Shown: piece after piece, positions 1 through 40,227 of the stretch | Position numbering within the stretch: position 1 is the stretch's first letter | How the letters are laid out: each line of letters begins with the position of its first letter | DNA from: Chloroflexota bacterium | GTDB lineage: Bacteria > Chloroflexota > Anaerolineae > J102 | Assembly: GCA_013151415.1 (NCBI GenBank) | Contig: JAADII010000003.1 | Span: 1 to 40,227, forward strand | Reading direction: 5' to 3' | Length of the DNA stretch: 40,227 bases | Translations under genes and position numbers: made by a program | The notes under the pieces: generated by a model | Told to the model about the DNA's origin: nothing | The model's database searches: none | The model's input: only the letters and a program-made list of their open reading frames with translations

Positions 1-164
1 CCGGGACTGAGTCGCAGAGGCTGGTCGTATCCGCTGCGCAATTGCGGCGGGCCCGCGGCCACCGTCCACAGCGCCAGAAAGATGAGAAGCAGCAGGGGAT
101 TTGACCCCGCGACCGCGCGCGCGTACAATCGCGGGCGTTTTGCCCGACCTTCGCTCCCTGTCAT
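1..164 (-). CDS. N-terminus of a membrane protein (partial, runs off the left edge)
   Basis: Reading leftward from an ATG at 164, an open frame of 54 codons continues past the window edge without a stop. It starts with a basic segment (MTGSEGRAKRPRLYAR), then one strongly hydrophobic stretch at about residues 24-38 (LLLLIFLALWTVAAG), then a proline/arginine-rich exit (PPQLRSGYDQPLRLSP). This is the layout of a signal anchor or first transmembrane helix with a cytoplasmic basic tail. Chloroflexota GT39-like glycosyltransferases often begin this way, but too little is visible to assign a family. A TATGAT element at about 174-179 on the minus strand, some 12 nt before the ATG, could be its -10 box, which would give a very short leader. 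Confidence 0.55.
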   Translation of the reverse strand, partial: MTGSEGRAKRPRLYARAVAGSNPLLLLIFLALWTVAAGPPQLRSGYDQPLRLSP

Positions 165-267
165 GCGCGCTCGCGGATCATAACCAATCACGCGAGGCAT
201 GGTATCATGTTGCAGCCCTGCTGTCCAGCGCATTGGGCAGCGTCTCCAACCCCATAAACTCTTTGAA

Positions 268-413
268 TTACTCTATCAATGCCGACACCAACTCCAAATC
301 GTCGAGACTTTGGAAGTCCGCCGGGTTATGAGTGACCAACGGAAGTTGATACGTGAGCGCAGTCGCGGCAATCCAGGCGTCTTGCGGAGATATGGGACGT
401 CATCATCTAGCAT
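268..413 (-). pseudogene. Deletion remnant of a PIN-domain (VapC-type) toxin
   Basis: The ATG at 413-411 overlaps the stop codon of the upstream antitoxin, the usual coupling in type II toxin-antitoxin pairs. The frame it opens soon becomes nonsense. In another frame, positions 399-268 encode RPISPQDAWIAATAL, then LPLVTHNPADF, and stop at TAA 270-268. These are the C-terminal PIN motifs: the conserved Asp with AWIAATA, then the LVTHN..DF strand. Only about 40 C-terminal residues remain. The first two thirds of the toxin, including the first catalytic Asp, are gone, and two TGA codons precede the surviving part. The sequence shows an internal deletion with loss of frame; that the ancestor was a VapC ribonuclease is inferred from these motifs. 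Confidence 0.8.
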
Positions 414-703
414 GATTCGTCTCGCTCCTCATATCGTTGGCTATAGATATATTCGAGCATTTCGTCAACGGATTCCTCTTCCGGCCAGAAGTCACCCTTC
501 AGACTCGCGATATCTGTAGCAGGTTGGACTTTTTGCTGTTGGATGTGTTCCGCCAGTTGTCGATGCTTCCAAAAGGCGTTCGCACCGTTGTTTTGACGGC
601 TCACATCATTGATGGAGCGAGAGAGGATTTGAAGCAGATCGATTTGTTCTTGAGGCGTTAAGCGTTGGATTTCTTGCACGATGGTTTGAAACATTGTTGT
701 CAT
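407..703 (-). CDS. Type II antitoxin of a PIN toxin, now orphaned
   Basis: This encodes 98 residues. The N-terminal half (QTIVQEIQRLTPQEQIDLLQ) is an amphipathic helical region. The acidic C-terminus (FWPEEESVDEMLEYIYSQR) resembles the toxin-binding tails of VapB-like antitoxins. A GGGAGGTG ribosome-binding site sits 6 nt before the ATG at 703. The stop overlaps the start of the toxin remnant downstream, so the original order was antitoxin then toxin. The gene keeps a good promoter and ribosome-binding site although its toxin is destroyed. It may still act as a DNA-binding repressor or protect against a related toxin elsewhere; that is inference. No exact antitoxin family is recognised. Confidence 0.7.
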   Translation of the reverse strand: MTTMFQTIVQEIQRLTPQEQIDLLQILSRSINDVSRQNNGANAFWKHRQLAEHIQQQKVQPATDIASLKGDFWPEEESVDEMLEYIYSQRYEERDESC

Positions 704-736
704 TTTTCACCTCCCAGTATGCAACTTCTGGATTCT

Positions 737-765
737 ACGATAGCATCTGTGTAGACGCTTGTCAA
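737..765 (-). promoter_or_regulatory. Sigma70-type promoter of the orphan antitoxin
   Basis: On the minus strand a perfect TTGACA (765-760) is followed by a 17-nt spacer and TATCGT (742-737). Transcription would start near 730, leaving a leader of about 27 nt that contains the GGGAGGTG ribosome-binding site. The -35 box and spacing are ideal and the -10 box matches four of six positions. Confidence 0.65.
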
Positions 766-787
766 TTCCTCGCGACCTCTGAGTCTT

Positions 788-1922
788 ATGTTTGACTATA
801 CTCTTATCGCCAATGACGGTTCAGCCCGATTGGGGGTGTTTCGCAACCCCGCACGGGAACATTCATATGCCCTGTTTCGCGCCGGTGGGCACACAAGCCA
901 CGGTGAAAACGCTCAGCCCGGACGAAGTGCGCGAGGTCGGCGCGGAGTTGGTGTTGGCCAACACCTATCATCTCTATCTGCGGCCCGGCGCGGATCGAGT
1001 GGCGCGATTGGGCGGTCTGCATCGCTTCATGGGCTGGGATGGCCCCATTCTCACCGATTCGGGCGGGTTCCAAGTCTTTTCCCTGAGCGACATGCGCAAG
1101 GTGGACGCGGATGGCGTGACCTTTCGTTCCCATCTCGATGGCAGCCTGCACCGTTTCACGCCCGAACTGGTCATGGACATCCAGGCCAAGTTGGGAGCGG
1201 ACATCATCATGGCGCTCGACGAATGCCCCGAACCGCTGGATCGAGCCTATAATGAGGAGGCGTTGGCCCGCACTCACGCTTGGGCCGCGCGCTGCGCGGA
1301 AAACCAGCGCCGGCCGCAAGAGCAGGCCCTGTTCGGCATTGTGCAGGGCGGTATTTTCCCCGATTTACGGCTGGAAAGCGCGGCGTTCCTCACCGCTCTG
1401 GATTTACCCGGCTACGCCATCGGTGGCCTGGCCGTGGGTGAGACCAAAGAGCAGATGTACGCGACGCTGGATGTGGTGACGCCCGCTTTGCCCGCGGACA
1501 GGCCGCGCTATCTGATGGGCGTGGGCGCGCCCGAAGACATTGTGGAGGCGGTCGCGCGGGGGCTGGATTTGTTCGATAGCGTCATGCCCACGCGTATCGC
1601 CCGGCACGGCGCGATTTTCACCCGGCATGGTCGCGTCAACCTGCGCAACGCGCGCTTTGCGGACGAGCCGGGCCCCTTGGAGGAGGGCTGCGATTGTTAC
1701 GCGTGCACGCACTTCAGCACGGCCTATGTGCATCATCTCATCCGCGCCAGCGAAATCTTTGGCCTCCGCCTCACCACCCTCCACAACCTGCGCTTCCTGC
1801 AAACCCTGATGCGAGACATCCGCAATCACATCGCATCCGGAACCTTCCACGCATTCAAAGCATCCTTCCTTCGTCGCTATCTGTGCTCCAAGAAAACTCA
1901 TAGCGAGGCTACTCATCCATGA
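788..1922 (+). CDS. tgt: Queuine/archaeosine-family tRNA-guanine transglycosylase, with a +1 G frameshift near the N-terminus
   Basis: The product exchanges guanine 34 of GUN-anticodon tRNAs for the queuosine precursor preQ1. Visible motifs are LTDSGGFQVF with the conserved active-site Asp, LDLFDSVMPTR with the nucleophilic Asp, and the zinc site CDCYAC followed by a His about 25 residues later. The natural N-terminus starts at ATG 788 (MFDYTLIANDGSARLG) but is one frame away from the body, which continues as CFATPHGNIHMPCF. The shift lies in a run of five G at 832-836; four G would restore one frame. If the sequence is real, translation could begin at TTG 792 or ATG 813 in the body frame, with the first strand altered or lost. 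The stop overlaps uppP by ATGA. The family call is firm; the state of the N-terminus is not. Confidence 0.9.
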
Positions 1923-2728
1923 CCACTTTTCAAGCATTTATTTTGGGCCTGGTTCAGGGCCTGACCGAATTCCTCCCCGTAAGCTCCTCGGGGCATCTGG
2001 TGCTCGTTCCCTGGTGGCTGGGCTGGGATGCATCGAGCCTGGCTTTCGACGCGCTGGTGCACTTGGGCACATTGTTGGCCGTCGTCGTCTATTTCTGGCG
2101 CGATTGGTGGCGGATGTTCTTGGCCGTTGTCGGGCGATTGCGCGGCCGTCGCGATCCAGAGGGCCATGACCGGCTTTTTCTCCTGATCCTCATCGGCACG
2201 TTGCCCGCGGCCGTCATCGGCTACCTGTTCGAGGGTTTCTTCGAATCGCTTTTTGGCAGCCCGCCCACGGTTGCGATTTTTCTCATCATCACCGGGCTTT
2301 TATTGGTCCTGGCCGAACGCTGGCATCAAGAGGGTTTGCCCATCGCCCGACTCAAGGTTTCCGATTCGGTGATCATCGGCTTTGCACAGGCTCTGGCCAT
2401 TGCACCGGGCATCTCCCGTAGCGGCGGCACCATCGCCGCCGGCCTGGTGCGCGGACTCGACCGCGCCGCGGCCGCGCGTTTTTCTTTCCTATTGGGCACG
2501 CCCATCATCTTCGGCGCGGGACTGTTCAAAATGAAAGATCTGGCTGACGCTGGACTGAACAGCGGTCAGGCCGCGCCTTTGGTCGTTGGGTTTCTGGCCG
2601 CGACCGTTTCCGGCTTCCTGGCCATCCGTTATCTCCTGCGCTTCCTCCGCAACCACAGCCTTTACCCATTCGCCATTTACGTGTGGATCGTGGCGGGGCT
2701 TTCGCTTTTGCGATGGGTTCTAATATGA
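1919..2728 (+). CDS. uppP: Undecaprenyl-diphosphate phosphatase (BacA/UppP family)
   Basis: This integral membrane enzyme removes a phosphate from undecaprenyl diphosphate so that the lipid carrier can be reused in peptidoglycan and polysaccharide synthesis. The 269-residue length is typical. Both family signatures are present: GLTEFLPVSSSGHL near residue 14, with the catalytic Glu and Ser region, and PGISRSGGTIAAGL near residue 162, with the phosphate-binding Arg. Several hydrophobic helices span the rest, including VEHLGTLLAVVVYF-like and LLVVGFL-type segments. The ATG overlaps the stop of tgt (ATGA), which suggests translational coupling. Its own stop lies in another ATGA at 2725-2728, in front of a remnant of a foreign gene. 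Confidence 0.95.
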   Translation: MTTFQAFILGLVQGLTEFLPVSSSGHLVLVPWWLGWDASSLAFDALVHLGTLLAVVVYFWRDWWRMFLAVVGRLRGRRDPEGHDRLFLLILIGTLPAAVIGYLFEGFFESLFGSPPTVAIFLIITGLLLVLAERWHQEGLPIARLKVSDSVIIGFAQALAIAPGISRSGGTIAAGLVRGLDRAAAARFSFLLGTPIIFGAGLFKMKDLADAGLNSGQAAPLVVGFLAATVSGFLAIRYLLRFLRNHSLYPFAIYVWIVAGLSLLRWVLI

Positions 2729-2823
2729 GCTTCCAGGCCATCGCCGACGTGTTTCTCTTCCTCGCCTCCGATGCGGCCCGCGCCATCCACGGCGCGGCTA
2801 TTCCCGTATATGGATTAAGCTAA
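2725..2823 (+). pseudogene. C-terminal tail of a short-chain dehydrogenase/reductase
   Basis: From an ATG that overlaps the uppP stop, 32 codons encode a peptide containing IADVFLFLASDAARA and then IHGAAIPVYGLS before TAA. This is the C-terminal end of an SDR enzyme: the A..V.FLASD...G helix and the final V.GG strand. The Rossmann fold, NAD-binding glycines and YxxxK catalytic motif are absent. The fragment is most easily explained by a deletion that joined uppP to the end of an SDR gene. The family recognition rests on one well-known motif and no alignment was run. It could be translated by coupling to uppP but would not be an enzyme. Confidence 0.7.
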
Positions 2824-2967
2824 ACTGAGGAGCAGCTCTCTTTCGGGATATGCACCTTGCGGCAAGCGTTCAATAGGATCAGCAGCCAAGGCTCCGTATG
2901 TTTGCTCGAAAAAACCGGCCGGCCAGGTGGATTCGACATCCTGGGATGTCAGATTCACGGCTTTCAT
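2815..2967 (-). CDS. Small putative antitoxin without an adjacent toxin
   Basis: This encodes 50 residues from an ATG at 2967 that has AAAGGAGG 7 nt upstream; an earlier in-frame ATG at 3000 lacks such a site. The core WPAGFFEQTYGALAADPIER and the following PQGAYPEREL match small proteins that I recall as partners encoded upstream of PIN-type toxins in cyanobacteria and Chloroflexota. That recollection is not verified here. No toxin follows: the frame runs through LLSLA into TAA at 2817, overlapping the end of the SDR remnant on the other strand. The last few codons therefore look like read-through across a deletion junction. A good promoter lies upstream. Confidence 0.55.
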   Translation of the reverse strand: MKAVNLTSQDVESTWPAGFFEQTYGALAADPIERLPQGAYPERELLLSLA

Positions 2968-3010
2968 CTGTCGGCCTCCTTTATGAGAGGTGCATTGCAT
3001 AGACTATTTT

Positions 3011-3039
3011 ATTATCACAGCAACGCCCATTTTTGACAA
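3011..3039 (-). promoter_or_regulatory. Promoter of the 50-residue putative antitoxin
   Basis: On the minus strand TTGTCA (3039-3034), a 17-nt spacer and GATAAT (3016-3011) precede the gene starting at 2967, with AAAGGAGG in the leader. Five of six positions of each hexamer match consensus. The plus strand also carries TTGACA at 3033-3038 but no convincing -10 box. Confidence 0.6.
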
Positions 3040-3104
3040 ATGAGGTGTTCGAGATTTTTGCACTCCCAGTTCTACCTAACCTTTGATTGTGCCTGGATTG
3101 CCAT

Positions 3105-4025
3105 ATGCACAAACTTTCCCTTTCAACCATGTGGATGCAACACCGCGCCGGGCATGTGCGCGAGTGGTGGGAGCAGGTGCGCGGCCTGGGGTTCGAGCAA
3201 ATCGAGCTGAGCCATATCATCACCCCGGCCATGATTGCGGGCCTCGAACCGGGGGAAATCCCCGTCAGCAGCGTGCATTTTCCTGCGCCCACGGTTCCGC
3301 ATCCCACCGACGCGCGGGGCGCGGATAAGCTCATCGCCTCGCCCGACCCGACCTTGCGCGGCTGGGCCGTGGACCAGGCGCGGCGCAGCATCGACCTGGC
3401 CGCGACATGGGGAGCAAGCGCGGTTTGCATTCATGCCGGCGCGGTGGAGGTTCCTTGGCGGTTGGAGTGGGCCTTGCGCCAGCGCTGGCTGGGCGGCTAT
3501 TTCGGGACGCCGGTTTATGGGCGAACGTTGGACGAGCTGCTGACTGCGCGCGCGGCCGCGGCCGAACCCTATTTCAGCGCGGTGCGGCGCTCGTTGGAGG
3601 AAATCGCGGTCTACGCGCAACAAATGGGCGTCCGTATCGGGGTCGAGACTCGCGTGCACGTGTTCGAGATGCCCAGTCTGGAAGAGGCGCAAATCATCCT
3701 GGCGGAGCACGACCCCGATGTGCTGGGGCTTTGGTATGACGCCGGACACGTGCAGGTGCAGGCGAATCTGGGCCTGGCCGAGCCGCGAGCCTGGCTGGAA
3801 ACCTGCGGCCCGCGCATCGTGGCCGCGCATCTGCACGATACGCGCGGCCTGCGGGACCATCTCTTGCCGGGCGCAGGCGACATCGATTTCGAACTGCTGA
3901 CCGCGCATTTGCCGGCCGACGCGCTGCGCGTGTGCGAGTTTGATTGGTACTTCGAGCCGGAAGAGATCGCGGCCGCGGCGCGCAGATTGGAGCGAATGAT
4001 ATGGGACAATGAGACGAGACGTTGA
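3105..4025 (+). CDS. Xylose-isomerase-like TIM-barrel protein (sugar phosphate isomerase/epimerase family)
   Basis: This encodes 306 residues of the AP-endonuclease-2/xylose-isomerase-like barrel, which uses divalent metal for sugar isomerisation or epimerisation. Expected metal-ligand positions are visible: Glu in GVETRVHVFEMPS, Asp/His in LWYDAGHVQ, His in AHLHDTRG and Glu in VCEFDWYF. The ATG at 3105 (MHKLSLSTMWM) is preferred. An in-frame TTG at 3087 would add six residues with no better ribosome-binding site. There is no signal peptide, so the enzyme is cytoplasmic. Neighbours are antitoxin remnants and do not reveal a substrate. The fold call is solid and the reaction is unknown. Confidence 0.85.
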   Translation: MHKLSLSTMWMQHRAGHVREWWEQVRGLGFEQIELSHIITPAMIAGLEPGEIPVSSVHFPAPTVPHPTDARGADKLIASPDPTLRGWAVDQARRSIDLAATWGASAVCIHAGAVEVPWRLEWALRQRWLGGYFGTPVYGRTLDELLTARAAAAEPYFSAVRRSLEEIAVYAQQMGVRIGVETRVHVFEMPSLEEAQIILAEHDPDVLGLWYDAGHVQVQANLGLAEPRAWLETCGPRIVAAHLHDTRGLRDHLLPGAGDIDFELLTAHLPADALRVCEFDWYFEPEEIAAAARRLERMIWDNETRR

Positions 4026-4069
4026 CAGCCGTACTGAATCATATTATCCTGCATGTCCGGAGGTTGCTT

Positions 4070-4321
4070 ATGAGCGATATGACAAAACTAACCGTTCGCG
4101 TACCCAAACCTCTGTTGGAAAGCGCCAAGCACTATGCAAGGGCCCATGAGACGACGCTGACGCGATTGATTGTGGAGCATCTGCATCGCCTTGCGCGTGA
4201 AGCGGATGTGAAAGAGGATTGGTTACGCGACGCGCCTATCGTACGGCGTCTAAGTGGCGTCTTACCCCCCGAAGCCACAATCGAAGATTACCAGGATTAT
4301 TTGGTGGAGAAGTATGCCTAA
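4070..4321 (+). CDS. Ribbon-helix-helix-type antitoxin, toxin deleted
   Basis: This encodes 83 residues. The N-terminus TKLTVRVPKPLLESAKHYA followed by ETTLTRLIVEHL fits a ribbon-helix-helix DNA-binding fold: a beta strand with alternating residues, then two helices. The C-terminal part (RLSGVLPPEATIEDYQDYL) is the acidic toxin-binding extension seen in RHH antitoxins of PIN toxins. GGAGG lies 7 nt before ATG 4070. A TTGACA at 4022-4027 could be its -35 box, although the matching -10 (ATTATC, 16-nt spacing) is only moderate. The stop overlaps ATG 4314 of the toxin scar, the normal coupling geometry. It probably still represses its own promoter. Confidence 0.75.
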   Translation: MSDMTKLTVRVPKPLLESAKHYARAHETTLTRLIVEHLHRLAREADVKEDWLRDAPIVRRLSGVLPPEATIEDYQDYLVEKYA

Positions 4322-4367
4322 GGGTCCCGTCATTGCACCTTCGGTGTTTGTGACGTTGCTGAAGTAA
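4314..4367 (+). pseudogene. Scar of an in-frame deleted PIN toxin (17 codons left)
   Basis: The ATG overlaps the antitoxin stop, and the frame MPK is exactly how many VapC toxins begin (MPK followed by a strand and DTD). Here MPK is joined directly to GPVIAPSVFVTLLK and a TAA. The latter peptide resembles the last strand and helix of PIN toxins, after the GPV-containing linker (typically ..F..GPV.V..P..F...L). An ancestral gene of about 130-140 codons would have lost some 350 nt in frame. The start overlap is seen directly; identity as a PIN toxin is inferred from both ends and from the RHH partner. Confidence 0.6.
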
Positions 4368-4372
4368 ACTTT

Positions 4373-5911
4373 GTGTCTTCTCGAATTCGCTCTGTGTGGC
4401 GGCTCGTTTTTCTACCGGCTCCTTTTCTGGCGCTGGCGGCGTGGGTGTGGCCGCGGTTCGATGGGTTGTATGGGCAAGATGCGTTCGCGTATTATGATTA
4501 CGCGCTGGGGCCATTGCGCGAGGCATTGATGCGAGGCGAGGGGCCGCCTCCCTTTTTCTGGCCGCCGGGTTATCCGCTGCTGGTGGCGCTGAGTTCATTT
4601 CTGGTGGGCGCGCGTCCGCTGGCGGGCCAGGTGGTCAGTTTGCTGGCGGGGATGGTGGTTCCGGTGTTTACGGCGCTGTTTGCGAGGGCCATCTGGCCGG
4701 GGGAAGAAAGAGGGTGGGGATGGACGTGGTTGGCGGGATTGCTGGCCGCATTCATGAGCCAGTTGTGGCAATCGAGCGTGGTGGTCATGGCCGATGCAAC
4801 CGCGCTGGCGGCCGCGACCGTGGGCATGTGGGCGTTGGCGGAGTATGGACGCAGGGAGAGGATGGCGAAGGGAATGCTATGGCTTGTGTTGGCCGCGGCA
4901 GCCATGGGATTCGCGGTGCTGACGCGTTGGGCTTACGCGCTGGTTGCGATCCCGGCCACGATGTATGCAATGGCGGTGCTGTGGCGTTTGCCGCGACCGC
5001 GGGCGTTTGTTCACGCCCTGTTGGCCGCGGCCGCGGTCGCGTTGGTTCTATGGCCATTGTGGGGGCCGATTTTTTCTCTCCTGCTTTTGAACAACGAGAC
5101 GAGCGCGGCTTTTGTGGGCGATTTGCGGGTCTATTCCTGGCATCCGCTGAATGCGTTTCGCCGCGAGTTCACGACGGCGGATGGTCTGCTTCGTTATCGT
5201 TTTGCCAACGGCGTTTATTATTTGTTGGCTCCTCTGCATCGTTTTTATTTCACGCTTCTGGCCGCGCCCTTTTTGCTGCTGGGCGCATGGCGCGCGGCGC
5301 GAATGCGCTCGTTGGCGTGGGCGTTGTTGGTGTTGGGTTGGGCGGCCGCGATCCTGCTTTTTCATGCCGGCGCGCCCTGGCAAAACTTTCGCTTCACCCT
5401 GGCCGCGCTTCCGCCGCTCGCCCTCCTGGTCGCGTTGGGCGCGCAAAGCGTGCATGAGCGCTGGAGGTTGCTTCGGCTGGGGCCTCGCCATGACGGAATC
5501 AAACACTTACTCCTCGTCACCTACCTTGTTTTCATGCTCGCGCTCATGGCCTGGGGAGGCGCGCGGCTAACGCAAAGTTTCATCGAGCGCAAAGAGAATG
5601 ATCTGGCGACCGTGGCTTGGGTGGAGAGCCGCGTCCCCGAACGCGCGCGGCTGCTCACTTTCGGTCTCACCGCGACCTTTCAGCACTATAGCGATTTGGA
5701 GGCGATTGAGTTGTTTTACCTTGATCCCAAAACGTTGGCCGGACTGTTGGAGGAAGGGAAGCCGGTTTTCGTGTTCGTGGATGAGGATGTGTTGGCAGGG
5801 CAATGGCGCGGTCGTCCGCCGGAGGCGAATGTGCGATGGTTGCACGAGCGCGCGGGGCTGATGCGCTTGGGCGAGACGGGAGGTTATACGCTTTTTGCGG
5901 TGGATCATTAG
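4373..5911 (+). CDS. GT39/ArnT-like integral membrane glycosyltransferase
   Basis: This encodes 512 residues with about ten hydrophobic helices and a soluble C-terminal segment of roughly 90 residues. The N-terminal helix is followed by DGLYGQDAFAYYDYA and then PFFWPPGYPLLVAL. This acidic first loop with a later PPGYP is characteristic of dolichyl-phosphate-mannose/ArnT-like transferases, which move a sugar from a polyprenyl-phosphate carrier to an acceptor outside the membrane. The start is GTG 4373, just 5 nt after the toxin scar. No ATG lies in a plausible place. The sugar and acceptor cannot be read from sequence. Its proximity to uppP may be coincidental. Confidence 0.75.
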   Translation: MSSRIRSVWRLVFLPAPFLALAAWVWPRFDGLYGQDAFAYYDYALGPLREALMRGEGPPPFFWPPGYPLLVALSSFLVGARPLAGQVVSLLAGMVVPVFTALFARAIWPGEERGWGWTWLAGLLAAFMSQLWQSSVVVMADATALAAATVGMWALAEYGRRERMAKGMLWLVLAAAAMGFAVLTRWAYALVAIPATMYAMAVLWRLPRPRAFVHALLAAAAVALVLWPLWGPIFSLLLLNNETSAAFVGDLRVYSWHPLNAFRREFTTADGLLRYRFANGVYYLLAPLHRFYFTLLAAPFLLLGAWRAARMRSLAWALLVLGWAAAILLFHAGAPWQNFRFTLAALPPLALLVALGAQSVHERWRLLRLGPRHDGIKHLLLVTYLVFMLALMAWGGARLTQSFIERKENDLATVAWVESRVPERARLLTFGLTATFQHYSDLEAIELFYLDPKTLAGLLEEGKPVFVFVDEDVLAGQWRGRPPEANVRWLHERAGLMRLGETGGYTLFAVDH

Positions 5912-5991
5912 TAAGAAACGACGCTCTACGCAACAAGCAATATGTCATACGCAACGATTTTCAAAGGCTTTCGCGTTGCGCGATAGTCTGC

Positions 5992-5997
5992 TACAAT
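5992..5997 (+). promoter_or_regulatory. -10 box (TACAAT) of a probably leaderless transcript
   Basis: TACAAT ends 6 nt before ATG 6004. Because initiation normally lies about 7 nt beyond the -10 box, the transcript would start at or within a nucleotide of the ATG. TTTCGC at 5969-5974 gives 17-nt spacing but is a weak -35 box. No Shine-Dalgarno sequence precedes ATG 6004 or ATG 6013. Confidence 0.5.
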
Positions 5998-6003
5998 GCC
6001 TGC

Positions 6004-6801
6004 ATGTGCGCCATGCCTTTTCTTTCATCTTATCCCAAAATCGAGGGCGTCCATCACCTGGGTGGTGGGGAGCGATTCGCGGGCTTGCAGCAAGTGTATC
6101 TTCGCGTGCGCGAGATGGAGGGGCGGCTGTATGATGACGAGGTTGTGCGACGGTTGCCCCTGGTTTCAACCGATGATCCGCACGCCGACGAATGGATCAT
6201 GCGAGCGGACTCCGCGCAACGGTTGAGGGCGTATCTGGAACAACGGGAGGGCGTTGTGGATGTGTTGGACCTGGGATGCGGCAACGGCTGGCTCACGCGC
6301 TGGCTGGCCGACGCGGTGAAAGGCGCAGTGCTGGGGATGGACATCAACCTGGTGGAGCTGGAGCAGGCCGCGCGGGTGTTTGGAGCGCGAGAAAATTTGG
6401 CCTTCGCGTACGGCGACGTGTTCGAAGACGCGCTTCCCGACGCGGGTTTCGATATCGTGATCATGGCCGCGTCGTTGCAGTATTTCGCGGACGCGGCCCG
6501 GCTCATTCGGCGCTTGCTGCGGTTGCTGCGCCCGCAAGGCGAGATACACATTCTCGACACGCCGTTCTATGATGAGCGTTCGGTGGACGCGGCGCGGGCG
6601 CGCACTCAGGCCTATTACGCCCGGCTGGGCGCGCCCGAAATGGCGTCGTTTTACCATCATCATCGTTGGTCCGATCTATCATCCTTCGCTCCCGCCCTTC
6701 TCTACGACCCCACCCGCCTCGCCCCTCGTCTTCGTCGCTCGTTGCTCAACCAACCCGTTTCACCCTTTCCCTGGCTTCGCATTGTTCAGGTCGACGCGTA
6801 G
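6004..6801 (+). CDS. Class I SAM-dependent methyltransferase
   Basis: This encodes 265 residues (262 if the ATG at 6013 is used). The SAM-binding motif I is VLDLGCGNGWLTRWLA, followed by the acidic residue of motif II in GMDINLVELEQA. The post-motif FDIVIMAASLQYF and the RLLRPQGEIHILDTPF segment are also typical of the family. An N-terminal extension of about 80 residues (EGVHHLGGGERFAGLQQVY) precedes the fold, and the C-terminus carries a Trp/Pro-rich tail. The substrate is unknown; small-molecule or lipid-linked sugar methylation would fit the neighbouring glycosyltransferase but this is a guess. Confidence 0.85.
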   Translation: MCAMPFLSSYPKIEGVHHLGGGERFAGLQQVYLRVREMEGRLYDDEVVRRLPLVSTDDPHADEWIMRADSAQRLRAYLEQREGVVDVLDLGCGNGWLTRWLADAVKGAVLGMDINLVELEQAARVFGARENLAFAYGDVFEDALPDAGFDIVIMAASLQYFADAARLIRRLLRLLRPQGEIHILDTPFYDERSVDAARARTQAYYARLGAPEMASFYHHHRWSDLSSFAPALLYDPTRLAPRLRRSLLNQPVSPFPWLRIVQVDA

Positions 6802-6825
6802 CCCCTCCTTATTTGGAGTGCGATC

Positions 6826-8133
6826 ATGTTCGAGCGCAACCCTGTAGCTTTACTGCAACGCCTGATTCAATTCGACACCACCAACCCGCCCGGCAACGAG
6901 GCCGAATGCATCGCATTCATCAACCGCGTGCTCAGCCAGGCCGGGATCGAGGCTCAGATTCTGGCCAAATCGCCGCAGCGTCCCAACCTCATCGCCCGCC
7001 TTCCGGGTCGCGGCAATGCGCCGCCATTGTTGCTTTATGGGCATGTCGATGTGGTCACCACCGAAAACCAGGAATGGCTTCAGCCGCCATTTGAGGGGAA
7101 AGTGGCGGACGGTTTCGTGTGGGGACGAGGCGCTTTGGACATGAAAGGCGGCGTAGCCATGATGCTGTCCGCGTTCTTGCGCGCGAAGAGCGAGGGTCTG
7201 GATTTGCCCGGCGACGTGATATTCGTAGCGCTGGCCGACGAAGAAGCCGGCGGCGACTTTGGGGCCAGATTTCTGGTCGAAGAGCACGCGCATCTGTTCG
7301 ACGGCGTTCGTTACGCCATCGGCGAATTTGGCGGCTTTACGCTATACGTGGGCAATCGCCGTTTTTACCCTATTCAGGTCGCGGAAAAGCAAATATGCTG
7401 GCTGAAGGCCACCATACGCGGTCAGGGCGGTCATGGCTCCATGCCTGTGCGAGGCGGCGCTATGGCCAAATTGGCCCGGTTCCTGCTAAACATCGATCAG
7501 CATCGCCTCCCTGTGCATGTGACGCCCGCAGCTCAGCTTATGTTCGATGCAATGGCTTCATCACTGGGCGGGCTCAATGGCTGGATCCTGAGACAACTGA
7601 CAAATCCGCGCCTGACCAACATCATTCTCGACCGGCTTGGTCCTCGCGGCCGCATTTTTGATCCCTTACTGCATAACACCGTAAGCGCCACCATTTTGCA
7701 CGGCGGCGATAAGATCAATGTAATACCCAGTCAGGTTGTGGTGGAGCTGGATGGCCGACTATTGCCCGGTTTTTCGCCGGATGACTTTATGGCGGAGCTG
7801 CGCCAAATCGTGGGCGAGGAGATTGCGCTCGAAGTGATGCGTCATGATCCTGGTCCGGCCGATCCAGATATGGGTTTGTTCGACGCGTTGGCCAATATCT
7901 TGCGCGAAGCCGATCCGGATGGCGTTCCCATTCCCTTGCTATTGAGCGGCGTCACCGATGGTCGCTTCTTTTCGCGTCTTGGCATCCAAACCTATGGTTT
8001 TCTGCCCATGCCCTTGCCTAAAGATTTCAATTTTGTGCAAACTATCCATGCTGCCAATGAGCGCATCCCGATCGCGGCGGTTGAATTTGGCGCCAATGCC
8101 ATTTATGAAGCGCTGAAACGTTTTGGAAAATGA
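6826..8133 (+). CDS. M20-family zinc peptidase/deacylase (ArgE/DapE/CPG2-like)
   Basis: This encodes 435 residues. The metal-site residues of the M20 family are in place: His and Asp of YGHVDVV, the bridging Asp of GALDMKGGVAMM, the catalytic Glu pair of LADEEAGG, and a late His in IHAANERI. The dimerisation insert contains GQGGHGSMPVRGGAM, the usual His region in the lid domain. The segment FDTTNPPGNE at the N-terminus is the family's signature start. No signal peptide is present, so the enzyme is cytoplasmic and probably acts on small peptides or N-acyl amino acids. TTGGAGTG before the ATG serves as ribosome-binding site. Confidence 0.92.
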   Translation: MFERNPVALLQRLIQFDTTNPPGNEAECIAFINRVLSQAGIEAQILAKSPQRPNLIARLPGRGNAPPLLLYGHVDVVTTENQEWLQPPFEGKVADGFVWGRGALDMKGGVAMMLSAFLRAKSEGLDLPGDVIFVALADEEAGGDFGARFLVEEHAHLFDGVRYAIGEFGGFTLYVGNRRFYPIQVAEKQICWLKATIRGQGGHGSMPVRGGAMAKLARFLLNIDQHRLPVHVTPAAQLMFDAMASSLGGLNGWILRQLTNPRLTNIILDRLGPRGRIFDPLLHNTVSATILHGGDKINVIPSQVVVELDGRLLPGFSPDDFMAELRQIVGEEIALEVMRHDPGPADPDMGLFDALANILREADPDGVPIPLLLSGVTDGRFFSRLGIQTYGFLPMPLPKDFNFVQTIHAANERIPIAAVEFGANAIYEALKRFGK

Positions 8134-8134
8134 G

Positions 8135-8162
8135 TTGTTTTCTGACGTCATTTGTATATAAT
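8135..8162 (+). promoter_or_regulatory. Promoter of the alpha/beta-hydrolase gene
   Basis: TTGTTT (8135-8140), a 16-nt spacer and a perfect TATAAT (8157-8162) follow the stop of the peptidase gene at once. The predicted start near 8169 leaves a 40-nt leader ending in AAGGAAGG before ATG 8210. Confidence 0.65.
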
Positions 8163-8209
8163 GAGCCAACTCGAACTTGTTCTCTCTTCACACAGTAAGG
8201 AAGGTTATC

Positions 8210-9031
8210 ATGCAGCCCAAAACCATTCAAGTCGGAGCGCAAACCGTCGCCTATTATGAAAGCTCGGGAAAGGGCCCTGCTGCGCTACTCGTGCATGGCA
8301 ATTCTTCGTCTGCGCGGGCTTTTCAGCGGCAAATCGAGAGCTCTGTAGGCGAGGAATTCCGCCTCGTGGCCATAGATCTCCCTGGTCATGGTCAGTCCGC
8401 GCCCGCGAGCGATCCAGATGCGGTCTATTCCGCTCCAGGTTACACAGAGATCGTTGTGCAAACAGCCGAGAAACTGGGCCTGCAAAGCGCAGTCTTTGTA
8501 GGATGGAGCCTGGGCGGTCATATCGTCATCGAGGCCAGCGATCAATTACCCAAAGCGGCTGGATTTATGGTCTTCGGAACGCCCCCGCTCGACCTCCCGC
8601 CCAATATTGCCGAAGCCTTTCTTCCCAACCCGGTCATGGGGTTGGGCTTCAAGCCTGACCTAAGCGAAGAAGAGGCCGAGGCGTATGCATCTGCATTTTT
8701 CGCTCCTGGTTTCGACGATATTCCCTCTTTTTTCAAAGAGGATGTGTTGCGCACCGATGGACGCGCTCGCGGCGCTTTGGGTGTGAGCATTGGTCAGGGG
8801 CGAATTAAGGATGAGGTTGAGATCGTGGCCAATCTAACCGCGCCTCTGGCCGTGCTGCACGGCGCGCATGAGCAATTGGTGAATGGCGACTACATTCGCG
8901 GTTTGACCATGCCCACCCTCTGGCGCGGCGCGGTGCAAGTCATTCCTGATGCGGGCCACGCGCCTCAATGGGAGCAGGCCGAGCGTTTCAACGCGCTGCT
9001 GGCCGCTTTTCTCAGCGATGCGGCTGGCTGA
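8210..9031 (+). CDS. Alpha/beta hydrolase
   Basis: This encodes 273 residues of the alpha/beta-hydrolase fold. The oxyanion strand LLVHGNSSSARAF is followed by IDLPGHGQSA, the nucleophile elbow GWSLGGH with the catalytic Ser, and a late AGHAPQWEQ carrying the catalytic His. The acidic member is probably near the AVLHGAHEQLV strand. ATG 8210 is chosen over an upstream in-frame start because AAGGAAGG lies just before it and the family N-terminus fits. A cytoplasmic esterase, lipase-like or epoxide-hydrolase-like activity is possible; the substrate is not deducible. A separate alpha/beta-hydrolase domain is fused to an acyl-CoA synthetase in the next gene. Confidence 0.9.
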   Translation: MQPKTIQVGAQTVAYYESSGKGPAALLVHGNSSSARAFQRQIESSVGEEFRLVAIDLPGHGQSAPASDPDAVYSAPGYTEIVVQTAEKLGLQSAVFVGWSLGGHIVIEASDQLPKAAGFMVFGTPPLDLPPNIAEAFLPNPVMGLGFKPDLSEEEAEAYASAFFAPGFDDIPSFFKEDVLRTDGRARGALGVSIGQGRIKDEVEIVANLTAPLAVLHGAHEQLVNGDYIRGLTMPTLWRGAVQVIPDAGHAPQWEQAERFNALLAAFLSDAAG

Positions 9032-9054
9032 GCCATCCTTATTAGCGCGATTGC

Positions 9055-9083
9055 TTGACGTTGTGCGCGCCGCCGAATAATCT
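9055..9083 (+). promoter_or_regulatory. Possible promoter of the hydrolase/acyl-CoA synthetase fusion
   Basis: TTGACG (9055-9060) is separated by 17 nt from TAATCT (9078-9083). The -35 box is good and the -10 box is poor, with AATAAT two bases earlier as an alternative. ATG 9153 lies about 63 nt beyond the predicted start. Confidence 0.4.
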
Positions 9084-9152
9084 TTTCGACCAATCCCTTG
9101 CTCTCAATTTTCATCGTTGTATGCAGTGGTTTTATTAACGAAGGAAAAGCCC

Positions 9153-11663
9153 ATGCGCAAGAAACTACGAGGCGTCAAACGCCGAGACATCCAGTATGAT
9201 TTCGACCTTTATCGCGAGCGCGTGCCCATGCGCGATGTGGCCGATTCTTATCTCAGTGTGGTGGATTTGTGGCCAGAAGGCGCGCGCGACACCATCATGT
9301 TTGTGCATGGCTATGCGGGGGTGCTCGAATCATGGGAATTTCAGATCAATTATTTTGTGAATGCAGGCTATCGGGTGGTGGCTCCGGATCTCCGCGGTCA
9401 TGGCCAGAGCGATGCGCCTTTTACGGATTACACCATGCCCGAATTGGTGAGCGACCTGCAGGCCATTGTCGAAGATTTGGATTTTCCCGATCGATTCATT
9501 CTGGCCGCTCATTCGTTTGGCGGCGCCATCGCGATCGAATATGCGAATGCTTATCCAGAGCGCTTGTCCAAGCTCATCCTTATCGCCACTGCCGGTGAAT
9601 ACCCTTTGCCCAGGTCGGTCAATCTGCTTTTCCGCGTCCCGCTCACGGTGATGCAGCCCTTCTGGCGCTTTCGACCTCGATGGGACGCGGAATTGCATGT
9701 GATGAAACGGATGGCCGCCAACAACATGCAGAAATGGCAGGGATGGTCGCTCATGCGCAACATCCGCACGCCCACGCTGGTCATCACTGGCGAGCGCGAC
9801 TTCTACTTTCCTCGCGCGGTGTTCGAGGATGTGGTCAAGGCCATTCCCAACGCCGAATTCTATGACGTAGGCGCATCCAAACACAAGGTGCAACTCGAAC
9901 GGCACGATGCTGTGAACCGGGCCATTGAACGTTTCATCGAGGATGAACGTCGCACCTGGCGCGACATTTCACCTATCGAAGAGCGTTTCAGCCATCGGCC
10001 CTGGCTCAAAAGCTACAGCAAGGAGACGCCCGTCACCGTTCCCATTCCTCGTCGCACCCTGCCCGATTTTTTGGAAAGCGCGGCGTACTGGATTCCAAAA
10101 CGCGCGGCCACTGTTTTCTATGGCAAGACCCTCACCTACGAACAGCTCTATCGCCGGGTGAACCGCTTCGCCAATGTGTTGCATGGCATGGGCGTGGGCC
10201 CGGCCGATCGGGTGGCTGTCGTCTTGCCCAACATGCCCGAATTCATCATCGCCTATTACGCTGTGCTGCAGGTGGGGGGCGTGGTTGTTTTGCCCAATCC
10301 CGAAGCCGATTTGGAGCAAATGTTGCAGGAAATGGAGCAAACCGCGCCCAAAGTTATTGTCACACTGCGAGATTTTCGCCATCTGATGGATGGGATGCTA
10401 AACATTCCCTCGCTAGAACGCATTGTGGCGGTTGATTTTTGGCAAAGCGTTTCACCCAAAGTCTATAAGCAGGTGATGCGGCCTTGGGGCCTCACCGAAC
10501 CGCCTCCCGCGTCTCCGTCCCAGGATGAACGCATTCAATCCTGGACGTTGCTAATGCAAGACGCGCCGACCGATTTTGCTCGCGTGAAACGCTCGTTGGA
10601 CGATCTGGCCGCCATTTTATTCACCAGTGGCACCGTCGATGAACCCAAAGGCGTGTGTCTGAGTCACGCCAATCTTGTGGCCAACACCGTGCAAACGCGC
10701 CATTGGCTTGGTCGCATACCCTATGGCAAGCAGGTGAGTCTCGCCGTCATCCCTCTGGTGCACAGCTATGGCATGACCACCGCCATGAATGTGCCCATTG
10801 CCATTGGCGCGACCATTGTGTTGTTGAGCGTTTTCGATGTGCAAGCCGTGTTGCAACACATTCAGAAGCACCGGCCCACGTTGTTTCCTGGCGTTCCGCC
10901 CATGTATGCTGCGCTGATGGATGCGCCCAATGTGCGCTCATATGGACTATCTTCCATTCAGGCTTGCCTGAGTGGTGCCGCGCCATTGCCCATCGAGGTG
11001 CAAGAGGCCTTCGAAAAACTCACCCACGGCCGACTGGTGGAGGGCTATGGTTTGACCGAGGCCTCTCCCGTCACCCACGCCAATCCCCTGGTCGGCTTGC
11101 GTAAAACCGGGTCCATAGGCATTCCCATTCCCAACACCGACGCCAAGATCGTGGACATGTTTAGTGGAGAAACGTTGCCGTCGGGCCAGGTGGGCGAACT
11201 GGTGGTGCGAGGGCCGCAGGTGATGTTGGGATATTGGGCCGCAGGCGGAGGCATCGACGAAAAGGCCACGGCCGAGGTGTTGAAGGATGGATGGTTGTAC
11301 ACCGGCGACGTGGCCGTGCAAGACGAAGAGGGCTATTTTCGCCTCATCAGTCGCAAACGAGACACCATTTTCATGGGTGATTACACCGTCTACCCGCGCG
11401 ATGTCGAGGAAGTGTTGTATGAGAACGCGAAGGTGCGCGAAGTGGCTGTGGTGGGGGTGGGCACCGAAGAGGGTAGTAGCAAGATCAAGGCGTTTGTTGT
11501 GCCCGATCCGGGCGCGAACTTGAGCAAAGAGGAACTGCTGGAGCTGTGTCGGCGTCGTCTGGCGCCTTACGAAGTGCCTTGGGAGATCGAGTTTCGCGAC
11601 GAGTTGCCCAAATCCTTTGTGGGTAAGGTGTTGCGTCGCATGCTCGTGACCGACGGTGAGTAA
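9153..11663 (+). CDS. Fused alpha/beta hydrolase and acyl-CoA synthetase (AMP-forming)
   Basis: One 836-residue reading frame joins two enzymes. Residues about 35-265 form an alpha/beta hydrolase: MFVHGYAGVLESW, LRGHGQSDAP, the nucleophile elbow AAHSFGG, and a late SKHKVQLE in place of the usual catalytic His motif. Residues about 285-835 form an ANL-superfamily ligase. These include LTYEQLYRRVNRFAN, the phosphate loop ILFTSGTVDEPKGV, GYGLTEASPV, GWLYTGDVA, and the C-terminal catalytic Lys in KSFVGKVLRR. The ligase would activate a carboxylic or fatty acid to its CoA thioester through an acyl-AMP. The hydrolase may release the acid from an ester or thioester; that coupling is inference. AAGGA 8 nt upstream supports ATG 9153. 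Confidence 0.88.
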   Translation: MRKKLRGVKRRDIQYDFDLYRERVPMRDVADSYLSVVDLWPEGARDTIMFVHGYAGVLESWEFQINYFVNAGYRVVAPDLRGHGQSDAPFTDYTMPELVSDLQAIVEDLDFPDRFILAAHSFGGAIAIEYANAYPERLSKLILIATAGEYPLPRSVNLLFRVPLTVMQPFWRFRPRWDAELHVMKRMAANNMQKWQGWSLMRNIRTPTLVITGERDFYFPRAVFEDVVKAIPNAEFYDVGASKHKVQLERHDAVNRAIERFIEDERRTWRDISPIEERFSHRPWLKSYSKETPVTVPIPRRTLPDFLESAAYWIPKRAATVFYGKTLTYEQLYRRVNRFANVLHGMGVGPADRVAVVLPNMPEFIIAYYAVLQVGGVVVLPNPEADLEQMLQEMEQTAPKVIVTLRDFRHLMDGMLNIPSLERIVAVDFWQSVSPKVYKQVMRPWGLTEPPPASPSQDERIQSWTLLMQDAPTDFARVKRSLDDLAAILFTSGTVDEPKGVCLSHANLVANTVQTRHWLGRIPYGKQVSLAVIPLVHSYGMTTAMNVPIAIGATIVLLSVFDVQAVLQHIQKHRPTLFPGVPPMYAALMDAPNVRSYGLSSIQACLSGAAPLPIEVQEAFEKLTHGRLVEGYGLTEASPVTHANPLVGLRKTGSIGIPIPNTDAKIVDMFSGETLPSGQVGELVVRGPQVMLGYWAAGGGIDEKATAEVLKDGWLYTGDVAVQDEEGYFRLISRKRDTIFMGDYTVYPRDVEEVLYENAKVREVAVVGVGTEEGSSKIKAFVVPDPGANLSKEELLELCRRRLAPYEVPWEIEFRDELPKSFVGKVLRRMLVTDGE

Positions 11664-12012
11664 ACGCAAGAACAGCGCCGCGGCGGGTTTTGCGCAGGAT
11701 GGTTGGCCCGATCGTTTTTGGGGCTCGCAGTAGGCGCGGGGTGAATGGCGCGCGTGTGCGCGTCACCTGGTCATCTGGCTAGGTGATTATTGGCCAAAGG
11801 GGTCTACCAAAACGATGCTGAGCATCTTATAATGAAATAACGCTGGCGTTTGCATTATTTTCTTGCTTTTCATAAGTTCTTGACTGTCTTGTTGTCAAAT
11901 TTTGCGCATATCGATATTAAGCGACGCTCATTACGCAACGAGAAAAATATTATGATGTCCATCTGAATTTCAAGTCGGTCTTATCTTTTCGTCCTCATTC
12001 CTCTCGTCACCT
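11664..12012 (+). other. Intergenic region upstream of the chemosensory operon
   Basis: No gene is recognisable in these 349 bases. The second half is AT-rich and carries promoter-like elements: TATAAT at 11828-11833 without a clear -35 box, TTGACT at 11880-11885 and TATGAT at 11951-11956. Directly in front of the TATAAT lies an inverted repeat (GATGC, 3-nt spacer, GCATC at 11814-11826), a possible operator. A second inverted repeat (TCACCT 11763-11768 / AGGTGA 11781-11786) has a 12-nt loop and no T-run. The operon promoter is probably here, but which element is used cannot be decided from sequence. Confidence 0.45.
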
Positions 12013-14115
12013 ATGCCCTCCTCCGATCTGGCCCAAGCCTTTCTCGATGACTTCTTTATCGAAGCCGATGAGCATCTTCAAGCCATCACCCGCCATCTTC
12101 TTGCCCTAGAGCAAGGGGATGCATCCGCCGCGGGCTCGCATGAGCGGATCGTCCAGGAGCTGTTTCGTTCTTTTCACACATTGAAAGGATTATGCGGAAT
12201 GGTGGGTTTGTCCGCGGGAGCAAAGTTGAGCCATGCTCTTGAAACCGCGCTCAAAGCGGTGCAACGCGGTGAACTGGATCTCTCGGAGCCGGCCCTCGAT
12301 GCGCTGGTTCTGGGAACGGAAAAGCTGGAAGCCGTCATTGTTTCGATGCGCGAAGGCGGCTCGGGTGCGCCAAGCATCGAAAGAGAGATGGCTCAGCTGC
12401 GCGAGCTGACGGCCCCTCCTCCCGCCGCGAGACGCGTTCGCGAGCCAACGTCTCCTCCGGCCGCCTTCGTCGCATCCCAGGGCGACGCGGACAAAGCGCT
12501 CGCCGCAATGAAAGACTCGCTTTCGGCTTCGGATTGGGAGCAGATTCGTCGCGTCAAAACGCGCGGGGGTCGCCTTTATCTCGTGCTGTTTGCGCCATCG
12601 GCCGAACTTTCAGCTCAGGGCGTCAATGTGGATCATGTGCGCGCCTGGCTGAAGCAACAGGGCGAGCTGCTCAAGGCCATCCCTATTGTGCGCGGCGGTT
12701 CGGTGCAATTCGCTTTTCTCTGGGCGGTGGACGCGCCTCCCGCCAGTCAAGAGGCGTCCTATCTCGATTGGCGTCCGTTGCCTGAAGATTTTGTCCAACC
12801 CGTCACCTCATCCCCCTCCCGGCAGCTCGAGACGCCCGTCAACGGCGACGGCGCCTCGAGTTCGCATAAAAGCGGTGAGCGTGACGCCGCGGGTATGGCC
12901 TCTCGCAAACGACTCCCTTCGAGTGGGTCCATGCGCGTCGATATCGGCCGTTTGGATGAAATTATGCGCCTGGTGGGTGATTTGGTGGTCAGTCGCTCTC
13001 GTCTAAGAGAAACGGTTCACCGGCTCAATGGCGGCCATCCAGACCTGCGACGTGAGCTGGTGGAGCTGGATAAGGATGTGGAGCGCCAATTGCGCTGGTT
13101 GCGCGAGGCCATCATGCGGGCCCGCATGGCCCCCCTGGCCGATGTGTTCGAGCGCATGCCGCTTGTGGTGCGCGATATGGCGCGTTCGTCGGGTAAAGAG
13201 GTGCGGCTGGAGATCGAGGGAGCCAAGGCCGAGATCGACAAGGCCCTGGTCGAGCAGTTGCTCGATCCATTGTTGCATTTAGTGCGCAACGCCATCACGC
13301 ACGGCATTGAGGCCCCAGCCGAGCGAGAGGCTGCGGGCAAACCGCGCGAAGGTCGCATTCTCTTGGCGGCCAGGCCTGAAGGCAACCGCATGGCCATTGT
13401 TGTCTCGGACGATGGTCGCGGGATCGATCTCGACCGCATCGCCAAGCGCGCGGCCGAATTGGGCTGGCTGCCTCCGCACACCCGGCTCAACGAAAGCGAG
13501 GCGCTCGATCTCCTTTGCCGACCGGGCTTTTCCACGCATCAGGCTGCGGATTTGGGCGCTGGGCGTGGGGTGGGCATGGATGTGGTGTGGGACACGGTGC
13601 GCCGCGTGGGTGGCGCCCTGAATATGAGCAGCGCCCTTGGGCGGGGAACCACGTTCATCATGCATTTGCCCCTCACCCTGGCCATCATCGACGCTCTCTT
13701 GGTGCGAATCGGCTCGGAGCGGTATGCTGTGCCCCAGACCGCGATTCAGCGCGTTATCCAGGTGGAGCCCGATAGAATTGTGCGCAGCGCGGTGGGTGAA
13801 CTCTTGCCCTATGAGACGCGCGCGTTGCCGCTGTTGCGCCTGAACGACATGTTGCAGGCCCCTCCGGCCAAGCGTCCGCGCTCGCGACAATTTGCATTGA
13901 TCTCCGGCGGCAATGATCCTGAGGTTGCGCTATTGGTGGACGAGGTTTTGGGGATGCAAGAAATCGTGGTTCGAACCATCGATGACCCCTTGCTCAAACA
14001 TTCGTGCGCGGCCGGGGCCGCGGAATTGGGAGACGGAAGCGTGATACTCATTCTCAACATCCCTCATCTATTGCGGGAAGGAGGCCGTAAACGTGAACGG
14101 TCTATTGCATCATAG
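12013..14115 (+). CDS. cheA: Chemotaxis histidine kinase CheA
   Basis: This encodes 700 residues with the full CheA order. An N-terminal HPt domain carries the phospho-acceptor His55 in LFRSFHTLKGLCG. A segment at about 155-255 (RGGRLYLVLFAPSAELSAQG) stands in place of a classical P2 domain. The dimerisation helices (MRVDIGRLDEIMRLVGDLVV) follow, then the ATPase with N box HLVRNAITHGIE, DDGRGID and GAGRGVGMDVV, then a C-terminal CheW-like domain. There is no attached receiver domain. The kinase would be controlled by the receptor and CheW encoded downstream and phosphorylate the receiver proteins of this operon. The next gene starts inside its end, which suggests coupling. Confidence 0.96.
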   Translation: MPSSDLAQAFLDDFFIEADEHLQAITRHLLALEQGDASAAGSHERIVQELFRSFHTLKGLCGMVGLSAGAKLSHALETALKAVQRGELDLSEPALDALVLGTEKLEAVIVSMREGGSGAPSIEREMAQLRELTAPPPAARRVREPTSPPAAFVASQGDADKALAAMKDSLSASDWEQIRRVKTRGGRLYLVLFAPSAELSAQGVNVDHVRAWLKQQGELLKAIPIVRGGSVQFAFLWAVDAPPASQEASYLDWRPLPEDFVQPVTSSPSRQLETPVNGDGASSSHKSGERDAAGMASRKRLPSSGSMRVDIGRLDEIMRLVGDLVVSRSRLRETVHRLNGGHPDLRRELVELDKDVERQLRWLREAIMRARMAPLADVFERMPLVVRDMARSSGKEVRLEIEGAKAEIDKALVEQLLDPLLHLVRNAITHGIEAPAEREAAGKPREGRILLAARPEGNRMAIVVSDDGRGIDLDRIAKRAAELGWLPPHTRLNESEALDLLCRPGFSTHQAADLGAGRGVGMDVVWDTVRRVGGALNMSSALGRGTTFIMHLPLTLAIIDALLVRIGSERYAVPQTAIQRVIQVEPDRIVRSAVGELLPYETRALPLLRLNDMLQAPPAKRPRSRQFALISGGNDPEVALLVDEVLGMQEIVVRTIDDPLLKHSCAAGAAELGDGSVILILNIPHLLREGGRKRERSIAS

Positions 14116-15208
14116 ACGCGTGCTCACCATCGACGATTCGCTCACCGTTCGCAACTTTCTGGAACGGCTGCTCTCCCGCTGGGGAGCGGAGGTGGAACAG
14201 GCTGCGAGCGGCGAAGAAGGGCTATCCAAATTGCACCAACCGGGCGTTCAATACGATCTCATTTTGCTCGACCTGGTGTTGCCTGACATCAATGGCCTGA
14301 CGGTGCTGCAACGTTTGCGCAAGCACGACGATCAGAGCGCTGTCGTCATTCTCACAGGTGAAGGCGGCGTCAAGTCGGCCATCGCGGCCGTGCGCGATGG
14401 CGCGGACGGTTATATCGAGAAACAGGCTTTGGTGCAAGGCGATGATTACGCCGAGTTCTTTTATGGCCTGGAACAGGCCATGGAGCATCGAGCCGGCATC
14501 GTCACCAAAAAACAGCTCGATTCCATCAAAGCAGATTTCTATGCCATGATTACACATGACCTGCGCAGCCCCATGGGCACCATCATCATGGGGTTGGACA
14601 TGGTATTGAACGACGAAAAGGAGCCGCTCACTCCTCATCAACGGCATATTCTCATGCTGGTGAATGAGGCTGCGGAAAAGACCATGCGGCTCATCAACGA
14701 TTATCTGGACTACGCCAAAATCGATGCCGGCTATCTTAAACTCAATCGTCATCCCATCGATCTACGCGAAGTGGCGCGCGATAGCGTGCGCCTGGCTCGC
14801 GTGCAGGCCGACGCCAAACAACAAACCCTTCATGTTGAATTGCCGGATGAACCGGTTGTCGCCAACGCCGACCCTGAACGGATGAAGCAGGTGTTGGACA
14901 ATCTTCTTTCCAATGCAATCAAATACACCCCAGAGGGCGGAGAAATTTGGCTGCGTCTCTATCAAAAAGGTTTTGAGGCCGTTTTCGAGGTCGAAGACAA
15001 TGGCATCGGCATTCCGCCCGAATTGCTTCCCACCATATTCGCCAAATATCATCGCGTTCCCGGACAATCTCGCCGAGGCATTCATGGCACCGGTTTGGGA
15101 TTGCTCATCGTGAAAGAGATCGTGAAAGAGCATGGCGGCGAGGTGGATGTCCATAGTGAAGGCGTCCCCGGCAAGGGGACCAAGTTTGTCATGAGGATAC
15201 CCCTATGA
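14093..15208 (+). CDS. Receiver domain fused to a histidine kinase (REC-HisKA-HATPase)
   Basis: This encodes 371 residues. An N-terminal receiver domain has the acidic pair TIDDS and phospho-acceptor Asp60 in ILLDLVLPD. A HisKA domain follows with His155 in AMITHDLRSP, then a HATPase domain with NLLSNAIKYTPEGG, VEDNGIGIP and GTGLGLLIV. The receiver comes first and there is no sensor or membrane segment, so input is probably phosphotransfer from CheA. Output would pass through the second phospho-His to another receiver not encoded in the protein. The start is GTG 14093 with GGAGG 8 nt upstream, inside the end of cheA. The stop overlaps cheW by ATGA. Confidence 0.93.
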   Translation: MNGLLHHRRVLTIDDSLTVRNFLERLLSRWGAEVEQAASGEEGLSKLHQPGVQYDLILLDLVLPDINGLTVLQRLRKHDDQSAVVILTGEGGVKSAIAAVRDGADGYIEKQALVQGDDYAEFFYGLEQAMEHRAGIVTKKQLDSIKADFYAMITHDLRSPMGTIIMGLDMVLNDEKEPLTPHQRHILMLVNEAAEKTMRLINDYLDYAKIDAGYLKLNRHPIDLREVARDSVRLARVQADAKQQTLHVELPDEPVVANADPERMKQVLDNLLSNAIKYTPEGGEIWLRLYQKGFEAVFEVEDNGIGIPPELLPTIFAKYHRVPGQSRRGIHGTGLGLLIVKEIVKEHGGEVDVHSEGVPGKGTKFVMRIPL

Positions 15209-15648
15209 AAGAGCCATTCATTTTGTTTCAGATCAACGGCGCTACATATGCCGTTCCGGCCGCGCAGGTTGAACAAGTCGAGATGATCGACAAAGTGACT
15301 CGCGTGCCCAACGCGCCTTTCTTCGTGGATGGCATCGTTTATGTGCGAGGACGGGTCATTCCCGTCATCAACATGCATGAGCGTTTCGGCTTTCCTTCCA
15401 AACCTTATGATCTCCACTCGCGCATCATTGTGGTGCGGCTTGGTGACCGGATCGTGGGTTTGGCTGTGGATAGCGCTCGCGAATTCGTTCAGCTCGACCG
15501 CGAGCAAATGACCCCGCCGCCCGAAATTGTGGCCGACGTCAACGGCGAATATCTTCAGGGCGTCATATCCGAAGATGAGCGATTGATTCTCATTTTAGAT
15601 ATCCAACGGGTGTTGACCCCCGACGAGCAGGATATGCTCGGCGCATAA
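15205..15648 (+). CDS. cheW: CheW coupling protein
   Basis: This encodes 147 residues of a single CheW domain, the SH3-like adaptor linking chemoreceptors to CheA. Typical segments are [20 protein letters not shown] at the start, [20 protein letters not shown] in the middle (the G.....RG...PV.....R signature) and [16 protein letters not shown] near the end. ATG overlaps the previous stop (ATGA at 15205-15208). It lies between two signalling genes in the same direction with gaps of at most 10 nt, so it is almost certainly co-transcribed. Confidence 0.95.
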
Positions 15649-15658
15649 TGGAGAGAGC

Positions 15659-17623
15659 ATGATGAACCTATTGCAACGCGTCTTTTCATCCAATCATCAT
15701 GAAAGCGCAACCTTTTTCGCCCGCGTCAAGGCCGGGGCCGAGGGACAAAAGAAGGCGTTGTTGCGCGCTGTGGATCTCGCCACATCGTTGTTGACTTCGC
15801 TGACCGGTTCCACTGAGCAAATGGACGCGTTGGCCGACGAGGGAGATGTGCTGGTGTCCCACACCAACGAGGCGGCGGCGTCCGTGGAGGAGATCGGCGG
15901 CTCGTTAGGCGGCCTGGCCTCGGCCACGGCCGAGGCCGCGGCTTCGTTGGAGGAAATTTCCGGCGCGGTCAAAGGCATCTCGCTGTTGGCTGGCGATGTG
16001 GACCGTTCCGCGCAAGACATCATCAAGGCGATGAAAGATGTAACGGCCGCGGTGAAAGAAACGTCGATGAATAGCGACGAGATGGTCTCGTCTGTAAACG
16101 AGACAGCGGCGGCCATTGAAGAATTGGCGCAGTCGGTGCAGGGCGTGGCGAGGCACGCGCAGGATGTGGCCCGCGCCGCGGAGATGGCCGCTTCCACCAT
16201 TGTGCAGATGGCTACAGGCATGGGGGAGATCGACGCGGCCGCGGAGACGCTCAACCAATCGGTGGACCAAATTGCCGCGGCCACCGAAGAAATGGCGGTT
16301 TCCATCACTCAAGTGACGGCCAACTCGAAACATATCAGCGAGGTGGCCACCGAATCAGAGAGCGTGGCCAGCCGTTTGCATGAATCGATGAAGACCACGG
16401 CCAAATTATCGCGACAAGCTGCAAACGCAGCCCATCGCACCATGCGCGAGATCGAAACCGGCGTCGAGGCCGTGGAAAAATCCATTGCCGCGTTCGATCG
16501 CATCCAACATTCGGTTTCCGATGCATCCTCCACCATTCGCGCCATGGGACGACGGGCCGAGGAGATCGGCTCGATTGTGGACACCATCAATCTCATTGCC
16601 GAACGCACCAACTTGCTTTCGCTCAACGCCTCCATCGAGGCGGCTCGCGCGGGCGAAGCGGGTCGCGGGTTTGCTGTGGTTGCCGAAGAGATACGCAATC
16701 TTGCAGACCGCTCGGCTGAAGCGACCAAGGAGATCGCCGCGATTGTGCGCTCGTTGCAAACTGCATCACAAGATGCTGTTACAGCCACGCACGAAAGTTT
16801 GAATGTGGTGGACGAGGGCGTCCAATTGGCCGATGCAGCCGCCCGCGGCTTGCAACATATGCGTGAAGGGATCGAAGAATCCGTTCGCTATGCCGATCAG
16901 ATCGCGAATGTGGCGGAAGAGCAGATGTCGGCCAGCCTCAAAGCGCTGCAAGCCGCGCGCTCCACCAATGAGCAGGTGCAGCAAATAGCCAAAGCCATGA
17001 GCGAACAAAAGCTGGCCGTGGACAATGTGCTCCAATCCATCACCGATTTGCGTCGCGTCAGTAAGCAGCTTATGGAATCGACCGAAGAGCAAGCCACCAG
17101 CGCCAATGCCATTGTCCAGGGCGCTCAGCAAGGCGTTGCATTGGGCAACAAGATGCTGCGCGCGGCGGAAGAGCAGGCTTCGGCTGTGGGACAGATTGTG
17201 AAAGCCGTGGAATCCATGCGACAGAATGTGCGTTCCATCGCCCAGCAACTTCAGCGCATCGGCCATGCGGCGGACGTGGTGGTCGCCGACGCCGAACGCG
17301 TGGGCCAGATGATGGGCCAGGTGGATGGCGCCACCACCGAACAGCGCCAAGCTGTTGAGCAGATCACGCTTGCGGTCAATGACATTCGCCGTCAGGCCGA
17401 TCAGATAAACAAGGTGATGATGCAGCAAAATCAGGCGCTGCAACGCTTGACGCAAACCTCCAAGACATTGAGTCAGCGCATTCGTTCCTCTGCGCAAGAA
17501 CAACATCAGGCGATGGAGGCTGGACAAGAGCTTTTGCAAAGTCTAGATGAGGCGCGTCGCGCCAGCGAAGCGATTGTGGCCACGCTGAACGAGCAGTCTT
17601 CGCCGGCGGAGGCGCGGCATTGA
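15659..17623 (+). CDS. Cytoplasmic methyl-accepting chemoreceptor without a sensor domain
   Basis: This encodes 654 residues, nearly all predicted coiled coil, with no transmembrane segment, HAMP, PAS or other sensor domain recognisable. The highly conserved hairpin tip, [20 protein letters not shown], lies at about residues 313-332 and is followed by [15 protein letters not shown]. The two arms are almost equal (about 312 and 320 residues), so the whole protein could form one long antiparallel hairpin. Methylation-helix-like motifs recur in the N-terminal arm (EAAASVEEI at 71, EAAASLEEI at 92, ETAAAIEEL at 148). The C-terminal CheR-docking pentapeptide of enterobacterial receptors is absent. 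Only one nucleotide separates its stop from cheR. Confidence 0.92.
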
Positions 17624-17624
17624 G

Positions 17625-18527
17625 ATGAACATGATGGCCAGCAGTGATCTTTCGGGCGCCGTCTTTTGTTTGCTCCGAGATCTGATACATGGTCGGTTCG
17701 GCGTTTATTACGCGTCCGATCGTTGCGAGATTTTGGCGGATCGTTTGCAGCCGCTGCTCGCCGCCTATGGAGCGCAGTCTTTTTTGGATTATTATTATCT
17801 GCTCAAGGAGGGCGATGCGCGCGCATGGCGCGACGTGGCCGCGGCCTTGGCCGTGAACGAGACCTATTTCTGGCGCGAGTTCGACGCCATCGATGTTCTT
17901 GTAAAGACATGGGTTCCCCGTTGGCAGGCCGAGCGAGCGCAACGACCTGTCCGCATTTGGTCGGCTGGATGCGCCACTGGCGAGGAGCCCTACACCATTG
18001 CCATCGCTCTGGATATGGCGCATCGTTATCTTTATGGCCCCATTGAAATATGGGCTTCGGACGTCAACGCCGAAGCCTTGGCGCGCGCTCGCGAGGGACG
18101 TTATCGGGCGCGCTCATTGCGTTTGCTCCCGCCAGAGGTGAGAAAGCGGTATTTCGAAAAAGAGGATGAAACCTGGTGGCGGTTGCGCTCGATGATTCGC
18201 GACCGGGTGAATTTTCAGGTGATAAATTTGTTCGATCATAATGGCTTGCGCGGTCTTCCCTTGTTCGACGCGATCTTTTGTCGAAACGTTTTTATCTATT
18301 TTTCAGAGGAAGCCATCGCCACGGTGGTGGAGGACATGACCGAGCTTTTGCAACCGGAGGGGTGTCTTTTTCTGGGTGCGGCGGAATCTCTTTTTCGCAT
18401 TCCCCATCATTTGCGTTTGATAGATATGGGCGGCGCGTCCATTTATCAAAAGAGGCGTCCTCTGAAAGAGAGAAGAGCGGCTGTCGAGAACAAAGCGGTC
18501 GCTGACCATGTCGATCGAAGGCGATGA
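17625..18527 (+). CDS. cheR: Chemoreceptor methyltransferase CheR
   Basis: This encodes 300 residues. CheR uses S-adenosylmethionine to methylate receptor glutamates, setting sensitivity. The N-terminal helical subdomain contains VNETYFWREFDA, the NET.F.R signature. SAM-binding motif I is IWSAGCATGEEPYTIAI, then WASDVNAEALARAREG and LFDAIFCRNVFIYF, all canonical. It lies one base after the receptor gene and is followed by cheB, giving the usual methylation/demethylation pair. ATG at 17625 or the second Met two codons later could be the start. Confidence 0.96.
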   Translation: MNMMASSDLSGAVFCLLRDLIHGRFGVYYASDRCEILADRLQPLLAAYGAQSFLDYYYLLKEGDARAWRDVAAALAVNETYFWREFDAIDVLVKTWVPRWQAERAQRPVRIWSAGCATGEEPYTIAIALDMAHRYLYGPIEIWASDVNAEALARAREGRYRARSLRLLPPEVRKRYFEKEDETWWRLRSMIRDRVNFQVINLFDHNGLRGLPLFDAIFCRNVFIYFSEEAIATVVEDMTELLQPEGCLFLGAAESLFRIPHHLRLIDMGGASIYQKRRPLKERRAAVENKAVADHVDRRR

Positions 18528-18596
18528 AAGGCGTTTCGTCGCCTGGTCGCCGCCACATAGCGTTCCTGTTTTTCGCTTGAATTCATGAGGAGACCG

Positions 18597-19682
18597 ATGG
18601 TCAAGAAAGCCCCCATACGCGTTTTAGTGGTGGATGATTCCGCCTACATCCGTAAAGTCGTGCGAGAAATGTTGGAGAGCAGCCCGGATATCGAGGTGGT
18701 GGGCGCGGCTCGCAATGGGCTCGATGCTTTGGAAAAGGTGGCCGAGCTTCGGCCCGACGTGATCACGCTCGACCTGATCATGCCGGAAATGGACGGCATT
18801 GCTTTTTTGCAGAGCATGGCCGAGCGAGAGCCTCTGCCCGTGGTGGTGGTGAGCATTGCCAGCGAGGAGGGCGAGAAGGCGTTGGCCGCACTGGAAGCGG
18901 GCGCGGTGGATTTTGTGCAAAAACCCACTTCGCTGGCTACGGAGAAAGTCTTCGAGATCCAGGAGGAATTGGTGGCGAAGGTGCGGGCCGCGGCCACGGT
19001 TTCGACGTCGAAACTCTCGTCGCTGCTTCATTACGAACCCGCAGCGCCTCCCATGACCATTGCCGCCCCAGTCGAATCGCCGCCCTTCGATGCATTGGTC
19101 ATTGGCGCTTCCACTGGCGGCCCTCAGGCGTTGCGCTATTTGTTGGAGCGTCTCCCCGTTGATTTCCCCCTTCCCGTTGCCATTGTTCTGCATATGCCCT
19201 TAGGTTACACCGGACCATTTGCGCAGCGGCTCAATGCGCTGGCGGCCCTGGAGGTGCGCGAGGCTCGCTCTGGCGACGAGATGCAGCCCGGAAGGGTGCT
19301 AATGGCGCCGGCGGGCTGGCATCTCAAGCTCGCTCGCGAGGGCGAAGCTGTGGTGGCGAAACTGGACGTGCACCCCCTGGAAGCGCGGCATCGGCCTTCG
19401 GTGGACGCCTTATTTCGTTCAGCGGCCGAAATCTATGGTTCGCGAGTGGTGGGCATGGTCCTGACGGGCATGGGAGAGGACGGGAAAACCGGCGCGGCCT
19501 GGATCAAAGCGCAAGGCGGAATCGTGTTGGCCGAAGCCGAGTCAAGTTGCGTGGTCTATGGCATGCCGCGTGCGGTGATCGAGGCCGGTTTGGCCGATGA
19601 GGTGGCCCCCCTCTCCAAAATGTTGCCTGCGTTGTGTCGCCTGGCGAAAATGCGCCTGGCTCATTCTGCATTTTGCGCCTGA
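18597..19682 (+). CDS. cheB: Chemotaxis response regulator / protein-glutamate methylesterase CheB
   Basis: This encodes 361 residues: a receiver domain with VVDDSAYIRK and phospho-acceptor Asp59 in VITLDLIMPEMDG, a linker, then the methylesterase domain. The catalytic triad regions are present: Ser in GASTGGPQ, His in VLHMPLGYTGPFAQRL and Asp in LTGMGEDGKTG. It removes methyl groups from receptors when phosphorylated by CheA. ATG 18597 is preferred because AGGAG lies 4 nt upstream; the in-frame ATG at 18585 would add four residues. A 57-nt gap from cheR is compatible with the same operon. Confidence 0.95.
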   Translation: MVKKAPIRVLVVDDSAYIRKVVREMLESSPDIEVVGAARNGLDALEKVAELRPDVITLDLIMPEMDGIAFLQSMAEREPLPVVVVSIASEEGEKALAALEAGAVDFVQKPTSLATEKVFEIQEELVAKVRAAATVSTSKLSSLLHYEPAAPPMTIAAPVESPPFDALVIGASTGGPQALRYLLERLPVDFPLPVAIVLHMPLGYTGPFAQRLNALAALEVREARSGDEMQPGRVLMAPAGWHLKLAREGEAVVAKLDVHPLEARHRPSVDALFRSAAEIYGSRVVGMVLTGMGEDGKTGAAWIKAQGGIVLAEAESSCVVYGMPRAVIEAGLADEVAPLSKMLPALCRLAKMRLAHSAFCA

Positions 19683-19723
19683 AGAAACCGCCTGTTGCTG
19701 GATTAAATGCTCGATTTGAGCGT

Positions 19724-20074
19724 ATGGCCACAATCTTGATTATCGACGATTCTCCCTTTTGGCGTTCGCATGTGCGTCGTGTGTTGGGAGAGGATTACAC
19801 CTATCTCGAAGCAGCCGACGGATTGGCGGGGCTGGAGCAATTCATGCTCCACGCGCCTGATCTCGTGTGGCTCGATATGACCATGCCGGAAATGCATGGC
19901 CTGGACGCGCTGCGGGTTATCCGTCGGCTAGACTCACAAACGCCGGTGGTGGTGGCCACATCAGAGCCTGAGTTGGCCGATGAGGCTTTGGCCCTGGGTG
20001 CAACCGCTTTTTTTGAAAAACCCTTTCACGATGAGCGTGCGGTGCGTCAAACCGTGCGCTTGTTATTGACATAA
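19724..20074 (+). CDS. Single-domain response regulator, CheY-like
   Basis: This encodes 116 residues comprising only a receiver domain. It has IIDDS with the acidic pair, phospho-acceptor Asp51 in VWLDMTMPEMHG, Ser/Thr in VVATSE and Lys in FFEKPF. As the last gene of the operon it is the natural diffusible output of the CheA kinase. Without flagellar genes in view its target may be pili, gliding machinery or a non-motility process. ATG 19724 gives the standard CheY start. An upstream in-frame extension overlapping cheB has no family similarity. Confidence 0.92.
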   Translation: MATILIIDDSPFWRSHVRRVLGEDYTYLEAADGLAGLEQFMLHAPDLVWLDMTMPEMHGLDALRVIRRLDSQTPVVVATSEPELADEALALGATAFFEKPFHDERAVRQTVRLLLT

Positions 20075-20080
20075 AAACAG

Positions 20081-20098
20081 CGAGAGCATTCGCTCCCG
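20081..20098. terminator. Bidirectional hairpin terminator between cheY-like gene and peroxiredoxin
   Basis: CGAGAGC and GCTCCCG (one A-C mismatch) flank a 4-nt loop between two convergent genes. Read leftward, for the peroxiredoxin transcript, the hairpin is followed after CTG by a run of five T, a good intrinsic terminator. Read rightward it is followed by GTTTCCTTTT, a weaker T-rich tail for the chemosensory operon. Confidence 0.6.
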
Positions 20099-20133
20099 CC
20101 GTTTCCTTTTCGCGTTTCCGCCGCGTTCTTCGC

Positions 20134-20841
20134 TTATTCCGGCTTCCAAATTTTCCATACATTGCCCACCAAATCGGGGCCGGGCTTTAGTGTGAGTTTG
20201 CCTGGCTGCCACTCGGCGGGCGTAGCCTCTTTGCCGCCGCTCGCGCGCACCACCTGGAACGCCTGAATCTGACGAATGGTTTCATCGATGTTGCGCCCCA
20301 CTGGCGGCGTCAAAATCTCTGCGGCCTGGATCACGCCGTCCGGGTCGATGATGAACCGACCCCGCAACTCGACGCCACTATCTTCATCATAAACGCCGTA
20401 CACCTTACCCACATTGCCCGCAGCGTCTGTGGCCATGGGCCAAGGGATGCCCCCCTCCACCATTTTCGAGAGTTCGTGGTCATCCCACATTTTATGAACG
20501 AACACGCTATCGACGCTTATGGAAATGACATTGACTCCAAGCGCCTGTAAATCCGCATACCGGGCGGCGACCGCCGCCAACTCGGTAGCTCAGACATAGG
20601 TGAAGTCGCCCGGGTAGAAGCAGAGCAGCGTCCATCCTTTGGCCACATGCTCAGATAGCTTCACCGAGGTGAACTCCCCTTTATAATATGCTGGGGCCTC
20701 GAAATCGGGAGCGGGTTTGCCAACTTGCGCTCGTATCATGGTTGTCCTCTCCTGTTGGGATTCGGTGATCGGGTGAGGTGGTTCATCCACTGTTTGCACC
20801 ACAGTGGCTCCGGTCGGTCTGGCGCAACCAATGTTCGCCAT
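20134..20841 (-). CDS. Selenocysteine-containing AhpC/Prx-family peroxiredoxin (in-frame TGA at the active site)
   Basis: This thioredoxin-fold peroxidase would reduce hydrogen peroxide and organic peroxides. The frame is open except for one TGA at 20592-20590, exactly where the peroxidatic Cys belongs: FYPGDFTYV, TGA, ATELAAVAARY, against the family pattern FYP.DFTFVCPTEL. Sequence on both sides is intact, in one frame and family-like (VISISVDS, GVELRGRFIIDPDG), so decay is unlikely. A SECIS-like hairpin follows the TGA. Sec would be residue 84, or residue 50 if translation starts at ATG 20739. Both starts have good ribosome-binding sites (AAAGGAGGT at 20841; GGAGAGG at 20739). The usual C-terminal resolving Cys is missing: the VCPA..W segment reads ATPAEW. 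Read with ordinary stops it splits into 20590-20841 and 20134-20580. Confidence 0.88.
20558..20587 (-). promoter_or_regulatory. Candidate bacterial SECIS element inside the peroxiredoxin gene
   Basis: Two nucleotides after the UGA the transcript folds into UACCG (20587-20583) paired with CGGUA (20562-20558). A 5' bulge AGUU comes next, then a perfect 6-bp stem GGCGGC/GCCGCC closing a GGUC loop (20572-20569). The loop begins 17 nt after the UGA. In the E. coli fdhF SECIS a GGUC loop begins 18 nt after the UGA with a bulged U on the 5' side, and SelB reads the loop G-U and that U. The match in loop, distance and bulge is what a SelB-binding element needs. Confidence 0.8.
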
Positions 20842-20907
20842 TTGATGACCTCCTTTGGATGGGAATGAATAGGCGCGAGCCTTGACCCGCGCGAACCGAT
20901 ATGTGGA

Positions 20908-20936
20908 ATCATATGCTGTTGGACGCGTGGCGTCAA
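20908..20936 (-). promoter_or_regulatory. Promoter of the peroxiredoxin gene
   Basis: On the minus strand TTGACG (20936-20931), a 17-nt spacer and TATGAT (20913-20908) give a near-consensus promoter. Initiation near 20901 leaves about 60 nt before ATG 20841. The peroxiredoxin can therefore be transcribed independently of the deacetylase upstream, whose stop lies only a few bases before the -35 box. Confidence 0.7.
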
Positions 20937-20940
20937 GATT

Positions 20941-21753
20941 TCATGGCGATGTTTCTTCGGCCGCGACCAATTCGGACAACGTGACAACGCGATAGCCCCG
21001 ACGCTGCAAGCGCGGCAAGATTTGTTGGAGAATGGTGACGGTCTTGCGGCGTCGCCATTCTCCATCATGAAGAGCGATGATCGCGCCCGGAAAAATGTTG
21101 ACCAGCACATAAGCCGATAGAATAGGCGTGAAGGGGAGATGCGCGTCGTATGGGTAAATCGAGCCGATTACGCAGCGATACCCAAGACCAGACGCCTGCT
21201 CCAACATGCGTCGATTGAACCAGCCCGAGCCGGGCCGGAACCAATGCACTTGCGAGAATTGAGATAGTATCTCGTGGGCTTGAAGCAGCTCGGCCTCGAA
21301 TTGGGCTTCGCTGAGACCAATGCTGGGAACGTCGAACATGGTGTGGTTGCCCAATTCGTGTCCCTCCGCGACTATGCGTTCAACGATGGCTTCATTGCCG
21401 GGAATTCGGCTGCCCAAAAGAAAAAAAGTGGCTTTGGCCTGGTGTTGCGCCAGCACATCGAGGATGCGCGGCGTAACCACAGGGTGCGGGCCATCGTCGA
21501 TGGTCATGGCCGCAATGTGTTGGCTTGTATCGACATAAAAGAGCGCGTTCGGCGCGGTCTTTGCCAGCCAGCGCCGTGCAAGACGAGGCTGGTATAGCAT
21601 GATCCCTGCAACGGCTCCAATGCCTAAGCCCAGCGGCGCAGCCAGACGCAACCATTTCATCTGTTGTTTGGAGAGAGAGGTGTCGAATGGCATAAACTTA
21701 TCTTTGGACATGTGGTCAATCGGGAACTGACCAAGTGGACAGTATGATAACAT
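20941..21753 (-). CDS. Membrane-anchored NodB-type polysaccharide deacetylase
   Basis: This encodes 270 residues (256 from ATG 21711). A basic N-terminus and one hydrophobic helix (LAAPLGLGIGAVAGIML) act as a signal anchor, placing the catalytic domain outside. NodB motifs are TIDDGPHP with the catalytic and metal Asp, GHELGNHT, WFRPGSGWF and IIALHDG. The second motif is unusual: the normal H(S/T)xxH is NHTMFDVPS here, so the second metal His is absent and the Asp may stand in. Substrate may be peptidoglycan or another N-acetylated polymer. The start is uncertain because ATG 21753, 21711 and 21693 are all in frame and none has a clear ribosome-binding site. Confidence 0.85.
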   Translation of the reverse strand: MLSYCPLGQFPIDHMSKDKFMPFDTSLSKQQMKWLRLAAPLGLGIGAVAGIMLYQPRLARRWLAKTAPNALFYVDTSQHIAAMTIDDGPHPVVTPRILDVLAQHQAKATFFLLGSRIPGNEAIVERIVAEGHELGNHTMFDVPSIGLSEAQFEAELLQAHEILSQFSQVHWFRPGSGWFNRRMLEQASGLGYRCVIGSIYPYDAHLPFTPILSAYVLVNIFPGAIIALHDGEWRRRKTVTILQQILPRLQRRGYRVVTLSELVAAEETSP

Positions 21754-21825
21754 AGTAGATTGGCTATAATGAAAAGTGAAAATTCTTCCATCCCATTTCT
21801 TTCAATACTGGAGTGATGCGCTCAA

Positions 21826-22887
21826 ATGAGAAGGCATATGTTCGGAATTTTTTCTGACAAAGGGCAAGCGTTGAGTGAATATAGCATCTTGTTGGGGCTG
21901 CTTGCTTTGGTCGCTGCGGCGGGATTATTGCTTATGAGCGGCGGCATGTCCGGCGTTTTGAACAACTTTTCTGAGACCGTGTCCTTAGGTTCAAGCGGTG
22001 GCGAGGGTTTTGGCGACGAAAGCGACGAAGTGGCGGAACTGCCGCCTCATTTGCGAAGAGCTTATCTACTCATCGAGCGCATGCGCGAGTATTATCGCGA
22101 GCATGGCCGTTGGCCACGGGGTTGGCCGCCCCATAACTATCGCGACATTGGCCTCAACCCGGATAAATGGGGCAAGCCGCGACGCGGGTTGATCTACAAC
22201 CCAGCCGGCAATCGTTTGGGCTTAACCAATGCACCAGGCGACAAGTACCAGGTGTATGTTACGACGCCGGATGGAGAGCGATTGCACGTAGCCGATGGCG
22301 AGAGCATTTGGTACAATTTCGATGACGGTCAGTGGTACTATGGAAACATTCGCGACAATGTCCCGGTGGATATTTCAACCCTGGAAATTGTGAAAGAAAA
22401 GCCGCAGAAGCCTCCAAAGCAGGATGATCCTGAGCAACCAGGTCGGCCCGAGAAACCCGATAAACCTGATGGAGATAAACCGGACAAGCCCGAGAAGCCG
22501 GATGAAGACAAGCCCGATAGGCCCGACAAGCCCGAAAAGCCGGATGAGGACAAGCCCGACAGGCCCGATAAGCCCGAAAAGCCGGATGAAGACAAGCCCG
22601 ACAGGCCCGACAGGCCCGAAAAGCCGGATGAGGACAAGCCTGACGAGCAGACAAGCCCGACAGGCCCGATAAGCCCGAAAAACCGGATGAAGACAAGCCC
22701 GACAGGCCCGACAAGCCCGAAAAGCCGGATGAAGACAAGCCCGACAGGCCCGATAAGCCCGAAAAACCGGATGAGGACAAGCCAGACGAGCCGCGGCGCC
22801 ATTGGTGGCCTCCCCGTTTTGAATGGCCCACCAATTGGGAGCGCCCCGCATGGCTACGATGGCCCGCCTGGCCCGGCCAGCCTGTAA
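21826..22887 (+). CDS. Flp/Fap-type pilin-like protein with a charged Pro repeat tail, frameshifted
   Basis: The N-terminus MFGIFSDKGQALSEYSILLG followed by LLALVAAAGLLLM is a class III (Flp) prepilin start: basic leader, G/Q cleavage site, Glu five residues on, then a hydrophobic helix. A globular part to about residue 185 (YYREHGRWPRGWPPHNYRDI, DGERLHVADGESIWYNF) resembles minor pilins. It is followed by a 42-nt tandem repeat encoding KPDEDKPDRPDKPE. At 22645-22649 two extra bases shift the frame, so the protein ends at 22887 with a Ser/Pro-rich nonsense-like tail. The original frame resumes the repeat and continues to 22943 with a Trp/Pro-rich end (RRHWWPPRFEWPTNW). No other pilus genes are adjacent. 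Confidence 0.7.
   Translation: MRRHMFGIFSDKGQALSEYSILLGLLALVAAAGLLLMSGGMSGVLNNFSETVSLGSSGGEGFGDESDEVAELPPHLRRAYLLIERMREYYREHGRWPRGWPPHNYRDIGLNPDKWGKPRRGLIYNPAGNRLGLTNAPGDKYQVYVTTPDGERLHVADGESIWYNFDDGQWYYGNIRDNVPVDISTLEIVKEKPQKPPKQDDPEQPGRPEKPDKPDGDKPDKPEKPDEDKPDRPDKPEKPDEDKPDRPDKPEKPDEDKPDRPDRPEKPDEDKPDEQTSPTGPISPKNRMKTSPTGPTSPKSRMKTSPTGPISPKNRMRTSQTSRGAIGGLPVLNGPPIGSAPHGYDGPPGPASL
22452..22789 (+). repeat. Coding tandem repeat, about 42 bp per unit
   Basis: About seven imperfect units encode KPDEDKPDRPDKPE with D/G, K/R and wobble-base variants. One unit is cut short: GACGAG is followed by two extra bases (22648-22649) and then the array resumes in another frame. The same GACGAGC sequence also ends the whole array at about 22786-22792. 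The break therefore looks like slipped or recombined copies of the array terminus inside the array. Confidence 0.8.
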
Positions 22888-22980
22888 GCCCAGCCGACTC
22901 TGATATGCGACCTGAACAGAACGAGGCGCCACCGCCGAGATAAGCGCTCACTTTTTTGCGTCGATTGTGGCAAACAATTG

Positions 22981-23028
22981 TATAATGCGTCAACGCATGT
23001 GCGACCACCTCAATGAAGGCGGTCGCAC
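22981..23028 (+). promoter_or_regulatory. Promoter with two adjacent inverted repeats upstream of the lipoprotein gene
   Basis: A perfect TATAAT at 22981-22986 has a weak -35 candidate (TTGCGT at 22956-22961, 19-nt spacing). Overlapping its last two bases is a perfect inverted repeat, ATGCGT 22985-22990 and ACGCAT 22993-22998, placed as an operator would be. It abuts a second perfect 8-bp repeat, GTGCGACC 22999-23006 and GGTCGCAC 23021-23028, which would form a hairpin at the 5' end of the transcript. No T-run follows, so it is not an obvious terminator. Confidence 0.5.
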
Positions 23029-23107
23029 ATTGGTTATGATGCTGTTCGTCGGCGACTGTCTGGTCTGCGCTCACCTCATTCTATGCATCGGTAACATCGA
23101 GATTTCA

Positions 23108-24724
23108 ATGCATCGACGATTCATCTTGCTTTTGCTGGGCATAAGTCTCTTGACGGCCTGCGCCGCGCCCCCTCCGCCGCCAACGGCCACTCCCACTCCG
23201 GTCGTCAACCCGGCCGCACCGCGCGATCGCACGCTCCTCGATTTCGAACGTACCATTCACAGCAATTTGTTTGGCGGTTCAACTTATTGCGAGGCGCGCA
23301 ATGGCGCCGCGCTCATCTGTGCGCCTTCTTTTCAATTCAAAGGCGGGTTGGGTCTTACTGTGCGTAATGTGGGCGGCAATGCTTTTGCGCTTTGGCGCAC
23401 TGATCTGATCGGGGATTCGAGCGACGCGTCTGATTTTCAGGCCATTGGCTTGCGCGTCAGTGGCAAAGGGCGAGGGTTGCGTCCTCATCTCTACCTGGTG
23501 GACCAGGATGGTCGACGCGCTTGGGTGGATCTTTCGCAATTTGTCCATTTGCGTTCAGAGCCCGAAGTTGTCTATGTTCCTTTGCGTTGGTTTCGCGACG
23601 CGGAAGGCAACTCGCCTGATTTCTCGCGTCTGGCCGAGTTTCAGATCGCGTTCGAGTGGGAGGCCATGGAGGGGACCCTTAATGTGGATGATGTGCGATT
23701 TGTTTATCATGTGCAAAAGGCCATCGAACGCGCACAGCTGCCGGCCGCGGTGTCGTGGCCTGCAGGCTTTCGCGTGACGGCTGTGGCCGAAGGTTTTTCT
23801 GGGGCCACCACCATTACATTTGGCCCGGAAGGTCATCTGTGGCTCAGTCAGCAACGTGGAAATGTTTGGAAATTAGAGGACGGGAACGGAGATGGGAGGT
23901 TCGAGCGGGCGAGTCTATTTGCAAGCGGTTTTACGGAGCTTCTCGGCCTACTCTGGCATCCTCAAGATGGAACGCTTTATGCGAGCAGTCGAGCCACTAT
24001 TACGGCTCTGCGCGACGAAGATGGCGACGGCCGAGCGGATGTCTACACAGATCTGGTGACAGGCCTGCCGTGGGGGCGTCATCAAAATAACAGCATGGTT
24101 TGGGGGCCAGATGGCATGCTCTATTTTGGTCTTGGTTCGGGCGGCGACATCTCTGAAAATGAACCGGAGCTCATGGCCACCATCCTGCGCTTGCCTCATT
24201 TGGGCGGCGCTGAAGATTTAGAGATTGTGGCGCGGGGCGTGCGCAACGCCTACGATCTGGCCTTCAATGCCAGGGGCGACCTCTTCGCCACTGAAAACGG
24301 CCCCGATTACAACGACGCGCCCGATGAGCTAAATCATATCATCCCCGGCGAGCATTATGGTTATCCCTACGCGTTTGGTGATGACGATGGCGGCGGTCGG
24401 TATCGCACGCCCATCTGGCTGTTCGAGCCGCACGCCAGCGCCGATGGTCTGGTTGTTTATGAAGCGGATCAATTTCCGCCGGAATATCGCGGCAATCTCT
24501 TTGCGGCTTTGTTTGGGCAGGTTTTCGGCTCCGAGCTGGCCGGACATCGCGTGGATCGGATCATCGTCACCCCAAATGAAAAGACATACGCGGCCCGCGG
24601 CGAGCCTTTTCTTACAGGTCTCGACCGTCCACTCGATGTGACGGTGGGTCCGGACGGAGCGCTATATGTATTGGAGTATGTGAACGGCGCGATTTATCGG
24701 GTCGACTGGGTTGGCGGCCAATGA
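23108..24724 (+). CDS. Lipoprotein with a sugar-dehydrogenase-like beta-propeller (sorbosone/PQQ-glucose dehydrogenase family)
   Basis: This encodes 538 residues. The lipoprotein signal MHRRFILLLLGISLLTAC has a clear lipobox (LTAC), followed by a Pro/Thr spacer, so the protein is anchored outside the membrane. Residues about 45-215 form a beta-rich domain beginning LLDFERTIHSN, which resembles CIA30/carbohydrate-binding jelly rolls. Residues about 225-535 are a propeller of the glucose/sorbosone dehydrogenase type: GFSGATTITFGPEGHLWLSQ, NNSMVWGPDGMLYFGLG, LEIVARGVRNAYDLAFN, FATENGPD, HYGYPYAFGD. It may oxidise a sugar or bind PQQ, but catalytic competence is not proved. Upstream in-frame starts are rejected because only ATG 23108 gives the signal peptide. 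Its end overlaps the convergent next gene by 31 nt. Confidence 0.85.
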   Translation: MHRRFILLLLGISLLTACAAPPPPPTATPTPVVNPAAPRDRTLLDFERTIHSNLFGGSTYCEARNGAALICAPSFQFKGGLGLTVRNVGGNAFALWRTDLIGDSSDASDFQAIGLRVSGKGRGLRPHLYLVDQDGRRAWVDLSQFVHLRSEPEVVYVPLRWFRDAEGNSPDFSRLAEFQIAFEWEAMEGTLNVDDVRFVYHVQKAIERAQLPAAVSWPAGFRVTAVAEGFSGATTITFGPEGHLWLSQQRGNVWKLEDGNGDGRFERASLFASGFTELLGLLWHPQDGTLYASSRATITALRDEDGDGRADVYTDLVTGLPWGRHQNNSMVWGPDGMLYFGLGSGGDISENEPELMATILRLPHLGGAEDLEIVARGVRNAYDLAFNARGDLFATENGPDYNDAPDELNHIIPGEHYGYPYAFGDDDGGGRYRTPIWLFEPHASADGLVVYEADQFPPEYRGNLFAALFGQVFGSELAGHRVDRIIVTPNEKTYAARGEPFLTGLDRPLDVTVGPDGALYVLEYVNGAIYRVDWVGGQ

Positions 24725-25182
24725 TAGATGGCCCTAAAGCCTTGATAGTCCTCTTCTTGTTCATGGTAAGGTTGGCCATTCAACGTGTTCCAGGCATGGC
24801 CGGCAATGCTTTGGCCTTTGGCGGCGCGGCGAAAACGCGCACCAAACACAATGCCCAGCTCCACGCCGGCGCGACGGAGAAAATGATAGCGCAACAACGA
24901 TCGGCGCAGACAAAGGCCGAAAGGATGATTGCGCTCCAGGCGCGCCCAGGCGTCGATCAATTCGCGCAGAGCGCGTTCATCCATTCCAGCCAGATCGGTT
25001 TCGCGGGGCGTCAATTCGGCCAAAAAGTCGGGCAGGGGTTGCGCGTCGTAGCGCGCTGGCATGGCGCGCAGCAGCGCGCGAATCTCGCGTTCAAGAGGAC
25101 GCAAATTGGGGTCCATTCGGGCCAGGAGCGCGGTGCGAAAAGCCGCCGCCCCGCGCACAATGCGAGTGAGCATGATGAACAT
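24694..25182 (-). CDS. McjB C-terminal-like (lasso-peptide protease fold) protein, orphan
   Basis: This encodes 162 residues. The C-terminal half carries HPFGLCLRRSLLRYHFLRR followed by GVELGIVFGARF, then AGHAWNTLNGQPYHE. This matches the transglutaminase-like fold of McjB-type lasso-peptide maturation proteases: a catalytic Cys in the C.xRS motif, His in the HAW motif, and a downstream acidic residue. No lasso precursor, RRE/PqqD-like protein or macrolactam synthetase is seen nearby, so it may act on another peptide. ATG 25182 is chosen because the promoter at 25221-25248 starts transcription just before it, although no ribosome-binding site is obvious and ATG 25173 is possible. Its end overlaps the convergent lipoprotein gene. 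Confidence 0.7.
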   Translation of the reverse strand: MFIMLTRIVRGAAAFRTALLARMDPNLRPLEREIRALLRAMPARYDAQPLPDFLAELTPRETDLAGMDERALRELIDAWARLERNHPFGLCLRRSLLRYHFLRRAGVELGIVFGARFRRAAKGQSIAGHAWNTLNGQPYHEQEEDYQGFRAIYHWPPTQSTR

Positions 25183-25220
25183 ACAAGCGGGAAAGCAAGT
25201 CGTAAGCAATGGGCATGTAT

Positions 25221-25248
25221 GGTATACTAAGGATGCCGCAGGCTTCAA
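25221..25248 (-). promoter_or_regulatory. Promoter of the McjB-like gene
   Basis: On the minus strand TTGAAG (25248-25243), a 16-nt spacer and TATACC (25226-25221) lie 39-66 nt before ATG 25182. Both hexamers match four of six consensus positions. TATACT also reads on the plus strand at 25223-25228, so the site might serve the divergent acyl-CoA dehydrogenase too. Confidence 0.45.
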
Positions 25249-25344
25249 ATCGCATTGTCATCCATGCGTCCGGCTTTCAATGCAGGCAAGGTGATGCAAA
25301 TAGGCGAATGACCGGACTCAGCCCCCAAATTCCAAAAGATTAAA

Positions 25345-26532
25345 ATGACTTCAAATCTAAACGACGTCCTGCATGCCATCCGTGAGTTCATGGAGGCTGA
25401 GGTCTACCCTCTGGAGGCGCGCTATTTGCCCATCGGCTTCGAGGGTGCGGAAGAGGGCCTGGAGCCGTTGCGCCAAAAGGTGAAAGATATGGGCCTTTTT
25501 GCGCCGCACATGCCCAAAACCTACGGCGGGCTGGGCCTCTCTCTGGCCGAATTCGCTCATATCAGCGAGGAGTTGGGCCGCTCGCCTTTCGGTCATTATG
25601 TGTTCAATTGCCAGGCGCCCGACATCGGCAACATGGAATTGCTCTTGGAGCACGGCTCGGACGAGCAAAAAGCCGCTTATCTCGAACCGCTGGTTCGGGG
25701 CGAGATACGAAGCTGTTTTTCCATGACCGAACCGGAGCATGCGGGCTCGAATCCGGTTTGGATGAGCACGACCGCGCGACGAGATGGCGATGAGTATGTC
25801 ATAAACGGTCATAAGTGGTTCACCACCTCGGCCGATGGAGCGGCTTTCGCGGTGGTCATGGCCGTGACCAACCCGGACGCGGCCAACAAATATCAGCGCG
25901 CGAGCATGATCATCGTGCCCACGGATACGCCCGGATTCATCATCGAACGCAACACGCCGGTGATGGGGCATGTGGGCAAGGGCTATTTCACTCACGCCGA
26001 AGTGCGCTACGAAAACTGTCGCGTGCCTGTGTCCAATCGCATCGGTCCCGAAGGCGCGGGCTTCGCGTTGGCGCAGGAGCGCCTCGGCCCCGGCCGCATT
26101 CACCATTGCATGCGTTGGATCGGCATCTGCGAGCGGGCCTTTGATCTCATGTGTCGTCGCGCGGCCACGCGCGAGCTGTCGCCGGGCAAGCCTTTGGCCA
26201 CGCGACAGATTGTGCAGGCCTGGATTGCAGAGAGCCGGGCCGAAATCAACGCCGCGCGACTGCTGGTGCTGGACACCGCGGCCCGCATCGACGCGCAGGG
26301 CGCTTACGCCGCGCGCAATGAGATATCCCTTATCAAGTTCTATGTGGCCAATGTCTTGCAGCGGGTGTTGGACCGCGCCATCCAGGTGCACGGCGGCCTG
26401 GGCATGACCGATTACACCCCCCTGGCCTATTGGTACAGCCACGAACGCGCGGCCCGCATCTACGACGGTCCCGACGAAGTGCATAAAATGGTGGTCGCCC
26501 GCCGTATTTTGCGGGAGTATGCTGCTGATTAG
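25345..26532 (+). CDS. Acyl-CoA dehydrogenase, ACAD10/11-like
   Basis: This encodes 395 residues of the FAD-dependent acyl-CoA dehydrogenase fold. It has PKTYGGLGLSLAEFAHISEE, the FAD-binding SCFSMTEPEHAGSNP and YVINGHKWFTTSADGA, and a C-terminal IQVHGGLGMTDYTPL with RAARIYDGPDEVHKMVVAR. The last motif (DGPDEVH) is typical of the ACAD10/11 and LvaC branch rather than short-chain enzymes. The next gene encodes an APH-type kinase, the other half of eukaryotic ACAD10/11. In that system, and in Pseudomonas levulinate catabolism, 4-hydroxyacyl-CoA is phosphorylated and then converted to an unsaturated acyl-CoA. The same role is inferred here. Confidence 0.92.
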   Translation: MTSNLNDVLHAIREFMEAEVYPLEARYLPIGFEGAEEGLEPLRQKVKDMGLFAPHMPKTYGGLGLSLAEFAHISEELGRSPFGHYVFNCQAPDIGNMELLLEHGSDEQKAAYLEPLVRGEIRSCFSMTEPEHAGSNPVWMSTTARRDGDEYVINGHKWFTTSADGAAFAVVMAVTNPDAANKYQRASMIIVPTDTPGFIIERNTPVMGHVGKGYFTHAEVRYENCRVPVSNRIGPEGAGFALAQERLGPGRIHHCMRWIGICERAFDLMCRRAATRELSPGKPLATRQIVQAWIAESRAEINAARLLVLDTAARIDAQGAYAARNEISLIKFYVANVLQRVLDRAIQVHGGLGMTDYTPLAYWYSHERAARIYDGPDEVHKMVVARRILREYAAD

Positions 26533-26561
26533 GATATTAGATATTGGGTATTACGAACCCC

Positions 26562-27611
26562 ATGTCCGACATCATCCCCGTTCGACCGGACGAACGTTTC
26601 GACGAGGCTCGGTTGCACGCCTACTTGAAGGGCAAATTGCCCGGCGCGGAGAACGCGCTGCGGGTGGCGCAGTTCGGCGGTGGGGTGGCCAACCTCACCT
26701 ACCTGCTTGATTTCGGCTCCCATCAATATGTGCTTCGCCGTCCTCCGCTGGGTCCGGTCGCGCGCGGCGCGCACGATATGGGCCGCGAATATCGCGTGCT
26801 TTCGGTTTTGCATCAGGCCTTTCCCAAGGCCCCGCGTGCGTTCCTCTATTGCGACGATCCCGAAATCATCGGCGCACCCTTTTTCGTCATGGAGCGTCGT
26901 CACGGAATTGTGGTGCGTCGTAGCATTCCGCCTCCATTCGCCGACATCCCTGACGCGCCTCAGTGCATGAGCGAAGCGCTCATTGAAACGCTGGCCGAGT
27001 TCCATGCGGTTGATTATGCAGCCATTGGCCTGGAGACGTTGGGGCGGCCCAAGGGCTTTATCGACAGGCAGATCGAAGGCTGGTATAAACGCTGGCGCGC
27101 GGCAAAGACCAATGACTTGCCTTTGATGGATGAAGTCTATGCCTGGCTCAAGGAAAACCGGCCGCCCTCGCCTTCGCCCACCCTGGTGCATAACGATTAC
27201 AAGCTGGATAACGTCATGTTTGCCGAAGGCGATCCCTCGCATGTGGTCGCAGTCTTCGACTGGGACATGTGCACCCTGGGCGATCCCTTTTCTGATCTGG
27301 GCGCGCTATTGACGTACTGGACCGAACCCACGGACCCGCCCTACATGCAGATGACCGCGTTGATGCCGGTGGGCGACAACCGCTTCTGGACGCGCGCGCG
27401 GTTGGTCGAGCGATACGCCGAGCTCACCGGTCGCGATGTCTCCGATATTCATTTCTATCATGCCCTGGGCCTTTTCCGCCTGGTGGTGATCATCGCTCAA
27501 ATCTACATTCGCTATGTGCGCGGGCAGACCAAAGACTCTCGCTTCGCAGCTTTGGGCGAGCTCATCCCCCTGGTGGCCCGTTCGGCCCATGATGTGGCCA
27601 TGCGCAGTTAG
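26562..27611 (+). CDS. APH-family phosphotransferase, ACAD10/11 kinase-domain-like (LvaA-like)
   Basis: This encodes 349 residues. The kinase-like fold shows an ATP-binding start (FGGGVANLTYLLDFG), YVLRRPPLGPVARGAHDM typical of the ACAD10/11 kinase domain, the catalytic loop LVHNDYKLDNVMF and the metal-binding FDWDMCTLGDPFSDLG. These proteins phosphorylate small hydroxylated substrates; the characterised relatives act on 4-hydroxyacyl-CoA. The gene follows the acyl-CoA dehydrogenase by 29 nt in the same direction, consistent with a two-step pathway. ATG 26562 gives the usual start; an in-frame TTG at 26544 would add six residues. Confidence 0.9.
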   Translation: MSDIIPVRPDERFDEARLHAYLKGKLPGAENALRVAQFGGGVANLTYLLDFGSHQYVLRRPPLGPVARGAHDMGREYRVLSVLHQAFPKAPRAFLYCDDPEIIGAPFFVMERRHGIVVRRSIPPPFADIPDAPQCMSEALIETLAEFHAVDYAAIGLETLGRPKGFIDRQIEGWYKRWRAAKTNDLPLMDEVYAWLKENRPPSPSPTLVHNDYKLDNVMFAEGDPSHVVAVFDWDMCTLGDPFSDLGALLTYWTEPTDPPYMQMTALMPVGDNRFWTRARLVERYAELTGRDVSDIHFYHALGLFRLVVIIAQIYIRYVRGQTKDSRFAALGELIPLVARSAHDVAMRS

Positions 27612-27634
27612 TTGGACGATAAGACGATTTTCCC

Positions 27635-28594
27635 ATGGCTCCCGCCCTCCAGTTGCCCGAAGGCCATTTGGTCCATATCAGCGCCGATAATTTCGTAGTC
27701 GGCGCGGATGCGGGCTGCGATCTGCGTCTGAATGATGATAAGGCGTCATCGCGCCACGTGATCATTCAGCGCGCAGATGTAGCATGGCAGATTGCTCTGC
27801 TCGATCTCGAAGCCGTCGCGTTTCTAAACGACAAACCCATATCGGGCATTGTTCAGCTGCACGATGGCGATATATTGAAAATCGGTGACACTCTCTTGCG
27901 TTGGGTCGAAGGCGACGAAATGCCGCCACCTTTGGTCAAGCGCTCACACTGGATGCTGGGCTTGCTTGTCCTCGCTCTGTTTCTTATGCTGGCGGTGCTT
28001 CTTACTCTATTGACCCGACCTTTTCTATTGGAAGAAACGCCTTCCGAAACAGTGGCCGCGGCCACGTCGCCGCCCCCAACCGCGACGGTCACGCCGCCTG
28101 TGCACCGATTGGCGGCGCCATCATTCACGCCCACGCCGGCGTCATCTGTTGTGACGCCGAACGCCGACTTGGTCGAAACACCCTCGGCGTTGGTTTCACC
28201 CACAGCGATTTTCTTTCCGTCGGCCACGCCCTCTATTCTGGTCACGCCCGTGTTGTTGCCTCTGGTTAAGACCAGTGAAGAAACGGAGCGCGCATCCACG
28301 CCTGAGTCACACCCGTCTCCACTTGTCGATGCGGGGCCCACTGTTTCGCCTGATGAAGACGTCGTTCCCACGCCACTTCCTTCTACGTCCACGATTTCCC
28401 CCTCGGCGGTCAAATCCCCCAACGCTTGCCCTCAGCCCACGGGCTGGAAGCGCATTGTTGTGCAAGAGGGTGAGAACTTGTTGGATATCGCGCTGCGCTA
28501 TCGCATCTCCCGCGCCCGCCTGGCCCGCGGCAATTGCCTTTTGGGCTACGCGCTCGAGCCGGGCCAAGTTCTCTACGTTCCACGTACGGATTAA
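27635..28594 (+). CDS. FHA domain - transmembrane helix - LysM domain protein
   Basis: This encodes 319 residues. Residues about 1-95 form a FHA phosphothreonine-binding domain with the RSH signature pattern (FVVGADAGCDLRL, then SSRHVIIQ and LNDKPI). One transmembrane helix follows (MLGLLVLALFLMLAVLL, about residues 108-124), then a long Thr/Ser/Pro-rich extracellular linker and a C-terminal LysM domain (VVQEGENLLDIALRYRIS, then ALEPGQVLYVP). It could link a cytoplasmic Ser/Thr-kinase signal to the cell wall. The topology is read directly; the signalling role is inferred from the two domain families. It starts 23 nt after the kinase-like gene. Confidence 0.85.
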   Translation: MAPALQLPEGHLVHISADNFVVGADAGCDLRLNDDKASSRHVIIQRADVAWQIALLDLEAVAFLNDKPISGIVQLHDGDILKIGDTLLRWVEGDEMPPPLVKRSHWMLGLLVLALFLMLAVLLTLLTRPFLLEETPSETVAAATSPPPTATVTPPVHRLAAPSFTPTPASSVVTPNADLVETPSALVSPTAIFFPSATPSILVTPVLLPLVKTSEETERASTPESHPSPLVDAGPTVSPDEDVVPTPLPSTSTISPSAVKSPNACPQPTGWKRIVVQEGENLLDIALRYRISRARLARGNCLLGYALEPGQVLYVPRTD

Positions 28595-28635
28595 ACGCAT
28601 GATCAATACAGTTTCGTTTTATTTAGAGGTGATAG

Positions 28636-29376
28636 ATGAGTCATAGCGCCATCCCCATCTCTCTTCCCATCAAAGAGAAAGATCGACCGGCCGAGGTTTG
28701 GGCCATCCAACCGCCACCGCCAGAATCCGGCGATCATCTCTCTCGCGTCGAGTTCGAGCGCCGCTACGACGCTCATCCGGAAATTAAAAAAGCTGAGCTC
28801 ATCGAAGGAGTGGTGTACGTGGCTTCGCCTGTTCGTTTTTCACAGCATAGCGCTCCACATAGCGACGTCATGGGTTGGCTGAGTGTGTACCGGGCGGCCA
28901 CACCCGGCGTTGTAGTTGGCGACAATGGCACATGGAGGGTCGATGAGACCAATGAGGTCCAGCCGGACGCAATGATGCGCCTGGATCCCGCTTTGGGCGG
29001 TCGTTCATGGCTTGATGAAATGGATTACGTCAACGGCGCGCCCGAGTTGGTGGTGGAGATTGCAGCCAGTAGCGCGTCAATTGATCTACACGAAAAACTT
29101 CGCCTTTACGAACGCGTGGGTGTGCCGGAATACATTGTGGTGCGGACATATGAGCGCGAATTGGATTGGTTCATCCTTCGCGAAGGCGTCTACCAGAAAT
29201 TGGCGCCGGATACTACGGGCGTATTGCGTAGCGAGATATTCCCCGGCCTATGGCTCGATTCGCAGGCATTGTTGGCGGGAGATCTTGCAACCGTGTTAAA
29301 GGTGTTGGAGAAAGGGCTGGCCTCGGCCGAACATGCCGAGTTCGTGAAGAGGAACCGAGTCGCATTGGACGCTTAG
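28636..29376 (+). CDS. Uma2-family (DUF820) putative PD-(D/E)XK nuclease-fold protein
   Basis: This encodes 246 residues. Family motifs are EFERRYDAHPEIKKAELIEGVVY with the early Glu, VQPDAMMRLDP with the PD pair, and PELVVEIAASSASIDLHEKLRLYERVGVPEYIVV with the ExK-like core. These Uma2 proteins are very numerous in Cyanobacteria and Chloroflexota and have a restriction-endonuclease-like fold. Their biological role is not established. GAGGTG lies 6 nt before ATG 28636. Its stop overlaps the stop of a convergent gene remnant. Confidence 0.88.
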   Translation: MSHSAIPISLPIKEKDRPAEVWAIQPPPPESGDHLSRVEFERRYDAHPEIKKAELIEGVVYVASPVRFSQHSAPHSDVMGWLSVYRAATPGVVVGDNGTWRVDETNEVQPDAMMRLDPALGGRSWLDEMDYVNGAPELVVEIAASSASIDLHEKLRLYERVGVPEYIVVRTYERELDWFILREGVYQKLAPDTTGVLRSEIFPGLWLDSQALLAGDLATVLKVLEKGLASAEHAEFVKRNRVALDA

Positions 29377-29444
29377 GTTGAACTTTGTCCAAACGCGGCC
29401 AGCAGCGCATCCACTTTTTCACGCGTGTTGTAATGGCTGACGCC
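29373..29444 (-). pseudogene. C-terminal remnant, probably of a class V aminotransferase/cysteine desulfurase
   Basis: In the 70 bases after the deaminase stop, a different minus-strand frame encodes GVSHYNTREKVDALLAAFG and ends at TAA 29375-29373. The pattern R.S...YNT.EEVD.L..AL is the conserved C-terminal end of SufS/CsdA-like class V aminotransferases. The remainder of such an enzyme is absent. The fragment abuts the stops of the deaminase gene and of the Uma2 gene on the opposite strand. The peptide is short, so the family call is tentative. Confidence 0.45.
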
Positions 29445-29446
29445 GC

Positions 29447-30493
29447 CTATATTGTCTCCGTCACCTTGCGGATGCCGCGAGGGTGGTCTACGTCGTAATC
29501 GCGGGTCGCGGCCAGATACATGCTGAGCAACTGACCCGGTATGATGGTGATGAGCGGTGAGAGCCACTCGGCCGCTCCCGCGGGCAAGCGTAGGCCGATG
29601 CGCGCCCGGCTCAGGGCTGCTTCTGCATCGCTGATGACCAGCAATTCGGCCTCGCGGCGCTTGACCGTGGCGATGAAATCCAGCATTTCCGGCAACATTT
29701 GTCCCGAGGGCGCGATGACGATGATGGGAAAGCCATGTTGCACCAGGGCCAACGGCCCGTGCAAAAAATCCGCGCTGCTGTAAGGCTCGACCACGGTGTA
29801 AGTCAGTTCCTTTAGCTTCAGGGCCAGCTCGAACGCGGTGGCGTAATTATAGCCGCGACCGATGGTGACGCAGGCCGAGAGGAATCGATAGCGTTCGGCC
29901 ACGCGCGGGATATCCTGTTCGATCTCGAACACCTGGGCCATGCGCTCCGGCATCTGCATGAGTTCTTGGTGGCGGTTTTCGTCATTTCCCAACAGCGCGC
30001 TCAACAGGGCGATGGCGGCCAGTTCGGTGGTGTAGGTCTTGGTCGCGGCCACGGCCCGCTCTTCGCCCGCATGAAGAGGCAAGACATAGGCCGCGGCTTG
30101 GGCCAGATCGGAGTCGGGGTCATTGGTGATGGCCGCAGTGAGCGCGCCCTGTCGTTGCGCCTCGGCCAGCACCGCCACAATGTCGGGGCTTTTGCCGCTC
30201 TGGCTAATGCCCAGCACCAGCGCGTTTTTCAGCCGCGGGGGGCGCTTGTAGATGGTGAACAGGCTGGGCGTGGCCAGCGCGACCGGGAGCCGGTTGTGCG
30301 CGCCAAAGAGGTATTGTGCATAACGGGCCGCGTTGTCGCTGGTGCCGCGCGCGGCGATGACGATGTATTCCACGCGTCGCGCGCGCACCGCCCCGGCCAG
30401 TTCTGCGGTTACTTGCCGGTTCTTGTTCAGCACCCGAGCGACCGCGTCGGGTTGTTCGTGGATTTCTCGATAGAGGTGGCTGTTTTCGATCAT
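29447..30493 (-). CDS. Tandem-SIS glucosamine-6-phosphate deaminase (NagB-II-like)
   Basis: This encodes 348 residues from ATG 30493 with two SIS sugar-phosphate domains and no glutamine amidotransferase domain. Diagnostic stretches are [66 protein letters not shown] and the C-terminal [15 protein letters not shown]. Together these mark the NagB-II/GlmS-isomerase group, which converts glucosamine 6-phosphate to fructose 6-phosphate and ammonia. It lies last in the leftward chitin operon, which supports this role over GlmS synthesis. A longer in-frame start is rejected because the extra 52 residues are encoded by the operator-rich DNA. Substrate assignment is inference from family and context. 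Confidence 0.85.
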
Positions 30494-30564
30494 GTCTCTT
30501 CTGGCTGAGGGAGATAGGACGCGGATGTTGCGGATTGGTTGCCGCTTTGTAAATAGTGTCCAAC

Positions 30565-30685
30565 GTCCGAGGTTGGTCGGACAGGTCATGTCGTGATGAG
30601 CGGCCAGACCAATATAGACCATAGGACCAACATAGACCAAAAGGCCCATCGTCTATCTTGGTCTATACTTTGGTCTACGTTGGTC
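30565..30685 (-). promoter_or_regulatory. Array of TGGTCTA/TAGACCA half-sites upstream of the deaminase gene
   Basis: Seven near-identical half-sites lie in 82 bp: AGACCA at 30606, TAGACCA at 30615, GGACCA at 30624, TAGACCA at 30633, then in the opposite orientation TGGTCTA at 30659 and 30671 and TGGTC at 30681. Distances within each group are 8-12 bp, about one helical turn. TGGTCTAGACCA is the core palindrome bound by the GlcNAc regulator DasR, and related GntR/HutC proteins use similar halves. A further small palindrome (GTCCGA 30565-30570 / TCGGAC 30577-30582) adjoins. Control of GlcNAc catabolism is the obvious inference; no regulator gene is in the window. Confidence 0.6.
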
Positions 30686-30744
30686 GGCGCAAGCCGTTTT
30701 CATCCGTATCGGAGCGAGCTCGCCCGCCGTCGGACTGCTTTGGG

Positions 30745-30824
30745 GATAGACGATGGACGATAAGACGATGGGACGATGGGAGATTAGGCTTGGCATGGTC
30801 CCATCGTCCATCGTCACATCGTCC
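30745..30824. repeat. Clustered ACGATGG/CCATCGT repeats with an 11-bp palindrome
   Basis: This non-coding stretch between chitinase and deaminase genes holds several copies of GACGATGG in one orientation and then CCATCGTC in the other. The central pair GGACGATGGGA (30771-30781) and TCCCATCGTCC (30799-30809) is a perfect 11-bp inverted repeat with a 17-nt loop. No T-run follows on the minus strand, the direction of the chitinase transcript, so a terminator is doubtful. It could be an RNA-stabilising structure or a dispersed intergenic repeat. The rest of 30494-30894 shows no gene. Confidence 0.6.
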
Positions 30825-30894
30825 TTTTCTTCACCGATTTTGCCACCGATGACCTGTCGCCGGCAACTTGCCAGGGCAGGGAGCCGGGCGGGGT

Positions 30895-34422
<3,528 letters not shown>

Positions 34423-34477
34423 GGTTTACACTCCTGTTGGGGTTCTTGGATATTTTGATCGGGTGTTATGCCACTTG

Positions 34478-35479
34478 CTACTTGTTCCTTGCCACATACT
34501 CCTTGTCTCCTGTTTCCGCGAGCCAGGCGTTGAAAAGGCGTTGGCGTCGGGCGCGGCCGTTCAATCCCGCGGCTTGCATGCCCAGCAGCACCGCGCCCAG
34601 GGCCGGCGGCGCGGTTAGCCGCACGAAGCGGGCCGCGGGCGCTTCGGCCAATATGCGCGCCTGCAGGGGCTTCATCAAGTGCGAACCGCCGTTGAACATG
34701 CTCCCCACCAGCACAATGTCGAACGCCCGTTGTGCGAGGTCGAGTTGGCGGATCACGCCCAGGGCCAAATCGGCCAATTCTTCGCCCGACCAGCGGATGA
34801 GATCACGCGCGACCCGGTCCCCCTCGTCGGCTATGCGGAAGACCAGCGGGGCCAATGAGGGGCCGGGATGATACCGTCCCAATTGAATGCGCTCCAGCAA
34901 TTGGGACGCGTTCTCAACGCCAAAATGCTCTGCGAAAGCCGCGGTCAGCGCGGTTTCCGGCCCGCGCCGCGACCAGGCTTTGGCAATGGCGATGATGGCC
35001 TGATTCACCAGCTCGATGGCCCCGCCATATTCGCCAAAACGGCTCCCGCCCCCGGTCACGCGCCCCAACCGACCGCTTTCATCCATGCCCCAACAATTGT
35101 TGCTGGTCCCGGCCACCAGGGCCACGCCCCAGCCGGCTTCTGCACCCGCTACAAGGCCGATGACGGCGTCGTTGACCACCTTGACCGGACAACTCAACTT
35201 CAGCGCGCCGATGGCTTCCATAGTGGGAGGAAGCTCCGAAGGCCAGTCGTAGCCCGCGACGCCGAATCCCGCTCCGGCCACGCGTTCACGCGTCGCGCCG
35301 GCCTCGCTCAGGGCCTGTCCTGCGGCTTCGCACAGCGCGCTCGCCAGGCCATCATAGCCCACCACTTCGTGATTGCCCGGCCCGGCCCGGCCAAACCCCA
35401 CCACATTTCCTTGTTCATCCGCGAGCAAGGCGTGTGTTTTGGTGCCGCCGATGTCAACGCCGAGAAAATATCGTTTCAT
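34478..35479 (-). CDS. N-acetylglucosamine kinase-like protein (BadF/BadG/BcrA/BcrD ATPase family)
   Basis: This encodes 333 residues of the actin/hsp70-like sugar kinase fold. It has an N-terminal phosphate loop (FLGVDIGGTKTHALL), an adenosine/Asp region (VKVVNDAVIGLVAG), a second phosphate motif (ALVAGTSNNCWG) and GGGSRFGEYGGA. BadF-type members of this group phosphorylate N-acetylglucosamine or glucosamine. In this operon the sugar arrives unphosphorylated through an ABC transporter, so a cytosolic kinase is needed before deamination. The ATG overlaps the stop of the deacetylase gene (ATGA at 35479-35476), which indicates translational coupling. Confidence 0.88.
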   Translation of the reverse strand: MKRYFLGVDIGGTKTHALLADEQGNVVGFGRAGPGNHEVVGYDGLASALCEAAGQALSEAGATRERVAGAGFGVAGYDWPSELPPTMEAIGALKLSCPVKVVNDAVIGLVAGAEAGWGVALVAGTSNNCWGMDESGRLGRVTGGGSRFGEYGGAIELVNQAIIAIAKAWSRRGPETALTAAFAEHFGVENASQLLERIQLGRYHPGPSLAPLVFRIADEGDRVARDLIRWSGEELADLALGVIRQLDLAQRAFDIVLVGSMFNGGSHLMKPLQARILAEAPAARFVRLTAPPALGAVLLGMQAAGLNGRARRQRLFNAWLAETGDKEYVARNK

Positions 35480-36378
35480 GCCGAACTCCTCATGGCTTCG
35501 CGAAGTGATTTCATGCTGATGATGGTGATTCCCAGCTCATCCAACAGCTCTCGAAACGCCGGATCGAGCAGCAATTGCAGGTCGGCCACGCGCGCGGGCC
35601 AATCATCCGTAAACGCGCGCAGATCGACCGTGTCTTGCGCGGGGTGCAAGATGAGATAGGTCATCGTGCCGGGGGGCAGGCTCATCAGCGTCTGACGCGC
35701 TTCCTCCAGCCGCTTTTCGTGCGTTTTCAGATCCATGACATGAAAGCGGTCGAACAAAGGCAGGGCGCGAGCATCGAGGTCTTGCACAATGGCGCTGAGC
35801 GCCTGAACTTCGTCTTTCTGTAGATTGCGGGTCTGGATGTGCTCCGCGTCGCTGCGCATGAGAAACGCCGGTAGGCCATATTCGCGGGCCAGATCGATGT
35901 AGATGGGCAGCAGTCGCGGATGGAACAACGCGCCCATGTGCGAATCGAGATGCGTGATGTCAAGACCCGCGTCCAGCGCAGCTTCGATTTGCGCGCGCAG
36001 CTCCATCTCCACCGCGTCCAGCGAAGCGCGACGCCAGACATCCGCTTCGCGACGGTGGAAATATCCCTCGCGATCCAACAGACCCGAGGCCCGGTCGCGC
36101 GTGCTCAGCGGCCCCCACCGATACGCGTCCCACTCGCTGGTGAGCGTTAGATGCACGCCCACATCCAGACGAGGATGCTCGCTCAGCTCGCGTAACATGG
36201 CCGCGGCTCCGGGAAACCAGGGGCAAGGCGTCATGACCGAGGCCGAGGAAAGCGCGCCCGCGTCCAGAAGATCGGGGAATGCGGCCAGAGTGGCGTAGTT
36301 CATGCCAATGTCATCGGCATGGATGACCACGGCTCTGGCGTCTTTAGAAAGGTTGAGTCGGGAAAGAAAGGGGTTCAT
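35476..36378 (-). CDS. chbG: ChbG/YdjC-family chitooligosaccharide deacetylase
   Basis: This encodes 300 residues. Metal-binding motifs of the YdjC/ChbG family are present: VIHADDIGMNYAT with the Asp-Asp pair, VGVHLTLTSEWDAYRWGPLS with the first His, and THLDSHMGALFHPRLLPIY with the second His. ChbG removes one acetyl group from chitobiose or chitotriose, in E. coli to allow induction and hydrolysis. ATG 36378 with AGGTG 6 nt upstream is preferred over the in-frame GTG 36387. It lies 12 nt after the GH4 gene and overlaps the kinase gene. Exact substrate (phosphorylated or free oligomer) is not decided by the sequence. Confidence 0.85.
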   Translation of the reverse strand: MNPFLSRLNLSKDARAVVIHADDIGMNYATLAAFPDLLDAGALSSASVMTPCPWFPGAAAMLRELSEHPRLDVGVHLTLTSEWDAYRWGPLSTRDRASGLLDREGYFHRREADVWRRASLDAVEMELRAQIEAALDAGLDITHLDSHMGALFHPRLLPIYIDLAREYGLPAFLMRSDAEHIQTRNLQKDEVQALSAIVQDLDARALPLFDRFHVMDLKTHEKRLEEARQTLMSLPPGTMTYLILHPAQDTVDLRAFTDDWPARVADLQLLLDPAFRELLDELGITIISMKSLREAMRSSA

Positions 36379-36390
36379 GTGGGTCACCTG

Positions 36391-37716
36391 CTATCTCCCA
36401 CCCGCTATCGTCTGAGCCGCGCCGAATCGAGGCAGGTGGGGCTTGTTGGTTTTCAGCATATCGGCGAGCACCGCGGGGATCTTGTCGGCCGGCGGGCCGA
36501 GAGGGTGTGCGAGCAGCGCCTGATACGCGGTTCGACGGTCGCCATGCACCGCGGCCTCGACCGTGAGCAATTCATAGCTTTTCACATGCGCGAGCAGCCC
36601 AAACTGGGCCTGGGGCAGCGGCTCGGTCGGCAAAGGCTCGATGCCCGCGGCGTTCACGCGACAGGGCATTTCCAACACCCAATCTTTGGGCCAACCCGCC
36701 ACCGCGCCGTGATGGGGGACGTTGAGCACATGGACTTCGTTCGAGTCGTTGTAATGGGCCGCGAGGAGCTGGGTTGCGAGAGTCGAATACCAGGCCCCGC
36801 CTCGTTTCATCAAATCGGCCGGTGGAGATGAACGAGTAGGGTCTGCATACTGGGCCAGCAAATCTTTCTCGATGGCCATCACTTGCTCGGCCCGGCTACC
36901 TTTTTCGTCCCAGGCGGCTTGTTCCGCGATTTTCTTTTGGGCGAAGTAGTAGTATTGCAGGTAATAATTGGGGATCATGCCCAGGGTTTCGATAAGCTCC
37001 GCCGGCCATTCGGGTTCATCCGTGCGCCGTAGTTCCAGAATGTAGCTTTCGAGGATCGCGTTCCAATAATCCTTGCCATCGACGGTGAGCCCGCGATGCC
37101 AGGAAAGGTGGTTCAAACCCAGGGTGTCGAGTTGCGCGCCTTGGGGATCGATGTCGCGTCCCAGGCGTTTTTCCAGCTTTTGGATGAGCGTCATTTTGGC
37201 CGTGATGGGCACATTGCACACGCCCACCGCGGGGATGTCGGCCGCGTAGCGCGAAAGCGCTTCGGTGATCAGACCGGCGGGGTTGGTGAAGTTGACCAGC
37301 AAAGCCCCGCGCGCGACCTGGCGCATATCCGCGGCGATGTCCAGGATGACGGGGATGGTGCGCAGGGCTTTGGCCATGCCGCCGACCCCGGTGGTTTCTT
37401 GCCCCACCAGGCCCCAGCGTCGGCCCAGATACTCATCCTCTCGCCGCGCGGCCATGCCCCCCACCCGCAACTGAGTGAGGACATAACTCGCAGACTCGAG
37501 ACCCTGCAAGCGGTTGGTGGTGGTGCGCACGCGAAAGGGCGCGCCGCGAGCCTGCGCCATGCGTTGTGCAAAACCGCCTACGATTTCCAATCGCTCCTGG
37601 CTAATATCCACCAACCACAATTCATCCAACGGGAATGTTTCCACTCGGTCGAGAAAGCCTTGCACAAGTTCGGGCGTGTAGCTAGAGCCACCGCCGATGA
37701 CGGCAACTTTGAGCAT
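36391..37716 (-). CDS. GH4-family glycosidase (6-phospho-beta-glucosidase / ChbF-like)
   Basis: This encodes 441 residues. GH4 enzymes use NAD and a divalent metal and cleave by oxidation-elimination. The NAD-binding N-terminus is VAVIGGGSSYTPELVQG. Metal-site residues are the Cys of VGVCNVPI and the His of LGLNHLSWHRG. Other family stretches are GQETTGVGGMAKALRTIPV and LVNFTNPAGLITEAL, and the late NVPHHGAVAGWP. Relatives include ChbF, which hydrolyses phosphorylated chitobiose after deacetylation by ChbG, the enzyme encoded next. With no PTS in view, whether the substrate is phosphorylated here is open. Confidence 0.92.
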   Translation of the reverse strand: MLKVAVIGGGSSYTPELVQGFLDRVETFPLDELWLVDISQERLEIVGGFAQRMAQARGAPFRVRTTTNRLQGLESASYVLTQLRVGGMAARREDEYLGRRWGLVGQETTGVGGMAKALRTIPVILDIAADMRQVARGALLVNFTNPAGLITEALSRYAADIPAVGVCNVPITAKMTLIQKLEKRLGRDIDPQGAQLDTLGLNHLSWHRGLTVDGKDYWNAILESYILELRRTDEPEWPAELIETLGMIPNYYLQYYYFAQKKIAEQAAWDEKGSRAEQVMAIEKDLLAQYADPTRSSPPADLMKRGGAWYSTLATQLLAAHYNDSNEVHVLNVPHHGAVAGWPKDWVLEMPCRVNAAGIEPLPTEPLPQAQFGLLAHVKSYELLTVEAAVHGDRRTAYQALLAHPLGPPADKIPAVLADMLKTNKPHLPRFGAAQTIAGGR

Positions 37717-37738
37717 GGGAATCCAACTCCTTATTCGG

Positions 37739-38836
37739 TTATCCTTTTACCGACCCCGCAAGGAGGCCGCGTACGAAGTAGCGTTGAAGCGAGAAGAAGA
37801 TGACCAGCGGCAAGATCATGGTCACGAAAGCGCCTGCGGTGAGCAAATGCCAGTCGTTGCCGCGCGACCCCACCAGATTGGCCAGATGCATGGTCAGGAC
37901 CTGGTTTTCTTGATTGCTTCCCAGGAAAATGAGCGCGACCAGGTAGTCATTCCACACCCAGAGGAATTGGAAAATCGCGAACGAAGCCAGCACCGGCACG
38001 GAGAGCGGCAACACCAACCGGGTGAACACGGTGAAATGCGACGCGCCATCGATGAACGCGGACTCCAACGTCTCGCGAGGGAGCGTGCTGATGTAATTGA
38101 ACAGCAAATACACGGCCAGGGGCAGGCCAAACCCTGTGTGGGCCAGCCAAACCGCCAGAAATGTGCCGTTGATCTGCAAACGAGCGTAGTCTCGCAGGAT
38201 GGGAACCAATGCAATTTGCAAAGGAACCACCAGCAAAGCCACGATAATGATGAAAAACATGCGCTTGCCGCTAAACTGCATCCAGGCAAAGCCATAGGCC
38301 GCGAACGCGGCGATGAGAATGGGAATGACCGTGGAGGGAATGGCCACGGCCACGCTGTTCAGAAACGAACCGACAAAGTTTTCGCCGGGGATGACTTCCA
38401 CCGAACCATCGGGTTTTTTGATCTCGATCTCTTTGCCCAGCAGCACCTCTTTGTAGTTCTGGAGGGTGAAATTCCAGTTGACGGTCCATTTGTATTCCTG
38501 AACCACGATGCGCCCCAACCGCCGATTGCCGATCCACTTGACGCGCGCGCCGTCTTCGGTCTCGACGCCTTCGCGAAATTCTTTGAACGTGCCGGTCACG
38601 CCGGCAATGGTCATCTCGCCGGTTGTGTCCAGGTTCAGGTCTTTGGCGCGCATTTCCTCGGTGGTCACCCATTCCTTATGAGGGAACACCGTCCACCAGC
38701 CGGTGGCCAGGATTTCCTCCCGCGGCCGAAACGAGGAGATGAACAGCCCCAAGGTGGGGAGAGTCCATAAAAGAACCATGATGAACAGCGCGCCGTTCAC
38801 CGCGAGAAACGCGCCCCACCCGCCTTGCCGTTTCAT
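37739..38836 (-). CDS. ABC sugar transporter permease, MalG type
   Basis: This encodes 365 residues with six transmembrane helices. The cytoplasmic EAA loop that contacts the ATPase is ETLESAFIDGASHFTVFTR followed by VLPLSVPVL. The N-terminal helix is followed by SSFRPREEILATGWWTVFP as usual. An extra hydrophilic stretch of roughly 60 residues (DTTGEMTIAGVTGTFKEF, then GNRRLGRIVVQEY) then precedes FTLQNYKEVL. This insertion would lie on the outer face and is longer than in typical MalG proteins. ATG overlaps the stop of the MalF-type gene (ATGA). The ATPase is not in the window, so a shared MsmK/MalK-like ATPase is likely. Confidence 0.93.
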   Translation of the reverse strand: MKRQGGWGAFLAVNGALFIMVLLWTLPTLGLFISSFRPREEILATGWWTVFPHKEWVTTEEMRAKDLNLDTTGEMTIAGVTGTFKEFREGVETEDGARVKWIGNRRLGRIVVQEYKWTVNWNFTLQNYKEVLLGKEIEIKKPDGSVEVIPGENFVGSFLNSVAVAIPSTVIPILIAAFAAYGFAWMQFSGKRMFFIIIVALLVVPLQIALVPILRDYARLQINGTFLAVWLAHTGFGLPLAVYLLFNYISTLPRETLESAFIDGASHFTVFTRLVLPLSVPVLASFAIFQFLWVWNDYLVALIFLGSNQENQVLTMHLANLVGSRGNDWHLLTAGAFVTMILPLVIFFSLQRYFVRGLLAGSVKG

Positions 38837-39972
38837 TTGAACCCCCTCTGTTCGCGGAACTGGCTCAGGTTGTAGATCATGACCGGGATCACGGCCACCA
38901 GCAAGACGATGGCGATGGCCGAGCCGTAGCCCGCGTTGCGCGCCACAAAGGATTGACGATAAAACTGCGTGGCGATGACCTCGGTGCCGTATTGCCCGCC
39001 CGTCATCACCCAGACCACATCGAAAACTTTTAAGGTGAAGATGATGATGGTGGTGGTGACCGTGATGATGGTGGAGCCAATGTAGGGGAGCATGATCTTG
39101 AAGAAGATTTGCATCTCGCCGGCGCCATCGACTCGCGCGGCCTCGATAAGCTCATCGGGGATGCCCTTGATCGCGGCCGAGAAGATGACCATAGCGAAGC
39201 CCACCTGCAGCCACACCAGGATGACCACCAGGAAAACGTTATTGAACGGAGCGATTTCGGTGTAGGCGGGCCAGGCGCGAGGCTGACCGCCCAAAGCGAC
39301 CACGACCGCATTCAGCAAGCCGATTTGCGGAAACTCGATGGGTCGCGCTTCGTAGACGAAGTTCCAAATCACGCCCGCGCCCACAAAGGAAATGGCCATG
39401 GGCAAGAAGACCAAGGCTTTGGCCGACCGCTCAAAACGACTGCGGTCGGCCAATACGGCCACCACAAGCCCAAACCCCACGGTGAGCGGCGCGCCGATAA
39501 GAATCCAGAAGAAGATGTTGTTGCGAAACGCCTCTCGCATGAGCCGGTCGGTGAACACGGCTACATAATTGGCGAGGCCCACAAAATTCTCAGGAGCGGG
39601 CCCGTTTTTGTTGAACAAACTAATGTAGAATGTGCGGACCACGGGCAAGGCCAGGTACCAGGTCAGGATGGCCAGAGCCGGGCCCACGAAAAGAAATGGA
39701 AGCAGCCGCGAACCCCAAACATCGGGCAATTGCTCCAAAATCCAATTGAATATCCAGTAGAGCGCGGCCACGCCGCCCACGCCCCAGACCACAGCCGCCA
39801 ATGTGATGACCCATTTGGGCGCGTGACCGGCGCGCAGGAACATGAATCCTGCATAAAGCGCGGCAAAGGCGATGAGGGGCATGACGACCATCAAGAGGAT
39901 GCGCAAGAGTAGCAGCGCGATCCGCTTGCCTGGATTGAGGTCGGCCCCCGGCCTTTGGTCGAACAGGTTCAT
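38833..39972 (-). CDS. ABC sugar transporter permease, MalF type
   Basis: This encodes 379 residues with about eight hydrophobic helices. The first two pairs form an N-terminal extension (LLLRILLMVVMPLIAFAALY and TLAAVVWGVGGVAALYWIF), then the core begins at FLFVGPALAILTWYLALPVV. The EAA loop is DELIEAARVDGAGEMQIFF followed by MLPYIGS. With the MalG-type partner it forms the membrane channel for a sugar, by context chitin oligomers or GlcNAc. It is separated from the binding-protein gene by 94 nt that hold a strong hairpin. No clear ribosome-binding site precedes ATG 39972. Confidence 0.93.
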   Translation of the reverse strand: MNLFDQRPGADLNPGKRIALLLLRILLMVVMPLIAFAALYAGFMFLRAGHAPKWVITLAAVVWGVGGVAALYWIFNWILEQLPDVWGSRLLPFLFVGPALAILTWYLALPVVRTFYISLFNKNGPAPENFVGLANYVAVFTDRLMREAFRNNIFFWILIGAPLTVGFGLVVAVLADRSRFERSAKALVFLPMAISFVGAGVIWNFVYEARPIEFPQIGLLNAVVVALGGQPRAWPAYTEIAPFNNVFLVVILVWLQVGFAMVIFSAAIKGIPDELIEAARVDGAGEMQIFFKIMLPYIGSTIITVTTTIIIFTLKVFDVVWVMTGGQYGTEVIATQFYRQSFVARNAGYGSAIAIVLLVAVIPVMIYNLSQFREQRGFK

Positions 39973-40011
39973 GGCAAGTCCACTTGAAGCGCTAGAACGA
40001 CGAATGGAGGG

Positions 40012-40047
40012 TGGGGCCGCCGAGCCGGTCGCGACTCGGCGGCCCCA
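40012..40047 (-). promoter_or_regulatory. Strong intercistronic hairpin between binding-protein and permease genes
   Basis: GGGGCCGCCGAG (40013-40024) and CTCGGCGGCCCC (40035-40046) form a perfect 12-bp inverted repeat, extended by one T-A pair, with a 10-nt loop. No T-run follows in the direction of transcription, so it is not a classical terminator. In other sugar ABC operons a hairpin at this place protects the upstream binding-protein mRNA and lowers permease expression. That role is inferred here. Confidence 0.7.
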
Positions 40048-40066
40048 TCACGAAGACATCCCAAGA

Positions 40067-40227
40067 CTATTCCTTGGGCCAGGCTTGATCGATTTCCTTG
40101 AGAGCGGTGTCGAGGTCGATGGAGCCGCTGACCCAATCGGTCATGGCTTTCCAGAAAGCGCCTGTGCCGACCTCGGCGGGCATCAAGTCGGAGGCGTCGA
40201 AGCGCACGGTTTTGGCGTCCAGGATGG
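40067..40227 (-). CDS. C-terminus of an ABC sugar-binding protein (partial, runs off the right edge)
   Basis: Reading leftward from the window edge, 53 codons end at TAG 40069-40067. The peptide includes TVRFDASDLMPAEVGTGAFW and then MTDWVSGSIDLDTALKEIDQ before AWPKE. This is the typical end of an extracytoplasmic family 1 solute-binding protein: D.SD.MP...G.GAFW, W..G..L...L..ID..W. It precedes the MalF- and MalG-type permeases in the same direction, so it should capture the sugar delivered to them. The ligand is presumably a chitin oligomer, judged from the downstream enzymes. Confidence 0.85.
   Translation of the reverse strand, partial: ILDAKTVRFDASDLMPAEVGTGAFWKAMTDWVSGSIDLDTALKEIDQAWPKE

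Follow-up and report, generated by a model that had tools for sequence, protein, structure and literature searches.

A selenocysteine peroxiredoxin gene of the PrxU family in a Chloroflexota genome, with an invariant N-terminal cysteine and a conserved internal start site

Selenocysteine (Sec) peroxiredoxins have been known since 2001, when PrxU of Eubacterium acidaminophilum, an enzyme with a TxxU active site, was reportedly described by Sohling et al. A survey counted 12 Sec peroxiredoxins (PMC1794560), 43 were found in the Sargasso Sea (PMC1088965), and the group is covered in a review (PMC13188914). A split annotation has been noted for the Sec peroxiredoxin gene of Desulfococcus multivorans (PMC5109826). 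The locus analyzed here lies in a 40,227-nucleotide stretch of Chloroflexota DNA, referred to as the window. Standard gene calling splits the gene into two fragments, and reading its TGA codon as Sec rescues it. By sequence, it is a further PrxU in Chloroflexota that joins a known bacterial selenoprotein family, and it indicates selenoprotein production in this genome. Members of the family share an invariant N-terminal Cys and a conserved internal start site, for neither of which a description was found in the open-access literature. Together, these two features give a concrete explanation, open to testing, of how Sec peroxiredoxins that lack a resolving Cys may be recycled.

The prxU reading frame and its Sec codon

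The features that define the gene are:
20134–20841, minus strand: prxU, Sec peroxiredoxin, 235-residue long form
20590–20592, minus strand: TGA read as Sec84, the peroxidatic residue (PGDFTYVU)
20558–20592, minus strand: SECIS region, with an inner hairpin (20578–20563, GGUC tip) and a predicted lower stem (20587–20558), assigned by folding and by covariation of the inner stem

The gene is read on the minus strand from 20841 to 20134. Two apparently broken ORFs (20841–20590 and 20580–20134) become a single frame of 235 residues when TGA is translated as U, and the sole TGA, codon 84 (20592–20590), falls in the motif P-G-D-F-T-Y-V-U-A-T-E-L. The original prediction had given the correct coordinates, leaving the strand unstated, and had rightly identified the only stop as a TGA at the peroxidatic position. 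The protein scores 381.2 bits against the NCBIfam PrxU model NF040737 (profile positions 2–231 of 233), above the curated equivalog cut-off of 270 bits, and 174.1 bits against the AhpC model TIGR03137, below its cut-off of 272. It contains the Pfam AhpC-TSA domain and the 1-cysPrx C-terminal domain. The AlphaFold monomer model (mean pLDDT 86) superposes on AhpC and 2-Cys Prx structures at ~2 to 2.5 Å rmsd, and the predicted fold is AhpC-like. The closest named relative is found in a Caldilineaceae MAG (L050), with 87% identity over the post-Sec part, which makes an origin of the window in Chloroflexota probable. Peroxidase activity would be expected from family membership.

The genome, which is 97.7% complete, encodes the machinery to decode TGA as Sec: a tRNA-Sec with anticodon tca (77 bits versus a cut-off of 47), and SelA, SelB and SelD, all above their own cut-offs in family searches. 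A search for selA, selB, the tRNA-Sec and selD had been suggested along with the original prediction, and all four are present. In the selD gene (L017, G000:C192:8086-9021:-), the active-site motif SCAGU includes a TGA in frame. SelD is thus apparently a selenoprotein itself, giving the genome at least two UGA-decoded genes. Adjoining selD, from about position 727 of the L017 sequence on the plus strand, is a lipoprotein-like protein of the SCO1/SenC type (FFGYTFCPDVCPLTL).

Among the window genome and 60 relatives, PrxU was detected above the cut-off in 20, and all 20 carry TGA at the Sec position. Overall, 114 related loci were compared, including 80 found through the region after Sec as well as further Chloroflexota loci, and TGA occupies the peroxidatic position in 113 of them. 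The phyla, as labelled in the records, are Chloroflexota, Desulfobacterota, Acidobacteriota, Actinobacteria, Firmicutes, Nitrospirota, Spirochaetes, Planctomycetes and others. PrxU is also carried by the culturable Desulfatibacillum alkenivorans (L097) and Desulfatitalea alkaliphila (L087). With such retention, the placement of the TGA at exactly that codon is not a matter of chance. Apart from the Sec TGA, the frames are intact in nearly all relatives, which do not show the decay that might have spoken against the original prediction. An extra TAA lies within the matched frame of L032, L137 and the second copy in G027 (C15:4796-5419); these copies may be assembly errors or decaying genes. The only Cys form (TGC) among the 114 loci is L144, a second PrxU-like copy in G136. 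It has F in place of Cys74, lacks the GCARP motif and has gained a Cys in the C-terminal motif (ATPACW), which suggests that the resolving chemistry changed together with the Sec/Cys exchange.

The main evidence for the hairpin directly downstream of the TGA is covariation, since folding highlights only a tight 44-nt hairpin; a 71-nt stretch gave no significant z-score. The inner stem is a 16-nt hairpin spanning columns 15–30, counted from the T of TGA, in which 95% of cells are paired. Pairs swap between AU, GC, CG and UA at columns 15-30, 16-29, 18-27 and 21-24, and the GU at the tip is invariant across the aligned loci. The whole-structure covariation score is 0.329, compared with a shuffled mean of 0.115, and 0 of 500 shuffles reach 0.329; slid controls gave at most 0.142. 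The lower stem that folding predicts for the window sequence lacks conservation (36% paired), and an Rfam scan of the region returned chance matches only, none to a SECIS family. Judged from the aligned sequences, the hairpin 3' of the TGA has the anatomy of a bacterial SECIS, and by the known mechanism it would be bound by SelB.

On paper, the locus consists of two separate ORFs, as would be the case for an AhpC pseudogene decaying after a nonsense mutation. This explanation is extremely improbable: the stop coincides with the peroxidatic codon, where 113/114 relatives from many phyla have TGA, a covarying hairpin follows it, and the full Sec machinery is encoded in the genome. The retention of TGA in relatives led us to reject the pseudogene reading. 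The family score, the covariation and the conserved TGA, the last seen in the homologue alignment that had been suggested as a check, uphold the original assignment to Sec peroxiredoxins of the PrxU type. With high confidence, the sequence evidence identifies the locus as a working prxU with a Sec peroxiredoxin core.

The missing resolving Cys and the N-terminal extension

Two codons are relevant to how the enzyme is recycled:
20221–20223, minus strand: Thr207 (EATPAEW), replacing the C-terminal resolving Cys of AhpC
20824–20826, minus strand: Cys6, the invariant Cys of the N-terminal extension

The C-terminal resolving Cys (VCP) is missing in every Sec form examined, with T, M, L, A or V in its place. 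The substitution in ATPAEW had been recognized in the original prediction. Without this residue, the selenenic acid must be reduced in another way. The recycling partner had accordingly been predicted to differ from that of AhpC, which is reasonable given the absence of the C-terminal Cys throughout the Sec family; the account was incomplete in that it did not mention the invariant N-terminal Cys.

PrxU members have an extension of 30–45 residues ahead of the folded domain (~35 in the window protein). In the window protein, residues 1–21 have a pLDDT below 50, consistent with predicted disorder, and the ordered domain begins at about residue 37. The extension varies, apart from a motif that surrounds a single Cys and reads GCARPTGGPVGE, GCVxPAxGP or GCQRPxIKK. 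This Cys, located at about residue 6–10, is present in 111 of 111 sequences and forms an invariant column in the 50-sequence alignment (A4), and the linker that follows varies freely. TGT and TGC are used 57 and 54 times at this position, which points to selection on the amino acid and to translation of the extension. Its conservation is not an artefact of selecting sequences because 80 loci were found through the post-Sec part.

From this pattern, Cys6 is a candidate resolving thiol in the long form; alternatively, it could be an anchoring or regulatory thiol. In the monomer model, the disordered tail cannot be placed. Cys74 (LCFYPGDF) is likewise invariant in A4, and it is F in the lone Cys-form paralogue, L144. 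Both observations fit a different scheme, in which Cys74 is the resolver, or in which PrxU has no resolver at all and works strictly as a 1-Sec enzyme reduced by an external thiol, the extension serving localization or oligomer assembly. We consider this scheme possible, with a likelihood well below even; it gives no reason for the absolute conservation of a Cys in a disordered tail with a freely variable linker.

Start sites and the two proposed forms

The signals for expression, from upstream to downstream, are:
20908–20936, minus strand: promoter-like TTGACG-17-TATGAT (consensus match only)
20849–20856, minus strand: Shine-Dalgarno AAAGGAGG of the upstream start
20746–20753, minus strand: internal in-frame Shine-Dalgarno (AGGAGAGG)
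20737–20739, minus strand: internal ATG (Met35), proposed start of a 201-residue short form near the beginning of the folded domain
20079–20094, minus strand: terminator-like hairpin leading into a T run (consensus match only)

The promoter and terminator, both anticipated in the original prediction, were thus found as consensus matches. The upstream start codon is the ATG at 20841, preceded by AAAGGAGG, and the upstream starts of relatives have similar sites. A conserved neighbouring reductase was sought in the 3-kb flanks of PrxU loci, and no recurrent neighbour was found; within these flanks, prxU is solitary, without a conserved partner gene. In the window, a chemotaxis-like run on the plus strand (14093–20074; hybrid kinase, CheW-, MCP-, CheR-, CheB- and CheY-like by sequence) stops shortly before prxU. 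The C-terminal half of a protein encoded at 21826–22887 is rich in PDKPEKPDED-type repeats; the DNA there is repetitive, with large overlapping ORFs on the opposite strand.

The internal start of the window gene reads AGGAGAGG-ACAACC-ATG (20753–20737, minus strand). Nearly all family members have such a site just ahead of the folded domain. Relatives have internal Shine-Dalgarno sequences such as AAGGAGGT or CAGGAGGT, mostly 5–9 nt before an ATG or GTG; the AGGAGAGG of the window is weaker than the AAGGAGGT of most relatives. A Shine-Dalgarno match of 6 nt or more occurs at the internal site in 88% of 103 genes, versus 32% after synonymous recoding (at most 45% in 200 recodings), in which codons were resampled with the usage of each gene. 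Before other in-frame Met codons of the same genes, the frequency is 4%. In 12 representatives below 80% identity, the site occurs in 92%, versus 29% under recoding (at most 67% in 1000). The four genes without Met at this position all use GTG, an alternative start codon, even though they encode Val most often with GTC. A conserved internal in-frame start site in PrxU genes is therefore well supported by sequence comparison, and we propose that both forms may be produced.

Put together, these features suggest the following mechanism. The hairpin immediately 3' of the TGA would direct SelB and tRNA-Sec to decode codon 84 as selenocysteine, and Sec84 of the AhpC-fold enzyme would attack peroxide and become a selenenic acid. 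In the long form, Cys6, on its flexible tether of ~35 residues, would be the most likely candidate to form an Se–S bond with Sec84, which a thioredoxin-like donor would then open. The second in-frame start, with its Shine-Dalgarno and the Met35 ATG, would give rise to a short form without the Cys6 tether, reduced directly by an external thiol. Extended to the family, this suggests that every prxU gene may yield two selenoproteins per message, a long one whose tethered Cys replaces the C-terminal resolver through an Se–S bond and a short 1-Sec form, which might assemble into mixed rings that tune recycling or signalling. This family-wide proposal is tentative, its likelihood falling somewhat short of even.

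A simpler account retains the Sec PrxU and allows one form only, with the internal Shine-Dalgarno and Met being relics of an ancestral start or serving, for example, ribosome pausing, and with Cys6 in a regulatory or anchoring role. Lys and Glu residues alone generate a good Shine-Dalgarno match at about a third of sites, which lends this account some weight, and we hold it to be plausible at somewhat less than an even chance. A relic, however, would be expected to have eroded at synonymous positions in the various phyla, yet the site persists at a frequency well above that under synonymous recoding, mostly at the preferred spacing of 5–9 nt from the ATG or GTG.

Comparison with known systems

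PrxU of E. acidaminophilum belongs to the same family as the window protein by the curated cut-off, and the two share the TxxU active site and the peroxidatic TGA; the window member differs in coming from a Chloroflexota genome. AhpC and the typical 2-Cys peroxiredoxins (Salmonella AhpC, 1n8j; Arabidopsis 2-Cys Prx, 5zte; human Prx2) have the fold and the PxxxTxx(C/U) motif in common with PrxU, whereas PrxU has Sec in place of Cys, no C-terminal resolving Cys, and a Cys-bearing N-terminal extension. Such an extension is also present in human Prx4, where its Cys is Cys51, and Prx4 C51A structures are among the structural matches of the PrxU model; the resemblance does not imply that the two extensions are related. 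Unlike PrxU, human Prx4, a secreted eukaryotic enzyme, retains the C-terminal resolving Cys. Prx-like thiol:disulfide oxidoreductase selenoproteins resemble PrxU in placing Sec in a Prx/Trx fold and are distinguished by a UxxC active site, compared with TxxU in the window protein (PMC1088965, PMC13188914).
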